In this document: positions 1 through 64,000 of the stretch, piece after piece
Layout: every line of letters begins with the position of its first letter
Position numbering within the stretch: the stretch's first letter is position 1
DNA from: Ancylobacter polymorphus
Lineage (GTDB): Bacteria > Pseudomonadota > Alphaproteobacteria > Rhizobiales > Xanthobacteraceae
Assembly (NCBI RefSeq): GCF_030813495.1
Contig: NZ_JAUSUI010000003.1
Span: forward strand, 310,001 to 374,000
DNA: 64,000 nucleotides
Direction of reading: 5' to 3'
Position numbers and translations under genes: made by a program
The notes under the pieces: model-generated
Database searches by the model: none
Told to the model about the DNA's origin: nothing
What the model saw: the letters and a program-made list of their open reading frames with translations, nothing else

Positions 1-187
1 GGTGGCCGCGCTCCAGCGGGCCGGAGGGCAGCGAATCGCGTCCGTCCTCATGGCGCAGCGTCAGCACCTTCGGGTCGTCCCCGGTCACGGCCACGATCAC
101 CGCCGACAGGCCGATGGCCAGCGCCGGCTCCGGCACGGGCGGGGCAGGGGCGGGCGCGCGGGGGTCGGGGGTCGGCGAGGGCGGCAT
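1..187 (-). CDS. NUDIX-hydrolase-like protein, N-terminal part only
   Basis: The gene runs off the left edge and only about 62 residues are visible. After a proline-rich N-terminus of about 20 residues the protein reads LSAVIVAVTGDDPKVLTL, then an LRHED segment and SGPLERGH. This looks like the first beta strand and following loop of the NUDIX proteins that Rhizobiales carry as NAD-related regulators or hydrolases. The NUDIX box itself (GX5EX7REUXEEXGU) would lie outside the window, so the family call is provisional. The ATG at 187 was chosen because the conserved segment is in this frame; an ATG at 232 is in another frame. It is divergent from the aldo/keto reductase at 311. Confidence 0.5.
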   Translation of the reverse strand, partial: MPPSPTPDPRAPAPAPPVPEPALAIGLSAVIVAVTGDDPKVLTLRHEDGRDSLPSGPLERGH

Positions 188-310
188 CGGGTTCCGGGCG
201 GTGAGGGTCGGCGGGGCGCGTGCCCGTGCACATTAGCACGACGGCGCCCGCGCGGCTTGCGCCGAGGGCGCGGGAGTGGCACTCCGGCGGAGGATGAAAC
301 GGAGGCGCAG

Positions 311-1147
311 ATGAGCGGCAAGGTGGTTCTACCCGGCGGTCACAAGGTTCCGGCGCTCGGCATCGGCACCTGGATGATGGGCGAGCGCCCCGAAGTCCGG
401 GCGGAGGAAACCGAATCGGTGCGCCTCGGCGTCGAGCTCGGCCTGACGCTGGTCGACACGGCGGAAATGTATGGCGAGGGCGCCTGCGAGCGCTTTCTCG
501 GCGAGGCGCTGGCCGGGCTTCGCGACAAGGTGTTTCTCGTCACCAAGGTCTACCCGCACAATGCCAGCCGCAACGGCGTGGTTTCCGCCTGCGAGCGCAG
601 CCTGCGTCGGCTGAAGACCGACCATATCGACCTTTATCTGCTGCACTGGCGCGGCAGCGTGCCGCTGGCCGAGACCATCATCGGCTTCGAGCACCTCAAG
701 AGCCAGGGCAAGATCCGCGACTGGGGCGTGTCGAATTTTGACACCGACGACATGAACGAATTGTACGAGACCCCCGGCGGCGAGGCCTGCGCCACCAATC
801 AGGTGCTTTACAACCTCACCCGTCGCGGACCGGAATGGGACCTGCTGCCCTGGCTGCAGGAACATGAAATCCCGCTCATGGCCTATAGCCCGATCGAGCG
901 CGGCCGGCTGAAGAGCACGGGCGTGCTCGCCGATCTCGCCGCCAAGCACAATGCCCGGCCCTATCAGATCGCGCTCGCCTGGGCGCTGCGCATGCCCGGC
1001 AACATCGTCATCCCCAAGGCGTCGCGCGCCGCCCATATGCGCGAGAATGCCGGCGCCCGTGACATCCGGCTGGATGCGGAAGACCTCGCCGCGCTCGACG
1101 CCGCCTTCCCGCCGCCCTCGCGCCGGCGGGCGCTGGAAATGCTGTAG
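311..1147 (+). CDS. Aldo/keto reductase
   Basis: A 278-residue cytosolic NADPH-dependent oxidoreductase of the AKR superfamily, normal in length. The catalytic tetrad is readable: Asp49 and Tyr54 (DTAEMYG), Lys79 (TKVY) and His112 (LLHW). The C-terminal NADP-binding stretch IVIPKASR, which includes the phosphate-contacting Lys, is present. The start ATG at 311 is preceded by GGAGGCG, a good ribosome-binding site; the frame is open further upstream but without homology. The substrate cannot be read from sequence. It stands alone between a divergent NUDIX-like gene and a convergent exporter gene. A second, unrelated-subgroup AKR lies at 8420. Confidence 0.9.
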   Translation: MSGKVVLPGGHKVPALGIGTWMMGERPEVRAEETESVRLGVELGLTLVDTAEMYGEGACERFLGEALAGLRDKVFLVTKVYPHNASRNGVVSACERSLRRLKTDHIDLYLLHWRGSVPLAETIIGFEHLKSQGKIRDWGVSNFDTDDMNELYETPGGEACATNQVLYNLTRRGPEWDLLPWLQEHEIPLMAYSPIERGRLKSTGVLADLAAKHNARPYQIALAWALRMPGNIVIPKASRAAHMRENAGARDIRLDAEDLAALDAAFPPPSRRRALEML

Positions 1148-1231
1148 GGGCCGCCTAGGTGCCGGCCGCGACGCCGGCCTGTTCGCGCCGCCTTCCTGAT
1201 CCCACCTGGCAGGGGGCGGCGGCCGTGCCGT

Positions 1232-2188
1232 TCACGGCGCCGGGCAGGCCAGCGTCCGCCGCCGCGCATCGGCGAAGAGATAGACGGCGACGGCGGCCAC
1301 CACCAGCCCGCCGCCCAGCAGCGCCGGCGCGCCCACCCGCTCGTCAAAGACGAGCCACACCCAGAGCGGGGACAGCGCCACGTCGAGCAGCAGCAGCAGA
1401 CCGGTCTCGCCGGAACGTATGTGCCGCCCGCCCATCAGCGTCAGCACATTGGCAAGGCCGGAGGTGAGCGTGCCAAGCAGCGCGCAGGCCCAGAGCGAAG
1501 CGACCGGCGGCAGGCCGGGCGTGGCCAGCGGCAGGGCGATCACCGCCGCGATAAGAGCGGAGATGAGGCTGATCAATGTGAGGTCGAGCCCTGGATGCTT
1601 CTTGGCCTGCACCAGCAGCCCACCCCAGCTCAGCGTCATCAGCGCCGCCACCACCATGCCGGCGGCATCGCCCGCCGACAGCGCGGCCCCGGCGGTGATG
1701 GCGATGCCGGCCGCTGCCACCAGCGCGGCCGCGCCGAAGCGCCGGCTGAGCTTCTCCCGCAGCAGCCAGAGGCCGAGCAGCCCGGTGACGAAGGGCAGGG
1801 TGGCATAGACGGTCATCACCGTCGCCACCGAGGTCAGCTGCAGCGCGGCGATGTAGCCGACATTGCCGGATACTGCGAGGCCGATGGCGACGAGGCCGGC
1901 TGGGGCGATCATGTCGCGCAGCGCCCGCCCCTTGTCGCGTGTCGCCAGCAGCCAGAACGGCGCCAGCGCCAGCGCGGCGAACACCGAACGCCAGAGGATG
2001 ATGGTCCACGCGTCGAGATCGGCCATGCGCACGAACAGGCCGACGAGGCTCCACAGCAGGGTCGAGAACAGCACCACGCCGAGGCCGATGGCGCGCCGGG
2101 ACACGAAGATGCCGGGCGAGGCCGGCTCAGCGGGCGCGGGTGCTGTTGCAACGGGTGCGGGCACGCTAGGCTTCGGCACGATGGACAT
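1232..2188 (-). CDS. DMT-superfamily (EamA) transporter
   Basis: A 318-residue inner-membrane protein with about ten hydrophobic segments in two EamA halves, the fold of drug/metabolite exporters. The first half starts near residue 30 (SRRAIGLGVVLFSTLLWS) and carries the typical ILWRSVFAALAL motif; the second half starts around residue 165 (GMVVAALMTLSWGGLLVQA). The start at 2188 was chosen where the protein begins MSIVPKPS before the first membrane segment; longer starts would overlap the divergent tetR. The gene is divergent from tetR with a palindromic operator between them, so it is probably a target of that regulator. Substrate unknown. Confidence 0.88.
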   Translation of the reverse strand: MSIVPKPSVPAPVATAPAPAEPASPGIFVSRRAIGLGVVLFSTLLWSLVGLFVRMADLDAWTIILWRSVFAALALAPFWLLATRDKGRALRDMIAPAGLVAIGLAVSGNVGYIAALQLTSVATVMTVYATLPFVTGLLGLWLLREKLSRRFGAAALVAAAGIAITAGAALSAGDAAGMVVAALMTLSWGGLLVQAKKHPGLDLTLISLISALIAAVIALPLATPGLPPVASLWACALLGTLTSGLANVLTLMGGRHIRSGETGLLLLLDVALSPLWVWLVFDERVGAPALLGGGLVVAAVAVYLFADARRRTLACPAP

Positions 2189-2231
2189 GGGCGCCTCTGT
2201 GTGTTCCGATCCGCCGCAGGATACGCAACAG

Positions 2232-2246
2232 TAGACCGGTCGTCTA
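2232..2246. promoter_or_regulatory. Palindromic TetR-type operator
   Basis: TAGAC (2232-2236) and GTCTA (2242-2246) form a perfect inverted repeat around a 5-bp centre, CGGTC. It sits in the 60-bp gap between the divergent exporter and tetR, and ends 2 bp before the tetR ATG. This placement is usual for autoregulated TetR/AcrR repressors. No separate Shine-Dalgarno sequence is visible for tetR because the palindrome occupies that position. Confidence 0.65.
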
Positions 2247-2248
2247 GT

Positions 2249-2851
2249 ATGATGGAAAAGCCATCCACGCGCGACAGGATCGTCGTCGCAGGTCGAAGGG
2301 CCATGTTGGAACAGGGCTATGAAGGCACTGGCATCGGCCCGCTTCTGGCGTCGGTGGCGGTGCCCAAGGGCTCCTTCTACCATTTCTTCGCCAGCAAGGA
2401 GGACTTTGCCGGCGCGGTGCTCAAGTCCTATGCCGATCAATATCGCCAGCAGCGGCAGGAGCTCTTTGCCGATACGGGGCTCAGCCCGCTGGCACGGATC
2501 GAGCGCCATCTCGTGCAGGTGGAGCATGATTCGGCGGAGGCGGCGGTGCCGGGCTGCCTTTACGGCGCCTTCGCCCAGGCCGTCCCCAGCCTGGGCGAGG
2601 AACTGCGCGGCCAGCTGGCGGAGGTGTTCGCCGCCTGGGAACAGGACCTCGCCGCCCTCATCGCGCAGGCCCAGCAGGAAGGCGAAGTCGAGGGCGGGCT
2701 CGATCCGGCCGAGACGGCGGCGCATCTCATCGATCTCTATGAGGGGGCGGTGATCCGCGCTCGCGCCGGCGACGGGCCGGCGGCCTTCGCCCGCTTCCGC
2801 AAATTCGCGCGCGCCACGCTGCGGCGCGGAGCCGGCACCTCCCGCGATTAA
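2249..2851 (+). CDS. TetR/AcrR family transcriptional regulator
   Basis: A 200-residue repressor. The N-terminal helix-turn-helix is clear: TRDRIVVAGRRAMLEQGYEG, then GIGPLLASVAVPKGSFYHFF and FASKEDF, the standard TetR_N signature. The C-terminal ligand domain resembles the AcrR-like TetR_C group (a Cys-Leu-x-Gly segment near residue 100, GCLYGAFAQ). Tandem ATGs at 2249 and 2252 are both possible starts. The operator lies directly upstream. bioM starts 6 bp after the stop codon, so the regulator gene leads the biotin/thiolase operon as well as facing the exporter. The inducer cannot be read from sequence. Confidence 0.9.
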   Translation: MMEKPSTRDRIVVAGRRAMLEQGYEGTGIGPLLASVAVPKGSFYHFFASKEDFAGAVLKSYADQYRQQRQELFADTGLSPLARIERHLVQVEHDSAEAAVPGCLYGAFAQAVPSLGEELRGQLAEVFAAWEQDLAALIAQAQQEGEVEGGLDPAETAAHLIDLYEGAVIRARAGDGPAAFARFRKFARATLRRGAGTSRD

Positions 2852-2857
2852 GCGCAG

Positions 2858-3586
2858 ATGCCGCCTTCCTCACCGTTGGATGTCCCCGTGCCGCACGCCC
2901 CGCTGATCCAGCTCGAAAACGTCACCCTCACCCGTGGCGGGCGGGTGGTGCTGGACGATTTGTCGCTGGACATTGCCGAACGCCGCGTCGGGCTGATCGG
3001 CACCAATGGCTCGGGCAAAAGCTCGCTGGTGCGTCTGCTCAATGGCCTTCTGGCCGCTGAGAAGGGCCGCGTCACCGTGCATGGGCTCGATGCGGCGACG
3101 CAGGCGGGCGAACTGCCGCGCAAGGTCGGCTTCATTTTCCAGAACCCCGACCACCAGATCATCTTCCCCACCGTGGCCGAGGAAATCGCCTTCAGCCTGG
3201 AACAGGCGGGCATGCCGCGCCGGGAGGCGGCGAAGGAGGCGGTGCCGGCGCTCGCCCGCTTCCAGCGCGCGCACTGGGCCGAACGGCCGGTGCACGCGCT
3301 CTCGGAGGGCGAGAAGCAGTTCCTCTGCATCATCGCCGTGCTGGTGATGCGGCCGGCGCTGGTCATTCTCGACGAGCCGTTTTCCAGCCTTGATTTGCCC
3401 ACCCGCCGGCGGCTGGAGTCATTGGTCGCAGGGCTGGAGCAACAGGTGATCCTCGTCGCCCATGAGCTCGATGCTTTCGAAGGCTATGACCGGGTGATCT
3501 GGCTGCATGCGGGCCGCCTGCGCGGCGACGGCCCGCCCGAGGCGGTGATCGCCGCCTACCGTGCCTTCGCCGAGGCGCTGGCGTGA
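2858..3586 (+). CDS. bioM: Biotin ECF transporter ATPase BioM
   Basis: The ATP-binding A-component of an energy-coupling-factor importer, 242 residues, cytoplasmic and membrane-associated. Walker A is GTNGSGKSS, the Q-loop QNPDHQ, the signature LSEGEKQ (Glu replaces the usual first Gly, as is common in CbiO/EcfA/BioM proteins), Walker B LVILDEPFSSLD, and the H-loop follows VAHE. It is followed by bioN with a 4-nt GTGA overlap and then bioY, the classic bioMNY layout known from Rhodobacter and rhizobia. No BioR-like TTATAGATAA palindrome was seen upstream; the gene follows tetR by 6 bp. Confidence 0.9.
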   Translation: MPPSSPLDVPVPHAPLIQLENVTLTRGGRVVLDDLSLDIAERRVGLIGTNGSGKSSLVRLLNGLLAAEKGRVTVHGLDAATQAGELPRKVGFIFQNPDHQIIFPTVAEEIAFSLEQAGMPRREAAKEAVPALARFQRAHWAERPVHALSEGEKQFLCIIAVLVMRPALVILDEPFSSLDLPTRRRLESLVAGLEQQVILVAHELDAFEGYDRVIWLHAGRLRGDGPPEAVIAAYRAFAEALA

Positions 3587-4194
3587 TCTCGCTCTATCTG
3601 CCTGAGCGTACCTGGCTGCATGCCGTTCCCGCCGGGTGGAAGCTCTTGGCGCTGGCGCTCATCAGCCTTGTCGCCGCGCCGCTGAACAGCCTGCCGGTCA
3701 TGGCCGGGCTGCTTCTCGCCGCGCTTGTGCTCTATGCCTCGCTCGGCAAGGCGGCGCTCAAGCAGATCGCCCTGCTGCGCCCGCTGTGGCCGCTGTTCCT
3801 CATACTGCTGGCTTTTCATTGGTGGAATGGCGACATCACCGCCGGCCTCGTCGTGCTGGCGCGCATCCTCGCCATGGTGCTGCTCGCCAATGCGGTGACG
3901 ATGACCACCCGCATGGACGCGATGATGGACGCGGTTGAGCCGCTGCTCGCCCCGCTGCGGCTGTTCGGCGGCTCGCCGCGTGCGGTGGCGCTGGCGGTGG
4001 CGATGATGATCCGCTTTGTGCCGCTGCTCTTTGCCCTGTGGGAGGCGTTGAACGACTCCTGGCGCGCTCGCACCGGCAAGCGCGGCGGCTGGCGCCTGCT
4101 CGCGCCATTCTGTATCCAGACACTCAGACTGTCCCATCACACCGCCGAGGCGCTGGCCGCGCGCGGCGGCGCACCCCGCGGAGACCGCCGATGA
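3583..4194 (+). CDS. bioN: Biotin ECF transporter transmembrane protein BioN
   Basis: The T-component (EcfT) linking the ATPase to BioY, 203 residues. Several membrane segments are visible (LLALALISLVAAPL, VMAGLLLAALVLYA, LWPLFLILLAF, AVALAVAMMIRFVPLLF). The C-terminal AALAARGG contains the Ala-Arg-Gly motif by which EcfT proteins couple to the ATPase. The start is GTG at 3583, overlapping the bioM stop as GTGA, and the stop overlaps the bioY ATG, so the three genes are translationally coupled. Confidence 0.88.
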   Translation: MISLYLPERTWLHAVPAGWKLLALALISLVAAPLNSLPVMAGLLLAALVLYASLGKAALKQIALLRPLWPLFLILLAFHWWNGDITAGLVVLARILAMVLLANAVTMTTRMDAMMDAVEPLLAPLRLFGGSPRAVALAVAMMIRFVPLLFALWEALNDSWRARTGKRGGWRLLAPFCIQTLRLSHHTAEALAARGGAPRGDRR

Positions 4195-4748
4195 AAGACC
4201 GCAGCCTCGTCCAGATCGCGCTTTATGCCGCCATCTTCGCCGTGCTCGGCCTGCTGCCGCGCTTCGACCTGCCCTTCGCCGCCGGCGTGCCGATCACCGC
4301 CCAGAGCATGGGGGCGATGCTGGCGGGGGTGATGCTTGGCGCCTGGCGCGGGGCGCTGGCCATGGTGCTGCTGCTGTTCGTGGTCGCGCTCGGCGCGCCG
4401 CTGCTGGCCGGCGGGCGCGGGGGACTGGGCGTGTTCTTCACCCCGTCCGTCGGCTTCATTTTCGGCTGGATCGCGGTGGCCTTCGTTGCCGGCTGGATCA
4501 TGCAGGCGCTGCGCAAGGCGCCGGTCTTCCCCGCCGCGCTCATCGCCGCCGTCACCGGCGGCATCGTTGTCATGTACGCCTTCGGCATTGCCGGCATGGC
4601 GCTGGTCGGCGGGCTGTCGGTGCTGGACGCGGCCAAGGCCTGTCTCATCTTCATTCCCGGTGACGCCATCAAGGCGGTGCTGGTGGCGCTGATCGCGCAG
4701 ACCGTGGCGCGCGGCCTGCCGGAGGCGCTGCTCTCGCGCAACGCCTGA
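4191..4748 (+). CDS. bioY: Biotin transporter substrate-binding subunit BioY
   Basis: The biotin-specific S-component, 185 residues, with six hydrophobic segments. Family landmarks are PITAQSMGAMLAGVMLGAWR near residue 35 and the GGRGGLGVFFTPSVGF stretch with the conserved glycines and Pro-Ser-x-Gly; the C-terminus has FIPGDAIKAVLVALI, also typical of BioY. The ATG at 4191 overlaps the end of bioN by 4 nt. It imports biotin at high affinity with BioMN. The acyl-CoA synthetase starts 4 bp downstream. Confidence 0.93.
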   Translation: MKDRSLVQIALYAAIFAVLGLLPRFDLPFAAGVPITAQSMGAMLAGVMLGAWRGALAMVLLLFVVALGAPLLAGGRGGLGVFFTPSVGFIFGWIAVAFVAGWIMQALRKAPVFPAALIAAVTGGIVVMYAFGIAGMALVGGLSVLDAAKACLIFIPGDAIKAVLVALIAQTVARGLPEALLSRNA

Positions 4749-4752
4749 GGCG

Positions 4753-6156
4753 ATGACCCGCACCATCGGCGCCGGCCTGCCCGCCCTCGCAGCGGCGGAA
4801 CCCACACGGCCGGCGCTGGTCTGCGACGACACCGTGCTGACGCGCGAAATGCTTACCGCCCGCATCGCCACGCGGGCCGCGCTTCTGGCCCAGCGCAGCG
4901 CGCCGGGCGCGCCCATCGCCCTTGCCCTGGGCAATGGGCCGGAACTGGTGGACGCCTTCTTCGCCTGCGCCATCGGCGGCCGGCAGGCGCTGGTGTACGA
5001 TCCCGCCTGGCCCGCGCCCTACCGCGCCGCCATCGATGCCGCGCTGGCCCCGGCGATCACGCTGGAAACGCTGCCAGACCTCGCCTTGTCCACGCCCGCC
5101 CCGTTCCCGCCGCCCCCCGCGCCGGACGCGCCCTTCTATGTCGGCTTCACCTCCGGTTCGACCGGGCTGCCGAAGGGCTATCGGCGCAGCCACCGCTCCT
5201 GGATCGACAGCTTCAAGGTGAGCGCGGCGGCGTTCGGCCTCGGCGAACAGGATGTCGTGCTCGCGCCGGGCGGGTTGGCGGCGTCGCTGCATCTCTATGG
5301 CGTCGTCCACGCGCTGCACGGCGGCGCGACAGCGGTGATGATGCGCCAGTTCCACCCCCGCCGGGCGCTGCGGCTCATCGCCCGCCACGGCGTCACCGCA
5401 ATCTACGCCACGCCGACGCAGCTGCAGATGCTGATCGAGGCGGGAGGCGGCGAGCGTTTGCCAACCGTCCGCCTCATCCTGATTTCCGGCGCCAAATGGC
5501 GGGCGGAAACACGGGCAGCCACATTGGCGCTGTTCCCCAAGGCTGGCATCGCCGAATTCTACGGCGCCTCGGAAACCAGCTTCATCACCCTCGCGCACCC
5601 CAATGAGGCCGTGCCCGCCGGCTCGGTCGGCCGCGCCGCGCCGGGTGTCACCCTGCGCATCCGCGACGCCGCCGGGCGCGACCTCCCGGCCGGGGAGGCG
5701 GGGGCGATTTGGGTCAAAAGCACGATGCTGTTCGATGATTACGCCTGCGGCCATGCCCCGGAAACCCGCCGCGAAGGCGGTTTCCTCACCATTGGCGACC
5801 ATGGGCGGCTGGACGAGGCCGGCTTTCTCTATCTGCATGGGCGGGAAAAGCGCATGCTCGTCACGTCAGGCCTCAACGTCTATCCCGAGGAGGTGGAGAG
5901 CGTGCTCGTCAGCCTGCCCGGCATCGCGGAGGCCGCCGTCTTCGGCCTGCCGGATTCTTTGCGCGGCGTGGAGCTTGTGGCCGTGCTGCGCGGCACGTTT
6001 GACGAGCCCGCCCTGCGCGCCGCCTGCCGGGCGCTGCTGCCGGCGGCGAAGATCCCGCGCCGCTTTCTCAGGCTGGAGGAGTGGCCGCGCACATCGGGCG
6101 GCAAGGCGGATTTGCGGGCGCTGGAAGCCGTCGCGCGGGAGAAATTCACGCGATGA
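4753..6156 (+). CDS. AMP-binding acyl-CoA synthetase
   Basis: A 467-residue ANL-superfamily ligase that would activate a carboxylic acid to an acyl-adenylate and then acyl-CoA. It shows the P-loop YVGFTSGSTGLPKG (about residue 132), the YGASETS motif, the hinge GDHGRLDEAGFLY with LHGREKRM, LNVYPEEVE, and a C-terminal Lys in RTSGGKADL. It is shorter than typical family members because the N-terminal domain is abbreviated. It follows bioY by 4 bp and overlaps the thiolase ATG by 4 nt. Clusters of bioMNY with an acyl-CoA synthetase and thiolase are seen in other alphaproteobacteria. A role in making or degrading a pimelate-like acid is an inference. Confidence 0.82.
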   Translation: MTRTIGAGLPALAAAEPTRPALVCDDTVLTREMLTARIATRAALLAQRSAPGAPIALALGNGPELVDAFFACAIGGRQALVYDPAWPAPYRAAIDAALAPAITLETLPDLALSTPAPFPPPPAPDAPFYVGFTSGSTGLPKGYRRSHRSWIDSFKVSAAAFGLGEQDVVLAPGGLAASLHLYGVVHALHGGATAVMMRQFHPRRALRLIARHGVTAIYATPTQLQMLIEAGGGERLPTVRLILISGAKWRAETRAATLALFPKAGIAEFYGASETSFITLAHPNEAVPAGSVGRAAPGVTLRIRDAAGRDLPAGEAGAIWVKSTMLFDDYACGHAPETRREGGFLTIGDHGRLDEAGFLYLHGREKRMLVTSGLNVYPEEVESVLVSLPGIAEAAVFGLPDSLRGVELVAVLRGTFDEPALRAACRALLPAAKIPRRFLRLEEWPRTSGGKADLRALEAVAREKFTR

Positions 6157-7325
6157 ACCCCGCCTTTATCCTCGCCGCCCGCCGCACGGCGGTGGCCCCA
6201 CGCGGCGGCGCCTTCCGCGCAGTGGAGGCGCACGATCTCGCCGCCCCGGTGCTGCGCGCCTGCCTTGATGAGATGTGCGTGGCGCCGGGCGAGCTCGATT
6301 ACGTCATTCTCGGCAATGCGCTGTCCGGCGGCGGCAATGTCGCCCGGCTCGCCGCGCTCGCCGCCGGCTTCTCCGAATACGTGCCGGCGCTGACCGTCGA
6401 TACGCAATGCTGCTCCGGGCTCGACGCCATCCAGCTGGCCGCCTGCCTCGTGCAGTCGGGTGTGGCGCGTCTCGTTCTCGCCGGCGGGGTGGAGAGCTTC
6501 AGCCGCTCCCCCCTGCGCGCCGTGCGGCCGAAGGCCAAGGGCGAGGCGCCGCAGTTCTACGACCGCCCGCGCTTCACCCCGTGGCCGGCGCGCGATCCTG
6601 ACATGATCGAGGTGCTGGCCCGCGCGGCGAAGGGCTACAGCCGCGAGCGGCAGGCGGAATTCGCCATGGCGAGCCACGCCAAGGCGCTCGCGGCGCGGGC
6701 GCGGCTGGAAGCCGAGATCGTGCCGGTGGCGGGCCTTGCTTTCGACCGTTTCACCCGCGCGCTGACCCCGGCTCTGTGCGCCCGCGCCCCGGTGCTCCAC
6801 CGCGACGGCGAGAGCGAACTCGACGCGGCCGGCGTGGCGGTGGAGGCGGACGCCGCCGCCGTCGTGCTGGTCGGCTCGGAGGGCTGGGCGGACCGGCGTC
6901 GGCAGGGCGGCCATCCGGTGGCAGAGGTGTTCTTCGCCCAATCCTTCGGGGCGGCCGCGGACAACCCGCCGGAGGCGCTGAATTACGCCCTGGCGCAAAG
7001 CTCCCGCGAAACCTGCGTCATGGATCTCGATCGTCTCGACCTCTACGGGCATATACTCGACTGGGCACAGATTCCGGTCGTCGAGCTGATGGAAGCCTCC
7101 GCCGGGCAGGCGCTGGCGAATTGCCGGCACAACGGCCTCGATCCCACCGCCATCAATCGCGGCGGCGGGGCGCTGGCGCGCGGCCATCCCATCGGCGCGT
7201 CCGGCGCTATTCTCGCCGTGCGCCAGTTCCATGAGCTGGCCCGGGAGGCGCCGGGCGCGCTCGGCCTTTCCGCCATCGCGGCGGCGGGCGGGCTCGCCAG
7301 CGTGCTCATGTTGCAGCGCCTCTAA
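6153..7325 (+). CDS. Thiolase-family protein with altered active site
   Basis: A 390-residue thiolase-fold protein. The nucleophile Cys87 is present in TQCCSGLDA and the catalytic His in GHPIGASGA. Two further hallmarks are changed. The NEAF motif reads MEASAGQ, so the Asn is missing. The C-terminal CxGGG loop reads AAAGGLAS, so the second cysteine that usually moves protons is Ala. The protein may catalyse only part of the thiolase reaction or a different Claisen-type step. The ATG at 6153 overlaps the synthetase stop as ATGA. It is the last gene of the tetR-bioMNY-synthetase-thiolase run. Confidence 0.8.
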   Translation: MNPAFILAARRTAVAPRGGAFRAVEAHDLAAPVLRACLDEMCVAPGELDYVILGNALSGGGNVARLAALAAGFSEYVPALTVDTQCCSGLDAIQLAACLVQSGVARLVLAGGVESFSRSPLRAVRPKAKGEAPQFYDRPRFTPWPARDPDMIEVLARAAKGYSRERQAEFAMASHAKALAARARLEAEIVPVAGLAFDRFTRALTPALCARAPVLHRDGESELDAAGVAVEADAAAVVLVGSEGWADRRRQGGHPVAEVFFAQSFGAAADNPPEALNYALAQSSRETCVMDLDRLDLYGHILDWAQIPVVELMEASAGQALANCRHNGLDPTAINRGGGALARGHPIGASGAILAVRQFHELAREAPGALGLSAIAAAGGLASVLMLQRL

Positions 7326-7421
7326 ACAGGCGTTTGCGGCGCCGGGCCTCCTTGTGCAGGATGCGGTTCGAATCGTCCGCAGAAGACGGTCGTCCATTTC
7401 GGGAGAAAGGCCGTTGGCCGC

Positions 7422-8207
7422 ATGAACGCGATCTCCTCACGCCAGCAGGACATTCTCGGCCTCGCGCGCGCCCAGGGCCGCGTGAGCGTGGAAGACCTCG
7501 CCGGCCGTTTCGATGTCTCGCCCCAGACCATCCGCAAGGATCTCAACGATCTGTGCGTGCGGCGGCTGATGTCGCGCGTGCATGGCGGCGCCGTCGTCGC
7601 CTCCGGCGTCGAGAACCTCGCCTATGAGGCACGCCGCGCCATGGCGCAGGGCGCCAAGCGCGCCATCGCCGAAGCCGCCGCCAGCATGGTGCCCAACCGC
7701 GCCTCGCTGTTCATCAATATCGGCACCACCACGGAAGAGGTCGCCCGCGCCCTGTCCGACCATGAGGACCTCCTGGTCATCACCAACAACCTCAACGTGG
7801 CGACGCTACTCTACCGCCATCCCCGCATCGAGCTGATCATGGCCGGCGGCCCGGTGCGTCAGGCCGACGGGGCGGTGATCGGCTCGGCGGCGGTGGATTT
7901 CGTCCGCCAGTTCCGCGTCGACTACGCCGTCATCGGCGCCTCGGCGATCGAGGAAGACGGCACGCTGCTCGATTTCGACTATCGCGAGGTGCAGGTCGCC
8001 CGCGCCATCATCGACAATGCCCGCCAGATCATTCTGGTGGCCGACCGCTCCAAGCTGGAGCGCACGGCGCCGGTCCGCATCGGCTCCATGTCGGAGGTCG
8101 ACACCTTCGTCACCGACACCGTATCATCGCCCGAACTGCGCAATGTGTGCCAGCGCGAGCAGGTGGAACTGATCGAGGTCGGTTCGCTTGACGAGGACGG
8201 GTTCTAG
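7422..8207 (+). CDS. DeoR/GlpR-family transcriptional regulator
   Basis: A 261-residue DNA-binding regulator of sugar or polyol metabolism type. The N-terminal winged helix is readable: SRQQDILGLARAQGRVSVED, then LAGRFDVSPQTIRKDLNDL and RVHGGAV. The C-terminal DeoR sensor domain (related to ribose-5-phosphate isomerase) shows FINIGTTTEEVARAL and ITNNLNVATLL, and later FDYREVQVARAI and VADRSKLERTAPVRIG. The GGGAGAAAGG about 12 nt before the ATG supports this start. It is followed by a palindromic element and then an aldo/keto reductase and adenine deaminase on the same strand; whether it controls them is unknown. Confidence 0.92.
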   Translation: MNAISSRQQDILGLARAQGRVSVEDLAGRFDVSPQTIRKDLNDLCVRRLMSRVHGGAVVASGVENLAYEARRAMAQGAKRAIAEAAASMVPNRASLFINIGTTTEEVARALSDHEDLLVITNNLNVATLLYRHPRIELIMAGGPVRQADGAVIGSAAVDFVRQFRVDYAVIGASAIEEDGTLLDFDYREVQVARAIIDNARQIILVADRSKLERTAPVRIGSMSEVDTFVTDTVSSPELRNVCQREQVELIEVGSLDEDGF

Positions 8208-8321
8208 AGCACGCGCCGATCAGCTTGCATCGCAAGCTGATCGGACAACGCGTTCTCTATCTTAGAGTTAGAGGGCGATTTACCGATCAGCCTGGTTCAA
8301 TCTGATCGGATCGCACTCTAG
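8204..8321. repeat. Nested palindromic intergenic element
   Basis: The element is bounded by CTAGAG (8204-8209, containing the deoR stop codon) and CTCTAG (8316-8321). Inside are two hairpins built on the same GATCAG/CTGATC core: a 13-bp stem 8216-8228/8232-8244 with a 3-nt loop, and an 8-bp stem 8283-8290/8302-8309. Elements of this design recur between genes in Rhizobiales. The first hairpin could end transcription of the deoR gene, although no T-run follows. Confidence 0.65.
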
Positions 8322-8419
8322 CGATCCCGCATTGCAACATCGGGGCGGCGCGCGCCGGGGCCGATGAGCCCTGAGCCGTTCGCGGCACCCCTTCCGCCCA
8401 ACCGCCGGAGGAGAGACGA

Positions 8420-9379
8420 ATGGAACTGCGCCGCCTCGGACGCTCGGATATTCTGGTGCCGCCGCTGTGCATCGGCGGCAATGTCTTCGGCTGGACCGCT
8501 GACGAGCCCACCTCCTTCCGCCTGCTCGACGCGCTGTTCGATGCCGGCCTGTGCTTCATCGACACCGCTGATGTCTATTCCCGCTGGGCCGAGGGCCATC
8601 AGGGCGGCGAATCCGAGACCATCATCGGCAAGTGGATGAAGGCGCGCGGCAATCGCGACCGGCTCATCATCGCCACCAAGGTCGGCAGCGACATGGGGCG
8701 GGGCAAGGTGTGCCTGCAGGCCGACTATATCCGCAGCGCCGTCGATGCCTCGCTGGCCCGCCTGCAGACCGACTATATCGACCTCTACCAATCGCATTGG
8801 GACGACCCGGACACCCCGTTCGAAGAGGTGCTGGGTGCCTATGACGAGTTGGTCCGCGCCGGCAAGGTGCGGATCATCGGCGCCTCCAACCTCACTGCGC
8901 CGCGTCTGTTCGAGGCGCTGGCCGTGTCGACGCGCGAGAAGCTGCCGCGCTATGAGACGCTGCAGCCGGAATATAATCTGTGCGAGCGCGCCGGCTATGA
9001 GGCGGATGTCGAGGCGGTGTGCGCCGCCAACGGCCTCGGCGTCATCCCCTATTTCTCGCTCGCCGCCGGCTTCCTCACCGGCAAGTACCGCAGCGCCGCC
9101 GATGCCGACAAAAGCGTGCGCGGGGGCGAACTGGTGGCGAAATATCTCAACCCGCGCGGGGAGCGTATCCTCGCCGCGCTGGACGAGGTCGCCGCCGCCC
9201 ATGGCGCGACCCCGACCCAGGTGGCGCTCGCCTGGGTGATGGCGCGGCCCAGCATCACCGCCCCCATCGCCAGCGCCTCGCGGGTGGAACAGCTTGCCGA
9301 TCTCATCGCCAGCGTTGATCTCGCCCTCACCGGCGCGGACATGGCGCGGCTCGACACGGCCAGCGCCTGGAAGGAGTGA
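8420..9379 (+). CDS. Aldo/keto reductase
   Basis: A 319-residue AKR of the larger (potassium-channel beta-like/YajO) subgroup. The tetrad residues are Asp48 and Tyr53 (DTADVYS), Lys87 (ATKVGS) and His126 (YQSHWDD). The long insert after Tyr53 and the C-terminal [12 protein letters not shown] fit that subgroup. GGAGGAGAG lies just upstream of the ATG at 8420. The stop is 4 bp before the adenine deaminase start, so the two genes are probably co-transcribed. Substrate unknown. Confidence 0.9.
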
Positions 9380-9383
9380 TACC

Positions 9384-11120
9384 ATGACCGCCCGCAGCCC
9401 GGCCGAAATCGCCCGCTTCATCGAGGCCGGCCGCGGCACCGCGCCGGCGGATCTCGTGATCAAGGGCGTCCAGTTGCTGGACGTCATCACCGGCGCGCTC
9501 ACCCGCACCGACATCGCCATGGTGGGCGAACGCATCGTCGGCACCTATGGCGAGTACAGCGGCGCGCAGGAAATCGACGGCGCCGGTCTGTTCGCCGTGC
9601 CGGGCTTCATCGACACCCATCTGCATGTCGAATCCTCATTGGTCACGCCGCTGGAATTCGACCGCTGCGTGCTGCCGCACGGCGTCACCACGGCGATCTG
9701 CGACCCGCATGAGATCGCCAATGTGCTGGGCGCGGAGGGCATCGCCTATTTCCAGCGCTGCGCCGAGGAGATGGTGATGGACCTGCGGGTCCAGCTTTCC
9801 TCCTGCGTGCCCGCCACCTCCTTCGAGACCGCCGGCGCTGAACTCGCCGCGCCCGATCTCGCGCTTCTGCGCGGCCACGAATCCGGCATCGGCCTCGCCG
9901 AATTCATGAACTTCCCCGGCGTGCTGTTCGCCGATGAGGGGTGCCTCGCAAAGCTCTCCCTCTTCTCCGACGGGCACATCGACGGCCATGCGCCGCTGCT
10001 GCGCGGGCGCGACCTCAACGGCTACATCGCCGCCGGCATCCGCACCGAGCATGAGGCGACGGGACTGGAGGAGGCGCGCGAGAAGCTGATGAAGGGCATG
10101 TCCGTCCTCATCCGCGAGGGCTCGGTCTCCAAAGACCTGCACGCGCTGATCCCGCTCATTTCCGCCGATACTTCGGCATTCCTCGCCTTCTGCACCGATG
10201 ACCGCAACCCGCTCGACATCGCCGAGGAGGGCCATCTCGACTACATGATCGCCGAGGCCATCCGCCACGGCGCGCCGCTGCACCATGTCTACCGGGTGGC
10301 GAGCTGGTCGGCGGCCAATGCCTTCGGCCTCACCGATCGCGGCCTCATCGCGCCGGGACGGCGCGCCGACATCGTGCTCGTGGATAATCTGGAAGCCTGT
10401 TCGGTGCGCCAGGTCATATCAGCCGGCCGGCTGGTGACGCCGGAACTGTTCGCCGCGCGTGGCCATGTCGCCCCGGTCGGCATGGATTCGGTAAAGGCGC
10501 GGCCCGTGACGGCGGAGGATTTCCGCATCCCGGCCTCGGAAAGTGCCACCCGTGTCATCGGCGTGGTGCCCGGCCGCATCATCACCGAGGATATCCGGCT
10601 TGACCTGGACCTGATCGACGGCGAGAAGCGGGCCGATCTGGAGAAGGACGCGGTGAAGGTCTGCGTCGTCGAGCGGCACGGGCGCAACGGCAATATCGGC
10701 CGCGGCTTCGTCCATGGCTTCGGCATGAAGCGCGGCGCCATCGCCTCCTCGGTCGGGCATGACAGCCACAACATCACCGTCGTCGGCGTCGACGAGGCCG
10801 ACATGGCGCTGGCGGTGAACCGGCTCATCGAAATGCGCGGCGGCTTCGCGGTGGCCGATGGCGGGGAGGTGACGGCCGAACTCGCTTTGCCCGTCGCCGG
10901 GCTGATGGCGGACACCACGTTCGAGGACGTACACGACGCGCTGATCCCGCTGCGCGCGGCGGCGAAGGCGCTGGGCGTCAAGCTGGCCGAGCCGTTTCTG
11001 CAGGTCGCGTTCCTGCCGCTGCCGGTCATTCCGCATCTGAAGATCACCGATGTCGGCCTGTTCGATGTCAACGCCTTTGCCCTTCTGGAACCCGCTCCGG
11101 CCCCCGGGGGAAATGGGTGA
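9384..11120 (+). CDS. ade: Adenine deaminase
   Basis: A 578-residue amidohydrolase that deaminates adenine to hypoxanthine plus ammonia in purine salvage. The metal-binding [12 protein letters not shown] begins near residue 73, [11 protein letters not shown] near 113, and EEGHLDYMI and the C-terminal [19 protein letters not shown] stretch are characteristic of the Ade family. The length matches bacterial Ade proteins. The ATG at 9384 lies just after the AKR stop (9379). It is convergent with the LysR gene, whose end lies 20 bp away. Confidence 0.92.
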
Positions 11121-11140
11121 GCGTGGCACGACCTCGCGCG

Positions 11141-12061
11141 TCACCCTCGGGCGTGCGGCGCGGAGCGGGTGCGGGTGGCGGCGATGGCGACAAAGCCGGC
11201 GGCGGCGGGGGAAAGCGGCGAGCCGCGGCGCCAGGCGGTGGCCACCTCCACCGCCGGCACCGTGTCGATCAGCGTGCGCGCCTCGATCTTGTCGCCTTCC
11301 AGCGACCAGGGGCGGTAGGTGAGGTCCGGCAGCACCGCCACGCCGGCGCCGGTCGCCACCAGCGAGCGCACCGCCTCCACCGAGCGGGTGCGGAACGCCA
11401 CCGGCGGGCGGATGCCGAGCCGGCGCCAGACGATCTCCGAGGCCTCGGCGATTTCGTCAATGGCGAGAAGCACATGCGGCTCCTCGCTGAAGGCGCGCAG
11501 ACTCACCCGCTCCTCCACCAGCGCGGGGTGGCCGAGCGGCATCCACACGCGATAGGGCGAGACTTCCACGGTTTCCGTCTGCAGCGCCGCCGAATGCCGG
11601 CCGGGCGGCAGCACCATGACCGCGACATCGAGCTCGCCGCCCACCAGCAGATGTTCGAGATAATCTCCAGCATCTTCAACGGCTTCCACGGCGACGCCGG
11701 GGAAGGCGCGGCGGAAGCGGGCGATGAGGTCGGAATAGATGTAGCCGGCGACCAGCGGCGTCACCCCCACCGCCAGCCGGCCGGTCAGCGCCGCCGTTTC
11801 CGGCCCGGCCAGCGCCCGCCGCGCATCGGCGACATCGCCAAGTATTTTGCGCGCATGGCGCAGGAAATGATGGCCCTTGAGGGTGAGATCAACGCCGCGC
11901 GCGTGGCGTTCCAGCAGCTTGAAACCAAGGTCAAGTTCCAGTTCGCGCAGCGATTCCGTCACCGTCGACTGCGAGATCGACAAGGCGTGCGCGGCGGAGG
12001 AGACGGAGCCGTTCTCTGCCACCGCCACGAAATACTGGAGCTGGCGCAGCGAAAAGGCCAT
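11141..12061 (-). CDS. LysR-family transcriptional regulator
   Basis: A 306-residue regulator. The N-terminal helix-turn-helix begins at residue 5 (LRQLQYFVAVAENGSVSSAA, then LSISQSTVTESLRELE). The substrate-binding domain starts with LTGRLAVGVTPLVAGYIYSD near residue 93, a form seen in CynR/CbbR-like LysR proteins. The ATG at 12061 begins exactly at the conserved domain, so the longer frame to 12136 was rejected. There is no divergent partner gene: the upstream neighbour is on the same strand 127 bp away. Target genes are unknown. Confidence 0.9.
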   Translation of the reverse strand: MAFSLRQLQYFVAVAENGSVSSAAHALSISQSTVTESLRELELDLGFKLLERHARGVDLTLKGHHFLRHARKILGDVADARRALAGPETAALTGRLAVGVTPLVAGYIYSDLIARFRRAFPGVAVEAVEDAGDYLEHLLVGGELDVAVMVLPPGRHSAALQTETVEVSPYRVWMPLGHPALVEERVSLRAFSEEPHVLLAIDEIAEASEIVWRRLGIRPPVAFRTRSVEAVRSLVATGAGVAVLPDLTYRPWSLEGDKIEARTLIDTVPAVEVATAWRRGSPLSPAAAGFVAIAATRTRSAPHARG

Positions 12062-12188
12062 CGGAACTCCGCAGGGAGGGGGACCAAACGCGAGAGTAGG
12101 CGCCCGATTTCGCCCCGCCAAGTGCCGCTTTTCCACTGGCCGATGAGGCCGATGAGGTGGACGATGAGACCGAAGCGGCCGGCCGCGC

Positions 12189-13442
12189 CTATTTCGCCAG
12201 CAGGGACTTCAACTCGAAGCCCTCGTCGCCCGCCTGTTCCGGGGTGATCGCCGGGGTGCCGGCGAGCAGGCGGCGGCCGAGCATGTGGTCGGCCGGGCGG
12301 TTCACGCTCTCGATGGCGGTGAGCACACCGTCGCGGAAGCGGAACACCGAGAAGCGGCGCGAGGCGGGGTCGCCGCGCAGTACCGCGCTGTCGGTGGCGG
12401 CGGCGAGGCCGACGATCTGCAGCTTGAGATCGGCCTGGTCACTCCAGAACCACGGCACGGCGTCGAACGGCGTGCCCTTGCCGGTGAGGCGATGGGCGAG
12501 GCTGCGCGCCTGATCGGCGGCGTTCTGCACCGATTCCAGCCGCACAGAACCGGCGGCGAACCGGCTGGGATAGGCCACGGCATCGCCCAGGGCGGAGATG
12601 GCGGGATCCATGGTGGCGAGATGGGCGTCGACGACGATGCCGTTCGCCACCTCCAGCCCGGCCTCGGCCGCGAGTTCGACATTCGGCACCACGCCGATGC
12701 CGACCAGCACGAAATCGGCGGGGTAGACCGTGCCGTTGCCGGTTCTGACGCCGGTGACGTGGCCGCCCTCGCCCTCCAGCCCGATCACCCCGGCGCCGAG
12801 CACGAGATCGGTGCCCATGGCGGCATGGGCGCTGGCGAAGAAGGCCGACATTTCGGGCGAGACGGCGCGGGCCAGCACGCGGCTGGCGCCTTCCAGCACC
12901 GTCACCTCATGGCCGAGCGCGCGGGCGACGGCGGCGAATTCCAGCCCGATGAAGCCGGCGCCGATCACCACCACGCGGCGGGCGGCGGCGAGCCGGTCCT
13001 TGAGCGCGTCGGCGTCCGCCCGGGTGCGCAGATAATACACGCCGGCGAGATCGTGCCCCGGCACGGGGAGCGGCCGGTTGCGGGCGCCGGTGGCGAGGAT
13101 GAGATGGGCATAGGGCAGCGCCTCGCCGCCCTCCAGCACCAGGCGCCGGCCGGCGCGGTCGATGGCGGTGGCGCGGGCATTCACCAGTTCGATGCGGTGG
13201 TCGACATAGAAGGCGCCGGCGCGCAGCTCGATCTGCTCGATGCCGGCCTCGCCCTTCATATAGGCCTTGGACAGCGGCGGGCGCTGATAGGGCAGGCCCG
13301 GCTCGTCGCCGACCAGAACGAGCCGGCCCTCATAGCCGGCTTCCCGCAGCGAGGCCGCCGCCTGGAAGCCACCTTGGCCTGCCCCGACAATGACGATGCC
13401 CGCCTTGCTTGTGCCCGCCTCGCTTGTGCCCGCCGCGCTCAT
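12189..13442 (-). CDS. FAD-dependent pyridine nucleotide-disulfide oxidoreductase (ferredoxin/rubredoxin reductase type)
   Basis: A 417-residue flavoprotein that passes electrons from NAD(P)H to a ferredoxin-like carrier. The first dinucleotide fold is IVIVGAGQGGFQAA (from residue 16), followed by YQRPPLSKAYM, the ATGARNR motif, the NAD fold VVVIGAGFIGLEFA and the second FAD site ALGDAV; the C-terminal reductase domain includes WFWSDQ. It resembles the reductases of Rieske dioxygenase and P450 systems, but no ferredoxin or oxygenase lies nearby. Residues 5-14 come from a short near-exact DNA duplication (SEAGTSKAG). Its start overlaps the end of the acyltransferase gene by 4 nt. Confidence 0.9.
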   Translation of the reverse strand: MSAAGTSEAGTSKAGIVIVGAGQGGFQAAASLREAGYEGRLVLVGDEPGLPYQRPPLSKAYMKGEAGIEQIELRAGAFYVDHRIELVNARATAIDRAGRRLVLEGGEALPYAHLILATGARNRPLPVPGHDLAGVYYLRTRADADALKDRLAAARRVVVIGAGFIGLEFAAVARALGHEVTVLEGASRVLARAVSPEMSAFFASAHAAMGTDLVLGAGVIGLEGEGGHVTGVRTGNGTVYPADFVLVGIGVVPNVELAAEAGLEVANGIVVDAHLATMDPAISALGDAVAYPSRFAAGSVRLESVQNAADQARSLAHRLTGKGTPFDAVPWFWSDQADLKLQIVGLAAATDSAVLRGDPASRRFSVFRFRDGVLTAIESVNRPADHMLGRRLLAGTPAITPEQAGDEGFELKSLLAK

Positions 13443-14161
13443 GACTGCCCTCGCTCCTGCGCCACCAGCCGGTCGCGCTCCTCATAGATCGCCTCGGTGA
13501 GCCGGGCCATGAACTCCTTGTCCGGCAGGCCGGGGGGGATGGGCGGCAGGTAGGAGACGGTGATGGTACCCGGCCGGATGCTGAAGCTGCGCGCCGGCCA
13601 GTACAGGCCGGCATTGTTGACGACCGGCACGACCGGCAAATCCAGCGCCTTGTAGAGCAGCAGCACGCCGCGATGGAACTCCGCCCGCTCGTCCACGGCG
13701 CGGCGGGTGCCTTCGGGGAAGATCAGCAGATTGCGCCCGGCCTCGCTGGCCTCGCGGCCTTCGCGGAACATCTTCTTCACCGAGGAAGCGCCGCCCGCAC
13801 GGTCGATGGCGATCATCGGCGAGCGCTTGAGGAACCAGCCGAACACCGGGATGCGGTACAGCTCCTCCTTCAGCACGATGGCGACATCGGGAATGAGCAC
13901 GGCGGCGGCGATGGTCTCGAAGGCGGATTGGTGGTTGCCGACATAGAGCGCCGGCTCGGGCGGGCGGTTTTCTTCGCCGATGGTGCGGTAGGCGAGCCCG
14001 ACGAGGCGCAGGATCGCCATGACACCGCCGGCCCAGAAGCGGGAGAAACGGCGAGTGGCGGTCGGCCGGTCGAGCCATGCGAAATAGGGAATGGTGAGCG
14101 CCAGCAGCGCCGTCCACAGAACCAGCAGCACGAGGAAGATGGAGGAACGCAGGCGGGCCAT
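13439..14161 (-). CDS. 1-acyl-sn-glycerol-3-phosphate acyltransferase (PlsC-like)
   Basis: A 240-residue membrane-bound acyltransferase that adds the second acyl chain to lysophosphatidate. An N-terminal membrane segment (IFLVLLVLWTALLAL) precedes the catalytic block NHQSAFET (the HX4E-type motif, here H-Q-S-A-F-E) near residue 76, and block III FPEGTR lies near residue 149. A second PlsC may exist elsewhere in the genome. The ATG is at 14161. The gene overlaps the reductase by 4 nt, so the pair is one transcription unit. It starts next to the repeat-rich intergenic region. Confidence 0.92.
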   Translation of the reverse strand: MARLRSSIFLVLLVLWTALLALTIPYFAWLDRPTATRRFSRFWAGGVMAILRLVGLAYRTIGEENRPPEPALYVGNHQSAFETIAAAVLIPDVAIVLKEELYRIPVFGWFLKRSPMIAIDRAGGASSVKKMFREGREASEAGRNLLIFPEGTRRAVDERAEFHRGVLLLYKALDLPVVPVVNNAGLYWPARSFSIRPGTITVSYLPPIPPGLPDKEFMARLTEAIYEERDRLVAQERGQS

Positions 14162-14433
14162 CGGCGGGGGTCTCGGCAGAGAAGGCTCGGTTGGGAGGCT
14201 CGGCGGGGGTCTCTATCAGGGGCGGGCAGGTCTAGCAGATCGCACGGCCGGACGGGAGGGGTGCGGTGGTGGAGGGGATCGCCGGCCGTCCGCGATCGAC
14301 GCCGGAGGGGCCCCGCCACGATCGTCATCCCGGCCGAAGCGCAGCGCGGCGCCGATCCAGGGCACAGGGGACCGGCCGCCGCCCTGCTGACGCGTCCCTC
14401 ATCCCCGGGCGGGTGCCGCGCTGCAACCTTCCG
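14162..14433. other. Intergenic region without a recognisable gene
   Basis: GC-rich DNA between the plsC-like gene and the tandem repeats. It contains a near-duplicate of CTCGGCGGGGGTCTC at about 14161-14174 and 14197-14211, and a CATCCCGGCCGAAGCGCAGC-like stretch near 14328 that resembles dispersed alphaproteobacterial intergenic repeats. No coding potential was accepted here. Confidence 0.5.
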
Positions 14434-14937
14434 CATCCCCGGGCGTGACCCGGGGACCCAGCCCCACCGCCCGTGCCCGGTTTCAAGGCTGGGTGGCCGG
14501 GTCAGGCCCGGCCATGAGGGGTGTGAATGATGAGAGGGCGCCGTAGAGATGGCCGAAGCCTCGAGCGCCCTGCGTGCCCTCATCCCCGGGCGTGACCCGG
14601 GGACCCAGCCCCACCGCCCGCGCCCGGTTTCCAAGGCTGGGTGGCCGGGTCAAGCCCGGCCATGGGGGGTGTGAATGAAGAGAGGGCGCCGTAGAGATGG
14701 CCGAAGCCTCGTGCGCCCTGCGTGCCCTCATCCCCGGGGCGTGACCCGGGGACCCAGCCCCACCGCCCGCGCGATTTCAAGGCTGGGTGGCCGGGTCAAG
14801 CCCGGTCCTGAGGGCGCAGGGGTGTTGAGGGCGCCGTAGAGATGGCGGAAGCCTCGTGCGCCGTGCGTGCTCATCCCTGGGCGTGACCTGGGGACCCAGC
14901 CCCACCGCCCGTGCCCGGTTTCAAGGCTGGGTGGCCA
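14434..14937. repeat. Tandem array of four ~147-bp palindrome-containing units
   Basis: Units start at the shared CATCCCnGG at 14434, 14581, 14729 and 14872, giving spacings of 147, 148 and 143 bp; the fourth unit is cut short near 14937. Each unit has an imperfect long hairpin (arms with TGACCCGGGGACCCAGCC facing GGCTGGGTGGCCGGGTCA) followed by a linker of about 60 bp that includes GGGCGCCGTAGAGATGGC. Copies differ by scattered substitutions and small indels. Single copies of the hairpin half occur at 16536 and 18705. Confidence 0.85.
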
Positions 14938-15247
14938 CCCCAACCGTCACGCGATCCCGGATCGGTTCTGCGGACCGTCCGGGCTGACGGGACACAACGG
15001 CATGCGATGGGCGGGGACACGGGTGATCCGGGCAGGGAAGGTCAGGCGCCTGCCGCGCGGCTCAACCCGCTAACCCCCCGCTGCCGCCTCATCGAATTGT
15101 CCGGCCTCACGGCAGAACCGTGCTCATCTGTTACTCATCGTTTTTTCCGATATTACCGTTCTGATCTTTGGTGTGGCGCGGGGCAGGACGCAGCGTCACA
15201 CTCAAGCCAAAGGGCCGCAAGCGCCCGCAGAACAGAGGGAAACAGAT
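14938..15247. other. Upstream region of the polyamine-type transport operon
   Basis: A 310-bp non-coding stretch whose last 150 bp are clearly richer in A and T (around CATCGTTTTTTCCGATATTA, near 15137-15156) than the surroundings. That is the likely promoter region of the binding-protein gene at 15248. No clear sigma-70 boxes or operator palindrome could be assigned with confidence. Confidence 0.4.
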
Positions 15248-16417
15248 ATGCCGAAACTCTCCCATTATCTGCGTCTGCCGGCGCTCGCCGCCAGCGCCTC
15301 TCTCGCCTTGAACCCTGTTTTCGCTGCGGAAATGACCGCCGTCGGCAAGGGCGAAGGGCAGGTCGATATCGTCGCCTGGGCCGGCTATATCGAGCGCGGC
15401 GACACCGACAAGGCCTATGACTGGGTCACCGATTTCGAGAAGAAGACCGGCTGCAAGGTCAATGTGAAGACCGCCGGTACTTCCGATGAGATGGTCGCGC
15501 TGATGAATGAGGGCGGCTTCGACCTTGTCACCGCCTCCGGCGACGCCTCGCTGCGCCTCATCGCCGGCAAGAAGGTCGCCCCCATCAACACCAAGCTGAT
15601 CCCGAGCTGGGGCACGGTGGACGAGCGGCTGCAGAACGCGCCCTGGCACACCGTCAATGGCGTGCATTACGGCGCGCCCTACCAGTGGGGTTCCAATGTG
15701 TTGATGTACAACACGGAAGCGTTCAAGGGCCAGGCGCCGAAGAGCTGGAAGGTGGTGTTCGAGGAACAGACGCTGCCCGACGGCAAGTCGAACAAGGGCC
15801 GCGTCCAGGCGTTTGACGGGCCGATCTACATCGCCGACGCCGCGCTCTATCTGATGGCCCATAAGCCCGAGCTCGGCATCAAGGACCCCTATGAGCTGAC
15901 CGAGGCGCAGTACAAGGCCGCGCTCGACCTGCTGCGCGAGCAGCGCAAGATCGTGCAGCGCTACTGGCACGACGCGATGATCCAGGTTGACGACTTCACC
16001 AATGAAGGCGTCGTTGCCTCCTCTTCCTGGCCGTTCCAGGTGAACCTGCTGCAAAGCCAGAAGAAGCCGATCGCCTCCACCATTCCCAGCGAAGGCGCCA
16101 CCGGCTGGGCCGACACCACCATGATGCATGCCGACGCCGCCCACCCGAACTGCGCCTATATGTGGATGGAGCATTCGCTGAGCCCCAAGGTGCAGGGCGA
16201 TCTCGCCTCCTGGTTCGGCTCGGTGCCCGCCGTTCCCGCCGCCTGCAAGGGCAATGAACTTCTCGGTGCCGAGGGCTGCAAGACCAACGGCATGGACGAG
16301 TTCGAGCGCATCCATTTCTGGCGCACGCCGGTGGCCAAATGCGCCACCCAGGCGGAAGGTTGCGTGCCCTATTACCGCTGGGTGTCGGACTATATCGCCG
16401 TGCTCGGCGGGCGGTAA
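15248..16417 (+). CDS. Polyamine (spermidine/putrescine)-type ABC transporter periplasmic binding protein
   Basis: A 389-residue exported solute-binding protein. A signal peptide ends around residue 26 (NPVFAAEM). The mature part starts VDIVAWAGYIERG, followed by YDWVTDFEKKTGCKVNVK, the PotD/PotF fold of family-1 binding proteins. Four to six cysteines in the C-terminal part (ACKGNELLGAEGC, CATQAEGC) may form disulfides, which is not usual for PotD. GAGGGAAACAG precedes the ATG. It heads an operon with ATPase, two permeases and an aminobutyraldehyde dehydrogenase, which supports putrescine as substrate. Confidence 0.87.
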   Translation: MPKLSHYLRLPALAASASLALNPVFAAEMTAVGKGEGQVDIVAWAGYIERGDTDKAYDWVTDFEKKTGCKVNVKTAGTSDEMVALMNEGGFDLVTASGDASLRLIAGKKVAPINTKLIPSWGTVDERLQNAPWHTVNGVHYGAPYQWGSNVLMYNTEAFKGQAPKSWKVVFEEQTLPDGKSNKGRVQAFDGPIYIADAALYLMAHKPELGIKDPYELTEAQYKAALDLLREQRKIVQRYWHDAMIQVDDFTNEGVVASSSWPFQVNLLQSQKKPIASTIPSEGATGWADTTMMHADAAHPNCAYMWMEHSLSPKVQGDLASWFGSVPAVPAACKGNELLGAEGCKTNGMDEFERIHFWRTPVAKCATQAEGCVPYYRWVSDYIAVLGGR

Positions 16418-16448
16418 CGCGCCGCGTCACACAACGCAGTCCTGAGGT

Positions 16449-16468
16449 GCCCGGGCGAAAGCCCGGGC
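16449..16468 (+). terminator. GNRA-loop hairpin after the binding-protein gene
   Basis: GCCCGGGC (16449-16456), loop GAAA, GCCCGGGC (16461-16468): a perfect 8-bp GC stem with a GNRA tetraloop 32 bp after the stop codon. It has no T-run. It may protect the upstream mRNA or reduce readthrough into the ATPase gene, the usual way binding protein is made in excess over membrane parts. Confidence 0.5.
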
Positions 16469-16535
16469 GTTGAGGGATCATCGGCAAGCGCCCGCGCGCA
16501 TCGTGCGAGACCCGCGTCGCAACGTGCCCGATGTC

Positions 16536-16621
16536 CTCATCCCCGGGCTTGACCCGGGGACCCAGCTCCGCCGCCGGTTGGTCCCCGTATCCTGGGAGGT
16601 CGGGTCAAGCCCGGCCATGAG
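16536..16621. repeat. Long palindromic repeat between binding-protein and ATPase genes
   Basis: Starts CTCATCCCCGGGCTTGACCC and ends with the near-complement GGGTCAAGCCCGGCCATGAG, an imperfect hairpin of about 86 bp. It belongs to the same family as the hairpin half of the tandem units at 14434 and the element at 18705. Confidence 0.8.
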
Positions 16622-16700
16622 GGAGTGCGGGGAGGAACCCAAACACAGAACGCGCGCAGCGCCCTGTTTCCAGTCTTCCTAACGGCCCCCGGATTTCCTC

Positions 16701-17741
16701 ATGCACGCTCACGCCGCCCCGCTCGCTTTGCCGGCTGTCCGATTTGCCCGTGTTGTCAGGCATTTCGGCGCGGTGCGCGCGGTTGACGGGGTCGATCTTT
16801 CCATCGCGCCGGGCGAGTTCTTCGCCATGCTCGGCCCTTCCGGTTCCGGCAAGACCACCTGCCTGCGCCTCATCGCCGGCTTCGAGCAGCCGGATGACGG
16901 CCATATCGAGATTTTCGGCGAGACGGTGGAAGGCCTGCCGCCCTATCGGCGGGCGGTGAACACGGTGTTTCAGGACTACGCGCTGTTTCCGCACCTCTCT
17001 GTGGGCGAGAATGTCGCCTATGGGCTGCGCGTGCGCGGCGTCGGCCGGGCCGAGCGCGAGCGGCTGGCGCGCGAGGCGCTCTCCCTCGTCAAGCTCGCCG
17101 GCATGGAAACGCGCCGCCCCGCCCAGCTCTCCGGCGGCCAGCGCCAGCGCGTCGCCTTGGCCCGCGCGCTGGTGGTGCGGCCGAAAGTGCTGCTGCTCGA
17201 CGAGCCGCTGGGCGCGCTCGACCTCAAGCTGCGCGAGGAAATGCAGAGCGAACTGAAGGGCTTGCAGCGCGCGCTCGGCCTCACCTTCGTCTTCGTCACC
17301 CATGACCAGAGCGAGGCGCTGTCCATGGCCGACCGCGTCGCCGTGTTCAATGAGGGGCGGATCGTGCAGGTCGGGCCGCCGGAAGAGGTGTACGAACAGC
17401 CGGCGACCCGTTTCGTCGCCCGTTTCGTCGGCTCGGCCAATGTGCTGGAGGCACGTGAGGCGCAGGCGCTGGGCGGCCCGGCGCGGCCCTGCAGCCTGCG
17501 GCCGGAGAAGATCCTGCTGCTCGCGCCCGGCGCGCCGGTGCCCGAGGGCGCGGCGGTGGTGGACGCGCGCGTCACCGACATTTCCTATCAGGGCCCGGTG
17601 CGCCGGATCAGCGCCCGCACGGGGCAGGGGCTCGCCCTCACCGCCGCTGTTCCCGCCACCGCGGCGGGGGTGATGGCGGGTGCCGATATCCGCTTCGCCG
17701 TGCCCGCCGGGGCGGTGCGGGCGATGGAGGGCGAGCAATGA
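16701..17741 (+). CDS. Polyamine-type ABC transporter ATP-binding protein
   Basis: A 346-residue PotA-like ATPase. Walker A is GPSGSGKTT (about residue 50), the Q-loop [10 protein letters not shown], the signature [15 protein letters not shown], Walker [13 protein letters not shown] and the H-loop VTHDQSEAL. The C-terminal TOBE-type regulatory domain begins after [12 protein letters not shown]. The stop overlaps the permease ATG by 4 nt. It is separated from the binding-protein gene by 283 bp holding two hairpin elements. Confidence 0.92.
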
Positions 17742-18682
17742 GCCTCAGCCTCGATCTTCCCGCCCCGCGCGAGGGCGTGCTCCGACGTGCGTCGGACGTG
17801 CTGGTGCGGCGCGGCCGGCTGCTGACGCTGCTGCTGCTGGTGCCGCCGCTCCTGTGGCTGGGCCTCGTCTATCTCGGCAGCCTGTTCGTCTTCCTCGCGC
17901 AATCGGTTTTCTCGATCGACGAGTTCTCAGGCACCATCGTCCGCGAGCCGACCACCGCGACGCTGCTCGAACTCTTCCGCCCGGCCAATCTCGACATTCT
18001 GCTGCGAACGGTCGGCATTTCCGCCGCGGTGACCGGGCTGTGCGCGATCATCGCCTTTCCCATCGCCTATTACGCCGCCCGCTATGCCGGGCCGAAGGTG
18101 AAGGCGGCATTCTATCTCGCGGTCATGATGCCGCTGTGGTCGAGCTATCTGGTCAAGGTCTATGGCTGGAAACTGCTGCTGGCCAAGGAGGGCGCCATCG
18201 GCTGGTTCGCGGCCAAGCTCGGCCTCGGCGGCGCGCTGGAGGCGTGGCTGGCGCTGCCGCTGGTCGGCGGGCCCTCGCTCTCGGTCAGCTATACCGGCAT
18301 GGTGCTGACCTTCACCTATCTCTGGCTGCCCTTCATGATCCTGCCCGTCCAGGCGGCGCTGGAGCGTGTGCCGCCGCATCTCATTGAAGCGGCCGGTGAT
18401 CTCGGTGCGGCGCCGGCGCTGGTCTTCCGCACCATCATCCTGCCGCTGGCCATGCCGGGCGTGGTGGCGGGGGCGATCTTCACCTTCTCGCTGACGCTGG
18501 GCGACTACATCGTGCCGCAGATCATCGGCACCTCGGCGCTGGTGCTGGGGCAAGCGGTGTACACGCTGCAGGGCACCGCCGGAAACATCCCGCTGGCGGC
18601 GGCCTTCTCGCTGGTGCCGATCCTGGTCATGGCGATTTTTCTCACCCTCGCCAAGCGCACGGGAGCGTTCGATGCGCTGTGA
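17738..18682 (+). CDS. Polyamine-type ABC transporter permease (PotB-like)
   Basis: A 314-residue inner-membrane permease with about six membrane segments, the first at residues 32-58 ([20 protein letters not shown]). The coupling EAA loop reads [20 protein letters not shown] followed by [10 protein letters not shown]. The start at 17738 overlaps the ATPase stop. It pairs with the permease at 18818, but a 135-bp gap holding a palindromic repeat separates them. Confidence 0.9.
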
Positions 18683-18704
18683 CGCGGATGCCCGGTTGGC
18701 AACA

Positions 18705-18793
18705 CCCTCATGCCCGGGCTTGACCCGGGCACCCAGAGGGCCGGGAGCTGCGCCTGCCAATCTGGGTCCCCGGGTCAAGCCCGAGGATGAGGG
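18705..18793. repeat. Long palindromic repeat between the two permease genes
   Basis: The left arm begins CCCTCATGCCCGGGCTTGAC and the right arm ends GTCAAGCCCGAGGATGAGGG. The two arms pair over about 33 bp with only a few mismatches, and the loop is about 23 nt. It belongs to the same family as 16536-16621. It lies inside what is otherwise one transport operon. Confidence 0.85.
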
Positions 18794-18817
18794 GGCGATC
18801 GAGGCCGGGAGGACCGC

Positions 18818-19618
18818 ATGACCCGCGCCCCGCTCTCCCTGAAGATCGCCGCCCTTGGCGGGCTGGCCTTCCTGCACGTCCCGCTGCTGTTCATCCTGCT
18901 CTACTGCTTCACCACGGAAGAGAAGAGCTACGCCTTTCCCCCGCCCGGCTTCACGCTGAAATGGTTCGGCGTGGTGTGGGGGCGGGCCGATATCTGGGCG
19001 GCGGTGGGGCTGTCGCTGAAGGTGGCGAGCATCGCCACGCTGCTGGCGCTGGTGCTCGGCACGCTGGCGGCCGGGGCGCTGGCGCGGGCGCGCTTCTTCG
19101 GCCGCGAGCCGATTTCGCTGCTGTTCGTGCTGCCCATCGCCCTGCCGGGCATCGTCACCGGCATCGCGCTGCGCCAGGCCTTCGGGCTGATGGAGATACC
19201 CTTCTCCGTCTGGACCATCGTTCTCGGCCACGCCACCTTCTGCATCGTCGTGGTCTACAACAATGCGGTGGCGCGGCTGCGGCGGCTCTCGCCCTCGCTG
19301 ATCGAGGCGTCGATGGATCTCGGCGCCGATGCGTTCCAGACCTTCCGGCTCGTCATTCTGCCCAATATCGGCACGGCACTGCTGGCGGGCGGCATGCTCG
19401 CCTTCGCGCTGAGCTTCGACGAGGTCATCGTCACAACCTTCACCGCCGGCCAGCAATCGACCTTGCCGATATGGATGCTGTCCGAGCTCATCCGCCCACG
19501 GCAGCGGCCCGTCACCAATGTCGTCGCCGTGCTCGTGATCCTCGTGACCTTCCTGCCCATCCTCGCCGCCTATTACCTCACCCGCCATGGCGAGGCGGTG
19601 GCCGGCTCGGGAAAATAG
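18818..19618 (+). CDS. Polyamine-type ABC transporter permease (PotC-like)
   Basis: A 266-residue inner-membrane permease with about six membrane segments. The EAA loop reads [20 protein letters not shown], then [11 protein letters not shown]; the segment [16 protein letters not shown] is typical of PotC/YdcV-type proteins. GGGAGGACC precedes the ATG at 18818. The aldehyde dehydrogenase begins 9 bp after its stop. Confidence 0.9.
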
Positions 19619-19627
19619 GAGACGCCC

Positions 19628-21079
19628 ATGACTGCCCTTTCCGACACCCAGATGCTCATCGGCTCCGCCTTCGTCGCCGGCACGGAAACGCCGGAAACGG
19701 TGCTGAACCCGAAGACCGAGGAGACGCTGCTCGACCTGCCGGAGGCCTCGATCGACCAGATCGATGCGGCGGTGAACGCGGCGGACAAAGCCTTCCGCAC
19801 CTGGTCGCGCACCACGCCGGCCGAACGCGCCACGCTTCTGCTCAAGCTTGCCGACCGCATTGAAGCGGAAGCGGAATCCTTCGCCACGCTGGAGGCGCTG
19901 AACTGCGGCAAGCCCCGCCATGCGGTGCTCAATGACGAGTTGCCCGGCGTGGTCGACTGCTTCCGCTTCTTCGCCGGCGCGGCGCGCACCCAGCACGGCA
20001 TGGTGGCGGGCGAATATCTCGCCGGTCACACCTCGATGATCCGCCGCGACCCGATCGGCGTCGTCGCCTCGATCGCGCCGTGGAACTACCCGCTGATGAT
20101 GGCGGCGTGGAAGCTGGCGCCGGCGCTGGCGGGCGGCAATACGGTGGTGATCAAGCCTTCCGAGCAGACGCCGCTGACGCTGCTGAAACTGGCGAGGATC
20201 ATCGCCGATCTGTTCCCCGAAGGCGTGGTGAATGTCGTGGTCGGGCGCGGCGAGAGCGTCGGCAATGCGCTGATCCACCATCCCAAAGTGGCGATGGTCT
20301 CGCTCACCGGCGACATCGCCACCGGCAAGAAGGTGCTGACCGCCGCCGCCAAGACGGTGAAGCGCACCCATCTGGAACTCGGCGGCAAGGCGCCGGTGAT
20401 CGTGTTCGACGATGCCGACATCGACGCCGTGGTCGAGGGGGTGAAGGTGTTCGGCTATTACAATGCCGGCCAGGACTGCACCGCCGCCTGCCGCATCTAT
20501 GCGGGGTCCAAGGTCTATGAGAAGCTGGTGGCGGACCTCTCCTCCGCCGTCTCCGGGCTCAAATTCGGCCAGGCGGACGACAGCGCGAACGATATCGGCC
20601 CGCTGATCTCCGCCCGCCAGCGGGCCCGCGTCGCCTCCTTCGTCGAGCGCGCCTCGGAACTCAACCACATCGAAATCGCCACCGGCGGCAAGCTCGCCGG
20701 CGGGGAGGGCACCGGCAAGGGCTTCTTCTATGAGCCGACCGTCGTCGCCGGCGCGCTGCAGTCGGACGAAATCGTCCGTCGCGAAGTGTTCGGTCCGGTC
20801 GTGTCGGTGACGCGCTTCAGCGATGTCGACGAGGCGGTGGGCTGGGCCAATGACAGCGATTACGGCCTCGCCTCCTCGGTGTGGACGCGCGATGTCGGCC
20901 GCGGCATGGCCACCGCTTCGCGCCTGCAATATGGCTGCACCTGGGTGAACTGCCATTTCATGCTGGTGAGCGAGATGCCGCATGGCGGCCTCAAGCAGTC
21001 CGGCTATGGCAAGGATCTCAGCGCCTATGCGCTGGAAGACTACACGGTGGTCCGCCATGTCATGGTGAAGAACGCCTGA
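19628..21079 (+). CDS. Gamma-aminobutyraldehyde dehydrogenase
   Basis: A 483-residue NAD-dependent aldehyde dehydrogenase. The general-base Glu lies in LELGGKAP (about residue 255) and the nucleophilic Cys in [11 protein letters not shown] (about residue 289), with [12 protein letters not shown] and [12 protein letters not shown] upstream. The Gln-Asp-Cys-Thr-Ala form around the catalytic Cys is typical of PatD/YdcW enzymes that oxidise 4-aminobutanal to GABA. Its place directly after a polyamine-type importer fits putrescine breakdown. No putrescine aminotransferase or oxidase is adjacent; a class III aminotransferase lies at 51560. Confidence 0.88.
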
Positions 21080-21158
21080 CGGCGCGTCTCCGCGCGGTTG
21101 CGCGCGGAAAAGGCGGGCCGGTTTCACAGGGCGGCGCCAGGGAGTATGATGTTCCGGC

Positions 21159-21184
21159 AGCCGCGCGAATGTGATCGCGCGGCT
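21159..21184. terminator. Hairpin, probable end of the transport operon
   Basis: AGCCGCGCGA (21159-21168) pairs perfectly with TCGCGCGGCT (21175-21184) around a 6-nt loop, 80 bp after the dehydrogenase stop codon. A weaker 7-bp GC hairpin (21090-21096/21101-21107) followed by AAA lies upstream of it. Neither has a T-run, so the terminator call is tentative. Confidence 0.45.
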
Positions 21185-21279
21185 TGGAATGTGACGCATA
21201 ATTAAGTTGGAACTCCTCCTCATATCTGTTGTGTCGCAACATGGATTTCCATGCTCCGACGCAGCTTCATGGGGGCTTG

Positions 21280-22380
21280 ATGCGACGCCGATCCGCCTTG
21301 CTGATGACCATCGCCGTTCTGGCGGGAGCCGGATGGCTTGCGCATGACCGGGGATGGGTCGACGCGACCGGCCTGTTCGGCGCGCGCAGCCAGGCGAAGG
21401 CGGCCGCCCAGCCGGCGGCGGCGCGAAAAGTGCCGGTCGAAGTGGCACCGGCGCGCGCCGCCTCGGTGACGACGGACATTTCTTCCATCGGCTCGCTTCA
21501 ATCCGACGAATCCGTGCAGGTTGCGTCCGAAGTCGCTGGCCGCATTCAGGAAATCGGCTTTCGCGAAGGGCAGCACGTGAAGGCCGGCGATGTGCTGGTG
21601 CAGCTCGACGCCGCTTTGGTGAAAGCCTCGCTGGACGAGACCGAGGCGCGGCTGGAACTTGCCCAGGCGAATTTCGGCCGTGCCCAGCAATTGCAGAAAT
21701 CCGGCTCCGGCACCGCCCGCGCGCTGGACGAGGCGCAGGCGGAACTCAACACCGCCCGCGCCCTGCTCAATTCCCAGCGTGTGCAGATCGCCAAGCACAC
21801 CATCACCGCGCCGTTCGACGGCGTCGTCGGCCTGCGCACCGTGTCCAACGGGGCCTATATCGCCGTCGGCACGGAACTGGTGAACCTTGAGAAGATCGAC
21901 ACGCTGAAGCTGGATTTCAAAGTGCCGGAGACGCAGCTCTCCAGCATCGCCGAAAACCAGACCGTGACCATCACGCTCGACGCGCTGCCGGGCCGTTCCT
22001 TCACCGGCACCATCTACGCCATCGACCCGATGGTCGATGTCAATGGCCGCTCGCTCAGTGTGCGCGCCCGGCTCGACAATAAGGACCTGACCCTGCGCCC
22101 GGGCCTGTTCGCCCGCGTCGTGGTGAAGGGCCGCGAGGCGCGCGACGCGGTGTTCGTGCCGGAAAGCGCGATCGTGCCGCGCGGGCAGGAGCGTCTCGTC
22201 TGGCAGATTGTCGACGGCAAGGCGCAACAGCTGAAAGTCGAACTCGGCCAGCGCGCCAAAGGTGAAGTCGAAGTGAAGGGCGTGGCGCCCGGCGCCAGCA
22301 TCGTCGTGGCGGGGCAGGGGCGCTTGCAGCCCGGCGCTGTGGTGGAGGTGGTGCCGCCGCCGCCGGCGCCGCAGGGCTGA
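21280..22380 (+). CDS. RND efflux membrane fusion protein
   Basis: A 366-residue periplasmic adaptor of an RND pump. After an N-terminal anchor (SALLMTIAVLAGAGWLA) come the barrel-sandwich halves (VASEVAGRIQEIGFREGQHV, then APFDGVVGLRTVSNGAYIAV), a short coiled-coil hairpin (about residues 115-160), and the beta barrel (LRPGLFARVVVKG). GGGGGC lies 4 nt before the ATG at 21280, so this start was preferred to ATG 21241 or TTG 21229. It is followed by the pump gene 9 bp downstream. No outer-membrane channel gene is adjacent. Confidence 0.88.
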   Translation: MRRRSALLMTIAVLAGAGWLAHDRGWVDATGLFGARSQAKAAAQPAAARKVPVEVAPARAASVTTDISSIGSLQSDESVQVASEVAGRIQEIGFREGQHVKAGDVLVQLDAALVKASLDETEARLELAQANFGRAQQLQKSGSGTARALDEAQAELNTARALLNSQRVQIAKHTITAPFDGVVGLRTVSNGAYIAVGTELVNLEKIDTLKLDFKVPETQLSSIAENQTVTITLDALPGRSFTGTIYAIDPMVDVNGRSLSVRARLDNKDLTLRPGLFARVVVKGREARDAVFVPESAIVPRGQERLVWQIVDGKAQQLKVELGQRAKGEVEVKGVAPGASIVVAGQGRLQPGAVVEVVPPPPAPQG

Positions 22381-22389
22381 GGCCGCGCC

Positions 22390-25300
22390 ATGGGCATTTC
22401 CGAGTTCTGCGTCCGCCGTCCCGTCTTCGCGACGGTGCTGAGCCTTTTGCTCATCCTCATCGGCATCGTCTCCTACAGCCGCCTCTCGGTGCGGGAATAT
22501 CCCAATATCGACGAGCCCGTGGTGTCGGTGGTGACCACCTATCCCGGCGCCTCGGCCAGCATCGTCGAGAGCCAGGTCACCCAGGTTCTGGAGGGCTCGA
22601 TCGCCGGCATCGCCGGCATCGACGTGCTGGAATCCACCAGCCGCTCGGAATCCAGCCGCATCACCGTCCGCTTCCGGCTGGAGGTCGACCCCGATGTCGC
22701 CGCCAGCGATGTGCGCGACCGGGTGAGCCGCGTGCGCCAGCGCCTGCCGGACGAGATCGACGAGCCGGTCATTTCCAAGGTCGAGGCCGACGCCCAGCCG
22801 GTGCTGTTCGTGGTCTTCCGCTCCGACCGCATGTCGGCGCTGGAACTGTCCGACTATATTGACCGCTACATCGTCGACCGCTTCAAGAACATCAACGGTG
22901 TCTCCGATGTGCAGATCTATGGCGAGCGGCGCTATGCCATGCGCATCTGGGTCGACCGCGAGCGGCTCGCCGCCTATGAACTGACCGTGCAGGATGTCGA
23001 GGATGCGCTGCGGGCGCAGAATGTCGAGATTCCCTCCGGCCGCATCGAGAGCGTCGACCGCGAATTCACCGTGCTCTCGCGCACGGGCCTGACCTCGGTC
23101 GACCAGTTCGACCAGATCGTCGTCAAGCGCGCGAATGGTGCGCAGGTGCATATGCGCGATGTCGCCCGCGTGGAACTCGGCGCCGCCGACGAGCGCCGGG
23201 CCAGCCGCTTCAATGGCGGGGCGGCGATCTTCATCGGCGTGATCAAGCAGGCCGTGGCCAACCCGCTGGACGTTTCCGCCGGCGCCCGCGCCATCTTGCC
23301 GGCCGTCAATGAGAGCCTGCCGGAAGGCATGAGCGCCACCATCGGCAACGACAATGCGGTGTTCATCGAGCGCTCCATCGAGGCGGTGTTTCACACCATC
23401 TTCGAGGCGGTCCTCCTGGTGGTGCTGGTCATCGTGGTGTTCCTGCGCTCCTTCCGGGCCTCGATCATTCCGATCGTGACCATTCCGATCTCGCTCGTCA
23501 CCACCTTCGCCATCATGTATGCGCTGGGATTCAGCGTGAACACGTTGACGTTGCTGGCATTTGTGCTCGCGATCGGCCTCGTGGTCGACGATGCCATCGT
23601 CGTTCTGGAGAATATCTTCCGCCACATCGAGCACGGCATGAAGCCGATCCCCGCCGCCATCAGGGGCGCGCGCGAAATCGGCTTCGCCGTCATCGCCATG
23701 ACGTTGACGCTCGCCGCCGTCTACGCGCCCGTCGCCTTCGCCCCCGGCCGCACGGGGCGGCTCTTCCTCGAATTCGCGCTGACGCTGGCGGGCGCCGTCA
23801 TCATCTCCGGCTTTGTCGCGCTAACGCTGACGCCGATGATGTGCTCGCGCCTGCTCAAGCATGAGGAGAAGCCGGGCCGGGTGTCCGCCTTCATCGAGCG
23901 CCGGCTGCGGGCGATGGAGAACGGCTATCGCCGGCTGCTGGGTTCGACCTTGAAGCTCCGCCCGCTGATCCTGCTGCTGGCGCTCGGCGTGGCGGGCGCG
24001 AGCGCCTTTTTCCTTACCGTGCTGCCCTCGGAACTCTCGCCGGTCGAGGACCGCGGCGTCGTCCGCGTCACCGGCAGCGCGCCGGAGGGCTCCACCCTCG
24101 CCTATACCTCGCGCTACACCAACCAGATCGACACCATCGTCTCCAAGGAGAAGGAGGTCGACAGCGTCCTCATCATCAACGGCTTCCCCGAGGTCCACCG
24201 CTTCCTGGTCATCGGCCGGCTGAAGGATTGGGGCGAGCGGGATGTGCGCCAGCAGGAACTGGTGGCCAAGCTGACGCCGGAACTGCGGCGCATTGCCGGC
24301 ATCAATGCCTATGCCAACAACCCGCCCTCGCTCGGCGCCTCCAACAGTTCACGGCCGATCGAGTTCGTGCTGCAGACCTCCGGCACCTATGAACAGCTCG
24401 ACGACTACACGACCCGGTTCCTGGAGCGCATCCGCGATTATCCCGGCCTTGTGAGCATCGACAGCGACCTCAAACTGAACAAGCCGGAGATTTCCGTCTC
24501 GGTGGACCGGGCCAAGGCGGCCGATCTCGGCATCGACATCGCCGTTCTCGGCCGCACATTGGAGAGCCTGCTCGGCGGGCGGCAGGTCACGCGCTTCGAG
24601 GTGGGCGGCGAGCAGTACGATGTCTATGTCCAGCTCGACGCCCGCGACCGCTCGACCCCGGCGACACTCGACACCATCTATCTGCGTTCGGCGAGCGGGG
24701 AGATGGTGCAGCTTTCCAACCTCGTCACCGTGCGCGAAAGCGTGGCGCCACAGGAACTGAAGCGCTTCAACCAGCTACGCTCCGCCACTATTTCCGCCAA
24801 TCTGGCGCCCGGCTTCTCGCAAGGCGAGGCGCTGGCCTTTCTCGACCAGACCGCCCGCGAGGTACTGCCGCAGACCGTTCAGACCGATGTCGCCGGCCAG
24901 AGCCGCGAGTTCCGCGCCGCCGGCCAGAGCCTGGTGGTGATCTTCCTGCTGGCGCTCGGGTTCATCTATCTCGTGCTCGCGGCGCAGTTCGAGAGCTTCC
25001 GCGATCCCGTCATCATCATGCTGACCGTGCCGCTTTCCATGACCGGGGCGCTGGCGGCGCTGTATTTCACCGGCGGATCGCTCAATGTCTATTCGCAGAT
25101 CGGACTGGTGACGCTGGTCGGCCTCATCACCAAGCACGGCATTCTGATCGTCGAATTCGCCAATCAGCAGCAGGAGGCGGGTCTCGACCGCCGCGCGTCG
25201 GTCATCGAGGCGGCGGTTCTGCGTCTGCGGCCCATTCTGATGACCACGGGCGCCATGGTGCTGGGCGCGGTGCCGCTGGCGCTGGCGAGCGGCGCCGGAG

Positions 25301-25464
25301 CGGAGAGCCGGTCGCAGATCGGCTGGGTCATTGTCGGCGGCATGACGCTGGGCACGCTGCTCACCCTGTTCGTCGTGCCGGTGGTCTATTCGCTGATCGG
25401 GCGTGTCCACCACACGCCCCATGCCGAGATCGCCCCCGGCATCGTTCATACGCCGGCCGAGTAG
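22390..25464 (+). CDS. RND efflux transporter, HAE1-like
   Basis: A 1024-residue inner-membrane proton-driven exporter of full length. It begins ISEFCVRRPVFATVLSLLLI, the usual first membrane helix of AcrB-type pumps. The proton-relay Asp pair is in GLVVDDAIVVLENI (about residues 400-412), and the second transmembrane block has LVTLVGLITKHGILIVEF. Substrate range cannot be read from sequence. There is no linked regulator or outer-membrane factor. Confidence 0.93.
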   Translation: MGISEFCVRRPVFATVLSLLLILIGIVSYSRLSVREYPNIDEPVVSVVTTYPGASASIVESQVTQVLEGSIAGIAGIDVLESTSRSESSRITVRFRLEVDPDVAASDVRDRVSRVRQRLPDEIDEPVISKVEADAQPVLFVVFRSDRMSALELSDYIDRYIVDRFKNINGVSDVQIYGERRYAMRIWVDRERLAAYELTVQDVEDALRAQNVEIPSGRIESVDREFTVLSRTGLTSVDQFDQIVVKRANGAQVHMRDVARVELGAADERRASRFNGGAAIFIGVIKQAVANPLDVSAGARAILPAVNESLPEGMSATIGNDNAVFIERSIEAVFHTIFEAVLLVVLVIVVFLRSFRASIIPIVTIPISLVTTFAIMYALGFSVNTLTLLAFVLAIGLVVDDAIVVLENIFRHIEHGMKPIPAAIRGAREIGFAVIAMTLTLAAVYAPVAFAPGRTGRLFLEFALTLAGAVIISGFVALTLTPMMCSRLLKHEEKPGRVSAFIERRLRAMENGYRRLLGSTLKLRPLILLLALGVAGASAFFLTVLPSELSPVEDRGVVRVTGSAPEGSTLAYTSRYTNQIDTIVSKEKEVDSVLIINGFPEVHRFLVIGRLKDWGERDVRQQELVAKLTPELRRIAGINAYANNPPSLGASNSSRPIEFVLQTSGTYEQLDDYTTRFLERIRDYPGLVSIDSDLKLNKPEISVSVDRAKAADLGIDIAVLGRTLESLLGGRQVTRFEVGGEQYDVYVQLDARDRSTPATLDTIYLRSASGEMVQLSNLVTVRESVAPQELKRFNQLRSATISANLAPGFSQGEALAFLDQTAREVLPQTVQTDVAGQSREFRAAGQSLVVIFLLALGFIYLVLAAQFESFRDPVIIMLTVPLSMTGALAALYFTGGSLNVYSQIGLVTLVGLITKHGILIVEFANQQQEAGLDRRASVIEAAVLRLRPILMTTGAMVLGAVPLALASGAGAESRSQIGWVIVGGMTLGTLLTLFVVPVVYSLIGRVHHTPHAEIAPGIVHTPAE

Positions 25465-25523
25465 ATCGGGAGCGCGTCAACGCCGCGCGCGGCGCCGCTG
25501 GGCCATGGAACCGCGCGGGGGCA

Positions 25524-25643
25524 TTATTTTATCGCCCAGAGTGCCAAACATTCCTCGCAAAGTTCTTCGCTTTCGCAGTAAGGGCATTCGCGCTCATAGG
25601 CATCTGTGAGCCAGTGCCAAATATCTACGAGCCATTTCAGCAT
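25524..25643 (-). CDS. Possible 39-residue microprotein with paired CxxC motifs
   Basis: An open frame of 39 codons from ATG 25643 to TAA 25524 in an otherwise gene-free gap. The N-terminal half is Trp-rich and helical-looking (MLKWLVDIWHWLTDAYE). The C-terminal half holds Cys20-Pro-Tyr-Cys23 and Cys29-Glu-Glu-Cys32, a spacing suited to binding one zinc ion. Local GC and third-position GC are lower than in neighbouring genes. A GGTGAG lies upstream but about 11 nt from the ATG, a weak ribosome site. Not recognised from any family; translation is unproven. Confidence 0.4.
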   Translation of the reverse strand: MLKWLVDIWHWLTDAYERECPYCESEELCEECLALWAIK

Positions 25644-25921
25644 AGGGGCTGCTCACCGCGATAACAACTTGTTGACTGTACATTCGCGCGCCAATCCGGT
25701 GAGAGTGTGGTGGTAATATTTCCAGCCAATACAATAATGTTTCCGAAAATTACTGTCTAAACTCGGTCAAAGCTGTGGCTGTATCATGGCGGCTCGGCCG
25801 CAGGCGGCGGGAAAGCGTGTCGCCTTCTGCGCGCGGGCAGGCCGTGCGGTTTCCGGACATGTCGGCGCGACGCGCCCTGCCGGCTTCCAGCGCTTGCGCG
25901 ATTTCCACTGCTCAGCGAACT

Positions 25922-25940
25922 GGTTAACGCGGCGTTAACC
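25922..25940. promoter_or_regulatory. CtrA-type binding site
   Basis: GGTTAACGCGGCGTTAACC is a perfect 9-bp inverted repeat around one base. It contains TTAA (25924-25927), seven bases, and TTAA (25935-25938), the established consensus for the alphaproteobacterial cell-cycle regulator CtrA (TTAA-N7-TTAA). It lies 64 bp upstream of the adhesin ATG at 26005, where it could activate or block the promoter. Confidence 0.7.
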
Positions 25941-26004
25941 ATGTTGCCGCGATGTTACCGGCAACGGCGCTGCGGGGGCGTCGCGCGAATTTCGAGACGT
26001 GTTT

Positions 26005-27231
26005 ATGCGACGGTGCCTTGTGGGGATTGGTGGATCGGCCGGCTTGGCCCTGCTGGCGGGCCTTGCGCCGCAGGCGGCGTCCGCCGAGGAGATCAGTTGC
26101 GACCTCACCGTGACCGCCCTGCAGTGCGGCGGCGTGGCGAGCGGAGCCGATTCGACCGCGATCGGCGACGATGCGCAGGCGACGCAGGCCGGCACGACGG
26201 CCGTAGGCCAGGGGTCGCGCGCCTTTTCCGACAAGGCCAGCGCCTTCGGCCAGCTCGCCGTGGCCAATGGGGTGTCCTCCACCGCCATCGGCTGGAGCGC
26301 GACGGCCAATGGTGAGCAGTCGACCGCGACCGGGCAGGGAGCTGCCGCCAATGCCGGCTTCTCCTCGGCCTTCGGCAGCGGGGCGAGCGCCAACGGCACC
26401 GCGTCCTCCGCGCTCGGCCAGGACGCCCTCGCCAATGGCGCCAACGCGACCGCCGTCGGCCAGGGCGCGCGCGCCAATGCCGATGCGTCGACCGCTGTCG
26501 GGCAGGGCGCGGTCGCCAACGCCGGCAACGCGACCGCGCTGGGCACGGCGGCCACCGCCAATGGCGCCGGGGCCACCGCGCTGGGGAAGGGGGCCGTCGC
26601 CAATGCCGCCAACGCCACCGCCGTCGGTTTCGGCGCCACCGCCAATGGTGCTGGCGCCACGGCGCTGGGACAGAATGCCGTCGCCGCCGGGGCCGGTGCC
26701 GTTGCGTTGGGTCAGAACGCCAACGCCTCCGCCACGAACGCCGCCGCCCTTGGCACCGGCGCCATCGCTTCCTTTGCCGGTTCCACCGCCGTCGGTGCCG
26801 GCGCGTCCACCAGCCGGGCCAACCAGATGGCGCTGGGCACCGCCGGTTCGACCTATACGATGGCGGGGCTGACCTCGAGCGCCAGCCGGTCCGCTCAGAG
26901 CGGGGCGGTGCAGATCGTCACCACCGATGCCGTCGGCAATCTCGCCAGCGCGAGCACGGCGGAACTCTTCGACCTGCGCCCCGTCTGGGCCGAGATCGAC
27001 CGGGTGAGCGAAGGCGTTGCCATGGCGATGGCGATGGACACGCCGACCCTGCCCAATGGCAAGAACATGGCGGTGAGCGCCCAGTGGGGCACCTTCGGGG
27101 GGCAGAATGCGCTCGCGCTCTCCAGCATTGCGCGGATCGCCGACGATTCCTTCTTCGTCACCGGCGCCATCGGCGTAGGTTTCAACGAAGGCACGGTCGG
27201 CGGCAAGGCCGGCCTGCTGTTCGCGTGGTGA
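26005..27231 (+). CDS. YadA-like trimeric autotransporter adhesin
   Basis: A 408-residue outer-membrane protein. The signal peptide covers about residues 1-27 (APQAASAEE). Residues 49-266 are YadA-head repeats with a 14-residue period (forms such as ATAVGQGARANADA). They are followed by a neck/stalk with the ALGTAGSTYTMAGLTSSASR motif common in rhizobial members, a short helical segment (about 310-345) and a membrane-anchor region of about 65 residues ending in KAGLLFAW. The protein is short for the family. The ATG at 26005 was preferred to GTG 25999. A CtrA-type box lies upstream, and the next gene is close enough to be translationally coupled. Confidence 0.88.
   Translation: MRRCLVGIGGSAGLALLAGLAPQAASAEEISCDLTVTALQCGGVASGADSTAIGDDAQATQAGTTAVGQGSRAFSDKASAFGQLAVANGVSSTAIGWSATANGEQSTATGQGAAANAGFSSAFGSGASANGTASSALGQDALANGANATAVGQGARANADASTAVGQGAVANAGNATALGTAATANGAGATALGKGAVANAANATAVGFGATANGAGATALGQNAVAAGAGAVALGQNANASATNAAALGTGAIASFAGSTAVGAGASTSRANQMALGTAGSTYTMAGLTSSASRSAQSGAVQIVTTDAVGNLASASTAELFDLRPVWAEIDRVSEGVAMAMAMDTPTLPNGKNMAVSAQWGTFGGQNALALSSIARIADDSFFVTGAIGVGFNEGTVGGKAGLLFAW
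26149..26802 (+). repeat. 42-bp coding repeats of the adhesin head
   Basis: About fifteen degenerate 42-bp repeats encode the 14-residue head unit (consensus A-T-A-x-G-x-x-A-x-A-N-G-x-x). Several recurrent words, such as GCCAATGG, are nearly identical between units and could allow length change by recombination. Confidence 0.8.
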
Positions 27232-27236
27232 CGATC

Positions 27237-27863
27237 ATGCGCCGCCCCGCCCGCCTTGCCGTTCTTGCGCTCGCCCTGGCTCTGCTCGCGCCGGCTCTCG
27301 CCCACGCGCAGAAGAAGCCGGCCGATGCGATGCCGCCGCCGGCGGTGCTTCTGGCCCTGCTGCGCGGCACGATGATCGCGCTCAACCAGGCCAATTTGAC
27401 CGGCAATTATTCGGTGCTGCGCGATCTCGCGGCTCCCTCCTTCCGCGACGCCAATTCCAGTGCCGCGCTTGCCGACCGCTTCCGCCAGTGGCGTGAGGGC
27501 CGGCTGGATTTCGCCGCCGTCACCCTTCTCGACGCCAAGCTCTCGGCCCCGCCCTCCATCGGGGCCGATGGGGCACTGCGCCTGCGCGGCTATTTCCCGA
27601 CCGCGCCGCTGAGGATCGGCTTCGATGTGGCCTTCCTGCCCGTGGACGGGCATTGGCGTCTCGGGGCCATTACGGCCGAGCCGCTGGCGGTAGAGGTGAC
27701 AGGGGCCCTGGCGCGCGCCGCTGAAGCGCCGGCTGGGGGCCAGAAGATGGCGGAGGCTGAGCCGGCCAAAGCTAGGGCGACGACGACGTTCCGTCTGCCG
27801 GACCTTCCGCCCGCCGCGAGCCTCGGCATCGCGCTTCCCCCTGGCGATCGCCCGCGCGGCTAG
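27237..27863 (+). CDS. Exported protein of unknown function, adhesin-linked
   Basis: A 208-residue protein with a clear signal peptide ending near residue 25 (APALAHAQ). The mature part has LLALLRGTMIALNQANLTGN, then YSVLRDLAAPSFRDANS and LRGYFPTAPLRIGFDVAFLP, with GHWRLGAI. This looks like a compact periplasmic fold conserved in Rhizobiales, but I do not know its function. The ATG at 27237 lies 5 bp after the adhesin stop; GTG 27228 overlaps the stop as GTGA and is an alternative start. Close coupling to the adhesin suggests an accessory role. Confidence 0.72.
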   Translation: MRRPARLAVLALALALLAPALAHAQKKPADAMPPPAVLLALLRGTMIALNQANLTGNYSVLRDLAAPSFRDANSSAALADRFRQWREGRLDFAAVTLLDAKLSAPPSIGADGALRLRGYFPTAPLRIGFDVAFLPVDGHWRLGAITAEPLAVEVTGALARAAEAPAGGQKMAEAEPAKARATTTFRLPDLPPAASLGIALPPGDRPRG

Positions 27864-27930
27864 AGAAATTCCCGCAAAAGCGCATAGCGATCTTGCGACA
27901 GAAATTGCGTAAAATCAGAGAGTTAGAGTC

Positions 27931-27958
27931 GGCCCGGTGAATGTGGATTCACCGGGCC
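27931..27958. terminator. Bidirectional terminator hairpin
   Basis: GGCCCGGTGAAT (27931-27942) pairs perfectly with ATTCACCGGGCC (27947-27958) around a 4-nt loop. It lies between the convergent ends of the exported-protein gene (27863) and bcsN (28008), where it could stop transcription from both sides. Confidence 0.65.
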
Positions 27959-28007
27959 GGCTCTTGAGCACGTTCCGACCTGATGGCATCGCCAGCTGCG
28001 ACACCGT

Positions 28008-28931
28008 TCAGGGCTGAGGCGCGGGCACGGTCGGGTATCCTTCGAGCGGTGCGCTCGGCGCGCTTGGTCCGGTGTCGGCGGGCGCCGGCACGGACGGGGA
28101 CGCGGCGGGGGCTATGGTGCGCGCCGGTGCCGGCGGCGGCGCGGTGGCCGCGCCCGTGCCGAACACGGTCGAGGGATAGACGACCGGTCCGCCGACCCGG
28201 CCAAGCTCCGGCGCGACCGGGAGAGGGCGACCATAGGGTTGCCAGCTGCGTGGCAGGAAATAGCCATTGATGGTGTAGCGGTACATGATCCGCAGCAGCG
28301 CGGCTTCGCTGGCGCCGCTCTGGCAGAAGCGCAGACGCACCGACAAGACGCCACGATCCGCCGCCAATACGTTCATCCGTTGCTGGCCCTGAATGCGCTG
28401 CCAGGCGTAGAGGCAGAGGTCGCGTCCTTCTCCCGGCCCCACGGCGTAGCCGAAGGGTCCGTAGCGGTTCTGGACGAAATAGGTTGACGGGCGCAGGTCG
28501 ATGCCGGGCAGTGCCTGCTCCATCTCCTCCGCCAGGGCGTATTCGCTGAGGAAGCTGTCGTTCTTGATGTTCTCGGGGCCGGTTCGCCCTTCCACGGGGC
28601 CGAAAAACACGACGCTGAAGGCATTCTGGCCCGGCGTCGCCGCCTCGGTCGCCAGCATCACCTCCTGCTGCAGCGCATTGGCATAGCGCGTTTCGATCAC
28701 GCCGATGATGCGCGGGCCGCCGGGCTCTGGCAGCACCAGTGCCTCCACGGCGGGAACCTCGGCCGAAAGAGTGGCAACGACCGGCGGTCGGCCCGTCGTG
28801 CAGCCCCCCGCCAGCAGCAGGCAGCCCATGGCGAAGGCACCCCGACGCAAGCTTTTGGCGCTGGAATGTCCGAGGCGCGCAGCCGCGCGGCCTGCAGTGT
28901 CGCCTGTCGTTTCCTGGGGCGGGCGGGACAT
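28008..28931 (-). CDS. bcsN: Cellulose biosynthesis protein BcsN (putative lipoprotein)
   Basis: A 307-residue protein from the ATG at 28931; GTG-free ATG 28967 is possible but has no ribosome site. A hydrophobic segment ends in a lipobox-like LLLAGGC with Cys44, so it is probably a lipoprotein. The central region (VVFFGPVEGRTGPENIKNDS, RPSTYFVQNRYGPFGYAVG, CLYAWQRI) matches what I recall of the BcsN family found with bcsAB in Rhizobiales, whose role is not settled. The C-terminus is Pro/Ala-rich. It is divergent from bcsA with about 200 bp of shared upstream DNA before the inserted IS element. Confidence 0.8.
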   Translation of the reverse strand: MSRPPQETTGDTAGRAAARLGHSSAKSLRRGAFAMGCLLLAGGCTTGRPPVVATLSAEVPAVEALVLPEPGGPRIIGVIETRYANALQQEVMLATEAATPGQNAFSVVFFGPVEGRTGPENIKNDSFLSEYALAEEMEQALPGIDLRPSTYFVQNRYGPFGYAVGPGEGRDLCLYAWQRIQGQQRMNVLAADRGVLSVRLRFCQSGASEAALLRIMYRYTINGYFLPRSWQPYGRPLPVAPELGRVGGPVVYPSTVFGTGAATAPPPAPARTIAPAASPSVPAPADTGPSAPSAPLEGYPTVPAPQP

Positions 28932-29135
28932 GGCGGGCCTGTCAATCTCGCAAAACGAATCACGCATCGATGCAATCTAGCGCCCCAGCGCCGCGGCAGA
29001 AACGGTCAAAGATCGAACAAGATGTTAGCAGATGTGAGCGCGCGCCCATGACTTGTGTACCCGGGCGACTTGCGATCAGAGCACGTACCACGTAAGAGCC
29101 GCCGTAAGGGCGACTGCGGAGACCAGCCGAAAATT
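28932..29135. other. Original bcsN-bcsA divergent promoter region
   Basis: About 204 bp between the bcsN start and the original bcsA ATG at 29136. It includes an ACGTA-CC-ACGTA direct repeat near 29082-29093. No TTAA-N7-TTAA site or confident sigma-70 boxes were found. The insertion sequence now separates this promoter region from the bcsA body. Confidence 0.45.
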
Positions 29136-29147
29136 ATGAATAGAAAA
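29136..29147 (+). pseudogene. bcsA: Severed original 5' end of bcsA (codons 1-4)
   Basis: ATG AAT AGA AAA at 29136-29147 is followed at once by the IS left end. Joining it directly to 30202 (TGG GTG ACG) restores Met-Asn-Arg-Lys-Trp-Val-Thr-Gly in frame with BcsA. The last 8 bases, ATAGAAAA, are repeated at 30194-30201 as the target duplication. From this ATG, translation now runs into the IS and stops at 29465 in a frame different from the transposase. Confidence 0.88.
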
Positions 29148-30193
29148 GGCTCAATTCGCGTTAGCTATGCACGATCCGATTTGGTAGGCTGGCGATCTGC
29201 ACGCAGGAGGCGAAGGTGGACCGGCAAGACTACATGGCGTGGCTTTCGCAGATCGACGAACTCTCGGCGGAGCAGCGTGTGGAAGCCGGCCGGGCGCTGG
29301 CGGGCCAACCATCTCTGGAAGCTGTGGTCGGCCTGCTCGAAGAGCGGATTGGCGCGGAACGGCGCTGCCCTCACTGCACGGCGGAAGGGGCGGTCATTCG
29401 AGGCCAGTCCAACGGTCTGCGCCGCTATTTCTGCCGCGGCTGCGGCAAGACGTTCAACTGCCTGACCGGGACGCCGCTGGCGCGGCTGCGGTACAAGGAG
29501 CGCTGGACGGCATTCGGCGCTTCGATGAGCGAGGGCGAGACGGTGGCGGCCGCGGCCCAACGCTGCGGCGTCGCCGGCAGCACGGCTTTTCGGTGGCGGC
29601 ATCGCTTTCTGCGCGCGGTGAGCAGCGGAGTTGTCAAACTGCGCGGCATTGTTGAGGCCGATGAGACCTTTGTGCTGGCCAGCCGCAAAGGCGAGCGACA
29701 TCTCGATCGCAAACCCCGCAAGCGCGGCGGCAAGGCGTCCAAGCGAGGGCTGTCCGACGAACGGGTTCCCGTCCTGGTGGCCGCCGACCGATCCGGCTCC
29801 ACCGTCAGCGCCGTATTGCCGTCCGTCTGCGCCGCCGCGATCGAAGCCGTCCTTCGGCCCGTTCTTGGCAAGGACGCCCTGCTGGTCACCGACGGCTGCA
29901 CCAGCTATCCGCCTTGCGCCGCCGCGTTGGGCGTCAGCCATGAAGTGCTCAACCAGACCGCTGGCGAACGGATGCGTGGCGATCTCCACATTCAAACGGT
30001 CAACAGCCGCCATGAGCGCCTCAAGGACTTTCTCCGCCGCCACCGCGGGATCGCCACCAAATATCTCGACAGCTACCTGCGGTGGTATCACCTCGCTATC
30101 CTCCCGCGCGCTCCCTCACCGCGCGCGGTTCTCGCCGCCGCCGCGGGAATGCTGAATGTCAGGCCAGCGTGCATAGCTAATGCGAATTGAGCC
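29148..30193 (+). mobile_element. Insertion sequence, IS1595 family (ISXO2-like)
   Basis: A 1046-bp element with 26-bp terminal inverted repeats (29148-29173 and 30168-30193) that differ at one position and begin GGCTCAATTCGC. It is flanked by perfect 8-bp direct repeats ATAGAAAA (29140-29147 and 30194-30201), the duplication length usual for IS1595. It encodes one intact transposase. The intact ends and exact duplication indicate a recent insertion. Confidence 0.95.
29216..30190 (+). CDS. IS1595-family transposase
   Basis: A 324-residue transposase. The N-terminal zinc ribbon is CPHC (about residue 51) and CRGCGKTFNCLTGTPL; the ISXO2-like catalytic domain begins near residue 145 with GIVEADETFV, and further acidic and His positions appear in LLVTDGCTSYP and NSRHERLKDFLRRHRG. 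The GTG start at 29216 is preceded by AGGAGG. The TGA stop (30188-30190) lies inside the right inverted repeat and overlaps a TTG (30187-30189) that is in frame with bcsA. Confidence 0.93.
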   Translation: MDRQDYMAWLSQIDELSAEQRVEAGRALAGQPSLEAVVGLLEERIGAERRCPHCTAEGAVIRGQSNGLRRYFCRGCGKTFNCLTGTPLARLRYKERWTAFGASMSEGETVAAAAQRCGVAGSTAFRWRHRFLRAVSSGVVKLRGIVEADETFVLASRKGERHLDRKPRKRGGKASKRGLSDERVPVLVAADRSGSTVSAVLPSVCAAAIEAVLRPVLGKDALLVTDGCTSYPPCAAALGVSHEVLNQTAGERMRGDLHIQTVNSRHERLKDFLRRHRGIATKYLDSYLRWYHLAILPRAPSPRAVLAAAAGMLNVRPACIANAN

Positions 30194-32385
30194 ATAGAAA
30201 ATGGGTGACGGGTATCTGGGTAGTATTAATCGCCCTAGTCGCATTTATAGTGACCTTACCGGTTAACTTGCAGGCGCAGCTGGTTACCGGCTGTATAGTG
30301 ATTCTACTAATTGTATTTTTGAGAATGTTTGCGCCAGAGGGTGTGCCCCGCATGGTTGCACTCGCTCTGGGCGTAGCAATGGTATCAAGGTACGTGTATT
30401 GGCGGACGACGTCAACACTACCTCCGGTAGAAGAACTGGCGAATTTCATTCCCGCCGTACTGCTCTACGTCGCTGAAATGTACAGCGTCGCGCTTATGGC
30501 GCTCAGCCTTTTCGTGGTGTCGGCGCCCCAGCCCGCGCGCGTTGCGCCAGCGATCGAGCCCGGCAGCGAGCCGACCGTCGATATCTTCGTCCCGAGCTAT
30601 AATGAGGATGCGGGATTGCTGGCGACGACGCTGGCTGCCGCGATGGCGATCGACTACCCCCGCGACCGGTTCACCGTGTGGCTGCTCGACGATGGCGGGA
30701 CCGATCAAAAATGCGAACAGCACGATCTGGCGGCCGCGCGCGAAGCGCAGGAGCGGCGGGCGACGCTGACCCAGCTCTGCGAGGAGCTCGGGGTGAACTA
30801 TCTCACCCGTCCGCGCAACGAATTTGCCAAGGCCGGCAATCTCAACCACGGCCTCGCCCATTCGCATGGCGAACTCGTCGTCGTCTTCGATGCGGATCAT
30901 GCGCCGGCGCGCTCGTTCCTGCGCGAGACGGTGGGCTATTTCCACCAGGACCCGCGCCTGTTCCTCGTCCAGACGCCGCATTTCTTCATCAATCCCGATC
31001 CGGTTGAGCGCAGCCTCGGCACATGGCGCCGCATGCCGTCGGAAAACGAGATGTTCTATGGCGTCATCCAGCGCGGTCTCGACCGCTGGGGCGGCGCGTT
31101 CTTCTGCGGGTCGGCGGCGGTGCTCCGGCGCGAAGCGCTGCTGGAGACGGACGGTTTCGCCCATTCCTCGATCACCGAGGATTGCGAGACGGCGCTGTCG
31201 CTCCACGCGCGCGGCTGGCATAGCGTGTATGTGGACACGCCGCTCATTGCCGGGCTGCAGCCGGAGACGTTTGCCAATTTCATCGGCCAGCGTTCCCGCT
31301 GGGCGCAGGGCATGTACCAGATCCTTCGCTTCCACTTCCCGCTGTTCCGCTCGGGTCTGACGGTTGCGCAGCGTATCTGCTACATGTCCAGCATCCTGTT
31401 CTGGTTCTTCCCGATTTCGCGCGCGATCTTCCTGATCTCGCCTTTCTGCTACCTGTTCTTCTCGCTGGAGATATTCAATGGTTCCGGCGCGGAATTCATA
31501 GCCTATACGGCCGTTTATCTTCTCACCAATCTCTTCATCCAGAGCTATCTCTTCGGAAAATACCGCTGGCCGTGGTTTTCCGAGCTCTATGAATATATTC
31601 AGACGGTTTATCTTCTTCCGGCGCTTCTTTCCGTCATGATCGATCCGAAGAAGCCAACCTTCCGGGTGACGTCGAAGGGCGAGACGATTGACGAGAACCG
31701 CATCTCGGAAATCGGGATTCCGTTCTTCATCATCTTTGTCATCCAGATCGTCGCCGTGTTCGTGACGTTCTGGCGGATCGCCACCGAGCCTTACTCCGCC
31801 GACATCACCCTCGTCGTCGGTATCTGGAACCTGCTGAATCTCATCATCTCCGGCTGCGCGCTCGGCGTGGTGTCGGAGAAGGCGGTCAAGCGGCATAGCC
31901 AGCGCATGGCGATCAGCCGGCGATGCAACCTTCTGATCGACGGTGTCGAGGTGCCGGCCGTCATCGACGACGTGTCCATGGGCGGCTTGCGCGTGCGCAC
32001 GGAGCTTCCTCCGGAGGCTCAGGCGCGGCTCGGGATGCACGCCGTGGTGCGGCTGACGCCCCCGGACGAATGCATCAGCGACACGCTTCCCGTGCTGGTG
32101 CGCAACATCGCCCATGATGATGGCGTGATCGTTCTGGGGACCCAGTTCAACGCCAAGTGCGCCGCTCACTATCAGCTCATCGCCGATCTGATCTTCGCCG
32201 ATGCCGACGAATGGAAGAAGTTCCAGGAGGGGAGGCGGCGAAACCCGGGCGTTCTCAGAGGAACCGTGATGTTCGTGCTGATCGCGGGCTACCAGACCCT
32301 GCGCGGGCTCGCTTATGTCACGCTGCTGGAAAGACTGACGCGCCGTCTCGCGCCCGGCATGTTCGCGGGAGCGACGGGACGATGA
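30187..32385 (+). CDS. bcsA: Cellulose synthase catalytic subunit BcsA, start replaced by IS end
   Basis: A 732-residue inner-membrane glycosyltransferase polymerising UDP-glucose to beta-1,4-glucan. GT2 residues are DDG (168-170), DAD (235-237), TED (330-332) and QRSRW (368-372). About eight membrane helices surround this domain. A C-terminal PilZ domain (RMAISRR, then DDVSMGG, near residues 570-600) should bind cyclic di-GMP. The original ATG was cut off by an IS. The only upstream in-frame start is TTG 30187 in the IS right repeat, replacing Met-Asn with Met-Ser-His. It overlaps the transposase stop as TTGA. The stop overlaps bcsB by 4 nt. Confidence 0.88.
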   Translation: MSHRKWVTGIWVVLIALVAFIVTLPVNLQAQLVTGCIVILLIVFLRMFAPEGVPRMVALALGVAMVSRYVYWRTTSTLPPVEELANFIPAVLLYVAEMYSVALMALSLFVVSAPQPARVAPAIEPGSEPTVDIFVPSYNEDAGLLATTLAAAMAIDYPRDRFTVWLLDDGGTDQKCEQHDLAAAREAQERRATLTQLCEELGVNYLTRPRNEFAKAGNLNHGLAHSHGELVVVFDADHAPARSFLRETVGYFHQDPRLFLVQTPHFFINPDPVERSLGTWRRMPSENEMFYGVIQRGLDRWGGAFFCGSAAVLRREALLETDGFAHSSITEDCETALSLHARGWHSVYVDTPLIAGLQPETFANFIGQRSRWAQGMYQILRFHFPLFRSGLTVAQRICYMSSILFWFFPISRAIFLISPFCYLFFSLEIFNGSGAEFIAYTAVYLLTNLFIQSYLFGKYRWPWFSELYEYIQTVYLLPALLSVMIDPKKPTFRVTSKGETIDENRISEIGIPFFIIFVIQIVAVFVTFWRIATEPYSADITLVVGIWNLLNLIISGCALGVVSEKAVKRHSQRMAISRRCNLLIDGVEVPAVIDDVSMGGLRVRTELPPEAQARLGMHAVVRLTPPDECISDTLPVLVRNIAHDDGVIVLGTQFNAKCAAHYQLIADLIFADADEWKKFQEGRRRNPGVLRGTVMFVLIAGYQTLRGLAYVTLLERLTRRLAPGMFAGATGR

Positions 32386-34982
32386 AAGCGCTTCGTATTG
32401 GCCTGACCGGCGGTGTCCTCTTCACCGCCCTCTTCCTCGCGGTTGTCGGCGCGGCGGCAAAGCCACCGCCCGACACGCCGGCGAACGCGGCTGTCCCGAG
32501 CCGCGCCCCGATTGCGCCCGCCTATGACATCCCCGCCTTCGACATGCAGGGCGGTGAGGACTCGGAGGCTGAGCCGCTGGTGCTTCCCGCCCTCATGGGG
32601 CCGACCGGCGCTCCCTTCGGCATGACGCCGCCCGCGCCCGAAGGGGCGCCCCAGAGCGTGCCCGGTGGGGGATCGCCGGGCTCGGTGGCCCCGTTCCAGA
32701 TGGTGCCGGGTCGGCCTGTGGCCGCAGTCCCGGCGAAGATCGAACCGCCGGGCCCCAGAACCCCCGATCGCTTCATCGTCCCGGTGCCCCGTCTGAGACT
32801 GGAAGGGGAGTCGGTCTCGCGCGGCTGGGTGACCTGGTTCACGCAGCAGGAGGTGGAGCGCCCGGCCACGCTGCTCATCGGCTATCTCAACGCCATCTAT
32901 GTGATGCCGGAACGCTCGCGCCTGAGGGTCACCATCAACGGCCAGCTTGTGGCGGAGATTCCGATCGCCTCGCCGCAGGGGCCGACCCAGGTGACGGCAG
33001 CCATTCCTGCCGGTGTGCTCCGTTCGGGCGGTAATCTCATCCGCATCGACATGCTGGCGGTGCACCGCACCGATTGCTCCATCGAATCCACCTACGACCT
33101 CTGGGTGGAACTCGACAATGCGCTGACCGGCGTGGCGTTCGGAGGCGGTCCCGTGCCGCCGCCCGTCATGGTCGATGATCTTCCCGCCGTTGGGGTCGAT
33201 GCGAGGGGATCAACCCATATTCGCTTCATCCACAGTGGGCCGATCGAGCCCCACCATAGCGCGCATTTCCTGGCGGCCGCCCAGGCCCTCACCCAGCGCG
33301 GGAGCTACTCGCATCCGGTTGTCTCGATCGTGGGGCCGAATGTCGGTCCGGCCGAGCCGGGGACCTTGAACGTCGTGGTGGGCATGGCGGAAGACCTGCG
33401 CGCCGTGATGGCCAGTCCGCCCGCCCTTATGGGTGGCCAGCCGCTGGTGCGCTTTTTCAACGATAACCGTGCGGGCGGCACCGTTCTCGTGCTGGGGGGA
33501 GAGACCGCGCGGAGCGTGGACGCCGCGATTGAGCGCCTCGCCGCCAGCAGCAGCCAGTCCGAACCTAGTAAGCTGTCGATTTCCAGCCGCTTCGCGCCGG
33601 ACGCGCCCTACTTCACCGGCGCGGGCAGCGTCCGTTTCTCCGAATTGGGGGTGATGACGCAGGAGTTTTCCGGCCGCCGGCTGCAACTGCGCTTTCCGAT
33701 CGGCCTTCCCGCCGATTTCTACGGTTCCGCCAATGGCCAGGCACGCATTCTGCTGGACGCGGCCTATGCGCCGAGCGTGCGGCCCGGAAGCCAGCTGTCG
33801 GTCTATGTGAATGGTTCGCTGGCGTCTTCCTACATGCTCACCGATCGGCATGGCGGGTTGATGGAGCGGAAGGTCATCAAGGTTCCGCTGACGCATTTCC
33901 GGGCCGGGCTCAACCGGGTCTGGATCGAAGTGATGCTGGATGTCGACAGCGACCGGATCTGCGGTCCCGGCGCGACGCTGGAGCGTGACAAGCGCTTTGT
34001 CGTCTTCGACTCCAGCGAGTTCGTGATGGACAGTTTCGCCAGGATCGGCACGAGCCCCAATCTGGCGGCGTTTTTCGGCGGCGGCTTCCCGTACTTCAAC
34101 GCCGCGCAGCCTATTGCGGTGGTGATGCGCCAGGATACGCCGACGGTTGCGGCCGCCGCGACGATCATGGCGCGGCTGTCCTTTGCGCAGGAACACATAG
34201 CCCCTGTCGACACGTCGCCGCCGCCGGCATCGCTCGCCAGCCGGCCGGTCCTGTTCATCGGGGAGATCAACCAGATCGCACCCGAAGTGCTGCGGCAGGT
34301 GGGTGTGGTGGATGCCAGCAAGATCCGCTGGCGCACCGATCGGGACGCCGACAAGGGCGCGCGAGGCCCGGCGCCCGTCTTCTGGGATGGAGGCGCTACA
34401 CTGCCGCCGGAGCCGATGCCGATGCTGGAGCAGGGTGTCCGCGTACGCTCCGGCTCGGGCAACGACGCCATCTTTGACCGCTGGCGGGATCAGGTCGCGG
34501 CAGGAAGCAACATAAGCGCCGAGTTGCTCCACTTTCAGAAATGGCTCACCGGCACGTTCGGTGTGTCTTTCGGCATGCCCAATGGCGGCGATGTCGAGCC
34601 GTTCAATCCCCCGCACAACACCTCGGTCCTGGTGGCGCAGGGTTTTGCCCCGAACAGTGACGCGGTCTGGACGCTCATTGCCGGGCATACGGCGGAGAGC
34701 TTCGATGCCGCCATCGATGAGTTCACCCTGCCGGAGTTCTGGGCGAAGAGTTATGGTCAGGCGTTGGCGTTCGACGCCGCGACCGGCCGGTTGGACATTC
34801 GCATGCCGAGCAGCGTGCGGTTCATCGTGACCCAGCCGCTGGGCCCGTCCAACCTCCGGCTCATCGCGGCCAATTGGCTGTCGCTCAATATTGTCACTTA
34901 CGCGCTGGTTCTCGTTTTATGCTGTATCGCCTTCGCCATCGTCGCCAGCCTGCTGCTTCGCCGCACGGGGCGGCGCGCCTGA
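32382..34982 (+). CDS. bcsB: Cellulose synthase regulatory/periplasmic subunit BcsB
   Basis: An 866-residue protein with an N-terminal signal segment (GGVLFTALFLAVVGAAA), a long Pro-rich linker (about residues 27-125), then the carbohydrate-binding and flavodoxin-like repeats of BcsB (SRGWVTWFTQQEVERPATLL, HRTDCSIESTYDLWVELDN, and ERDKRFVVFDSSEF). It ends with one C-terminal membrane helix (YALVLVLCCIAFAIVASLLL) that packs on BcsA. It guides the nascent glucan through the periplasm. The ATG at 32382 overlaps the bcsA stop as ATGA. Confidence 0.92.
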   Translation: MKALRIGLTGGVLFTALFLAVVGAAAKPPPDTPANAAVPSRAPIAPAYDIPAFDMQGGEDSEAEPLVLPALMGPTGAPFGMTPPAPEGAPQSVPGGGSPGSVAPFQMVPGRPVAAVPAKIEPPGPRTPDRFIVPVPRLRLEGESVSRGWVTWFTQQEVERPATLLIGYLNAIYVMPERSRLRVTINGQLVAEIPIASPQGPTQVTAAIPAGVLRSGGNLIRIDMLAVHRTDCSIESTYDLWVELDNALTGVAFGGGPVPPPVMVDDLPAVGVDARGSTHIRFIHSGPIEPHHSAHFLAAAQALTQRGSYSHPVVSIVGPNVGPAEPGTLNVVVGMAEDLRAVMASPPALMGGQPLVRFFNDNRAGGTVLVLGGETARSVDAAIERLAASSSQSEPSKLSISSRFAPDAPYFTGAGSVRFSELGVMTQEFSGRRLQLRFPIGLPADFYGSANGQARILLDAAYAPSVRPGSQLSVYVNGSLASSYMLTDRHGGLMERKVIKVPLTHFRAGLNRVWIEVMLDVDSDRICGPGATLERDKRFVVFDSSEFVMDSFARIGTSPNLAAFFGGGFPYFNAAQPIAVVMRQDTPTVAAAATIMARLSFAQEHIAPVDTSPPPASLASRPVLFIGEINQIAPEVLRQVGVVDASKIRWRTDRDADKGARGPAPVFWDGGATLPPEPMPMLEQGVRVRSGSGNDAIFDRWRDQVAAGSNISAELLHFQKWLTGTFGVSFGMPNGGDVEPFNPPHNTSVLVAQGFAPNSDAVWTLIAGHTAESFDAAIDEFTLPEFWAKSYGQALAFDAATGRLDIRMPSSVRFIVTQPLGPSNLRLIAANWLSLNIVTYALVLVLCCIAFAIVASLLLRRTGRRA

Positions 34983-36073
34983 TGGCGCGCTTGATGGCGC
35001 GTTTGGGCCGCGGTGCCGGCGTCGCCGCCGCCATGCTGGTGGCGGCGGCGTGTCTCGTCGCGCCGGGCGCCTTCGCAAAGGAGCCGGCCGGCATGATCTC
35101 CCGCGACGACTGGGCCGCCTATTCCGCACGCTTCGTCGATCCCAGCGGCCGGGTCATCGATGACGCGAACGGCCGTATCAGCCATTCCGAAGGGCAGGGC
35201 TATGGCATGCTGCTCGCCTATCTCGCCGGCGACAAGGCGGGCTTCGAGCGGATATGGACCTTTACCCGTACCGAACTGCTGATCCGCGACGACGGCCTCG
35301 CGGCCTGGCGCTGGGACCCGGAGGCGGATCCGCACGTCACCGATATCAATGCCGCCAGCGACGGCGACATTCTCATCGCTTATGCGCTCGCGCTCGCGGG
35401 GGAGGCGTGGAGCGTGCCGGACTATGTGAGCAGCGCGACCCGCATCGCGCGGGCGCTCGGCCAGCAGGTGGTGCGGCGTGAGGCCGGGCGGCTCGTGCTG
35501 CTGCCGGGCGTCACCGGCTTCTCGGTCGGCGAGCGGCCGGATGGGCCGGTGCTGAACCTGTCCTATTGGATCTTCGAGGCCTTTCCGGTCCTTGCCCGGC
35601 TCGCGCCTGAAGTCGACTGGGCGGGTCTTGCCGCCTCCGGCCGGGAACTGCTGTCCCTCGCCCGCCTCGGCCCGGCCAAGCTGCCGCCAGACTGGATTTC
35701 CGCGCCGGCCGGTCGCCCGCTGGCGCCGGCCGACGGTTTCGAACCGGTCTTTGGTTACAATTCGTTAAGGATAGTTCTTTACCTTCTGCGCGCCGGTATC
35801 CCCGACTCCGACGTTCAAAAAGCCATTCTCAACAATTGGATGGTGCAGAATGGGGGAATGCCGGCGATCGTGAATATCCCGACCGGCAAGGCCCTGGCCC
35901 GGCTGTCGGAGCCCGGCTACCGGATGCTGGCGGCAACGCTGGCCTGTGCGATCGACGGCACGGCGATTCCGGCAGATCTCAGGCGCCTGCAACCGAGCCA
36001 GTACTACCCGTCGACCCTTTATCTCCTAAGCCTGTCGCTGGTGAGTGAGAAATATCCGACATGTCTTCGCTGA
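34982..36073 (+). CDS. bcsZ: Cellulase BcsZ, glycoside hydrolase family 8
   Basis: A 363-residue periplasmic endo-beta-1,4-glucanase found in most bcs operons. The signal peptide ends near residue 32 (VAPGAFAKE). The catalytic acid Glu70 is in SEGQGYGMLLAY, and the conserved Asp pair follows in NAASDGDILIAYAL (Asp127, Asp129); LNLSYWIFEAFPVLA and GFEPVFGYNSLRIVLYLLRA are further family blocks. The ATG at 34982 overlaps the bcsB stop; ATG 34994 is an alternative. The gene end overlaps the TPR gene by 13 nt. Confidence 0.92.
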   Translation: MARLMARLGRGAGVAAAMLVAAACLVAPGAFAKEPAGMISRDDWAAYSARFVDPSGRVIDDANGRISHSEGQGYGMLLAYLAGDKAGFERIWTFTRTELLIRDDGLAAWRWDPEADPHVTDINAASDGDILIAYALALAGEAWSVPDYVSSATRIARALGQQVVRREAGRLVLLPGVTGFSVGERPDGPVLNLSYWIFEAFPVLARLAPEVDWAGLAASGRELLSLARLGPAKLPPDWISAPAGRPLAPADGFEPVFGYNSLRIVLYLLRAGIPDSDVQKAILNNWMVQNGGMPAIVNIPTGKALARLSEPGYRMLAATLACAIDGTAIPADLRRLQPSQYYPSTLYLLSLSLVSEKYPTCLR

Positions 36074-38142
36074 GGGTGCTTTTGCTGATCCTGGTCGGGG
36101 CGGCCGCCGTCCCGGCCATCGGCCAGCAACTCGCCTCGCCCTCTGAGAATGGCGCCGCTCCTGCCGGCGCCGCCACGACGCCGAAAGTCGACGAATCGGC
36201 GCTGCGCTTTTTCGCCGCCCAAGGCGACAAGCAGCGGCTGGACGCCGAAATTGCACGGCTGCGGGCGCTTTATCCGAACTGGCAGCCGCCCAAGGACCTG
36301 TTTTCCCCGACGCCGGACCAGGACCCCGACATTCCGCGCTTGTGGGCGCTGTTTGCCGAAGGGAAGTTCTCCGACATCAGGGCCGCCATCGCCCAGCGTC
36401 AGGCGTCGGAGCCGGGCTGGCAGCCGCCGGCCGATCTGATGGAGCGGCTCGACGAGGGCGAGGCCGCCCGCCGGCTGGTCAATGCCTCGGAGGCCAAGCA
36501 ATGGGCTTCCGTCCTGCGCATCGCCACCGACACGCCCGGCATGCTCGTCTGCGCCAATATGGACGTGCTCTGGCGCGTGGCGGAAGCCTTCGTGCGGACC
36601 GGCACTCCCCAGCGCGCCAAGGATCTGTTCATTTATATCCTGACCTCCTGCCCCAATCCGCAGGAGCGCGTCGCCACGGCGCAGAAGGCGCTGCAACTGC
36701 TCGACGGTCCCGATCTCGACGCGGTGCTCGCCCGCGCCAATCCCGATAACACGCCCGAATTCGCCGGCCTGCGCGAAGACCTCCTGCGCATGCGTGTCGG
36801 CCGCGCCGCGCAGGATACGACGCTGTCGGTATCGCCCGGCGACATCGCGGCGCTGGAGCAACTGGCCCGCAATGGATCGGTTGCCGACGATGCGCTGGTG
36901 CTCGGCTGGTACGCCTTCCGTCGCGGCGACGCGGCGCGAGCGGTCGACTGGTTCAAGCTGGCGCTGGACCGGCAGGGCGGGGCCTCGGCGGCCGAGGGCT
37001 ATGTGCTGGCGCTCGCCGCCACCGGCCGCGCCCAGGAGGCGGAACCGATCGCCTATCAGTGGCGCGATGCCGGGGCGAGCAACCGCAAGGCCTATATCGA
37101 CCTCATGGCGGGCCTGCTGGCCACGGCGCCGCCGCCGCGCCTCGAACAGTCGGTCGTCGCCCGGTTCGCCCCGGTCGTGCAGGAGGCGAAATCCGCCACC
37201 GGGGCGCAGGCGCTGGGCTGGTACGCCTATAATACCGGGCAGATCCGCACCGCAGCCTCCTGGTTCCGTACCGCCGTGCAATGGGCGCCGGCGGACGAGG
37301 TGTCCGCCTATGGGCTGGCGCTTGTCAGCCAGCGGCTGAAGGACACCGCGACCCTTGACGCCATCGCCGCCAGCTGGGCGGGGAAGTCCGAGCGCATCCT
37401 GGCGCTGGTCTCGCCCGCCGCCCGCCGCCGGCTGGCGAGCCGTGCGCCGGCTATTGCCTCACAGCCGGCCCCGATCTCGCAGCCGACGCCTATGCCCGTC
37501 AGCCGGCCGACGGCCGCGACCGCCGCGCCCCTGCCGCTCAATGGAGCCTTGCCGGACAGGCTGGCCGGATACGAAGACGGCCCGGCCTCCGGTGCTTCCG
37601 CCCCCCGCGGTGCGCCGTGTTCCAGCGCCGGCGATGCGGCGTTCCGTGCCGGCCGCGTGTCACCCGAAGAGGGCCTCGCGCGCGGCTGGTGCCTGCTTGA
37701 GCTGAACCGTCCCCTTGAAGCCATCAACGCCTTCGACATCGCCGTCCGCGACGGCGCCGGCCGGACGGCCGAAGACGCGGCCTATGGCAAGTCGCTGGCC
37801 TATATGCGGCTCGGCCTGACCAACGAGGCCCAGGTGGCCGCGATCGAGACGCCCCAGCCCCCGGCACGGGCGGTGACGCTGAGCGCCGACCTGCTCGCCC
37901 AGCGGGCGATCGCCGCCTATCGCGATGCCCGCTATGTCGAGGCGATCCTGGCGCTCGACGAGCGCAGCCGCCTCGCCCCGGAGCAGCAGGACCTGATGTC
38001 GATCCGTGCCTGGTCCTACTACCATCTCCGCGACTTCGTCTCCGCCCGGCGCATTTTCACCGCGCTCCGGGACGCCGGCTATCCCGAAGCCGGCGCCGGC
38101 ATCGATGCCATCCTGGCGGTGACCCGCCAGGTCCGCAGCTGA
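36061..38142 (+). CDS. TPR-repeat protein of the cellulose operon
   Basis: A 693-residue exported protein with a signal peptide to about residue 21 (AVPAIGQQ). The body is built of Ala-rich helical repeats of tetratricopeptide type (for example residues 275-330 and 380-420, with LGWYAFRRGDAARAVDWFKL and LGWYAYNTGQIRTAASWFRT). A Pro-rich linker (about 470-500) separates a second TPR group. No C-terminal beta-barrel like that of BcsC can be seen, so it probably supplies only the periplasmic scaffold. It overlaps bcsZ by 13 nt and is the last gene of the operon. Confidence 0.75.
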   Translation: MSSLRVLLLILVGAAAVPAIGQQLASPSENGAAPAGAATTPKVDESALRFFAAQGDKQRLDAEIARLRALYPNWQPPKDLFSPTPDQDPDIPRLWALFAEGKFSDIRAAIAQRQASEPGWQPPADLMERLDEGEAARRLVNASEAKQWASVLRIATDTPGMLVCANMDVLWRVAEAFVRTGTPQRAKDLFIYILTSCPNPQERVATAQKALQLLDGPDLDAVLARANPDNTPEFAGLREDLLRMRVGRAAQDTTLSVSPGDIAALEQLARNGSVADDALVLGWYAFRRGDAARAVDWFKLALDRQGGASAAEGYVLALAATGRAQEAEPIAYQWRDAGASNRKAYIDLMAGLLATAPPPRLEQSVVARFAPVVQEAKSATGAQALGWYAYNTGQIRTAASWFRTAVQWAPADEVSAYGLALVSQRLKDTATLDAIAASWAGKSERILALVSPAARRRLASRAPAIASQPAPISQPTPMPVSRPTAATAAPLPLNGALPDRLAGYEDGPASGASAPRGAPCSSAGDAAFRAGRVSPEEGLARGWCLLELNRPLEAINAFDIAVRDGAGRTAEDAAYGKSLAYMRLGLTNEAQVAAIETPQPPARAVTLSADLLAQRAIAAYRDARYVEAILALDERSRLAPEQQDLMSIRAWSYYHLRDFVSARRIFTALRDAGYPEAGAGIDAILAVTRQVRS

Positions 38143-38167
38143 CTCGCGCCGTAGCTGACCCGCGCCG

Positions 38168-39808
38168 TCACAGCGCGGGATAGCGGGGGATATAGGCCAG
38201 TTCGTTGATGTGGGCCTCGATATCGGCGGGACGCGGCACGCGGGCGAGGCCCTTGTCGAAGATGAGTTCGGCGATGCGCGCCGCCACATGCAGCGAGGCT
38301 TTGCGGATGTCGCGCTGCGGCGGATAGATCAGGCCGAGCGCGAGGTCTTCCGGCGTCACCTGTTCCGCCACCGCCTTGGCCGCGACGATGAACATGTCCT
38401 CGGTCACGCGGCTGGCCTGGGTGGCGAGCACCGCCATTCCCATGGCGGGGAAGATGTAGACATTGTTGCCCTGGCCCGGGACGAAACGCTTGCCGCCGAA
38501 TTCCAGCGGCGGAAACGGGCTGCCGCTGGCGAAAATGGCCTGACCGTTCGACCATTTATAGGCCTCTTCCGCCGTGCATTCCGAGCGTGAGGTCGGGTTG
38601 GAATAGGGGAAGATGATCGGCCGGGCATTGATCCGCGCCATCGCCTCGATCACCGCCTGGTTGAACAGCTTCGGCACGGTGCTGACGCCGATGATTCCCG
38701 TCGGCCGGATCGCCTCGATGGCCTCGACGAAATTCGAGATCGGTGCATGGTCATGGGCGAAGGGCTTCTGGAAGCCGGCGATGTCGCCGCGCGAATTCAC
38801 CATCAGCCCGTTGACGTCGAACAGCCAGTTGCGGGCGCGGGCTTCCTCGATGGTCGCGCCTTCGAGCACCATGGCTTCGCTGATCAGCTCGGCGATGCCG
38901 GTCGCCGCCGAGCCGCCGCCAAGGAACAGGAAGGTCTGATCGGTGAGCTTCTGGCCCGACAGCTTGAGCGCGCCGTAAATGCCCGCCACGGCGACCGCGG
39001 CCGTGCCCTGGATGTCGTCATTATAGGTGCAGATCCGATCCCGGTAGCGCTCAAGGATCGGCACGGCGTTGATGTTGGCGAAGTCTTCCCACTGCAGGCA
39101 GCACAGCGGGAACAGCTCGGTCACCGCCTCCACGAACTCGGCGATGAAGGCGTCGTACTCCGCGCCCCGCACGCGGTTCTGGCGCAGGCCGAGATAGAGC
39201 GGATCGTCGAGCAGCGTGCCGTTGTTGGTGCCGACATCGAGGGTGATCGGCAGCGTCATTTCCGGCGGCACGCCGGCGCAGACGGAATAGAGCGCGAGCT
39301 TGCCGACGGGAATGCCCATGCCGTTCACGCCGAGATCGCCGAGCCCGAGAATCCGCTCGCCATCGGTCACGACGATGAAGCGCACATCCTTCTGCGGCCA
39401 GTGCGACAGCACCTCCTTCAGCCGGCCCTTGAACGTGATCGGCAGATACATGCCGCGCGTGGCCCGCAGCACATGGTCGTATTTCTGGCAGGCTTCGCCC
39501 ACGGTCGGGGTGTAGACCAGCGGCATGAACACCGCCGGGTCGGACATCAGCACCGCATAGTACAGCGTCTCGTTGCGCGCCTGCAGGTCGCTGAGCAGCA
39601 GATATTTCTGCAGATCATTGTCGAGCACCGAAAGCTGCAGGTGAATGCGCGCCACCTGCGTCTCCAGCGTATCGGCCACCGGCGGCAGGAAGCCCTCAAG
39701 CCCGAGCCGCGCCCGATCCTCGGCCGAGAAGGCGCTGCCGCGGTTGAAAACAGGATCATGCAGCAGCGAAGGGCCGGAGGGGCTCGGCTGGGTGGCGGAC
39801 GGCGACAT
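38168..39808 (-). CDS. NAD-dependent malic enzyme
   Basis: A 546-residue enzyme converting malate to pyruvate, CO2 and NADH. It is of the eukaryote-like/ScfA (MaeA) type: VYTPTVGEACQKYDH, GLGDLGVNGMGIPVGKLALY, the metal site QWEDFANINA, the NAD fold FLFLGGGSAATGIAELI and PFSNPTS-like PYSNPTSRSEC are all present. GGGAG lies 8 nt before the ATG at 39808, so the longer frame to 39874 was rejected. It is convergent with the cellulose operon, 26 bp from the TPR gene. Confidence 0.93.
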   Translation of the reverse strand: MSPSATQPSPSGPSLLHDPVFNRGSAFSAEDRARLGLEGFLPPVADTLETQVARIHLQLSVLDNDLQKYLLLSDLQARNETLYYAVLMSDPAVFMPLVYTPTVGEACQKYDHVLRATRGMYLPITFKGRLKEVLSHWPQKDVRFIVVTDGERILGLGDLGVNGMGIPVGKLALYSVCAGVPPEMTLPITLDVGTNNGTLLDDPLYLGLRQNRVRGAEYDAFIAEFVEAVTELFPLCCLQWEDFANINAVPILERYRDRICTYNDDIQGTAAVAVAGIYGALKLSGQKLTDQTFLFLGGGSAATGIAELISEAMVLEGATIEEARARNWLFDVNGLMVNSRGDIAGFQKPFAHDHAPISNFVEAIEAIRPTGIIGVSTVPKLFNQAVIEAMARINARPIIFPYSNPTSRSECTAEEAYKWSNGQAIFASGSPFPPLEFGGKRFVPGQGNNVYIFPAMGMAVLATQASRVTEDMFIVAAKAVAEQVTPEDLALGLIYPPQRDIRKASLHVAARIAELIFDKGLARVPRPADIEAHINELAYIPRYPAL

Positions 39809-39892
39809 GGCGTTTACTCCCGGTGAATGCGTCGTTGTCCCGATGTTAGCACCCGCCATGACCTTGGCGAGCATCCCGATCGGGGCGAGACA

Positions 39893-41215
39893 TCATCCAT
39901 AGGGATAGGTAGGCCCGTGAGGTGAAACGCCGATGTCGAACGATCTGAGCGAGGCCCCGCTTTCGGATTCGATGGCGGCGGCAAGACGCCGCAAGGTGTC
40001 GCGCGCCTCGGGTGCCGCCCGGGCTTCCAGCACGCTCGTGCTGGCGAGAAGCTGGCGCACCACATCGGCATCGTTCATCCCATAGCGTGCGATGGCCGCA
40101 AGCGCCGGGCAGGCGAATTCCTCGAACGTGTTGACCGGGACGAACACCCTCGGCCGCCCCCCTTCGTCCGCCCGCACCGGAGACGGCATGTCGCGCCCGG
40201 CCAGCAGCCATAAGGCCTGGGCCAGTCTGTCGATGCAGTACAGAGCCGTGGTCGGATCATTGATGCCGGGGGAGAGGGCGCGCTGGGCGATCTCGACAAA
40301 TCGGTGAAGAGAGAACTGCAGGTCCTGCATGGGCGTGCGATCCGCGCCGAGGACGAAAGCCTGGCGCAGGCGATCCTTCACCTCCTCCGACACACGAGCC
40401 CGGGGCGCGGCGCGGAGCAGGGGAACCCGCTCGGTGACGAACCGGCCCGGAGGCGAGTCCACGCCGATGACCAGATCATGTTCGGTGGCGATTCGCATCA
40501 AGGCGGCCTCGTCGAGGCGCTGCACATAGCCGCTGCCTTCGACGAAGACCGCGCGTGAATCCCCCTCCAGCGTGTGGAGCAGGCCGGCAGAGATGCGGCC
40601 GTCGCGCCCCTTTGGCTCCTGGCCCATCTGGGCCGGAAAGAGACGCTCGATGGTGCTTCGTGTCTCCTGAGAGAGATCGGCAAGCACCGTTTCGATCCGG
40701 ATCGAGTTGGCGACGTGATGAATGAAGTAGATCAGTATGGCGAGGCTCAGCGCGGCCAGCACGACGCCGAAGGTGACGGACAGATGCGGAACGAAGCTTG
40801 CGTCCTCGGTGCCGCGCACGGTGCGCAGCACCAGCAGGCAATAGAGGAATGTGCTCGTGAAGGTTCCCAGTACCAGCTGGTTGCCGCGATCGCTCATGAA
40901 GCTGCGCAGCAGTCGCGGGCCGAATTGCTGCGAGGCCAGCTGAAGCGTCAGCATGGTCATTGAAAAGGTGAGGCCGGCCACGGTGATCATCGAGCCCGCG
41001 ACGGCGGACAACACCGCGCGTGCACCCTCCGGCCCGAAGCCGTAGAGCCAGCCCAGTCGCTCGATCGACTCCTGGCCCAGCCACGTGTCGAGCCAGACGA
41101 GGGCAAAGGAAAGTGCGGTGGCACCGGCGGCCATCGCCGAGGGCAGGAACCAGAAACTTGACCGCAGGCGGTCCCAAACGCCAAGCAGCCATGTCGGCAA
41201 TGACAAGTGCTCCAT
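39893..41215 (-). CDS. DUF2254 family membrane protein
   Basis: A 440-residue inner-membrane protein with four membrane helices in the first 170 residues (SSFWFLPSAMAAGATALSFA, AVAGSMITVAGLTFSMTML, GTFTSTFLYCLLVL, VVLAALSLAILIYFIHHV). The conserved QLASQQFGPRLLRSFMSDR and the cytoplasmic RALSPGINDPTTALYCIDRL segments identify the DUF2254 family, whose function is unknown. GGAGG lies 5 nt before the ATG at 41215. It is divergent from the ATP-grasp gene with about 180 bp between. Confidence 0.88.
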   Translation of the reverse strand: MEHLSLPTWLLGVWDRLRSSFWFLPSAMAAGATALSFALVWLDTWLGQESIERLGWLYGFGPEGARAVLSAVAGSMITVAGLTFSMTMLTLQLASQQFGPRLLRSFMSDRGNQLVLGTFTSTFLYCLLVLRTVRGTEDASFVPHLSVTFGVVLAALSLAILIYFIHHVANSIRIETVLADLSQETRSTIERLFPAQMGQEPKGRDGRISAGLLHTLEGDSRAVFVEGSGYVQRLDEAALMRIATEHDLVIGVDSPPGRFVTERVPLLRAAPRARVSEEVKDRLRQAFVLGADRTPMQDLQFSLHRFVEIAQRALSPGINDPTTALYCIDRLAQALWLLAGRDMPSPVRADEGGRPRVFVPVNTFEEFACPALAAIARYGMNDADVVRQLLASTSVLEARAAPEARDTLRRLAAAIESESGASLRSFDIGVSPHGPTYPYG

Positions 41216-41395
41216 CCCCACCTCCGGCGATTAAGCGGCGGAGCGGCCGCTTGGTTCCATCGGCTGGCGTCGGCGGGGCCTCGCGTCGCCTGTGGCGGAG
41301 AAACGCCCGAAAAAATGTGGGGCCCCAGCCCCGGACGGGAGTTTTCGCCGGTCTCGACGCCCGCTAGAACGGCGTTGCTGCGAATGGAACATGCG

Positions 41396-42442
41396 ATGCC
41401 CGATACGCCGACGATCCTCCTTCTCGGACATGAGACCACCCTTCACCAATCCTATTCGCCGATCCGCCTTCGCGCCGTCGTTGGCGAGGCGGCCTATCGC
41501 GGCGTCCGTGTGCTGCTTGCCCGCAGCGCCGACTGCGACATGCAAGCGGAGCGGATAAGGGCGCATGAGTATGTCGACGGGGCTTGGAGGCCTGTCGAAA
41601 TCGACGTGCCGCGGCTCGTGGTGGCGGCCGCACCGCCGACCCGACCCGCGCATCGCGTCGTTGATGCCTGGCTGCGGGCGCGCACCAAGGTTCTCGCCTT
41701 CGATGGCTATGACAAGCACCAGATGGCCGCGATGCTGGCCGCCTATCCGCATCTGAAGCCGCATATCATTCCTGAAGAGGTGCTCGTCGCCGAACGGGTC
41801 GAGGCGCAGCTCGCCGAATGGCTGGCCGGCGGCCCCATCGTGGTCAAGCGCGCCGATGGCGCTCTGGGGACCGGCATCTTCTTTCTCATTCCGCAGGACG
41901 ACGAGGTTGCCGTTCACAAGGACGAGCACTCCTGGCGCGGCACGCGCGCGGAGGCGATTGCGCGCGTCATTGGCGCGATACGCGTGCGCATGGGCTACCG
42001 CACCTATCTGGTGCAGCGCTTCATCGACACCCACGACCTGGCCGGCCAGCCGGCGACGGTGCGCGCCGACATGGTCCGTCGGCCGGACGATGGCTGGGAC
42101 TTCTTCCGCCTGACGGGCCGCGTCTCGCTTGGTTCCAAGCTGATTTCGAACCGGGCCAAGGGCAGCGCGCTGATCGACGCGGAATCCTATTTCATCGCGC
42201 GCGGGGCGGCCGATCCCGAGGGCAAGGTCCGCGAAGCCCAGGCACTGTCACGGGAGATCGCCAGCACGCTGTGCCAGCAGCCGGGCCTTGGCGCCTGTTA
42301 TGAGTTCGGCATCGACCTTGCCGTCGACCAGGATCTGCATTTCTGGTTCCTCGAAGCCAACAAGCGCCCCCTCGCCAATGGCGCCGAGATCGAACGCATG
42401 ATGCCCGCGATGACCTATTGGCTGTCGCAGCTCAACGACTGA
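41396..42442 (+). CDS. ATP-grasp family protein (YheC/YheD-like)
   Basis: A 348-residue protein with an ATP-grasp fold: IVVKRADGALGTGIFFL supplies the Lys and glycine-rich loop (about residue 145), VQRFIDT follows, and the C-terminal FWFLEANKRPLA carries the metal-binding Glu-x-Asn. Such enzymes join a carboxylate to an amine or thiol through an acyl phosphate; the substrate here is unknown. ATG 41384 is also possible; 41396 was preferred because GGAA lies just upstream. It converges with the hydrolase gene and their 3' ends overlap by 28 bp. Confidence 0.72.
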   Translation: MPDTPTILLLGHETTLHQSYSPIRLRAVVGEAAYRGVRVLLARSADCDMQAERIRAHEYVDGAWRPVEIDVPRLVVAAAPPTRPAHRVVDAWLRARTKVLAFDGYDKHQMAAMLAAYPHLKPHIIPEEVLVAERVEAQLAEWLAGGPIVVKRADGALGTGIFFLIPQDDEVAVHKDEHSWRGTRAEAIARVIGAIRVRMGYRTYLVQRFIDTHDLAGQPATVRADMVRRPDDGWDFFRLTGRVSLGSKLISNRAKGSALIDAESYFIARGAADPEGKVREAQALSREIASTLCQQPGLGACYEFGIDLAVDQDLHFWFLEANKRPLANGAEIERMMPAMTYWLSQLND

Positions 42443-43437
42443 TCGCCGCCCCTCCAGCCGCCGGGGCCGGAGGCGCGGACGAAGCTGTCCAGCAGCGGTC
42501 CGAACGTATTATTGGCGACGGTGACCTGGATCGTCCCATGGTCGCTGACGCCCGGCAGGGGATGCTCGACGACCATGGGCAGATCCGCGAGATAGCGCGC
42601 GGAGGCCACGTCCGCCTTATTCTCGGTGCCGTAGACAATCTCGATATGCGGCGCCCTCGGGGCGGCGGCAATCTGCTCGCGCAGCTGCGTGTCGGCATCG
42701 GTGAGGGATCGCCCGATCCGGTTGCCGATGCGCTCGCGCACCTTGCCCCGTGTCACCGGCAGGAGGATGGGGCTGAAGGTCATGACGCCATCGGCGCCGA
42801 GCTTCACGCCGTAATGGAGCGCGCCAAAGCCGCCGGCGGACTGGCCGAGGCAGAGCACACGGCGCGACTTCAGTTCCGCGCAGAGGCCGCGCAGGCGCTC
42901 GACCGTCGCGTCGACGCTGCCGCCCAGCCCCGACACGCCGCCGAAATAGAAGTTGTTCGACCAGTCGAAGAGATAGATCAGGTTGGCATTCAGCCGACCG
43001 AGCAGGCTGTGCATGAAATAGATGGACAGGCCCAGCAACTGCGCCTTCCCGGCAAAGGCGATCAGCGTCGTGTCCGAATCGGCCGGAACCACCCAATAGC
43101 CGCGGTCTTTCGCCCCCGCATCGGCGATTCCCGCCGCAGGAAGAAACAGGTGATCCTCGCTGCGCGCCCGGCGCAGCGCGCGCAGCTCCCCCATGATCTC
43201 CGTCACGCTGCCCCGCAGATCGCGCACATCCATAAGGGTGGCGAGCATGGCGACCGTCTCGCCGATCATGCCGCAGCGGACGAACTGCCGGCACACCTCA
43301 AGGCGCAGCTTCGGGTCGGAGTTCCCGTGCGCAATGGACTTGGCATAGGCGAGATAGGACGCGTCGAGGCGCGAGGCCGCGTGAATCCGCGCCGACGGCC
43401 GCAGCGCCTCGGGATCAATCGGCGTGCGCGGCGGCAT
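42415..43437 (-). CDS. Alpha/beta-hydrolase-fold protein
   Basis: A 340-residue protein. An N-terminal helical region of about 95 residues precedes an alpha/beta hydrolase core with TLIAFAGKAQLLGLS and the nucleophile elbow GQSAGG (Ser near residue 200). An Asp or Glu in EIVYGTENKADVAS and a His in GVSDHGTIQV could complete the triad. It could be a thioesterase, esterase or acyltransferase. The ATG at 43437 lies inside the end of the acyl-carrier-protein gene (23-nt overlap), which suggests it acts on the carrier-bound acyl group. Confidence 0.7.
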   Translation of the reverse strand: MPPRTPIDPEALRPSARIHAASRLDASYLAYAKSIAHGNSDPKLRLEVCRQFVRCGMIGETVAMLATLMDVRDLRGSVTEIMGELRALRRARSEDHLFLPAAGIADAGAKDRGYWVVPADSDTTLIAFAGKAQLLGLSIYFMHSLLGRLNANLIYLFDWSNNFYFGGVSGLGGSVDATVERLRGLCAELKSRRVLCLGQSAGGFGALHYGVKLGADGVMTFSPILLPVTRGKVRERIGNRIGRSLTDADTQLREQIAAAPRAPHIEIVYGTENKADVASARYLADLPMVVEHPLPGVSDHGTIQVTVANNTFGPLLDSFVRASGPGGWRGGDQSLSCDSQ

Positions 43438-43681
43438 TGGCGATGATCAGCTCGGCAAGCCCCCGCACCGTCGCGTTCGCGGCGAGGAAGAATTCCGCTC
43501 CGATCTGGCGATCGAACGTCTTCTCGAACTGGAGCGCCATTTCGACGGCGTCCACGGAATCGAGGTCGAAATGCGAAAGCGGCATGCCCGGGTCGATCGT
43601 ATCGCTGTCCTCACCGGAAATGACAGCGAGATAAACGACGATCCAGCGGAGAACGCGCTCGCTGTCCAATGATGCCTGCAT
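43415..43681 (-). CDS. Acyl carrier protein
   Basis: An 88-residue carrier protein. The phosphopantetheine site is Asp-Ser-Val-Asp in HFDLDSVDAVEMA, preceded by IDPGMPLSHF and followed by the recognition helix and FDRQIGAEFFLAANATVRGL. This is a variant of the housekeeping DSL(D/E) motif, so it is probably a specialised carrier. The ATG at 43681 was preferred to the TTG at 43714. It overlaps the hydrolase start by 23 nt. No ketosynthase or adenylation gene is nearby. Confidence 0.82.
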   Translation of the reverse strand: MQASLDSERVLRWIVVYLAVISGEDSDTIDPGMPLSHFDLDSVDAVEMALQFEKTFDRQIGAEFFLAANATVRGLAELIIANAAAHAD

Positions 43682-43922
43682 GGGTAACGCCAACTTGATG
43701 ACCTTTGGTTTCAAGGCGATACCATGTGGGCTGAACCGAATCCAGAGTCACCCGGGAGCTGGAAAACGGCGGCGTGTCGACGTGCCTTTAGTGTTTCAGG
43801 CATGTTTCCCGCTACCGGTGAAATGCGCCACAATTGTTGCCCAACGTTGCGCATGGCGGCCCGGCAACGCTGGTTCGCAAAATTTTCCGGCGGAGGCCGC
43901 ATGGGGCGCGTATAGCGGCGGC

Positions 43923-44681
43923 ATGAACGACATGCGCGGTTCGGAAGCGGGCAGCGGCCCGCACATACTTGTGGTCGACGACGACCAGCAGATACGCAAG
44001 CTGCTCGGGCGCTACCTCGCCGAGCAGAGTTTCCGCGTGTCGCTGGCGGCTGATGGCAAGGAGGCCGAGCGCCGCCTCACCGAGGGGCGGATCGATCTCA
44101 TCGTGCTCGATCTCATGCTGCCTGATGTGTCCGGGCTCGACCTGTGCCGGACGATCCGGACGCGTTCCTCTGTTCCCATCATCCTCCTCACCGCACTGAA
44201 GGAGGATGTGGATCGCATCATCGGATTGGAGATCGGCGCCGACGATTATCTCGGCAAGCCGTTCAATCCGCGGGAACTGGTGGCGCGCATCCGCGCCGTT
44301 CTCCGCCGCCTTTCTCCGCGCGACACCACGCCTGCGCCGGCCCTGCGCCTGCGTTTCGGCGGCTTCCTCGCCGATTCCACCAGCCGCCAGCTGTGGGATT
44401 CGCAAGGGCGGGAAATCGTGCTCACCGGCGCCGAGTTCGACCTGCTCCTCGCCTTTCTCGAACGCCCGGGACGCATGCTGTCGCGCGAGCAGCTGCTGGA
44501 CCTCACCCATGGGCGGGTCCCTTCCGGCTTCGACCGCTCCATTGATGTCCTCATCAGCCGGCTGCGTCGGAAGATGGGCGATGCCGGCAATTTCCAGATC
44601 ATCAAGACATTGCGCAATGGGGGGTATCAGCTCGCCGCGCGCGTGGAGCCTGCGCCTGACGAGGGCGAGGTTTCGCGATGA
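43923..44681 (+). CDS. OmpR-family response regulator
   Basis: A 252-residue two-component regulator. The receiver has the acidic pair in ILVVDDDQQ, the phospho-acceptor Asp63 in VLDLMLPDVSG, and Lys in DDYLGKPFNPREL. A winged-helix output domain follows (residues about 150-245: LTGAEFDLLLAFLERPGRML, RSIDVLISRLRRKMG, IIKTLRNGGYQL). The ATG at 43923 precedes the receiver by 13 residues. The stop overlaps the kinase ATG by 4 nt. Target genes are unknown. Confidence 0.93.
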   Translation: MNDMRGSEAGSGPHILVVDDDQQIRKLLGRYLAEQSFRVSLAADGKEAERRLTEGRIDLIVLDLMLPDVSGLDLCRTIRTRSSVPIILLTALKEDVDRIIGLEIGADDYLGKPFNPRELVARIRAVLRRLSPRDTTPAPALRLRFGGFLADSTSRQLWDSQGREIVLTGAEFDLLLAFLERPGRMLSREQLLDLTHGRVPSGFDRSIDVLISRLRRKMGDAGNFQIIKTLRNGGYQLAARVEPAPDEGEVSR

Positions 44682-45949
44682 AGTCCATGCGGGCCAAGCT
44701 CACGGCGCTTCTGGTCGGGTCCGTTCTTGGCGTGCTTCTGATAGCGACGGGCCTCTCGATGCTCTTCCTGAAGCAGCCCAATTTCGCGAGAGTTGACGAG
44801 GCGGCGGCGACCCAGATCAGCATGCTTGTCGATCTGGCCACACGCACCCAAGGCTCGCTGGAAGAGGGGCTCTATGGCCGCATCGCGGACGCGCCCGCTG
44901 GCGGGCCACAGGTCCGGCCGATGACCGACGCCATCAATGGTGTCCTGACGCGCCGCGGACATAAGCTGCATGTGGTTGTTTCCAACCCGGCTGATTTCGA
45001 CTGGCCCGTTATCTCAGCCCCGCTGGCTGACGGGCGCTGGGTGATCATGCCCTTGGGGATTCCGATGCCGGGTCCCCAAAGAAGCTGGGCCCTGGTGGGC
45101 TGGATCCTGCTGGTGGCCGTGGGCGTGACGCTGGTCATGGTGTTCGCGGTCCGCCGGTTCACCGAACCGCTGGCGCTGCTGCAACGGACGGCGGATGCCA
45201 TCACGCCCTGCAGCGGCCTTCATCCTGTCGCGGAGAAAGGCCCCGCCGAAGTGAGGGCGGCGGCGCGCGCCATCAACCAGCTTGCGGCGCGGCTGCATCA
45301 GGTGATGGAAAGCCGCATGCGGCTGGTCGCCGCCGCCGGTCACGATCTGCGCACCCCGATGACGCGCATGCGCCTGCGGGCCGAGTTCCTGGGGGAGGAG
45401 GAGCGCGCGGCCTTCATCGACGACCTCGACGAACTCGACGGGATCGCCGACAGCGCCATTCGGCTGGTGCGCGAGGAGGTGGAAGATGGTCGCGGCGAGG
45501 CGCTTTCGCTCGACGCCATGGTGGCCGACACGGTCGCGGAATTGCGGGCGATCGGATATGCGGTGTCTCTGGAGCGCGCTTCTCCAGTGGTCATCCAGGC
45601 CCGGCCGGAGGCGCTGCGGCGCGCGCTCCGCAACCTGTTCATAAATGCCGCCACCCACGGACGGCAGGCACGTGTGCGGGTGGAGGCGGTCGAAGGCCTC
45701 GGCCGTGTGGTGATCGAGGATGTCGGCCCGGGGATTCCGGAAGAACTGCTTCCCCAGGTCTTCGAGCCCTTCTTCCGCGTCGATCCGGCGCGCGGTGCGC
45801 CGGGGGCGGGGCTGGGCCTTGCCATCGCCGAGCAGATTGTCACCCGCAGCGGGGGCAGCCTGATCCTCGAAAACATGGCCGTGGGGTTGCGCCAGCGCGT
45901 CGACTTTCCCGCGATCGGCAGCGGCGCCGACCTATCCGAGGCAGGATAA
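44678..45949 (+). CDS. Sensor histidine kinase
   Basis: A 423-residue membrane kinase of EnvZ type. Two membrane helices (residues 8-30 and 138-158) flank a periplasmic domain of about 105 residues. A HAMP-like linker follows (RRFTEPLALLQRTADAI). The phosphorylated His222 is in AAGHDLRTPMTRMR. ATPase boxes are N (NLFINAATHG), G1 (DVGPGIP), F (FEPFFR) and G2 (GAGLGLAIA). It partners the response regulator that overlaps it upstream. The signal cannot be read. Confidence 0.93.
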   Translation: MKSMRAKLTALLVGSVLGVLLIATGLSMLFLKQPNFARVDEAAATQISMLVDLATRTQGSLEEGLYGRIADAPAGGPQVRPMTDAINGVLTRRGHKLHVVVSNPADFDWPVISAPLADGRWVIMPLGIPMPGPQRSWALVGWILLVAVGVTLVMVFAVRRFTEPLALLQRTADAITPCSGLHPVAEKGPAEVRAAARAINQLAARLHQVMESRMRLVAAAGHDLRTPMTRMRLRAEFLGEEERAAFIDDLDELDGIADSAIRLVREEVEDGRGEALSLDAMVADTVAELRAIGYAVSLERASPVVIQARPEALRRALRNLFINAATHGRQARVRVEAVEGLGRVVIEDVGPGIPEELLPQVFEPFFRVDPARGAPGAGLGLAIAEQIVTRSGGSLILENMAVGLRQRVDFPAIGSGADLSEAG

Positions 45950-46021
45950 GCCGAAGAAGCTATTGCGCTGGCGCGACTTTCCGGGCTGAGATGGCGCATC
46001 CCCCCTCTGCCGGAGCCAGTC

Positions 46022-47344
46022 ATGGCCAACTACGTGAAGATCAGCGGCTTTCTGGGCGCCTGCATCACCGGCGTCGTCCATTTCCTCACGGATCTGCGCA
46101 AGGCGCCCGCCCTTGCCGAGGAAGCCGGCTATGGCGACCTGCCCAAGCTGCCCAAGCCCAAGCCGACCCTCATCCCCATCATGAAGATCGCCCCGGCCGT
46201 CGGCTGGGGGCCTGGCCAGAAGCCCAAGCCCGCCCCGGGTTTCAAGGTGAGCTTCTTCGCCGAGGGCCTGGACCATCCGCGCTGGGTCTATGAGCTGCCC
46301 AATGGCGACATTCTCGTCGCCGAGACCGCCGGCCCGCCCTGGCCGGCCGGCATCTTCAGCCTGCGCTGGTGGGCGATGGGCTTCGTGATGGTGCGCGCCG
46401 GCGCCGGCGTGAAGAGCGCCAACCGCATCACCCTGCTGCGCGACGCCGATGGCGACGGGGTGGCCGAGATCAAGCTGCCCTTCATCGAGAACCTCTATTC
46501 GCCCTTCGGCATGGCCCTGGTGGGTGACCAGCTCTATGTGGCGAACGCGGATTCGCTGGTGCGCTTCCCCTATGTGCCCGGCGCCACCCGCATCGACGCG
46601 CCCCCGGTGAAGATCTGCGACCTGCCTTCCGGCCGCAACCACCACTGGACCAAGAGCCTTGTCGCCAACAAGGAGGGGACGAAGCTCTATGTCGGCGTCG
46701 GCTCCAACTCCAACGTCGCCGAGTTCGGCATGGAGGAGGAAGTGGACCGCGCCGCCATTCTGGAAGTGGACATCGCCACGGGAACGTACCGCGTGTTCGC
46801 CGGCGGCCTGCGCAATCCGGTGGGCATGGACTGGAACCCGGTGACCGGCGAATTGTGGACCAGCGTGAACGAGCGCGACGAGATCGGCGACGATCTGGTG
46901 CCGGACTACATGACCTCGGTGAAGGACGGCGCCTTCTATGGCTGGCCCTATTGCTACTACGACAAGATCGTCGACGAGCGGGTGAAGCCGCAGCGGCCGG
47001 ATCTGGTCGCGGCCTCGCTCAAGCCGGACTATGCGCTCGGGTCCCACACCGCCTCGCTCGGCCTTACCTTCGTCGATGACGACCGTTTCGGCGCACGCTT
47101 CCGCAACGGCGTCTTCATCGGCCAGCACGGCTCCTGGAACCGCAACCCGCCTTCCGGCTACCGGGTGATCTTCGTGCCCTTCGCGGATGGCAAGCCGGCC
47201 GGCCCGCCGGAGGAGATCCTCGGCGGCTTCCGCGTCGACGGCAAGGCGCTGGGGCGCCCGGTGGGGGTGATCGTCGACAGGCGCGGCGGGCTTCTGTGCG
47301 TCGACGATGTCGGCGACTGCATCTGGCGCGTCTCGCCGGTCTGA
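46022..47344 (+). CDS. PQQ-type sorbosone dehydrogenase-family protein
   Basis: A 440-residue six-bladed beta-propeller of the glucose/sorbosone dehydrogenase family. Blade motifs include FFAEGLDHPRWVYELPNGDILVAE-like strands, LPSGRNHHWTKSL, VGVGSNSNVAE, FAGGLRNPVGMDWNP, WTSVNERDEIGDD, and HGSWNRNPPSGY. Family enzymes oxidise sugars or alcohols with pyrroloquinoline quinone in the periplasm. The N-terminus has only a weak hydrophobic stretch (FLGACITGVVHFL) instead of a standard cleavable signal. It stands alone between the kinase gene and the ABC-F gene. Confidence 0.85.
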   Translation: MANYVKISGFLGACITGVVHFLTDLRKAPALAEEAGYGDLPKLPKPKPTLIPIMKIAPAVGWGPGQKPKPAPGFKVSFFAEGLDHPRWVYELPNGDILVAETAGPPWPAGIFSLRWWAMGFVMVRAGAGVKSANRITLLRDADGDGVAEIKLPFIENLYSPFGMALVGDQLYVANADSLVRFPYVPGATRIDAPPVKICDLPSGRNHHWTKSLVANKEGTKLYVGVGSNSNVAEFGMEEEVDRAAILEVDIATGTYRVFAGGLRNPVGMDWNPVTGELWTSVNERDEIGDDLVPDYMTSVKDGAFYGWPYCYYDKIVDERVKPQRPDLVAASLKPDYALGSHTASLGLTFVDDDRFGARFRNGVFIGQHGSWNRNPPSGYRVIFVPFADGKPAGPPEEILGGFRVDGKALGRPVGVIVDRRGGLLCVDDVGDCIWRVSPV

Positions 47345-47405
47345 TCGCTGCAACGCAACAGGCCGCAGGCGCCGGCCCTTCCTCCGGGGCCGGGAATGGC
47401 TTAAA

Positions 47406-47439
47406 CGCGCGGGAGCTTCTCTCTAGGACCTCCCGCGCG
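47406..47439 (+). promoter_or_regulatory. Leader hairpin adjoining the ABC-F start codon
   Basis: CGCGCGGGAG (47406-47415) pairs perfectly with CTCCCGCGCG (47430-47439), leaving a 14-nt loop that holds AGGA (47425-47428). The stem ends one base before the ATG at 47441. In RNA it would place the ribosome site in the loop and hold the start codon at the stem base, so it may control translation. Confidence 0.5.
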
Positions 47440-47440
47440 C

Positions 47441-49063
<1,623 letters not shown>

Positions 49064-49072
49064 CGGGCGCCT

Positions 49073-49576
49073 TCAGAACGGCGAAGTGATCGCGCGCAAG
49101 CCCTCTTCTTCGAGGGTGAGCGTGTGGTCATGTTCCTCGATCGCGAAGCCGAGCCGGGCATAGAAGGCCTGTGCGCCGGCATTGGCCTTGTCGACCTGCA
49201 GCTTGATGAAGCTGCAGCCCTTCGGCGCCTCGCGGGCGATGACGGCGGCCAGCAAAGCGCGGCCGAGGCCGTTGCCGCGCTCCGTCTCCGCGACATAGAG
49301 GTCCTCGACGAAGACGCCGGGCCGGCCGCGCCAGCCGGAAAAGGCGTAGGTGTAGAGGCAGAGCCCCACCGCTGCGCTGTCCCGCCGGGCGATGACCGCC
49401 TCGAACAGGCCCAGCCCGGTCGGGCCGTAACGTTCCAGGCTCGCCGCATCGGCGCCCGGTTGGAAGCCGGGCCGGACGTGATGCGCCAGCCGTGCGATCA
49501 TGTCGGCGGCGGGGGCGAGGTCGGCCCGCTCCATCGGTCGGATCGTCGTCGCCGGCCGTGCGTCTGCCGCCGTCAC
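49073..49576 (-). CDS. GNAT-family N-acetyltransferase
   Basis: A 167-residue acetyl-CoA-dependent acyltransferase. It starts TTIRPMERADLAPAADMIA; the acetyl-CoA loop is ERGNGLGRALLAAVI (Q/RxxGxG/A type), preceded by GRPGVFVEDLYVAE, and the end has AQAFYARLGF. These features resemble diamine/thialysine acetyltransferases (SAT-like), consistent with an amine substrate. The GTG start at 49576 overlaps the HDAC-like gene as GTGA. It is the last gene of a four-gene operon. Confidence 0.88.
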   Translation of the reverse strand: MTAADARPATTIRPMERADLAPAADMIARLAHHVRPGFQPGADAASLERYGPTGLGLFEAVIARRDSAAVGLCLYTYAFSGWRGRPGVFVEDLYVAETERGNGLGRALLAAVIAREAPKGCSFIKLQVDKANAGAQAFYARLGFAIEEHDHTLTLEEEGLRAITSPF

Positions 49577-50622
49577 CGGCTGACCTCCGTCACCACGCGA
49601 TGGCTGGCACGGAAACCATCGAGGAAGGCGACCAGATTGTCGCCCAGCGCGTCGCAGACATAGCCGCCTTCCTGCACCACCACGGTGGGCAGGCCGAGCT
49701 CGCCGATCTTCGCCCCGATGCGGCCGAAGCCGGGGGTGGAGACGCTGAGCCCCGCGAAGGGATCGCCCTCATAGGCGTCGAGCCCGAGCGCGACGACGAG
49801 CGCCCCCGGACAGAAGGCGGCGATGCGCGACAAGGCGTGATCCAGCGCGGTGAGGAAGCCCTCGTCGCCGGTCTTGCGCGGCAGCGGAAGGTTGAGATTG
49901 TAGCCGAGGCCCGCGCCGTCGCCGCGCTCCGCCGCATGGCCCCAGAAGAAGGGGTAGAAGCGCGCCGGGTCGGCGTGGAGGGAGACGGTGAGCACATCCG
50001 CCCGGTCGTAGAACACGCCCTGCGTGCCATTGCCGTGGTGCACGTCGATGTCGAGAATGGCGACGCGGGCGGTGCTTGCGCGCAGCCTCTGCGCGGCGAT
50101 GGCGGAATTGTTGAGGTAGCAGAAGCCGCCGGCCATGTCCGTGAAGGCGTGATGGCCGGGCGGGCGGCAGAGCGCATAGGCCGCTGCCGCACCCTCCGCG
50201 ACCTGCTGCGCCGCATGGGCGGCGGCGTGCGCGCTGCGCAGCGCGGCTTCATAGGTCTCCGCCCCGATCGGGCAGGAGGTGTCGGCCATGTGGTAGCCGG
50301 CCTGACCGACGGCGGAGAGCGGGTAGGAGCCTCCGCGCCCATTGGGATGGATGTTCGGGATCACCTCCTCCGACGCCCCTTCGATGCGCTGCCAGCGCGC
50401 AAAGATGCCTTTGAGGAAGGCGAGATATTCCGGCGTGTGGATGGCGGCGGCCGGCGCAAGGCCGAGATCGGGCGGCTCCTCCGGCGTGAGGCCAGCGGCG
50501 CGGGCGGCGGCGAACAGAATATCGGCGCGGGCGGGCACTTCCGGGTTCGGGGCGCGCGCCCCGCTGGTCAGAAAGAAGCCCGGATAGTGCTTCTTCTGCG
50601 CGGCATCGAAGATCACCTTCAT
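49573..50622 (-). CDS. Histone-deacetylase-family amidohydrolase (acetylpolyamine amidohydrolase type)
   Basis: A 349-residue zinc hydrolase. The His pair is in CRPPGHHAFTD; zinc ligands are in LDIDVHHGNGTQ and LGLDAYEGDPFAGL; the catalytic Tyr-side loop is QEGGYV. Bacterial members with an early FDAAQKKHYPGFFLTSG segment, as here, are mostly acetylpolyamine amidohydrolases that remove acetate from acetylputrescine-like amides. It overlaps BKACE upstream and GNAT downstream by 4 nt each. Confidence 0.9.
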   Translation of the reverse strand: MKVIFDAAQKKHYPGFFLTSGARAPNPEVPARADILFAAARAAGLTPEEPPDLGLAPAAAIHTPEYLAFLKGIFARWQRIEGASEEVIPNIHPNGRGGSYPLSAVGQAGYHMADTSCPIGAETYEAALRSAHAAAHAAQQVAEGAAAAYALCRPPGHHAFTDMAGGFCYLNNSAIAAQRLRASTARVAILDIDVHHGNGTQGVFYDRADVLTVSLHADPARFYPFFWGHAAERGDGAGLGYNLNLPLPRKTGDEGFLTALDHALSRIAAFCPGALVVALGLDAYEGDPFAGLSVSTPGFGRIGAKIGELGLPTVVVQEGGYVCDALGDNLVAFLDGFRASHRVVTEVSR

Positions 50623-51560
50623 GGAGATGCGCTCCCGGTTTCGATGGAGGGGGTGCCCTTGAGCCCGAGCCGGGCGCGCACCTCGTCCGGGGTGGCGAGG
50701 CGATGGCCGAGTTCCTCGATGATCCGCCGCATCTTGCGCACCTGCGCTTCATTGGAGGTGGCGAGTTCGCCGCGGGCGATGGCGAGGTTGTCCTCCAGCC
50801 CGACCCGCACATTGCCGCCGAGAATGACGCCCATGGTGCCGAGCGGCATTTGCTGGCGGCCGGCGGCGAGCACCGAGAAACGATAGTCGCTGCCGAGCAG
50901 CCGGTCGGCGCTGGCCTTCATGTGCATCAGCTGTTCGGGCGCCGCGTCGATGCCGCCCAGCACGCCCAGCACGAATTGCAGGAACACCGGCGGCTTCAGC
51001 AGGCCCTGCTTGAGGTAGAAGGCGACGGTCTGGAGATGGCTGACATCGTAGCATTCCAGCTCGAACCGTGCGCCGCGCCTCGCGCCGAGATCGGTGAGAA
51101 TGGTCTCGATATCCTCGAAACTGTTGCGGAAGATGACCGAGCGGGTGGCTTCCAGAAAGCCGCGCTCCCACTCGTGCTGCCAGTCATAGCGATCGGCGAG
51201 AGGGAACAGGCCGAAATTCATCGAACCCATGTTGAGCGAGCACATTTCCGGTTCGATCAGGCGTGCCGCTGCCAGCCGGTCGTCCAGCGTCATGCGCGAG
51301 GAGCCGCCGGTGGAGAGATTCAGCACGGCATCGCAGCGGGCGCGGATGCGCGCGACGATCTCCTGGAACAGCGCCGGGTCGGCCGAGGGCGCGCCGGTTG
51401 CGGGATCGCGGGCGTGCAGATGCAGGATCGCCGCCCCCGCTTCCGCCGCCTCGATCGCCTGCTCGGCGATCTGTTCGGGCGTGATGGGGAGATAGGGGCT
51501 CATCGACGGCGTGTGGATGGAGCCGGTGACGGCGCAGGTGAGAATGACGGGTGAGCTCAT
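50619..51560 (-). CDS. BKACE (3-keto-5-aminohexanoate cleavage) family protein
   Basis: A 313-residue TIM-barrel enzyme of the beta-keto acid cleavage family, which transfers a two-carbon unit between a beta-keto acid and acetyl-CoA to give acetoacetate and a new acyl-CoA. Metal ligands are the His pair in ILHLHARDP (about residue 48) and a further His in the barrel; STGGSSRMT and SLNMGSMNFG are family motifs. The ATG at 51560 overlaps the aminotransferase stop as ATGA; GTG 51563 is an alternative. The substrate is not predictable from sequence. Confidence 0.88.
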   Translation of the reverse strand: MSSPVILTCAVTGSIHTPSMSPYLPITPEQIAEQAIEAAEAGAAILHLHARDPATGAPSADPALFQEIVARIRARCDAVLNLSTGGSSRMTLDDRLAAARLIEPEMCSLNMGSMNFGLFPLADRYDWQHEWERGFLEATRSVIFRNSFEDIETILTDLGARRGARFELECYDVSHLQTVAFYLKQGLLKPPVFLQFVLGVLGGIDAAPEQLMHMKASADRLLGSDYRFSVLAAGRQQMPLGTMGVILGGNVRVGLEDNLAIARGELATSNEAQVRKMRRIIEELGHRLATPDEVRARLGLKGTPSIETGSASP

Positions 51561-52915
51561 CACGCGCCACCCACCGGCAGCCCGGCCTCGGTCGCGAAGG
51601 CTTCCAGCGCGCCGCCGAGCTTCTCCATGATCTCGTCGATCTGTTCATCCGTGACGATCAGCGGCGGACACACCATGAAATGGTCGCCGATGCGCCCGCC
51701 GCGGGTGCGGCGGGAATAGATGATGAGCCCGGCCTCGTAAGCGATATCGACGAGGCGCAGATGCGCGTTCAGCTCCACCGGCAGTGGTGCCATGGTCGCC
51801 CGGTCCGCCACCAGTTCGAAGGCCAGCAGCAGCCCCTTGCCGCGCACGTCGCCAATGAAGGGGAAGCGCGTCATCAGCCCTTCCAGCCGCCCCTTCAGCA
51901 ACGCGCCCTGTCGCGCCGCGGCGGCGATCAGGTCGAGCCGGTCGATTTCGTCGACCACGGCGAGGCCGGCGGCGCAGGCGAGCGGATTGCCGGCATAGGT
52001 GTGGCCGTGGACGAAGCCGCCATGGTCGATCACCGTCTCGGCGATGATGTTGTCCGCCACCATGGCCCCGAGCGGGGCGTAGCCGGCGCCGAAGCCTTTC
52101 GAGAGCGCCACGATGTCCGGCCGCAGGCCCCAATGCTCGCTGGCGAGATAGCGCCCGGTGCGTCCCGCCCCGCTCATCACCTCGTCGCAGATCAGCAGCA
52201 GGCCGAACTCGTCGCAAATGGCGCGAATGGTGGCGTAGTAGCCATCGGGCGCCACCAGCGCGCCGGTCGAGGCGCCCCCGACCGGCTCCATGATGAAGGC
52301 GAGGCAGGTCTCCGGCCCCTGCCGCAGGATTTCGTCCCGCAGCATGTGGGCGTAACGCAGGCCGCGCTCTTCCAATGTCCGTCCGTCGCGGTCGAGATAG
52401 CAGGTGGGGGCGGGGATTTTCGGCATTTCCCGCAGCATCGGCGCAAAGGGCGCACTCATGAGCGACATGCCGGTGACCGCCAGCGCCCCCAGCGTCGAGC
52501 CGTGATAGGAGGGAAAACGCGATATCACCTTCCAGCGCTCGGCCTGCCCGCGCGCCACCGCATATTGCCGGGCGAGCTTCAGCGCGCTCTCCACCGCTTC
52601 CGAACCGCCGGAGACGAAGAACACCCGGTCCAGCCCTTCCGGCATGCGTTCCGCAATGCGGGTGGCGAGCCGCTCGGCGGGTTCGTTTTCGAAATGCAGC
52701 CGATAGCCGAAGGTTGAAAGCTCCATCTGCCGGCGCATGGAATCGAGCACGGCGGGGTTGGAATGACCGATATTGGAAACCATCGCGCCGCTTGAGCCGT
52801 CGAGATAGCGCTTACCCGCGCTGTCCCAGAGATAGACGCCCTCGCCATGGGCCAGCATCGGCCGGCGCAGGCGGCTTTGGTAGAAAAGGTGGGAAGCGGG
52901 GCGATCGGCGGTCAT
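51560..52915 (-). CDS. Class III (omega) aminotransferase
   Basis: A 451-residue PLP enzyme. The Schiff-base Lys is in ALSKGFGAGYAPLGA (about residue 277), PLP-contacting residues are in FVSGGSEAVESALKLARQY and LICDEVMSGAGRTG, and GHTYAGNPLACAAGL follows. This subgroup includes beta-alanine, putrescine and taurine:pyruvate aminotransferases. It is the first gene of the operon aminotransferase-BKACE-HDAC-GNAT, all joined by 4-nt overlaps. A beta-amino acid substrate would yield the beta-keto acid that BKACE needs. Confidence 0.9.
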   Translation of the reverse strand: MTADRPASHLFYQSRLRRPMLAHGEGVYLWDSAGKRYLDGSSGAMVSNIGHSNPAVLDSMRRQMELSTFGYRLHFENEPAERLATRIAERMPEGLDRVFFVSGGSEAVESALKLARQYAVARGQAERWKVISRFPSYHGSTLGALAVTGMSLMSAPFAPMLREMPKIPAPTCYLDRDGRTLEERGLRYAHMLRDEILRQGPETCLAFIMEPVGGASTGALVAPDGYYATIRAICDEFGLLLICDEVMSGAGRTGRYLASEHWGLRPDIVALSKGFGAGYAPLGAMVADNIIAETVIDHGGFVHGHTYAGNPLACAAGLAVVDEIDRLDLIAAAARQGALLKGRLEGLMTRFPFIGDVRGKGLLLAFELVADRATMAPLPVELNAHLRLVDIAYEAGLIIYSRRTRGGRIGDHFMVCPPLIVTDEQIDEIMEKLGGALEAFATEAGLPVGGA

Positions 52916-53084
52916 CAGGGGCTCTCAGGCGACGGAGGACAGAATGCCCTCCCATGACCCGCCGGCGGAGGCGACGTGGTAAAGGCAGCCTCGCCTCACA
53001 GGTCCGTTCGAATCGGACGCTCACGGTGAATGCGGCGCAGACTATCATCGCGCTGGCCTGGGCATCACGCTACCTCGGGAACGC

Positions 53085-53597
53085 CTAGCCGAGGCATGCA
53101 TCCTCGCGGGCGGTGTAGCCGGCCGGCCGCGGCGCACTGTTCGCCGGCTGCCCCCGCCCGAGGGCGCCGTCCGACCGGGCGCGAAGATAGACGAAAATGG
53201 CGTCGATGAAGCACATTACATTCGGATTGGTGCCGAAGGCCGGCATCACCAGATCCTGGCTCGCGCTCACATTCTGCTTGCCGTTGGTGACGGTGTCGAT
53301 GAACTGGCTGTAGTTCAGGGACTGCAGCGCGTCGGTCAGCGAGGGGGCGAAGCTGGAGCCAAGGCCGTCCGGGCCATGGCACTGCAGGCAGTTGGCGGTG
53401 TAACGGAGGTAGCCGATCGACGTGTACCAGTCGACCGTTCCGTCCTTGCTGATCCGATAGGTGGGATTGCCCCGGGCGTCGCTGTACAGGCCATCCGTGG
53501 AACTGGCAGCGGACGGATCGCCCGAGGGGTCGGCCAAGGCCGTGCTGATGAGAATAACAAGGCCGGCGGCGATAGCCGCGCCCGTGCGAGCAGGCAT
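53085..53597 (-). CDS. c-type cytochrome, methanol metabolism-related type
   Basis: A 170-residue periplasmic monoheme cytochrome. The signal peptide ends near residue 22 (ISTALADPS). The haem site is CLQCHGPDG (residues about 70-78), preceded by TVDWYTSIGYLRYTANC and followed by VMPAFGTNPNVMC, with a distal Met and two extra cysteines. This arrangement matches the four-cysteine cytochrome family seen in methylotrophs. GGGAGGATCGC precedes the ATG at 53597. No methanol dehydrogenase gene is in the window. Confidence 0.85.
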   Translation of the reverse strand: MPARTGAAIAAGLVILISTALADPSGDPSAASSTDGLYSDARGNPTYRISKDGTVDWYTSIGYLRYTANCLQCHGPDGLGSSFAPSLTDALQSLNYSQFIDTVTNGKQNVSASQDLVMPAFGTNPNVMCFIDAIFVYLRARSDGALGRGQPANSAPRPAGYTAREDACLG

Positions 53598-53853
53598 GCG
53601 ATCCTCCCGCTCCGCCGTCTTGTTGTGTCGTGGCGCGGTCGGAGCAGGCCATGCTCCTTCGGGCGAGGCGGCCGGTCAAGCCGAGCCGGCTGCAAACAGA
53701 CAAGGCGATGGGGTATAGGCCGGGCCGAGGTGTCTTTTACCTCAAGGCCAGATGCGGCCCTCCCGCCAAAGAGAGCGCCGCGACTCATGCGTGCGGGGGG
53801 ATAGCCGGGTGCACCGAGATGCACCCCAAGCTGACGAGGTCAGCGTCTCGGGC

Positions 53854-54282
53854 TCAGGGGCTGACGGGGATGATGATGACGCTGCTGCCGCTGCTATCCA
53901 AAGTGGACAGCGCCGCAGCAAGGCCGCCGCCGGCCGCCAGCATGCCCCCGACCGCGAGGCCCGGGTTCCCGCCCGAATTGGTCACGCCGAAGCCGCAGCC
54001 CGGAGCACGCAGCGTTTCGGTGGTGGAGCTGGGAATGGTGATCGTCCGGTTGTCGCCGAAATCGACAACGGCATTGCCCTGGCCGCGCACGGAGACCTTG
54101 TCGCCCGTCTTAAGCGACGTACCGATCACGCCCGGCGTGAAGCCGTTGCCCTTGTCGATCATGACCGAGCCGGCAGCGGACGCCAGCCGACCGGCGGTCT
54201 GACACGCGTCCTGGGCGGCAGCGGTACCGGCCGCGCCGAACGAAAGAGCAGCCACAGCCGCCATCGACAACACAATTCGCAT
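53854..54282 (-). CDS. Exported FecR-like domain protein
   Basis: A 142-residue protein with a signal peptide to about residue 23 (GTAAAQDA). The mature part GSVMIDKGNGFTPGVIGTSL-KTGDKVSVRGQGNAVVDFGDNR looks like the beta-sandwich core of FecR-type domains. A Gly/Ala-rich hydrophobic segment (about residues 103-125) could be a membrane helix, leaving a short tail. AAGGGG lies just before the ATG at 54282, so the longer frame to 54324 was rejected. No sigma factor or receptor gene is nearby. Function unknown. Confidence 0.72.
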   Translation of the reverse strand: MRIVLSMAAVAALSFGAAGTAAAQDACQTAGRLASAAGSVMIDKGNGFTPGVIGTSLKTGDKVSVRGQGNAVVDFGDNRTITIPSSTTETLRAPGCGFGVTNSGGNPGLAVGGMLAAGGGLAAALSTLDSSGSSVIIIPVSP

Positions 54283-54731
54283 CAGAGCCCCTTGAGTTTC
54301 GAGGACACAGAGTGCCACCGTCAAACCCTAGCACCTCATAACACAGATCGCTCTGTAGGAAACTACCGTTGGGAAAAGGGCGCGGAATGAAGAGAAGGCA
54401 TTTCCTCTTTTGTAGGTTGCAGATCGCGTTTTTTCGCGTGAAACGATCTAAAAAGCCGTTACTTACAATGCCTTACGCGTCACCACGGGCGCTGTGGCCA
54501 TAAGGCAACAGCGCTTCTGTTTTGACGCGCGCGGGCTTGGCGTTCGCCTGTCGCGACGAATCGCGTCGCTCCCTTCCGGCGTCCTGCCGCGCGCAGGGAT
54601 CGGGAAACGGTCCCGGATCGTCCCTGGCCGGGAAAGAAAACGGGTCGTGAACCCGCTCAGAATGAAGGGCTGGATTTTGCCCGGCGCCCCAGCCTATAGC
54701 CAAGGCCATGAGGCTTGGAGGGGCGCGCGAG
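54283..54731. other. Intergenic region with AT-rich stretch
   Basis: A 449-bp gap between the divergent FecR-like and small-protein genes. An AT-richer core (about 54396-54475) includes CGCG-TTTTTT-CGCG (54425-54438) inside a GATCG/CGATC pair. This is likely promoter DNA for the FecR-like gene on the minus strand. No coding frame here was accepted. Confidence 0.45.
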
Positions 54732-54944
54732 ATGGCTGGAGAGGAGTTGCGGACGATTCTGTGTCGGTTGGAGACGGGAATGGTCCTCACCGTGCCGGAC
54801 AGTTGGATCGACAAGACGATCCCCGGCTCGCATGTCACCCGCGCGCGCCTCGTCGCCGAAATCGCCCGGCAGTATTTTTGCACGCACTATCAGGATTTCG
54901 GCTCGCAGCGCTTCGAGAAGCAGGAAGTCGCGTTCACAGGGTGA
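54732..54944 (+). CDS. Small conserved-looking protein of unknown function
   Basis: A 70-residue protein, MAGEELRTILCRLETGM followed by LTVPDSWIDKTIPGSHVTRA, RLVAEIARQYFCTHYQDFGS and a short tail. The composition is normal for a folded cytosolic protein, and third-position GC matches the neighbours. GGAGGG 9 nt upstream supports ATG 54732 over ATG 54708. I do not recognise a family. It stands alone, 331 bp before the exporter operon. Confidence 0.6.
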   Translation: MAGEELRTILCRLETGMVLTVPDSWIDKTIPGSHVTRARLVAEIARQYFCTHYQDFGSQRFEKQEVAFTG

Positions 54945-55275
54945 GACACGGCGCGGTATCTGCGCGACGCACGCGATCATGGCTGCGGAGCCTGTCTTCG
55001 CTTTGATATCGGCCTAGGCTGGAGTTCGACGCCTCTCTTCCGCGTGCCCGATGAGCCGCGTGCCTCCGACTATTTTTGATTGCAACGGGGTTGGGTCGGC
55101 CTTCGCCCGTGGGGAGCGCTGGAAGTACGCCGCGAAGTCTGGTCGTATGGGCAGGCTTCGGCCTGGCCACATCCGTGCAAGACGTGGCCGGCGCGTGGTC
55201 ATCCGGGAAACGCGTGGGTCTCTGGATGCTTGCCGGAGGGCAAGAGGGCATCGAAACGGCCCTAAGGCCGAGGAC
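54945..55275. other. Intergenic region upstream of the exporter operon
   Basis: A 331-bp stretch with no gene I can support. It holds an AT-rich ACTATTTTTGATTG (about 55069-55082) that may be part of the promoter for the HlyD-type gene. Open frames across it lack plausible starts and homology. Confidence 0.4.
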
Positions 55276-56256
55276 ATGATGACATTGCCTTTCCGCCTGC
55301 CCACCAATGTCGTCGTCCTCATTCTCACCCTCATCCTGTTTTCACTCGCTGCCCTCTTCGTCGTCTCCCGTCCCGGCGGGTATCAGGGCTATGCGGAGGC
55401 CGATTTCATCTTTGTCGGGCCGGACGAGGCGGGCCGCATCATCGAGCTGAACGTGGATGAAGGCGACGTGGTGACCACGGGAATGCCGCTTTTCACCGTT
55501 GATGCGGACATTCAACAGGCGAACGTAAAGGCGGCGGAAGCGAGCCTGGGGCAGGCGCTTTCCCAGCTTGCCAATATCAAGGCGTCGACCCAGCGGCCCG
55601 AAGAAGTGGCCGTGCTGGAGGCCGGCGAGAGGCGGGCCGCCGCCGCGCTCGAACTTTCTCGCCTTGAACTGGAGCGCCAGAAGGATCTGCAGTCCAAGCA
55701 GGTTTCCTCCAAGGCGGCGCTGGACACGGCGCAGCAGACCTTCAACCAGAACGAAGCGTCGCTGGACGAAGTGCGCCGCAAGATCGAGGCGGCGAAGCTC
55801 GCCGGCCGCGACGAGGAAATCGCTGCCGCCGAAAAGGCTGTGGATGCGGCCCGCGCCTCCCTGGCGGTGGCGCAGGTGCGGCTGGACCGGCGACGCATGT
55901 CCGCACCCGTGAGCGGCACGTTGGAGACGGTGTATTTTCGCGTGGGCGAGCTGGTGCCGGCGGGCCGGCCCGTCGTGTCGATCCTGCCGCCCGATCTGAT
56001 CAAGGTTCGGTTCTTCGTGCCGGAACCGTCCCTTCCGCACTTCCGCATGGGCCAGGCGGTGGCGGTGAGTTGCGATGGTTGTGCGGAGTCGATCGACGCC
56101 ACGGTCAGCTACATCGCCAGCAGCGCCGAATACACGCCGCCGGTGATTTACAGTCTCGATGAGCGCTCCAAGCTGGTGTTCATGCTGGAAGCCAAGCCGC
56201 GGGACCCTTCCAAGCTGCGCCCCGGGCAGCCGGTCACGGTCGAGATCGCGCCATGA
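55276..56256 (+). CDS. HlyD-family periplasmic adaptor
   Basis: A 326-residue membrane fusion protein. An N-terminal helix (NVVVLILTLILFSLAALFVV) anchors it. The biotinyl-lipoyl-like half EAGRIIELNVDEGDVVTTGM and the long coiled coil (about residues 75-200, rich in Ala, Glu and Gln) are followed by APVSGTLETVYFRVGELVPA. It resembles YbhG, the adaptor of YbhFSR exporters. ATG 55276 is followed by ATG 55279; AAGG lies 8 nt upstream of the first. It overlaps the ATPase gene by 4 nt. Confidence 0.88.
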   Translation: MMTLPFRLPTNVVVLILTLILFSLAALFVVSRPGGYQGYAEADFIFVGPDEAGRIIELNVDEGDVVTTGMPLFTVDADIQQANVKAAEASLGQALSQLANIKASTQRPEEVAVLEAGERRAAAALELSRLELERQKDLQSKQVSSKAALDTAQQTFNQNEASLDEVRRKIEAAKLAGRDEEIAAAEKAVDAARASLAVAQVRLDRRRMSAPVSGTLETVYFRVGELVPAGRPVVSILPPDLIKVRFFVPEPSLPHFRMGQAVAVSCDGCAESIDATVSYIASSAEYTPPVIYSLDERSKLVFMLEAKPRDPSKLRPGQPVTVEIAP

Positions 56257-57230
56257 GCGCGCGGGCGGAGGGGGAGCAGGCGGAAGTGCCCCTGGCCGCG
56301 GAGGGCGACAACAACTACGCCATCGACGTGCAGGGCCTCAGCAAGAGTTTTGGCGGCCACCGCGTCGTGCACGATCTTTCGATGCGCGTCAGGCGCGGCC
56401 AGATCTATGGCTTTCTCGGGCCCAACGGTTCCGGCAAGACCACGACGATCCGCATGCTCTGCGGGCTGCTGACGCCGGATGAGGGGCAGGGCACCTGCCT
56501 CGGCATGGACATCCTCACCGAAGGCCGCCGGATCCGCCGCCATGTCGGCTATATGACGCAGAGATTCAGTCTCTATGCGGATCTCTCCGTGCGGGAGAAC
56601 CTTGAATTCGTTGCCCGAATCTATGGCGTGCCCGATGCCGCGACGGCGGCGGAAGAGGCCATCGCCTCGCTCGGGCTGAAGGGGCGCGAGCGGCAACTGG
56701 CCGGGAGCCTGTCCGGCGGCTGGAAGCAGCGTCTCGCCCTTGGGGCGTGCATCCTGCCCCGGCCCCAATTGCTCTTGCTGGATGAGCCGACCGCCGGCGT
56801 CGATCCCAAGGCCCGGCGCGAGTTCTGGGCTCAGATTCACGATTTGGCAGCGGAAGGTGTCACGGTGCTCGTCTCCACCCATTACATGGATGAGGCCGAG
56901 CGCTGCCACGAGATCGCCTATATCGCCTATGGCGAATTGCTGGCGCAGGGCAGCGTGGAGCAGGTGGTCGCCGACTCCGCCCTCCACATGTGGCGTGTCA
57001 CCGGTCCTGATCCTGCGGCGCTGGCCCGCGAACTGATGGCAGTGCCGGGTTTCGAGCTGGTCGCTCCGTTCGGCACGAGCGTGCATGTGGGCGGGCGCGA
57101 CCGGGAGGCGCTGGAGCGCGCCATCGACGGTCTCAGTGGGCGGGACGATCTCGTCTGGCGCGCCGACAGTCCAAGCCTTGAGGATGTGTTCATCGACCTG
57201 ATCAACCGCTCGAAGGACAAGGTCCGGTGA
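56253..57230 (+). CDS. ABC-2 type exporter ATP-binding protein
   Basis: A 325-residue ATPase. Walker A is GPNGSGKTT (about residue 55), the Q-loop MTQRFSLYADLS, the signature LSGGWKQRLALGA, Walker B LLLLDEPTAGVD and the H-loop VSTHYMDEA. A C-terminal region of about 85 residues ends SLEDVFIDLINR, typical of YbhF/CcmA-like drug-export ATPases. The start overlaps the adaptor stop, and the stop overlaps the permease GTG. Confidence 0.92.
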   Translation: MSARAEGEQAEVPLAAEGDNNYAIDVQGLSKSFGGHRVVHDLSMRVRRGQIYGFLGPNGSGKTTTIRMLCGLLTPDEGQGTCLGMDILTEGRRIRRHVGYMTQRFSLYADLSVRENLEFVARIYGVPDAATAAEEAIASLGLKGRERQLAGSLSGGWKQRLALGACILPRPQLLLLDEPTAGVDPKARREFWAQIHDLAAEGVTVLVSTHYMDEAERCHEIAYIAYGELLAQGSVEQVVADSALHMWRVTGPDPAALARELMAVPGFELVAPFGTSVHVGGRDREALERAIDGLSGRDDLVWRADSPSLEDVFIDLINRSKDKVR

Positions 57231-58381
57231 GAGGCGCGGCCGGTTCCCTGCGCCGCATGGGCGCGATGATGCGCAAGGAATTCATCCAGTTGCTGCGCGA
57301 TCGCGTCTCCTTCGCCGCGATGGTGTCGATCCCTCTCCTGCAGCTGATCTTGTTCGGCTATGCCATCAATACCACTCCGCGCCATTTGCCGACCGCCGTG
57401 CTCGCCTATGAGCAGTCGGCGCTGACCCGCGCCATCCTCGCCGCGATCGAGAACACCCAGTATTTCGCCATCACCCACCATCCCTTGAACGAGGCGGAGG
57501 CCGAGCATTTGCTGCGCTCGGGGCAGGTGCTGTTCGTGGTGGAGATTCCCGCCGGCTTCGAGCGCGCGGTGCGGCGCGGAGAGAGCCCGGCGCTGCTCGT
57601 GTCGGCCGACGCGACCGATCCTGTCGCCTCGACAAGCGCACTCGCGGCCCTGGGGCGTCTCGTGGAAACCTCGGTCCGCCGCGAACGTTTCAACCTTGAC
57701 GACGCGCCCGAGGGCAGCGGGCTGGAGGCCGCCCCGCCACCCTTCGAGTTCCGTACCCATCCCCGCTACAACCCTGCCGCCGTCACCCAGCTGAACATCG
57801 TTCCGGGCCTGCTCGGAACGATCCTCACCATGACCATGCTCATTTTCACCGCGCTCTCCGTGACGCGGGAGGTGGAGCGCGGCACGATGGAGACGCTGCT
57901 CGCGATGCCCATCCGGCCGGTGGAGATCATGGTGGGCAAGATCGCGCCCTATGTCATGGTCGGGGCGCTGCAGGCGGCGATGATCCTTGGCGCGGCGGTG
58001 GTGCTGTTCCAGGTGCCGGTCGTGGGCAATCTCGTCCTCCTCATCGTCCTGACCGGCCTGTTCATCCTCACCAACCTGGCGATTGGTTACACCTTCTCCA
58101 CCCTGGCGCAGAACCAGCTGCAAGCGGTGCAGATGACCTTCATGTATTTCCTGCCCAACATCCTGCTGTCCGGCTTCATGTTTCCCTTCGCCGGCATGCC
58201 GACATGGGCGCAGTGGATCGCCGAGGCGCTGCCGCTGACCCATTATCTGCGCGTCGTGCGGGGCATTCTGCTGAAGGGGGCGACCTCCGCCGACCTGGCG
58301 CAGAGCATTCTGGGGCTGAGCGTGATCATGATCGTGGCGATGGTCATTGCCGTCACGCGCTTCCGGCAGACGCTGGACTGA
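57227..58381 (+). CDS. ABC-2 type exporter permease (YbhS/YbhR-like)
   Basis: A 384-residue inner-membrane protein. It has one helix near residue 30 (AAMVSIPLLQLILFGYAI), a large external domain (about 50-180), then five helices, with RGTMETLLAMPIRPVEIMVG and LPLTHYLRVVRGILLKG as family motifs. The start is GTG 57227, overlapping the ATPase stop as GTGA. Only one permease is present, whereas YbhFSR has two, so it may act as a homodimer. Substrate unknown. Confidence 0.9.
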   Translation: MRGAAGSLRRMGAMMRKEFIQLLRDRVSFAAMVSIPLLQLILFGYAINTTPRHLPTAVLAYEQSALTRAILAAIENTQYFAITHHPLNEAEAEHLLRSGQVLFVVEIPAGFERAVRRGESPALLVSADATDPVASTSALAALGRLVETSVRRERFNLDDAPEGSGLEAAPPPFEFRTHPRYNPAAVTQLNIVPGLLGTILTMTMLIFTALSVTREVERGTMETLLAMPIRPVEIMVGKIAPYVMVGALQAAMILGAAVVLFQVPVVGNLVLLIVLTGLFILTNLAIGYTFSTLAQNQLQAVQMTFMYFLPNILLSGFMFPFAGMPTWAQWIAEALPLTHYLRVVRGILLKGATSADLAQSILGLSVIMIVAMVIAVTRFRQTLD

Positions 58382-58396
58382 GCGGTTGCGTGGCGG

Positions 58397-58891
58397 TCAG
58401 TGCGCGTGACCGTCGCCGAACGTGTCGCCCGCCCGCTCACGTGGAGGAAAGGTGGCGACAAGCGTGAACTGGTCGGCATTCTCGGTGCCGATCACGTCAA
58501 GGGGGCCCGAGCTCACCCATAAATGCGCCGCCAGCCGGCCTTCCCTGTCTTTCGCGACGCCATAATGAAGTGTCGTCGCCACGCCGCGCCGACGCAGCAG
58601 CACCCGCGCCGCGAGGCCCTGCTCCAGGCATAGAGCCCGGAACGGCACACGGCGCGCCACGGCGCGGACGGCCCAGCGGGTGCGGCCGATGATGTGCGCG
58701 CGTGTATCGTCGGCACGCGGTTTCGCCGGTTGTGCGGCCGCAAGACGAACCGCATGGCGGAAGGGCAGGGTGACAAGCGCCAGCCGGGCGAGGCTGATCA
58801 CCAGCAGCGCTTCCGCCAGCAGCGCCCGGTCACGCCAACGCAGTCGCCGCCAGCGGGCAGCAAGCGTCGCTGGCTGGCGTGCGCTGCTCAC
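58397..58891 (-). CDS. Lasso-peptide B2-like transglutaminase-fold protein (orphan)
   Basis: A 164-residue protein. The core RWAVRAVARRVPFRALCLEQ, then GLAARVLLRRRGVATTLHYG and GRLAAHLWVSSGPLDVIG, matches the B2 protease of lasso-peptide clusters: catalytic Cys88, His123 and probably Asp132 are in place. In lasso clusters this enzyme removes the leader peptide. None of the usual partners (RRE protein, asparagine-synthetase-like cyclase, precursor) is in the flanking DNA. The start is GTG 58891. It is convergent with the exporter permease, 15 bp apart. Orphan B2-like proteins exist in other proteobacteria with unknown roles. Confidence 0.75.
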   Translation of the reverse strand: MSSARQPATLAARWRRLRWRDRALLAEALLVISLARLALVTLPFRHAVRLAAAQPAKPRADDTRAHIIGRTRWAVRAVARRVPFRALCLEQGLAARVLLRRRGVATTLHYGVAKDREGRLAAHLWVSSGPLDVIGTENADQFTLVATFPPRERAGDTFGDGHAH

Positions 58892-59051
58892 GGGGCGATC
58901 TTCCGCCGTGAGACGGATGCGGCAGACCTTCTCGCAGTTGCGCCGCTCCGCACGGTCGGATGCCTCGATGCCCTTGGCTGCCGGCCCGGCGCCGACAGTA
59001 TATCCAATGTCGACGCCGTCCTTTTATCAAGCCCGCGGCGACGGTTCGGCC

Positions 59052-59741
59052 TCACTGCCGGTCGAGAAGCTTGCGCTCGACGGTCTGCAGATGCGCGCGC
59101 ATGCAGGCGGCTGCGGCGGCGATGTCACGCTGCTCGATGGCGTCGACGATCGCCTCATGCTCGGCGAAGCTGTGATGGTTGGGCAGGGGTTTCACCGGTT
59201 CGGTCCGCAGCCGACCCCACGTCACTGCGCGGCGTACCGCGTTCAGCGTGTCGAAAAGGCCGAGAAGCAGCGTGTTCTGCGACGCTTCGGCGATGGTGCG
59301 GTGCAGGCGCGTGTCCCAGGCCTCATACTGGCGCCAGGTTTCCGCCTGACGCGAGCGGGTCAGGCACATGCGCATTTCCGCGATGTCTTCCGGGGTCGCG
59401 GTGAAGGCGGCGGCGCGGCAGATCTCCGGTTCCATCACGATGCGCGCCCGCATCACCTCCGCCGGATTGCTGCGTCGCGCCAGGGCCGCGATGTCGGCGA
59501 AGGTGTCCAGCGGCCGGCTGCCCATGAAGGTGCCCTTGCCGACATGGCGCCAGAGCTGGCCTTCCGCCTCCAGCACGTCGAGCGCCTTGCGCAGTTCGGT
59601 CCGCGAGACTCCCAGCGCCGTCGACAATTCACGCTCGGGCGGCAGGCGGCCATCGTCCGGCAGCTCGATCTGGGCGAGATAGGCGCGTAGTTGCGTGACG
59701 ATACCTTTTTCGAGGTGGGTGTCAGCGGCAGGATTAAGCAT
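59052..59741 (-). CDS. GntR-family (FadR/FCD subgroup) transcriptional regulator
   Basis: A 229-residue regulator. The winged helix is ELPDDGRLPPERELSTALGV region to RTELRKALDVLEAEGQLWRH with GKGTFMG. The C-terminal FCD domain contains metal-ligand candidates (EAWDTRLHRTIAEAS, HHSFAEHEAIVDAI). ATG 59741 was preferred to TTG 59759. It is divergent from the ABC importer operon with two palindromic sites between. FCD regulators usually respond to small organic acids, matching the hydrolase at the end of that operon. Confidence 0.92.
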   Translation of the reverse strand: MLNPAADTHLEKGIVTQLRAYLAQIELPDDGRLPPERELSTALGVSRTELRKALDVLEAEGQLWRHVGKGTFMGSRPLDTFADIAALARRSNPAEVMRARIVMEPEICRAAAFTATPEDIAEMRMCLTRSRQAETWRQYEAWDTRLHRTIAEASQNTLLLGLFDTLNAVRRAVTWGRLRTEPVKPLPNHHSFAEHEAIVDAIEQRDIAAAAACMRAHLQTVERKLLDRQ

Positions 59742-59753
59742 GGGAGTCGGATC

Positions 59754-59773
59754 AACCAAATTGCGAATTGGTT
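59754..59773. promoter_or_regulatory. Putative GntR operator 1
   Basis: AACCAA and TTGGTT face each other across ATTGCGAA (59754-59773), a near-perfect palindrome 13 bp upstream of the GntR ATG. This suits autoregulation. Confidence 0.6.
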
Positions 59774-59817
59774 CATTCTATGGCGCCAACAAGTGGTGTG
59801 GTCAAGCCGATCCGGCC

Positions 59818-59844
59818 TTGACCGGTCATATCAGCCAATATAAA
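59818..59844 (+). promoter_or_regulatory. Putative promoter of the ABC importer operon
   Basis: TTGACC (59818-59823) and TATAAA (59839-59844) resemble sigma-70 boxes with a 15-bp spacer, a little short. They lie 80 bp before the binding-protein ATG. The -10 box overlaps operator 2. Confidence 0.45.
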
Positions 59845-59860
59845 CCAAAATGAAATTGGT
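59843..59860. promoter_or_regulatory. Putative GntR operator 2
   Basis: ACCAA and TTGGT arms around AATGAAA (within 59843-59860) repeat the half-sites of operator 1. Its position over the -10 box and likely transcription start fits repression by blocking polymerase. Confidence 0.55.
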
Positions 59861-59923
59861 ATCCGACCTCGCGGGTCGGGTGAGTGGCGGATTGAACCGC
59901 TCGGCTCTCATGGGAGACTGGAA

Positions 59924-60928
59924 ATGCTCAAGGAAATCACGAGAAAACTGCGCGATCTTTCCGGCGTGGCGGTCGCGGTCGGTATCGGCCTTGCCCTGTC
60001 CGCGCCCTCGCAGGCGGAGGCGAAGGTCCGCGTCGCCTATGGCGACATTGCCTCGGTCGAGAACCTGCACCTGCTCGCCGCCTTCGAGCTCGCCAAGGAG
60101 CGCGGCGTCGACATCGAGATGACCTATCTGAAGTCCGAGGACATCGCCGCCCAGGCGGTGGTGAGCGGGCAGGCGGATATCGGCGTCGGCGGTCCCTATG
60201 CGCTGATGCAGAAGGTGAAGGTGCCGGTGCGCATCTTCCTGCAGCTCTCCACCCTGCGCTTCTATCCCGCTGTGAACGCCGAGTTCTACAAGACGTGGAA
60301 GGACCTCAACGGCCAGGAAGTCGCGGTCCATTCGCGTGGCTCCGGCACCGAGGCCATCATGAAGCTGATGGAGGAGAAGCAGGGCATCAAGTTCTCCAAG
60401 ATCAGCTATATCCCCGGGTCGGAAGTGCGCACCGGCGCGCTGCTGCAGGGCAATGTCAAGGCGACGATCGTGGATTCGGCCGGCCGCCGGCTGCTGCAGG
60501 AAAAGGCGCCGGGCAAGTTCATCATCCTGCCGCTCGACGGCATCAACGCCACGGATGAGGCGCTGTTCGCCCGCCAGGATTTCCTCGACAAGAATCCCAA
60601 GGACGTGGACGTTATCGTCGAGTCGGTGCTGACCACCTGGCGCGAAGTGACCAAGAACCCGGCGGTCGTCGCCGAGTGGCGCGCCAAGTACAAGCTGCTG
60701 CCGGATCTCCCGGCCGATCAGGTGGCGGAAATCACCCCCTACTTCACCGAGCTCGCCGAGGGTAAGGCGTTCCCGCTCAATGGCGGCGGCGAGGCGGCGG
60801 CCAAGGACGATTTTGCCTTCTACACGCTCTCGGGCCAGCTTCAGGGCGACCCCAAGACCCTGAAGGTCGAGGATTTCTGGGCGCTCGAGCCGCTGAACCG
60901 CGCGCTCGCCAAGGTCGGCACGAACTGA
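59924..60928 (+). CDS. NitT/TauT-type ABC transporter periplasmic binding protein
   Basis: A 334-residue exported binding protein of the SsuA/THI5-like group. The signal peptide ends near residue 33 (SAPSQAEAK). The mature part begins VRVAYGDIASVENLHLLAAF, with VVSGQADIGVGGPYALMQKV and EVAVHSRGSGTEAIMKLM as family features. GGGAGACTGGAA precedes the ATG. It leads an operon with two permeases, one ATPase and an FAH-family hydrolase. The ligand is probably an organic or aromatic acid, by inference from the hydrolase. Confidence 0.87.
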   Translation: MLKEITRKLRDLSGVAVAVGIGLALSAPSQAEAKVRVAYGDIASVENLHLLAAFELAKERGVDIEMTYLKSEDIAAQAVVSGQADIGVGGPYALMQKVKVPVRIFLQLSTLRFYPAVNAEFYKTWKDLNGQEVAVHSRGSGTEAIMKLMEEKQGIKFSKISYIPGSEVRTGALLQGNVKATIVDSAGRRLLQEKAPGKFIILPLDGINATDEALFARQDFLDKNPKDVDVIVESVLTTWREVTKNPAVVAEWRAKYKLLPDLPADQVAEITPYFTELAEGKAFPLNGGGEAAAKDDFAFYTLSGQLQGDPKTLKVEDFWALEPLNRALAKVGTN

Positions 60929-60938
60929 GGCCGGCGGG

Positions 60939-61769
60939 ATGACCTATCCGGTCCAGGCGAACGGCTCCTCGCGAGCCGTTCCCCCCTCCGAAGCTTCCTT
61001 CTTCTGGAGGAAGCTCTCGGAGCACCGCACCGCTCTCTGGCGCCTGGCGTCGGTCGGGCTTTTCTTCCTCATCTGGGAAATCGCCGGGCGTATCCCGATC
61101 AGCTTCGCCTTCCCGACCTTTCTGGAGACGCTGAACGCCTTCGTGACGATGACGCTCGACGGCTCCTTCGTGGCGGCCTATGCCGAGACGTTGCAGCCGC
61201 TGGTGATCGGCATTGCCGTTTCCGCCGTCATCGGCATCGCTCTCGGCATCGTCATGGGCCTATCGCGCTTCGCGGAATGGCTGGTGGCGCCGGTGTTCAT
61301 CGTGCTTCAGGCCGCGCCGATGGCGGCGCTGATCCCGCTGATCACCTTCGTCTACGGCATCGGCCTGGTGTCGAAGACGCTGGCGGTGATCATGCTGGCT
61401 TTGCCGGTGATCGTGCTCAATGGCTACAAGGCGGTGCGCAACGCCAACCCCTCGCTGGTCGCCATGTGCTACTCATTCCAGGGCAATCTGTGGCAGCGCA
61501 TCACCAAGATCATCATCCCCGATGCCAGCCCGGTGATCTTCGCCGGTCTGCGCCTCGGCCTCGCCGCCGGCTTTATCGGCGTGATCCTGGCCGAGCTTCT
61601 CATCACCCCGACGGGGATCGGCGACCTCATCACCTATCACCGCTCGGTGGCCAACTATGCCGAGATGTATGCGGCCGTGGTCTCCATCATCCTTGTGTCC
61701 ACCCTGACGCTCGCCGCGCTTGAGGCTTTCGAGCTTCGCGTGCTGCGTCCCGAGAAGAAGAGGTCTTGA
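60939..61769 (+). CDS. ABC transporter permease 1 (SsuC/TauC-like)
   Basis: A 276-residue permease with about six helices. The first is ASVGLFFLIWEIAGRIPI near residue 37, and the EAA-type loop reads KAVRNANPSLVAMCYSFQGN then LWQRITKIIIPDASPVIFAG. It starts 10 bp after the binding-protein stop. Its sequence differs clearly from permease 2 at 62590, so the transporter is probably a heteromer. Confidence 0.9.
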   Translation: MTYPVQANGSSRAVPPSEASFFWRKLSEHRTALWRLASVGLFFLIWEIAGRIPISFAFPTFLETLNAFVTMTLDGSFVAAYAETLQPLVIGIAVSAVIGIALGIVMGLSRFAEWLVAPVFIVLQAAPMAALIPLITFVYGIGLVSKTLAVIMLALPVIVLNGYKAVRNANPSLVAMCYSFQGNLWQRITKIIIPDASPVIFAGLRLGLAAGFIGVILAELLITPTGIGDLITYHRSVANYAEMYAAVVSIILVSTLTLAALEAFELRVLRPEKKRS

Positions 61770-61771
61770 CC

Positions 61772-62578
61772 ATGCGCAACATCACCGCCCAGGCGGCGAG
61801 CGCTGCCTCCCGTCCCGCCGGTTCGGATGTCGCGGTCGAGGTGCGCGGCGTCTGCAAGATGTACAATGAGGTGGAGGCCCTGCGCGGCATCGATCTCGAC
61901 TTTCCCTCGGGCAAGCTGACCACGCTGCTCGGGCCGTCGGGCTGCGGAAAAACCACGCTGCTCAAGATCATCGCCGGCCTGATCCCCGCCACGTCGGGCG
62001 AAATCCGCGTGAACGGCAAGACCGTCACCGGCCCGGGCCCGGAACGTGCCTTCGTGTTCCAGGACTTCGCGCTGATGCCGTGGGCCACGGTGATGCGCAA
62101 CGTCGCCTTCGGCCTTGAACTCAAGGGCATGGGCAAGGATGAGCGCCAGGCGATTGCCGCCAAGTACATCGCCGAAGTGGGGCTTGCAGGATTTGAGAAC
62201 AAATACCCGCACGAACTGTCCGGCGGCATGCGCCAGCGCGTCGGCCTTGCCCGCGCCTTCGCGGTGAACGCCGATGTACTGCTGCTCGACGAACCGTTCT
62301 CGGCGGTGGACGAACAGAACCGGCGCAAGTTCCAGGAAGATTTGCTGGAACTCGTCGAGAAGGAGAAGAAGACCTTCATCTTCGTCACGCACTCGATCGA
62401 AGAGGCGGTCTATTGCTCGGACCGCATCGTCATTCTCTCGCGGCGCCCCGGCCGGATCGCGCAGATCATCGAGCCGGAGATCGACCGTTCCGCAACGCCG
62501 GACGCCATCCGCCGTGACCAGGGCTACCTCGATACGGTCGAGGAAATCTGGCAGGGCCTGAAGCGCTACGTCGATTAG
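61772..62578 (+). CDS. ABC transporter ATP-binding protein (SsuB/TauB-like)
   Basis: A 268-residue ATPase. Walker A is GPSGCGKTT, the Q-loop VFQDFALMPWATVMRNV, the signature LSGGMRQRVGLARAF, Walker B LLLDEPFSAVDEQNR and the H-loop VTHSIEEA. ATG 61772 with AGG 8 nt upstream was preferred to TTG 61766, which overlaps the permease stop. Confidence 0.92.
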   Translation: MRNITAQAASAASRPAGSDVAVEVRGVCKMYNEVEALRGIDLDFPSGKLTTLLGPSGCGKTTLLKIIAGLIPATSGEIRVNGKTVTGPGPERAFVFQDFALMPWATVMRNVAFGLELKGMGKDERQAIAAKYIAEVGLAGFENKYPHELSGGMRQRVGLARAFAVNADVLLLDEPFSAVDEQNRRKFQEDLLELVEKEKKTFIFVTHSIEEAVYCSDRIVILSRRPGRIAQIIEPEIDRSATPDAIRRDQGYLDTVEEIWQGLKRYVD

Positions 62579-62589
62579 GGGAGGGCGCG

Positions 62590-63342
62590 ATGACCTTGTT
62601 TGGATTTCGCGTGCCCATGATGGCGTCGCTGCTGGTGTGGTGCGTCATCTGGGAGATCGTCGGGCGTTCCGGGGCGATGTTCCTCATTCCCCCGCTTTCC
62701 GACGTGCTGGTGGCCGCCGTGGCGCTGGTGCAGACGGGAACCTGGCAGGCGGCGGCGCTCACCACGCTGAACAGCTTCTTGCTCGGCATGTTCTTCGCCA
62801 TCGTCGTCGGCATTGCCATCGGCGTGCTGATGGGGCGTTCGGCCACGGCCGACAACCTTCTGGGGATCTGGGTCAATATCTTCGTCTCCGCCCCGCTCTC
62901 GGCGCTCGTGCCGGTGCTGATGATCCTGTTCGGCATGGGCGAGACCACGGTCGTGGTGACGGTGTTCCTCTTCGCGGTGTGGATCATCGTGCTCGACACG
63001 CGCGCCGGCATTCAGAGCGTGCCCAATTCGCTGCTGGAAATGGGCCGCAGCTACGGCGCCTCCCGCTTCGCGCTCTACAGCAAGATCATCCTGCTGGCGG
63101 CGCTGCCGGAAATCCTTGCCGGCATCCGCCTCGGCGTGGTGCGCGGCGTCAAGGGTGTGGTGATCGGCCAGCTGCTGGTGGCGATCATCGGCTATGGCGA
63201 ATTGTTCGAGCTCTATTCGCGCAATTTCGACATGGAGAATTTCTGGGCCCTCACCATCATCCTCTTCGCGGCGGCGATGGGATTGTCGGCCCTGATCGAG
63301 AACATTGAAAAACGCGTCGACTATTACGCAGGAGTACGCTGA
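62590..63342 (+). CDS. ABC transporter permease 2 (SsuC/TauC-like)
   Basis: A 250-residue permease with about six helices, starting [20 protein letters not shown]. The EAA-type loop is [20 protein letters not shown] then [20 protein letters not shown]. It is the second, diverged permease of the operon and lies after the ATPase gene. Its stop overlaps the ATG of the hydrolase gene as TGATG. Confidence 0.9.
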
Positions 63343-64000
63343 TGAACGCGCCTATCGACACTTCCACCTATGTGATTACGCCTCCTGGCATTCCGACGCT
63401 GCCCGTCGAAGGCTCGGACAAGCTGTTCCCGATCCACCGCATCTACTGTGTCGGCCGCAACTACGCCGAGCACGCGATCGAGATGGGGCATGATCCCAAC
63501 AAGGAGCCGCCCTTCTTCTTCCAGAAGAATCCCGACAACGTCATCACCGACGGCACCTTCCCCTATCCCGACAAGTCCAGCGATGTGCATTACGAGCTGG
63601 AAATGCTGGTCGCCATCGGCAAGGGCGGGGTGAACATCCCGGTCGAGTCCGCCCTCGATCACGTCTGGGGCTATGGCGTCGGCCTCGACATGACCCGCCG
63701 CGACCTTCAGGGCGAGGCCAAGAAGCTCGGCCGTCCGTGGGAAGTGGGCAAGGCCTTCGAGGCCTCCGCCCCGTGCTCGGCGCTGGTGCCGGCCTCCGCC
63801 ATCGGCCATCCCGCCGCCGGCAAGGTGTGGCTCAACGTCAACGGTACCCAGCGCCAGGTCGGCGACCTCAACCAGATGATCTGGAAGGTGCCGGAGATGA
63901 TCTCCTACCTCTCCGGCCTGTTCGAACTGCGGCCCGGCGACGTCATCATGTCCGGTACCCCGGCGGGTGTCGGCGCCATTGTGCGCGGCGATGTGATGGA
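63342..64000 (+). CDS. Fumarylacetoacetate hydrolase-family protein, 3' end missing
   Basis: The first 219 residues are visible; the window edge cuts the rest (the family is about 230 residues long). Features are [31 protein letters not shown], the metal-binding Glu pair in [11 protein letters not shown], the Asp in [10 protein letters not shown], and [11 protein letters not shown]. It resembles fumarylpyruvate hydrolases of gentisate breakdown, though hydratases share the fold. Coupling to the transporter suggests the importer brings in an aromatic or related acid. Confidence 0.85.

Follow-up and report, generated by a model that had tools for sequence, protein, structure and literature searches.

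The window analysed here, a 64,000-nucleotide stretch of the Ancylobacter polymorphus genome, carries an ordinary type IIIb cellulose cluster, the sole one in the genome, with Pfam matches for bcsN, bcsA, bcsB, bcsZ and the TPR gene (bcsK) in that order. The divergent bcsN (28008-28967, minus strand; Pfam CBP_BcsN, 7.7e-64), a cellulose-biosynthesis gene of type III operons, is 96% identical in the closest genome and is unaffected by the event described below. The bcsA body (30202-32385, plus strand) is intact and encodes glycosyltransferase 2 and PilZ domains with their catalytic and PilZ motifs (DDG, DAD, TED, QRSRW, RHSQR and DVSMGG), and its product matches the solved BcsA (4hg6) and related structures at 1e-186. 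On the same strand follow bcsB (32382-34982), whose start overlaps the bcsA stop as ATGA (32382-32385) in eight of eight genomes; bcsZ (34982-36073, probable start ATG at 34982), assigned to glycosyl hydrolase family 8 by Pfam and overlapping bcsB as TGATG (34980-34984) in the window; and the bcsK-type TPR gene (36061-38142), which overlaps the end of bcsZ by 13 nt. These overlaps suggest that translational coupling is native to the cellulose operon. A search for a backup cellulose synthase returned none, the other matches in the genome being GT2 proteins about 26-28% identical. Beside bcsN, in eight of eight genomes, lie a YadA-head/anchor (trimeric autotransporter adhesin-like) gene and a gene for a secreted-looking protein (together 25999-27860), the latter without a Pfam match; this neighbourhood is suggestive of an adhesin-cellulose module. 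The type IIIb arrangement is as described for Starkeya sp. N1B (PMC6559018).

An insertion sequence of 1046 bp (29148-30193, plus strand) splits bcsA after codon 4. The native ATG (29136-29138) is stranded to its left within ATG-AAT-AGA-AAA (29136-29147, plus strand), and is now the first codon of a chimeric frame of 109 codons that stops at 29465. Copies of the target-site duplication ATAGAAAA flank the element at 29140-29147 and 30194-30201, matching at eight of eight positions, and its 26-nt terminal inverted repeats, which begin GGCTCAATTCGC..., match at 25 of 26 (left, 29148-29173, plus strand; right, 30168-30193, minus strand). Deleting the element and one duplicate in silico yields ATGAATAGAAAATGG, and the closest genome, that of a sister species (G013) with a 97% identical BcsA, has at this site exactly ATGAATAGAAAA followed by TGG, without the insertion sequence. 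The initial annotation had placed an IS1595 element after codon 4 and held that removing it with one duplicate restores ATG-AAT-AGA-AAA-TGG; the repeats, the duplicates and the empty site in G013 bear out both statements. Its further claim that bcsA has lost its native start is equally sound, the ATG now being separated from the coding sequence by the element.

The ancestral state extends across the genus. Among 30 genomes, one per species, 29 have a full-length bcsA (the window genome counted), and the start predicted for relatives is present: it is identical in G013, and in 28 of the 28 other bcsA genes an ATG lies exactly four codons ahead of the position homologous to Trp5. Synteny with G013 and another six genomes extends over both flanks of the insertion, and the order YadA-like gene, bcsN, bcsA, bcsB, bcsZ, bcsK and malic enzyme is kept in the compared relatives within the stretches fetched. 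The exact duplication and the synteny on both sides rule out misassembly; the insertion is therefore real. No insertion sequence occupies this position of bcsA elsewhere among the 30 genomes, and the element was not found in the other genus genomes with bcsA, except for a 47-bp partial match in G007. On the sequences compared, the insertion is specific to the window lineage among the genomes seen, and it is most likely of recent date. The start of bcsA is a pocket of 42% G+C in a window of 67% G+C, which is sufficient to account for the choice of target.

Membership of the IS1595 family, as proposed in the initial annotation, is confirmed by the transposase and by a full-length match to a named member. 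The transposase gene (29216-30190, plus strand; 324 aa) runs from a GTG start to a TGA stop (30188-30190) inside the right repeat, and its product has an ISXO2-like transposase domain (Pfam DDE_Tnp_IS1595, 1.3e-16, 61.4 bits against a cut-off of 27). Terminal repeats beginning GG and an A/T-rich duplication of about 8 bp complete the pattern, which recurs in the relatives. ISOar1 (IS1595; Octadecabacter arcticus plasmid NC_020909.1), the nearest named relative found, has 75.3% DNA identity over 100% of the length. It shares the GGCTCAATTCGC... repeats and the right end GAATTGAGCC and is flanked by its own 8-bp duplication, TATATCTT; unlike the element in the window, from which it diverges by about 25%, its annotated transposase stop lies 17 nt before the end of the element and not in TTGA. 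A/T-rich 8-bp target duplications are also described for ISApl4, of the same family, which differs in its length of 712 bp, its placement in the IS1016 group and its repeats (PMC12561309).

The left end of the element occurs once more at the edge of contig C10 (G000:C10), beside TTTTTTAA, so the genome holds more than one copy; no right end matching it was found in the assembly. Both target sites, in bcsA and on C10, are A/T-rich. Together with the intact transposase frame, the second left end hints that the copy in bcsA may be active. On C10, the left end (L002, 1-1593) adjoins apparent IS630- and IS66-type transposase debris. The presence of more than one copy would also fit an insertion that arose in culture, in part of the population, an origin compatible with any functional reading of the locus. 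According to the passage on the subject in PMC13068021, cellulose-negative mutants of other genera arise in agitated culture, sometimes through insertion sequences. The assembly, however, gives one consensus, with the element at the site, and we consider such an origin unlikely.

The region that precedes bcsA in its relatives is preserved. The native bcsN-bcsA intergenic region (28968-29135, plus strand) still stands upstream of the element, and the blocks that an eight-genome alignment finds conserved in it (GGCAGAAACGGTCAAAGATCGAACAAGAT, CTTGCGA...ACGTAAGAGCC and a GGAG Shine-Dalgarno sequence) all lie upstream of the insertion, intact and co-oriented with bcsA; the native GGAG and ATG are likewise still in place before the element. 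Between 28900 and 30500, no intrinsic terminator was found on the plus strand and no promoter was found by a consensus scan limited to sigma-70-like promoters; within the same limits, neither a hybrid promoter nor an intrinsic terminator was detected at the junction. No structured RNA in the window matched Rfam. With an intact, co-oriented upstream region and no sign of an intrinsic terminator on the way, the native transcript could, barring Rho-dependent termination within the element, continue across the transposase gene as far as bcsA. For the same reasons, the earlier proposal that bcsA has lost its own promoter is not supported. The conserved intergenic blocks of the window's group (AACGGTCAAAGATCGAACAAGAT and CTTGCGA...ACGTAAGAGCC) have a counterpart in many more distant species of the genus, which share another block, GGTGGAATCGA...GGATAGATTTCCTCAACCTCT...TTAAGACAC; the two sets point to two regulatory schemes for one operon.

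Beyond the element, the bcsA frame is open from a TTG at 30187 to the stop at 32383-32385, a span of 732 aa. This TTG (30187-30189, plus strand), the first in-frame restart candidate, shares its TG with the transposase stop at 30188-30190. The overlap noted in the initial annotation is thus exact and has the -4 (NTGA) geometry, within the -4 to +3 nt range of coupled pairs. The second candidate is the GTG of codon 6 (30205-30207, plus strand), 14 nt past the transposase stop and within reinitiation distance of it. The transposase frame is translated right up to the junction, leaving no untranslated gap before bcsA. Shine-Dalgarno energies separate these starts: the AGGAGG of the transposase is strong (-10.7 kcal/mol) and the native bcsA start moderate (-6.6 kcal/mol), and the TTG and GTG, at -1.7 and -1.9 kcal/mol against a median of -3.1 kcal/mol for random 20-mers, have essentially none. 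For coupling, NTGA ranks with the most efficient spacings; a Shine-Dalgarno sequence before the downstream start, absent at the TTG, influences efficiency (PMC12548453) without being obligatory. A better-equipped start lies farther inside the gene, at ATG 30352 (codon 55), where a Shine-Dalgarno-like GAGGG gives an energy of -8.0. Initiation there would delete both N-terminal membrane segments predicted from the sequence, in a protein whose alignment with the solved BcsA (4hg6) reaches back to residue 10 of the TTG frame. Such a shortened BcsA is unlikely to function, and we regard this restart as highly improbable. A start near the natural N-terminus of BcsA would most plausibly be reached by reinitiation behind the transposase.

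The stop/start overlap itself is not a product of the insertion. In a relative from a Methylocystaceae metagenome-assembled genome (L040; 89% protein identity, exactly 1046 bp, duplication CAATTTAA), the transposase stop likewise lies inside the right end GAATTGAGCC, and in a 60% relative (L045) it lies inside a TTGAGCC repeat end; the TTGA thus belongs to the element. In other IS1595 elements the end reads GACATAGCC and the stop, a TAG, lies two bases short of it, so a stop within the repeat is common in the family. In four relatives that were checked, the frame from the TTG runs 4, 50, 27 and 16 codons into the flank, and thus none of them extends a long host frame. The initial annotation was right that a TTGA overlap joins the transposase to bcsA and mistaken that the insertion created it, the overlap being built into the right repeat; an in-frame restart is accordingly a roughly one-in-six outcome of orientation and phase. 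Coupling between transposase and bcsA is plausible, but the case for it is weaker than first claimed, given an overlap generic to the element and a start lacking a ribosome-binding site.

The same two features also speak for a plain knock-out, in which the insertion would have abolished BcsA, leaving the strain cellulose-negative and the TTGA an irrelevant property of the element's end. Insertions of IS1031 in bcs genes that abolish cellulose are also documented, according to the passage in PMC13068021. Against a plain knock-out, a route for some synthesis is left, since element and gene are co-oriented, the junction is in frame and the sequence is translated as far as that point, and the downstream coding sequences are intact, though a recent event would look alike. 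We hold a complete knock-out to be a doubtful but serious possibility.

No sign of relaxed selection was seen on bcsA, bcsB, bcsZ or bcsK. The dN/dS of bcsA against G013 is 0.075, compared with 0.04-0.09 for other species pairs, and polarised changes number 5 nonsynonymous and 24 synonymous in the window lineage and 8 and 28, respectively, in the sister lineage. This absence of decay fits a recent insertion and retained function alike, without telling one from the other. At codon 6, bcsA has GTG in the window, TTT in G013 and CTT in six other genomes; the two substitutions adjoin the junction and make a possible start codon. With the operon intact, this might reflect an adaptive rewiring in which the operon is maintained on transcription from the element and translation of the transposase, with the GTG as a compensatory start. 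Yet, of the 727 codons compared between the window and G013, five differ by two changes, codon 6 among them, and chance is adequate to explain it; orientation and phase are the one-in-six outcome noted above; there is no selection signal; and the arrangement occurs in one genome only. Adaptive rewiring is thus very unlikely in our judgement.

Collectively, we think it probable, though well short of certain, that a recent insertion has left bcsA with weak reinitiation behind the transposase, BcsA sharply lowered and cellulose strongly reduced or absent. An IS1595-family, ISOar1-like element would have transposed recently into the AT-rich start of bcsA and parted the coding sequence from its Shine-Dalgarno sequence and ATG. 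Because the native region, the transposase gene and bcsA are all co-oriented, transcription from the native region, the transposase promoter or both may run through the element into bcsA. Ribosomes finishing the transposase at 30190 may then sometimes restart, either at TTG 30187, giving a nearly unchanged BcsA that begins MSHRKW... instead of MNRKW..., or at GTG 30205, giving a BcsA short of five residues. The element would in this way become the first link of the coupled bcs chain. As the restart has neither a Shine-Dalgarno sequence nor an ATG, BcsA, and with it the coupled BcsB, BcsZ and BcsK, would probably reach a small fraction of their normal level, so cellulose would be strongly reduced or absent under ordinary conditions; a weak bcsA restart should lower BcsB too. 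Two points count against weak reinitiation: bcsA would show the same purifying selection after an insertion that is simply too recent, and the sigma-70 scan found no promoter.

The arrangement has a practical side, as bcsA, read from the TTG, may be annotated as intact although its native start is in fact lost. It also raises the idea, which we consider quite unlikely, that the ready-made NTGA in the right repeat of TTGAGCC-ended IS1595 elements puts host genes under the translational control of the transposase. Such control would require the element to insert close to a gene start and in the orientation of that gene, and would then arise in one phase of three; if it operated here, cellulose output would track transposase translation.

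Three known systems frame the locus. The operon of Starkeya sp. N1B likewise has bcsN divergent from bcsABZK and a PilZ domain in BcsA; unlike that of the window, it is intact and makes cellulose (PMC6559018). Native gene pairs coupled through NTGA have the same four-base stop/start overlap (-4 nt) as transposase and bcsA (PMC12548453, PMC10666635). In the window, by contrast, a transposase gene takes the upstream place and the downstream start is a TTG lacking a Shine-Dalgarno sequence; the coupling is putative. The closest precedent lies in Komagataeibacter, where IS1031 insertions in the bcs operon abolish cellulose (Coucheron; Hur et al., cited in PMC13068021). As that passage has it, there too an insertion sequence interrupts the cellulose operon, once within bcsA itself, and the cases differ in the family of the element, in their selection in agitated culture and in yielding cellulose-negative cells; the passage mentions no in-frame restart, and for the window a reduction or loss of cellulose is a prediction. 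Loss of cellulose genes to insertion sequences is thus already known, and to it the window adds a well-supported case of an insertion sequence capturing the start of cellulose synthase, documented by comparison with a sister species that keeps the empty site. The case also offers a clean natural test of the capacity of a stop/start overlap inside such an element to keep a disrupted operon alive.

Follow-up and report, generated by a model that had tools for sequence, protein, structure and literature searches.

The window, by which we mean the whole 64,000-nucleotide stretch of Ancylobacter polymorphus DNA that was analysed, carries three overlapping genes for an ATP-grasp ligase, an alpha/beta-hydrolase-fold enzyme and a stand-alone acyl carrier protein (ACP), together with a linked fourth gene, for a DUF2254 membrane protein, that an earlier note on this DNA had left out of its three-gene locus (Table 1). 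The three open reading frames lie where that note had placed them, with an overlap of 23 nt between the ACP and hydrolase genes and of 28 nt between the hydrolase and ATP-grasp genes, and both overlap lengths are identical in the related genome G015 (L024) and in A. vacuolatus (L105). An in-frame ATG at 41384, 12 nt upstream of 41396, is another possible start for the ATP-grasp gene. All three genes are under purifying selection: when they were compared with four relatives, NG86 dN/dS lay between 0.15 and 0.37 in 11 of 12 comparisons, which is why we do not regard them as chance open reading frames, and the twelfth value (0.60, for the ACP against G002) comes from very few changes.

Table 1. 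Genes of the block, with positions in the window
Feature	Position	Strand	Evidence
DUF2254 membrane protein, fourth gene of the gain/loss block	39893-41221	-	PF10011, 1e-124
ATP-grasp ligase, YheC/YheD family, 348 aa	41396-42442	+	PF14398, 6e-27
Alpha/beta-hydrolase-fold enzyme, 340 aa, candidate acyltransferase or thioesterase	42415-43437	-	Triad, AlphaFold core, PDB matches
Stand-alone acyl carrier protein, 88 aa, attachment site DLDSVDAVEM	43415-43681	-	PF00550, 5.8e-10

The observation that no synthase lies nearby holds for the ten proteins between 34.9 and 47.3 kb that were scanned with Pfam. A cellulose synthase cluster (window 30478-38142; a catalytic subunit with PilZ, BcsB, a family-8 glycosidase and a TPR protein) lies ∼3–11 kb from the trio, and upstream of that cluster is a gene for a trimeric autotransporter that resembles YadA, contains four stretches of head repeats and is anchored at its C-terminus (window 26044-27231). 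We considered cellulose modification as a role for the trio and rejected it: in the window, G002 and G015 the bcs cluster adjoins the trio, yet this adjacency is not conserved, since TRAP-transporter-like genes replace bcs in A. vacuolatus, 501b and A. rudongensis.

The ATP-grasp protein belongs to the YheC/D family, scoring 94.9 bits against PF14398 (Pfam; cut-off 26.8), and K107, K151, D307, E320 and N322, which we take to be candidate ATP/Mg residues, are invariant in all six aligned sequences, Azospirillum included. Its sequence makes it a candidate carboxylate ligase; its predicted structure (pLDDT 60.8, 3 sequences) gave no structural match with E under 0.08. The ACP likewise falls within its Pfam family (PF00550, 39.7 bits, cut-off 20.8) and has the Asp-Ser attachment site, with Asp41-Ser42 invariant in nine of nine aligned sequences and Ser42 in 11 of 11 in a second alignment. 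The DSVD form of this site had been described as unlike the housekeeping one, and the same genome bears this out: its 78-residue housekeeping-type ACP has DSLD, as does a second ACP, while a third has SSLD. The ACP profile matches carriers such as 2n98, which we take to be LipD, and the Pks13 N-ACP, both of which are loaded by fatty-acyl-AMP ligases. Elsewhere in this genome (G000, contig C11, ∼100–125 kb), frames as long as 2986 aa contain several carrier domains and are likely to represent an NRPS/PKS cluster.

The hydrolase matches no Pfam family above cut-off, the best being Hydrolase_4 at 11.2 bits (cut-off 27), and it scores below the NCBIfam cut-offs for Asp2 (TIGR03712, 12.0 bits against 210.75) and XcbB/CpsF (NF033892, 15.7 bits against 125). 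Ser200, Asp276 and His300 are invariant in all 11 aligned homologues. In the AlphaFold model, mean pLDDT is 70.8 and much of the core is near 90; all 1000 of the 1000 Foldseek-ranked chains aligned to it at Z of at least 8, which places the protein in the alpha/beta-hydrolase superfamily. The top aligned chain was chain B of the Gap123 complex, presumably Gap2, an Asp2 homologue (Z 17.2, rmsd 3.8, 204 residues), in effect tied with the next row (Z 16.8). An esterase followed within half a unit, many more esterases came within ∼1–2 Z units of the top score, and the matches further included antigen 85C and a capsule O-acetyltransferase. The modelled fold would suit a transferase and an esterase alike, and the enzyme may either transfer or release its acyl group. 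A phage search with the hydrolase gave no match.

To place the locus within its genus, we used a sample of 41 genomes of relatives, 25 of them Ancylobacter. Orthologues of the ATP-grasp (identity at least 66%, the fifth split in two pieces) and of the hydrolase (at least 71%) occur in the same five of these 25 genomes (G000, G002, G015, G019 and G023), and DUF2254 occurs in exactly the same five at E up to 1e-40. A sixth ATP-grasp match, in G022, is partial and lies inside a long open reading frame (E 2.4e-4), and seven further hydrolase matches in the relatives sample are remote (27–36% identity). Four of the five genomes, and also A. vacuolatus, have undamaged ACP, hydrolase and ATP-grasp genes in an unchanged order; in the fifth genome, A. 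rudongensis (G023), the trio decays jointly, with the ACP and the N-terminus of the hydrolase lost and an internal deletion in the ATP-grasp. Scattering among related genomes, which the earlier note had named as the outcome that would speak against its reading, was not seen: the genes are together in all five genomes that carry them, the decayed one included, and they are also linked outside these five, in A. vacuolatus and in Azospirillum. The ATP-grasp, hydrolase and ACP genes form a real unit. Genome G012 provides a near-exact empty site: the two sides that border the block in A. vacuolatus adjoin there to within 13 nt, and the 3.96-kb segment that it lacks comprises the ACP, hydrolase, ATP-grasp and DUF2254 genes; a block of ∼4 kb was therefore gained or lost as one. 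Neither insertion-element ends nor a clear target duplication were seen at the block ends.

For all three genes, the closest relatives that we found are linked on p1 of Azospirillum sp. TSH100 and on AZO_p1 of Azospirillum lipoferum 4B, all within 4 kb, at identities of 29% for the ATP-grasp, 43–47% for the ACP and 36–38% for the hydrolase. The carrier motif DLDSVDAVEMAL is common to the window ACP and the Azospirillum ACPs, and the genes at these loci are annotated as YheC/YheD family protein, acyl carrier protein or hypothetical protein, or are unannotated. In Azospirillum the ACP gene sits between those for the hydrolase and the ATP-grasp, and the ATP-grasp gene is divergent, whereas it is convergent in Ancylobacter. 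The Azospirillum loci also differ in having an extra, cyanophycin-synthetase-like ATP-grasp (profile score below cut-off) just upstream of the ACP and in its operon. We rejected this second ATP-grasp as a part of the Ancylobacter cassette, where it has no linked counterpart and matches, in six of ten genomes, are remote and inside larger open reading frames; the roles in the two genera may therefore differ. The TSH100 locus has type I secretion genes for neighbours, together with genes for a glycosyltransferase and for a protein weakly similar to sulfotransferases, and relatives of the latter two are found at the unannotated 4B locus. A type I secretion partner was rejected for Ancylobacter, in that the four trio genomes searched gave only general ABC-transporter matches (at most 40%).

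Beyond these genera, a search with the ATP-grasp through 372 class genomes at E 1e-8 found only its own genome, and a profile search matched four of 378 phylum genomes, the other three in frames of 937–972 aa, near which no trio was recognised when the neighbouring open reading frames were inspected by eye. Several YheC/D proteins in other settings were noted in passing. A second one, 38–39% identical to that of the window, lies 4 kb past it (L020:8278-9324; G000:C3:378278-379324) between an MFS transporter and a tRNA-like stretch, and occurs only in G000 and G002 among the 41 genomes. On pAt of Agrobacterium tumefaciens Tul002 (L116:9665-24583), a protein of 1660 aa combines one YheC/D ATP-grasp region with two that are cyanophycin-synthetase-like; it is flanked on one side by type I secretion genes that include a BapA-like protein and on the other by a different, overlapping alpha/beta hydrolase. 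In G856 (L123:291-6549), a YheC/D ATP-grasp protein of ∼930 aa follows a large Ig/cadherin-repeat protein. Taken with Azospirillum, the Agrobacterium and G856 cases suggest a possible association of YheC/D ligases with giant exported adhesins.

We surveyed 42 loci with hydrolase homologues: 10 from the relatives (E up to 1e-5, window included), 11 from the class, 18 new ones from the order and those on 3 of 8 plasmid records. Using a carrier profile that was itself built partly from the surveyed loci, a carrier protein was found at 23 of the 42, no farther than 6.2 kb from the hydrolase homologue (relatives 9/10, class 5/11, order 7/18, plasmids 2/3), where ∼0.03 carriers per locus would be expected from the density of carrier domains in the genome of the window. 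The profile had no match at the other 19, although one of these (L101) has an ACP-like 90-aa open reading frame 2.9 kb away that the profile missed. Two loci with hydrolase E above 1e-5, L031 and L032, gave no carrier match, and the carrier of L088 does not match the motif pattern used and resembles the NRPS type. The hydrolase family pairs widely with carrier proteins.

These carrier loci differ in the activating enzyme that accompanies them. With profiles for AMP ligases and for ATP-grasps of the GSP_synth, YheC/D and cyanophycin-like types, a set that would miss other ligases, 11 of the 23 carrier loci had an AMP ligase, nine an ATP-grasp, none both and three neither. The nine ATP-grasps comprise six of YheC/D type and three of GSP_synth type, the latter confirmed by PF03738 for L026 and L060 and assigned to L027 by similarity to these two. 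The non-overlap of AMP ligase and ATP-grasp has an uncorrected P of 0.0003, with related loci counted separately and the ATP-grasp loci representing about three lineages, and none of the nine ATP-grasp loci has an AMP ligase within ∼10 kb. The 20-kb stretch around the window trio contains no AMP-forming ligase, unlike a fatty-acyl-AMP-ligase/ACP locus. In a hydrolase tree of 36 rows (leaving out the near-copies and duplicates L023/L106, L032, L092-L094, L109 and L111, the truncated L025/L107, and L063, L065, L067, L068 and L114), the rows with a YheC/D partner fall into a single group (100/99), apart from another that is made up of AMP-ligase loci (100/99); the four Ancylobacter and two Azospirillum rows group together (100/99). 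Partner labels change 10 times on this tree against 19.8 in shuffles, with none of 200 shuffles as low. Hydrolase lineages track the type of activating enzyme that adjoins them.

The GSP_synth-type ATP-grasp forms a compact, operon-like set with a ∼200-aa open reading frame, an ACP and the hydrolase at L026:7210-10264, L027:6778-9791 and L060:9375-12577, and L058 has the same set without the ATP-grasp. At L099:5136-9636, a glutamine-synthetase-like ligase, a short P450-like protein and a carrier near the hydrolase homologue are possibly a further amide-ligase combination.

We favour a reading in which the trio is a dedicated carrier-protein acylation unit, with the ATP-grasp charging the ACP and the hydrolase-fold enzyme transferring or releasing the acyl group, and we give this reading about an even chance of being correct. 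The acid that the ATP-grasp would activate as an acyl phosphate and join to the phosphopantetheine thiol of the ACP is probably an amino acid or some other small carboxylic acid; the serine alpha/beta-hydrolase-fold enzyme would then take the acyl group from the ACP and either release it or pass it to an acceptor that is probably exported or located at the cell surface. The mechanism as a whole is one that we infer with moderate strength. The secretion and glycosyltransferase neighbours in Azospirillum and the Asp2-like fold hint at a surface or exported acceptor; nothing adjacent to the Ancylobacter trio supports one. The earlier note had proposed an undescribed tailoring system that borrows acyl chains from fatty-acid synthesis. 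Its unit, a dedicated carrier with a ligase and a transferase- or thioesterase-like enzyme, remains the best reading and tailoring is plausible, while the borrowing is unsupported: 20 of the 23 carrier-linked loci have an AMP ligase or ATP-grasp of their own, a pattern that favours a dedicated step in which a free acid is loaded. In the open-licence literature, we found no description of an ATP-grasp/ACP/hydrolase set and no role assigned to YheC/D ATP-grasps or to this hydrolase family.

A parallel in principle is butirosin, where the ATP-grasp BtrJ loads an amino acid on the stand-alone ACP BtrI and the acyltransferase BtrH moves it. A linked ATP-grasp and stand-alone ACP are present in the window, in relatives that carry the trio, in A. 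vacuolatus and in Azospirillum, and we infer butirosin-type charging from the mutual exclusion of AMP ligases and ATP-grasps as partners, because sister loci have an AMP ligase where the trio has its ATP-grasp. BtrI and BtrJ are named among the butirosin side-chain genes in passages of PMC11405602. The BtrH family is called papain-like in PMC2922099, whereas the Ancylobacter enzyme is an alpha/beta hydrolase. A note added in proof to the same paper describes amino acid:[carrier protein] ligases that charge a stand-alone carrier with an amino acid for an unknown product; these charging enzymes are seryl-tRNA synthetase homologues, in contrast to the ATP-grasp of the trio. Loci with a fatty-acyl-AMP-ligase-like enzyme and an ACP (e.g. 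L096 and L087) share with the trio a homologous hydrolase and a stand-alone carrier, and the L096 ligase has fatty-acid--AMP-ligase models as its best match, below their cut-offs. The Asp2/Gap2 O-acetyltransferase of the accessory Sec system, the top aligned structure, is an alpha/beta-hydrolase-fold acyltransferase, but the trio's enzyme lies far below the TIGR03712 cut-off and esterases score nearly equal to Gap2. Asp2 acetylates an exported adhesin (PMC5578698). It is not known to use an ACP.

Among other explanations, the ACP might be charged elsewhere, by fatty-acid synthesis or an unlinked ligase, with the hydrolase-fold enzyme transferring the acyl group and the ATP-grasp separately amidating the same product; the outcome would be an acyl-amide, for instance a lipopeptide or decorated polymer. 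The likeness of the ACP profile to carriers that are loaded by fatty-acyl-AMP ligases fits this, as do the two ATP-grasps of Azospirillum and the fact that ATP-grasp enzymes usually make amides via acyl phosphates (PMC8762209). We nonetheless consider it unlikely, given that all nine ATP-grasp loci are free of a nearby AMP ligase and that the ATP-grasp stands where other branches have that ligase. Less probable again is a thioesterase role for the hydrolase: an acid loaded onto the ACP by the ATP-grasp would be altered or kept on the carrier until the hydrolase set free the acid or a small signal. The intact Ser-Asp-His triad and the many esterases close behind the best structural match would agree with this, and a P450 at several related loci could act on the bound acid; however, the enzyme matches no Pfam thioesterase family at E up to 1, and loading followed by plain release would be futile in the Ancylobacter cassette, since it contains no modifying enzyme.

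It is also conceivable, though we think it very improbable, that the four genes are passengers that moved jointly and do separate jobs. DUF2254 may be such a gene: it is widespread without the trio (87 plasmid records), is intact in A. rudongensis beside the decayed trio and was not found at the Azospirillum loci. The trio itself, in contrast, is linked again in Azospirillum without DUF2254 and in another arrangement, and ACP and hydrolase are linked in many lineages.

Carrying the acylation-unit reading to the whole family is more tentative, and we hold it as a possibility that is more doubtful than the reading of the trio itself: one hydrolase-fold transferase family with a stand-alone carrier would form a so far undescribed family of carrier-protein transfer systems, its charging enzyme swapped between AMP ligases and at least two separate ATP-grasp families (YheC/D and the glutathionylspermidine-synthase type), and in Azospirillum and Ancylobacter an ATP-grasp-activated acid would be placed on a polymer that is exported or at the cell surface. 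Having three genes and a carrier of its own, the set is a small, testable system. To our knowledge, butirosin is the one known case of an ATP-grasp charging a carrier protein; if the exchange of AMP ligase for ATP-grasp is true, charging of carriers by ATP-grasps would be more widespread than butirosin.
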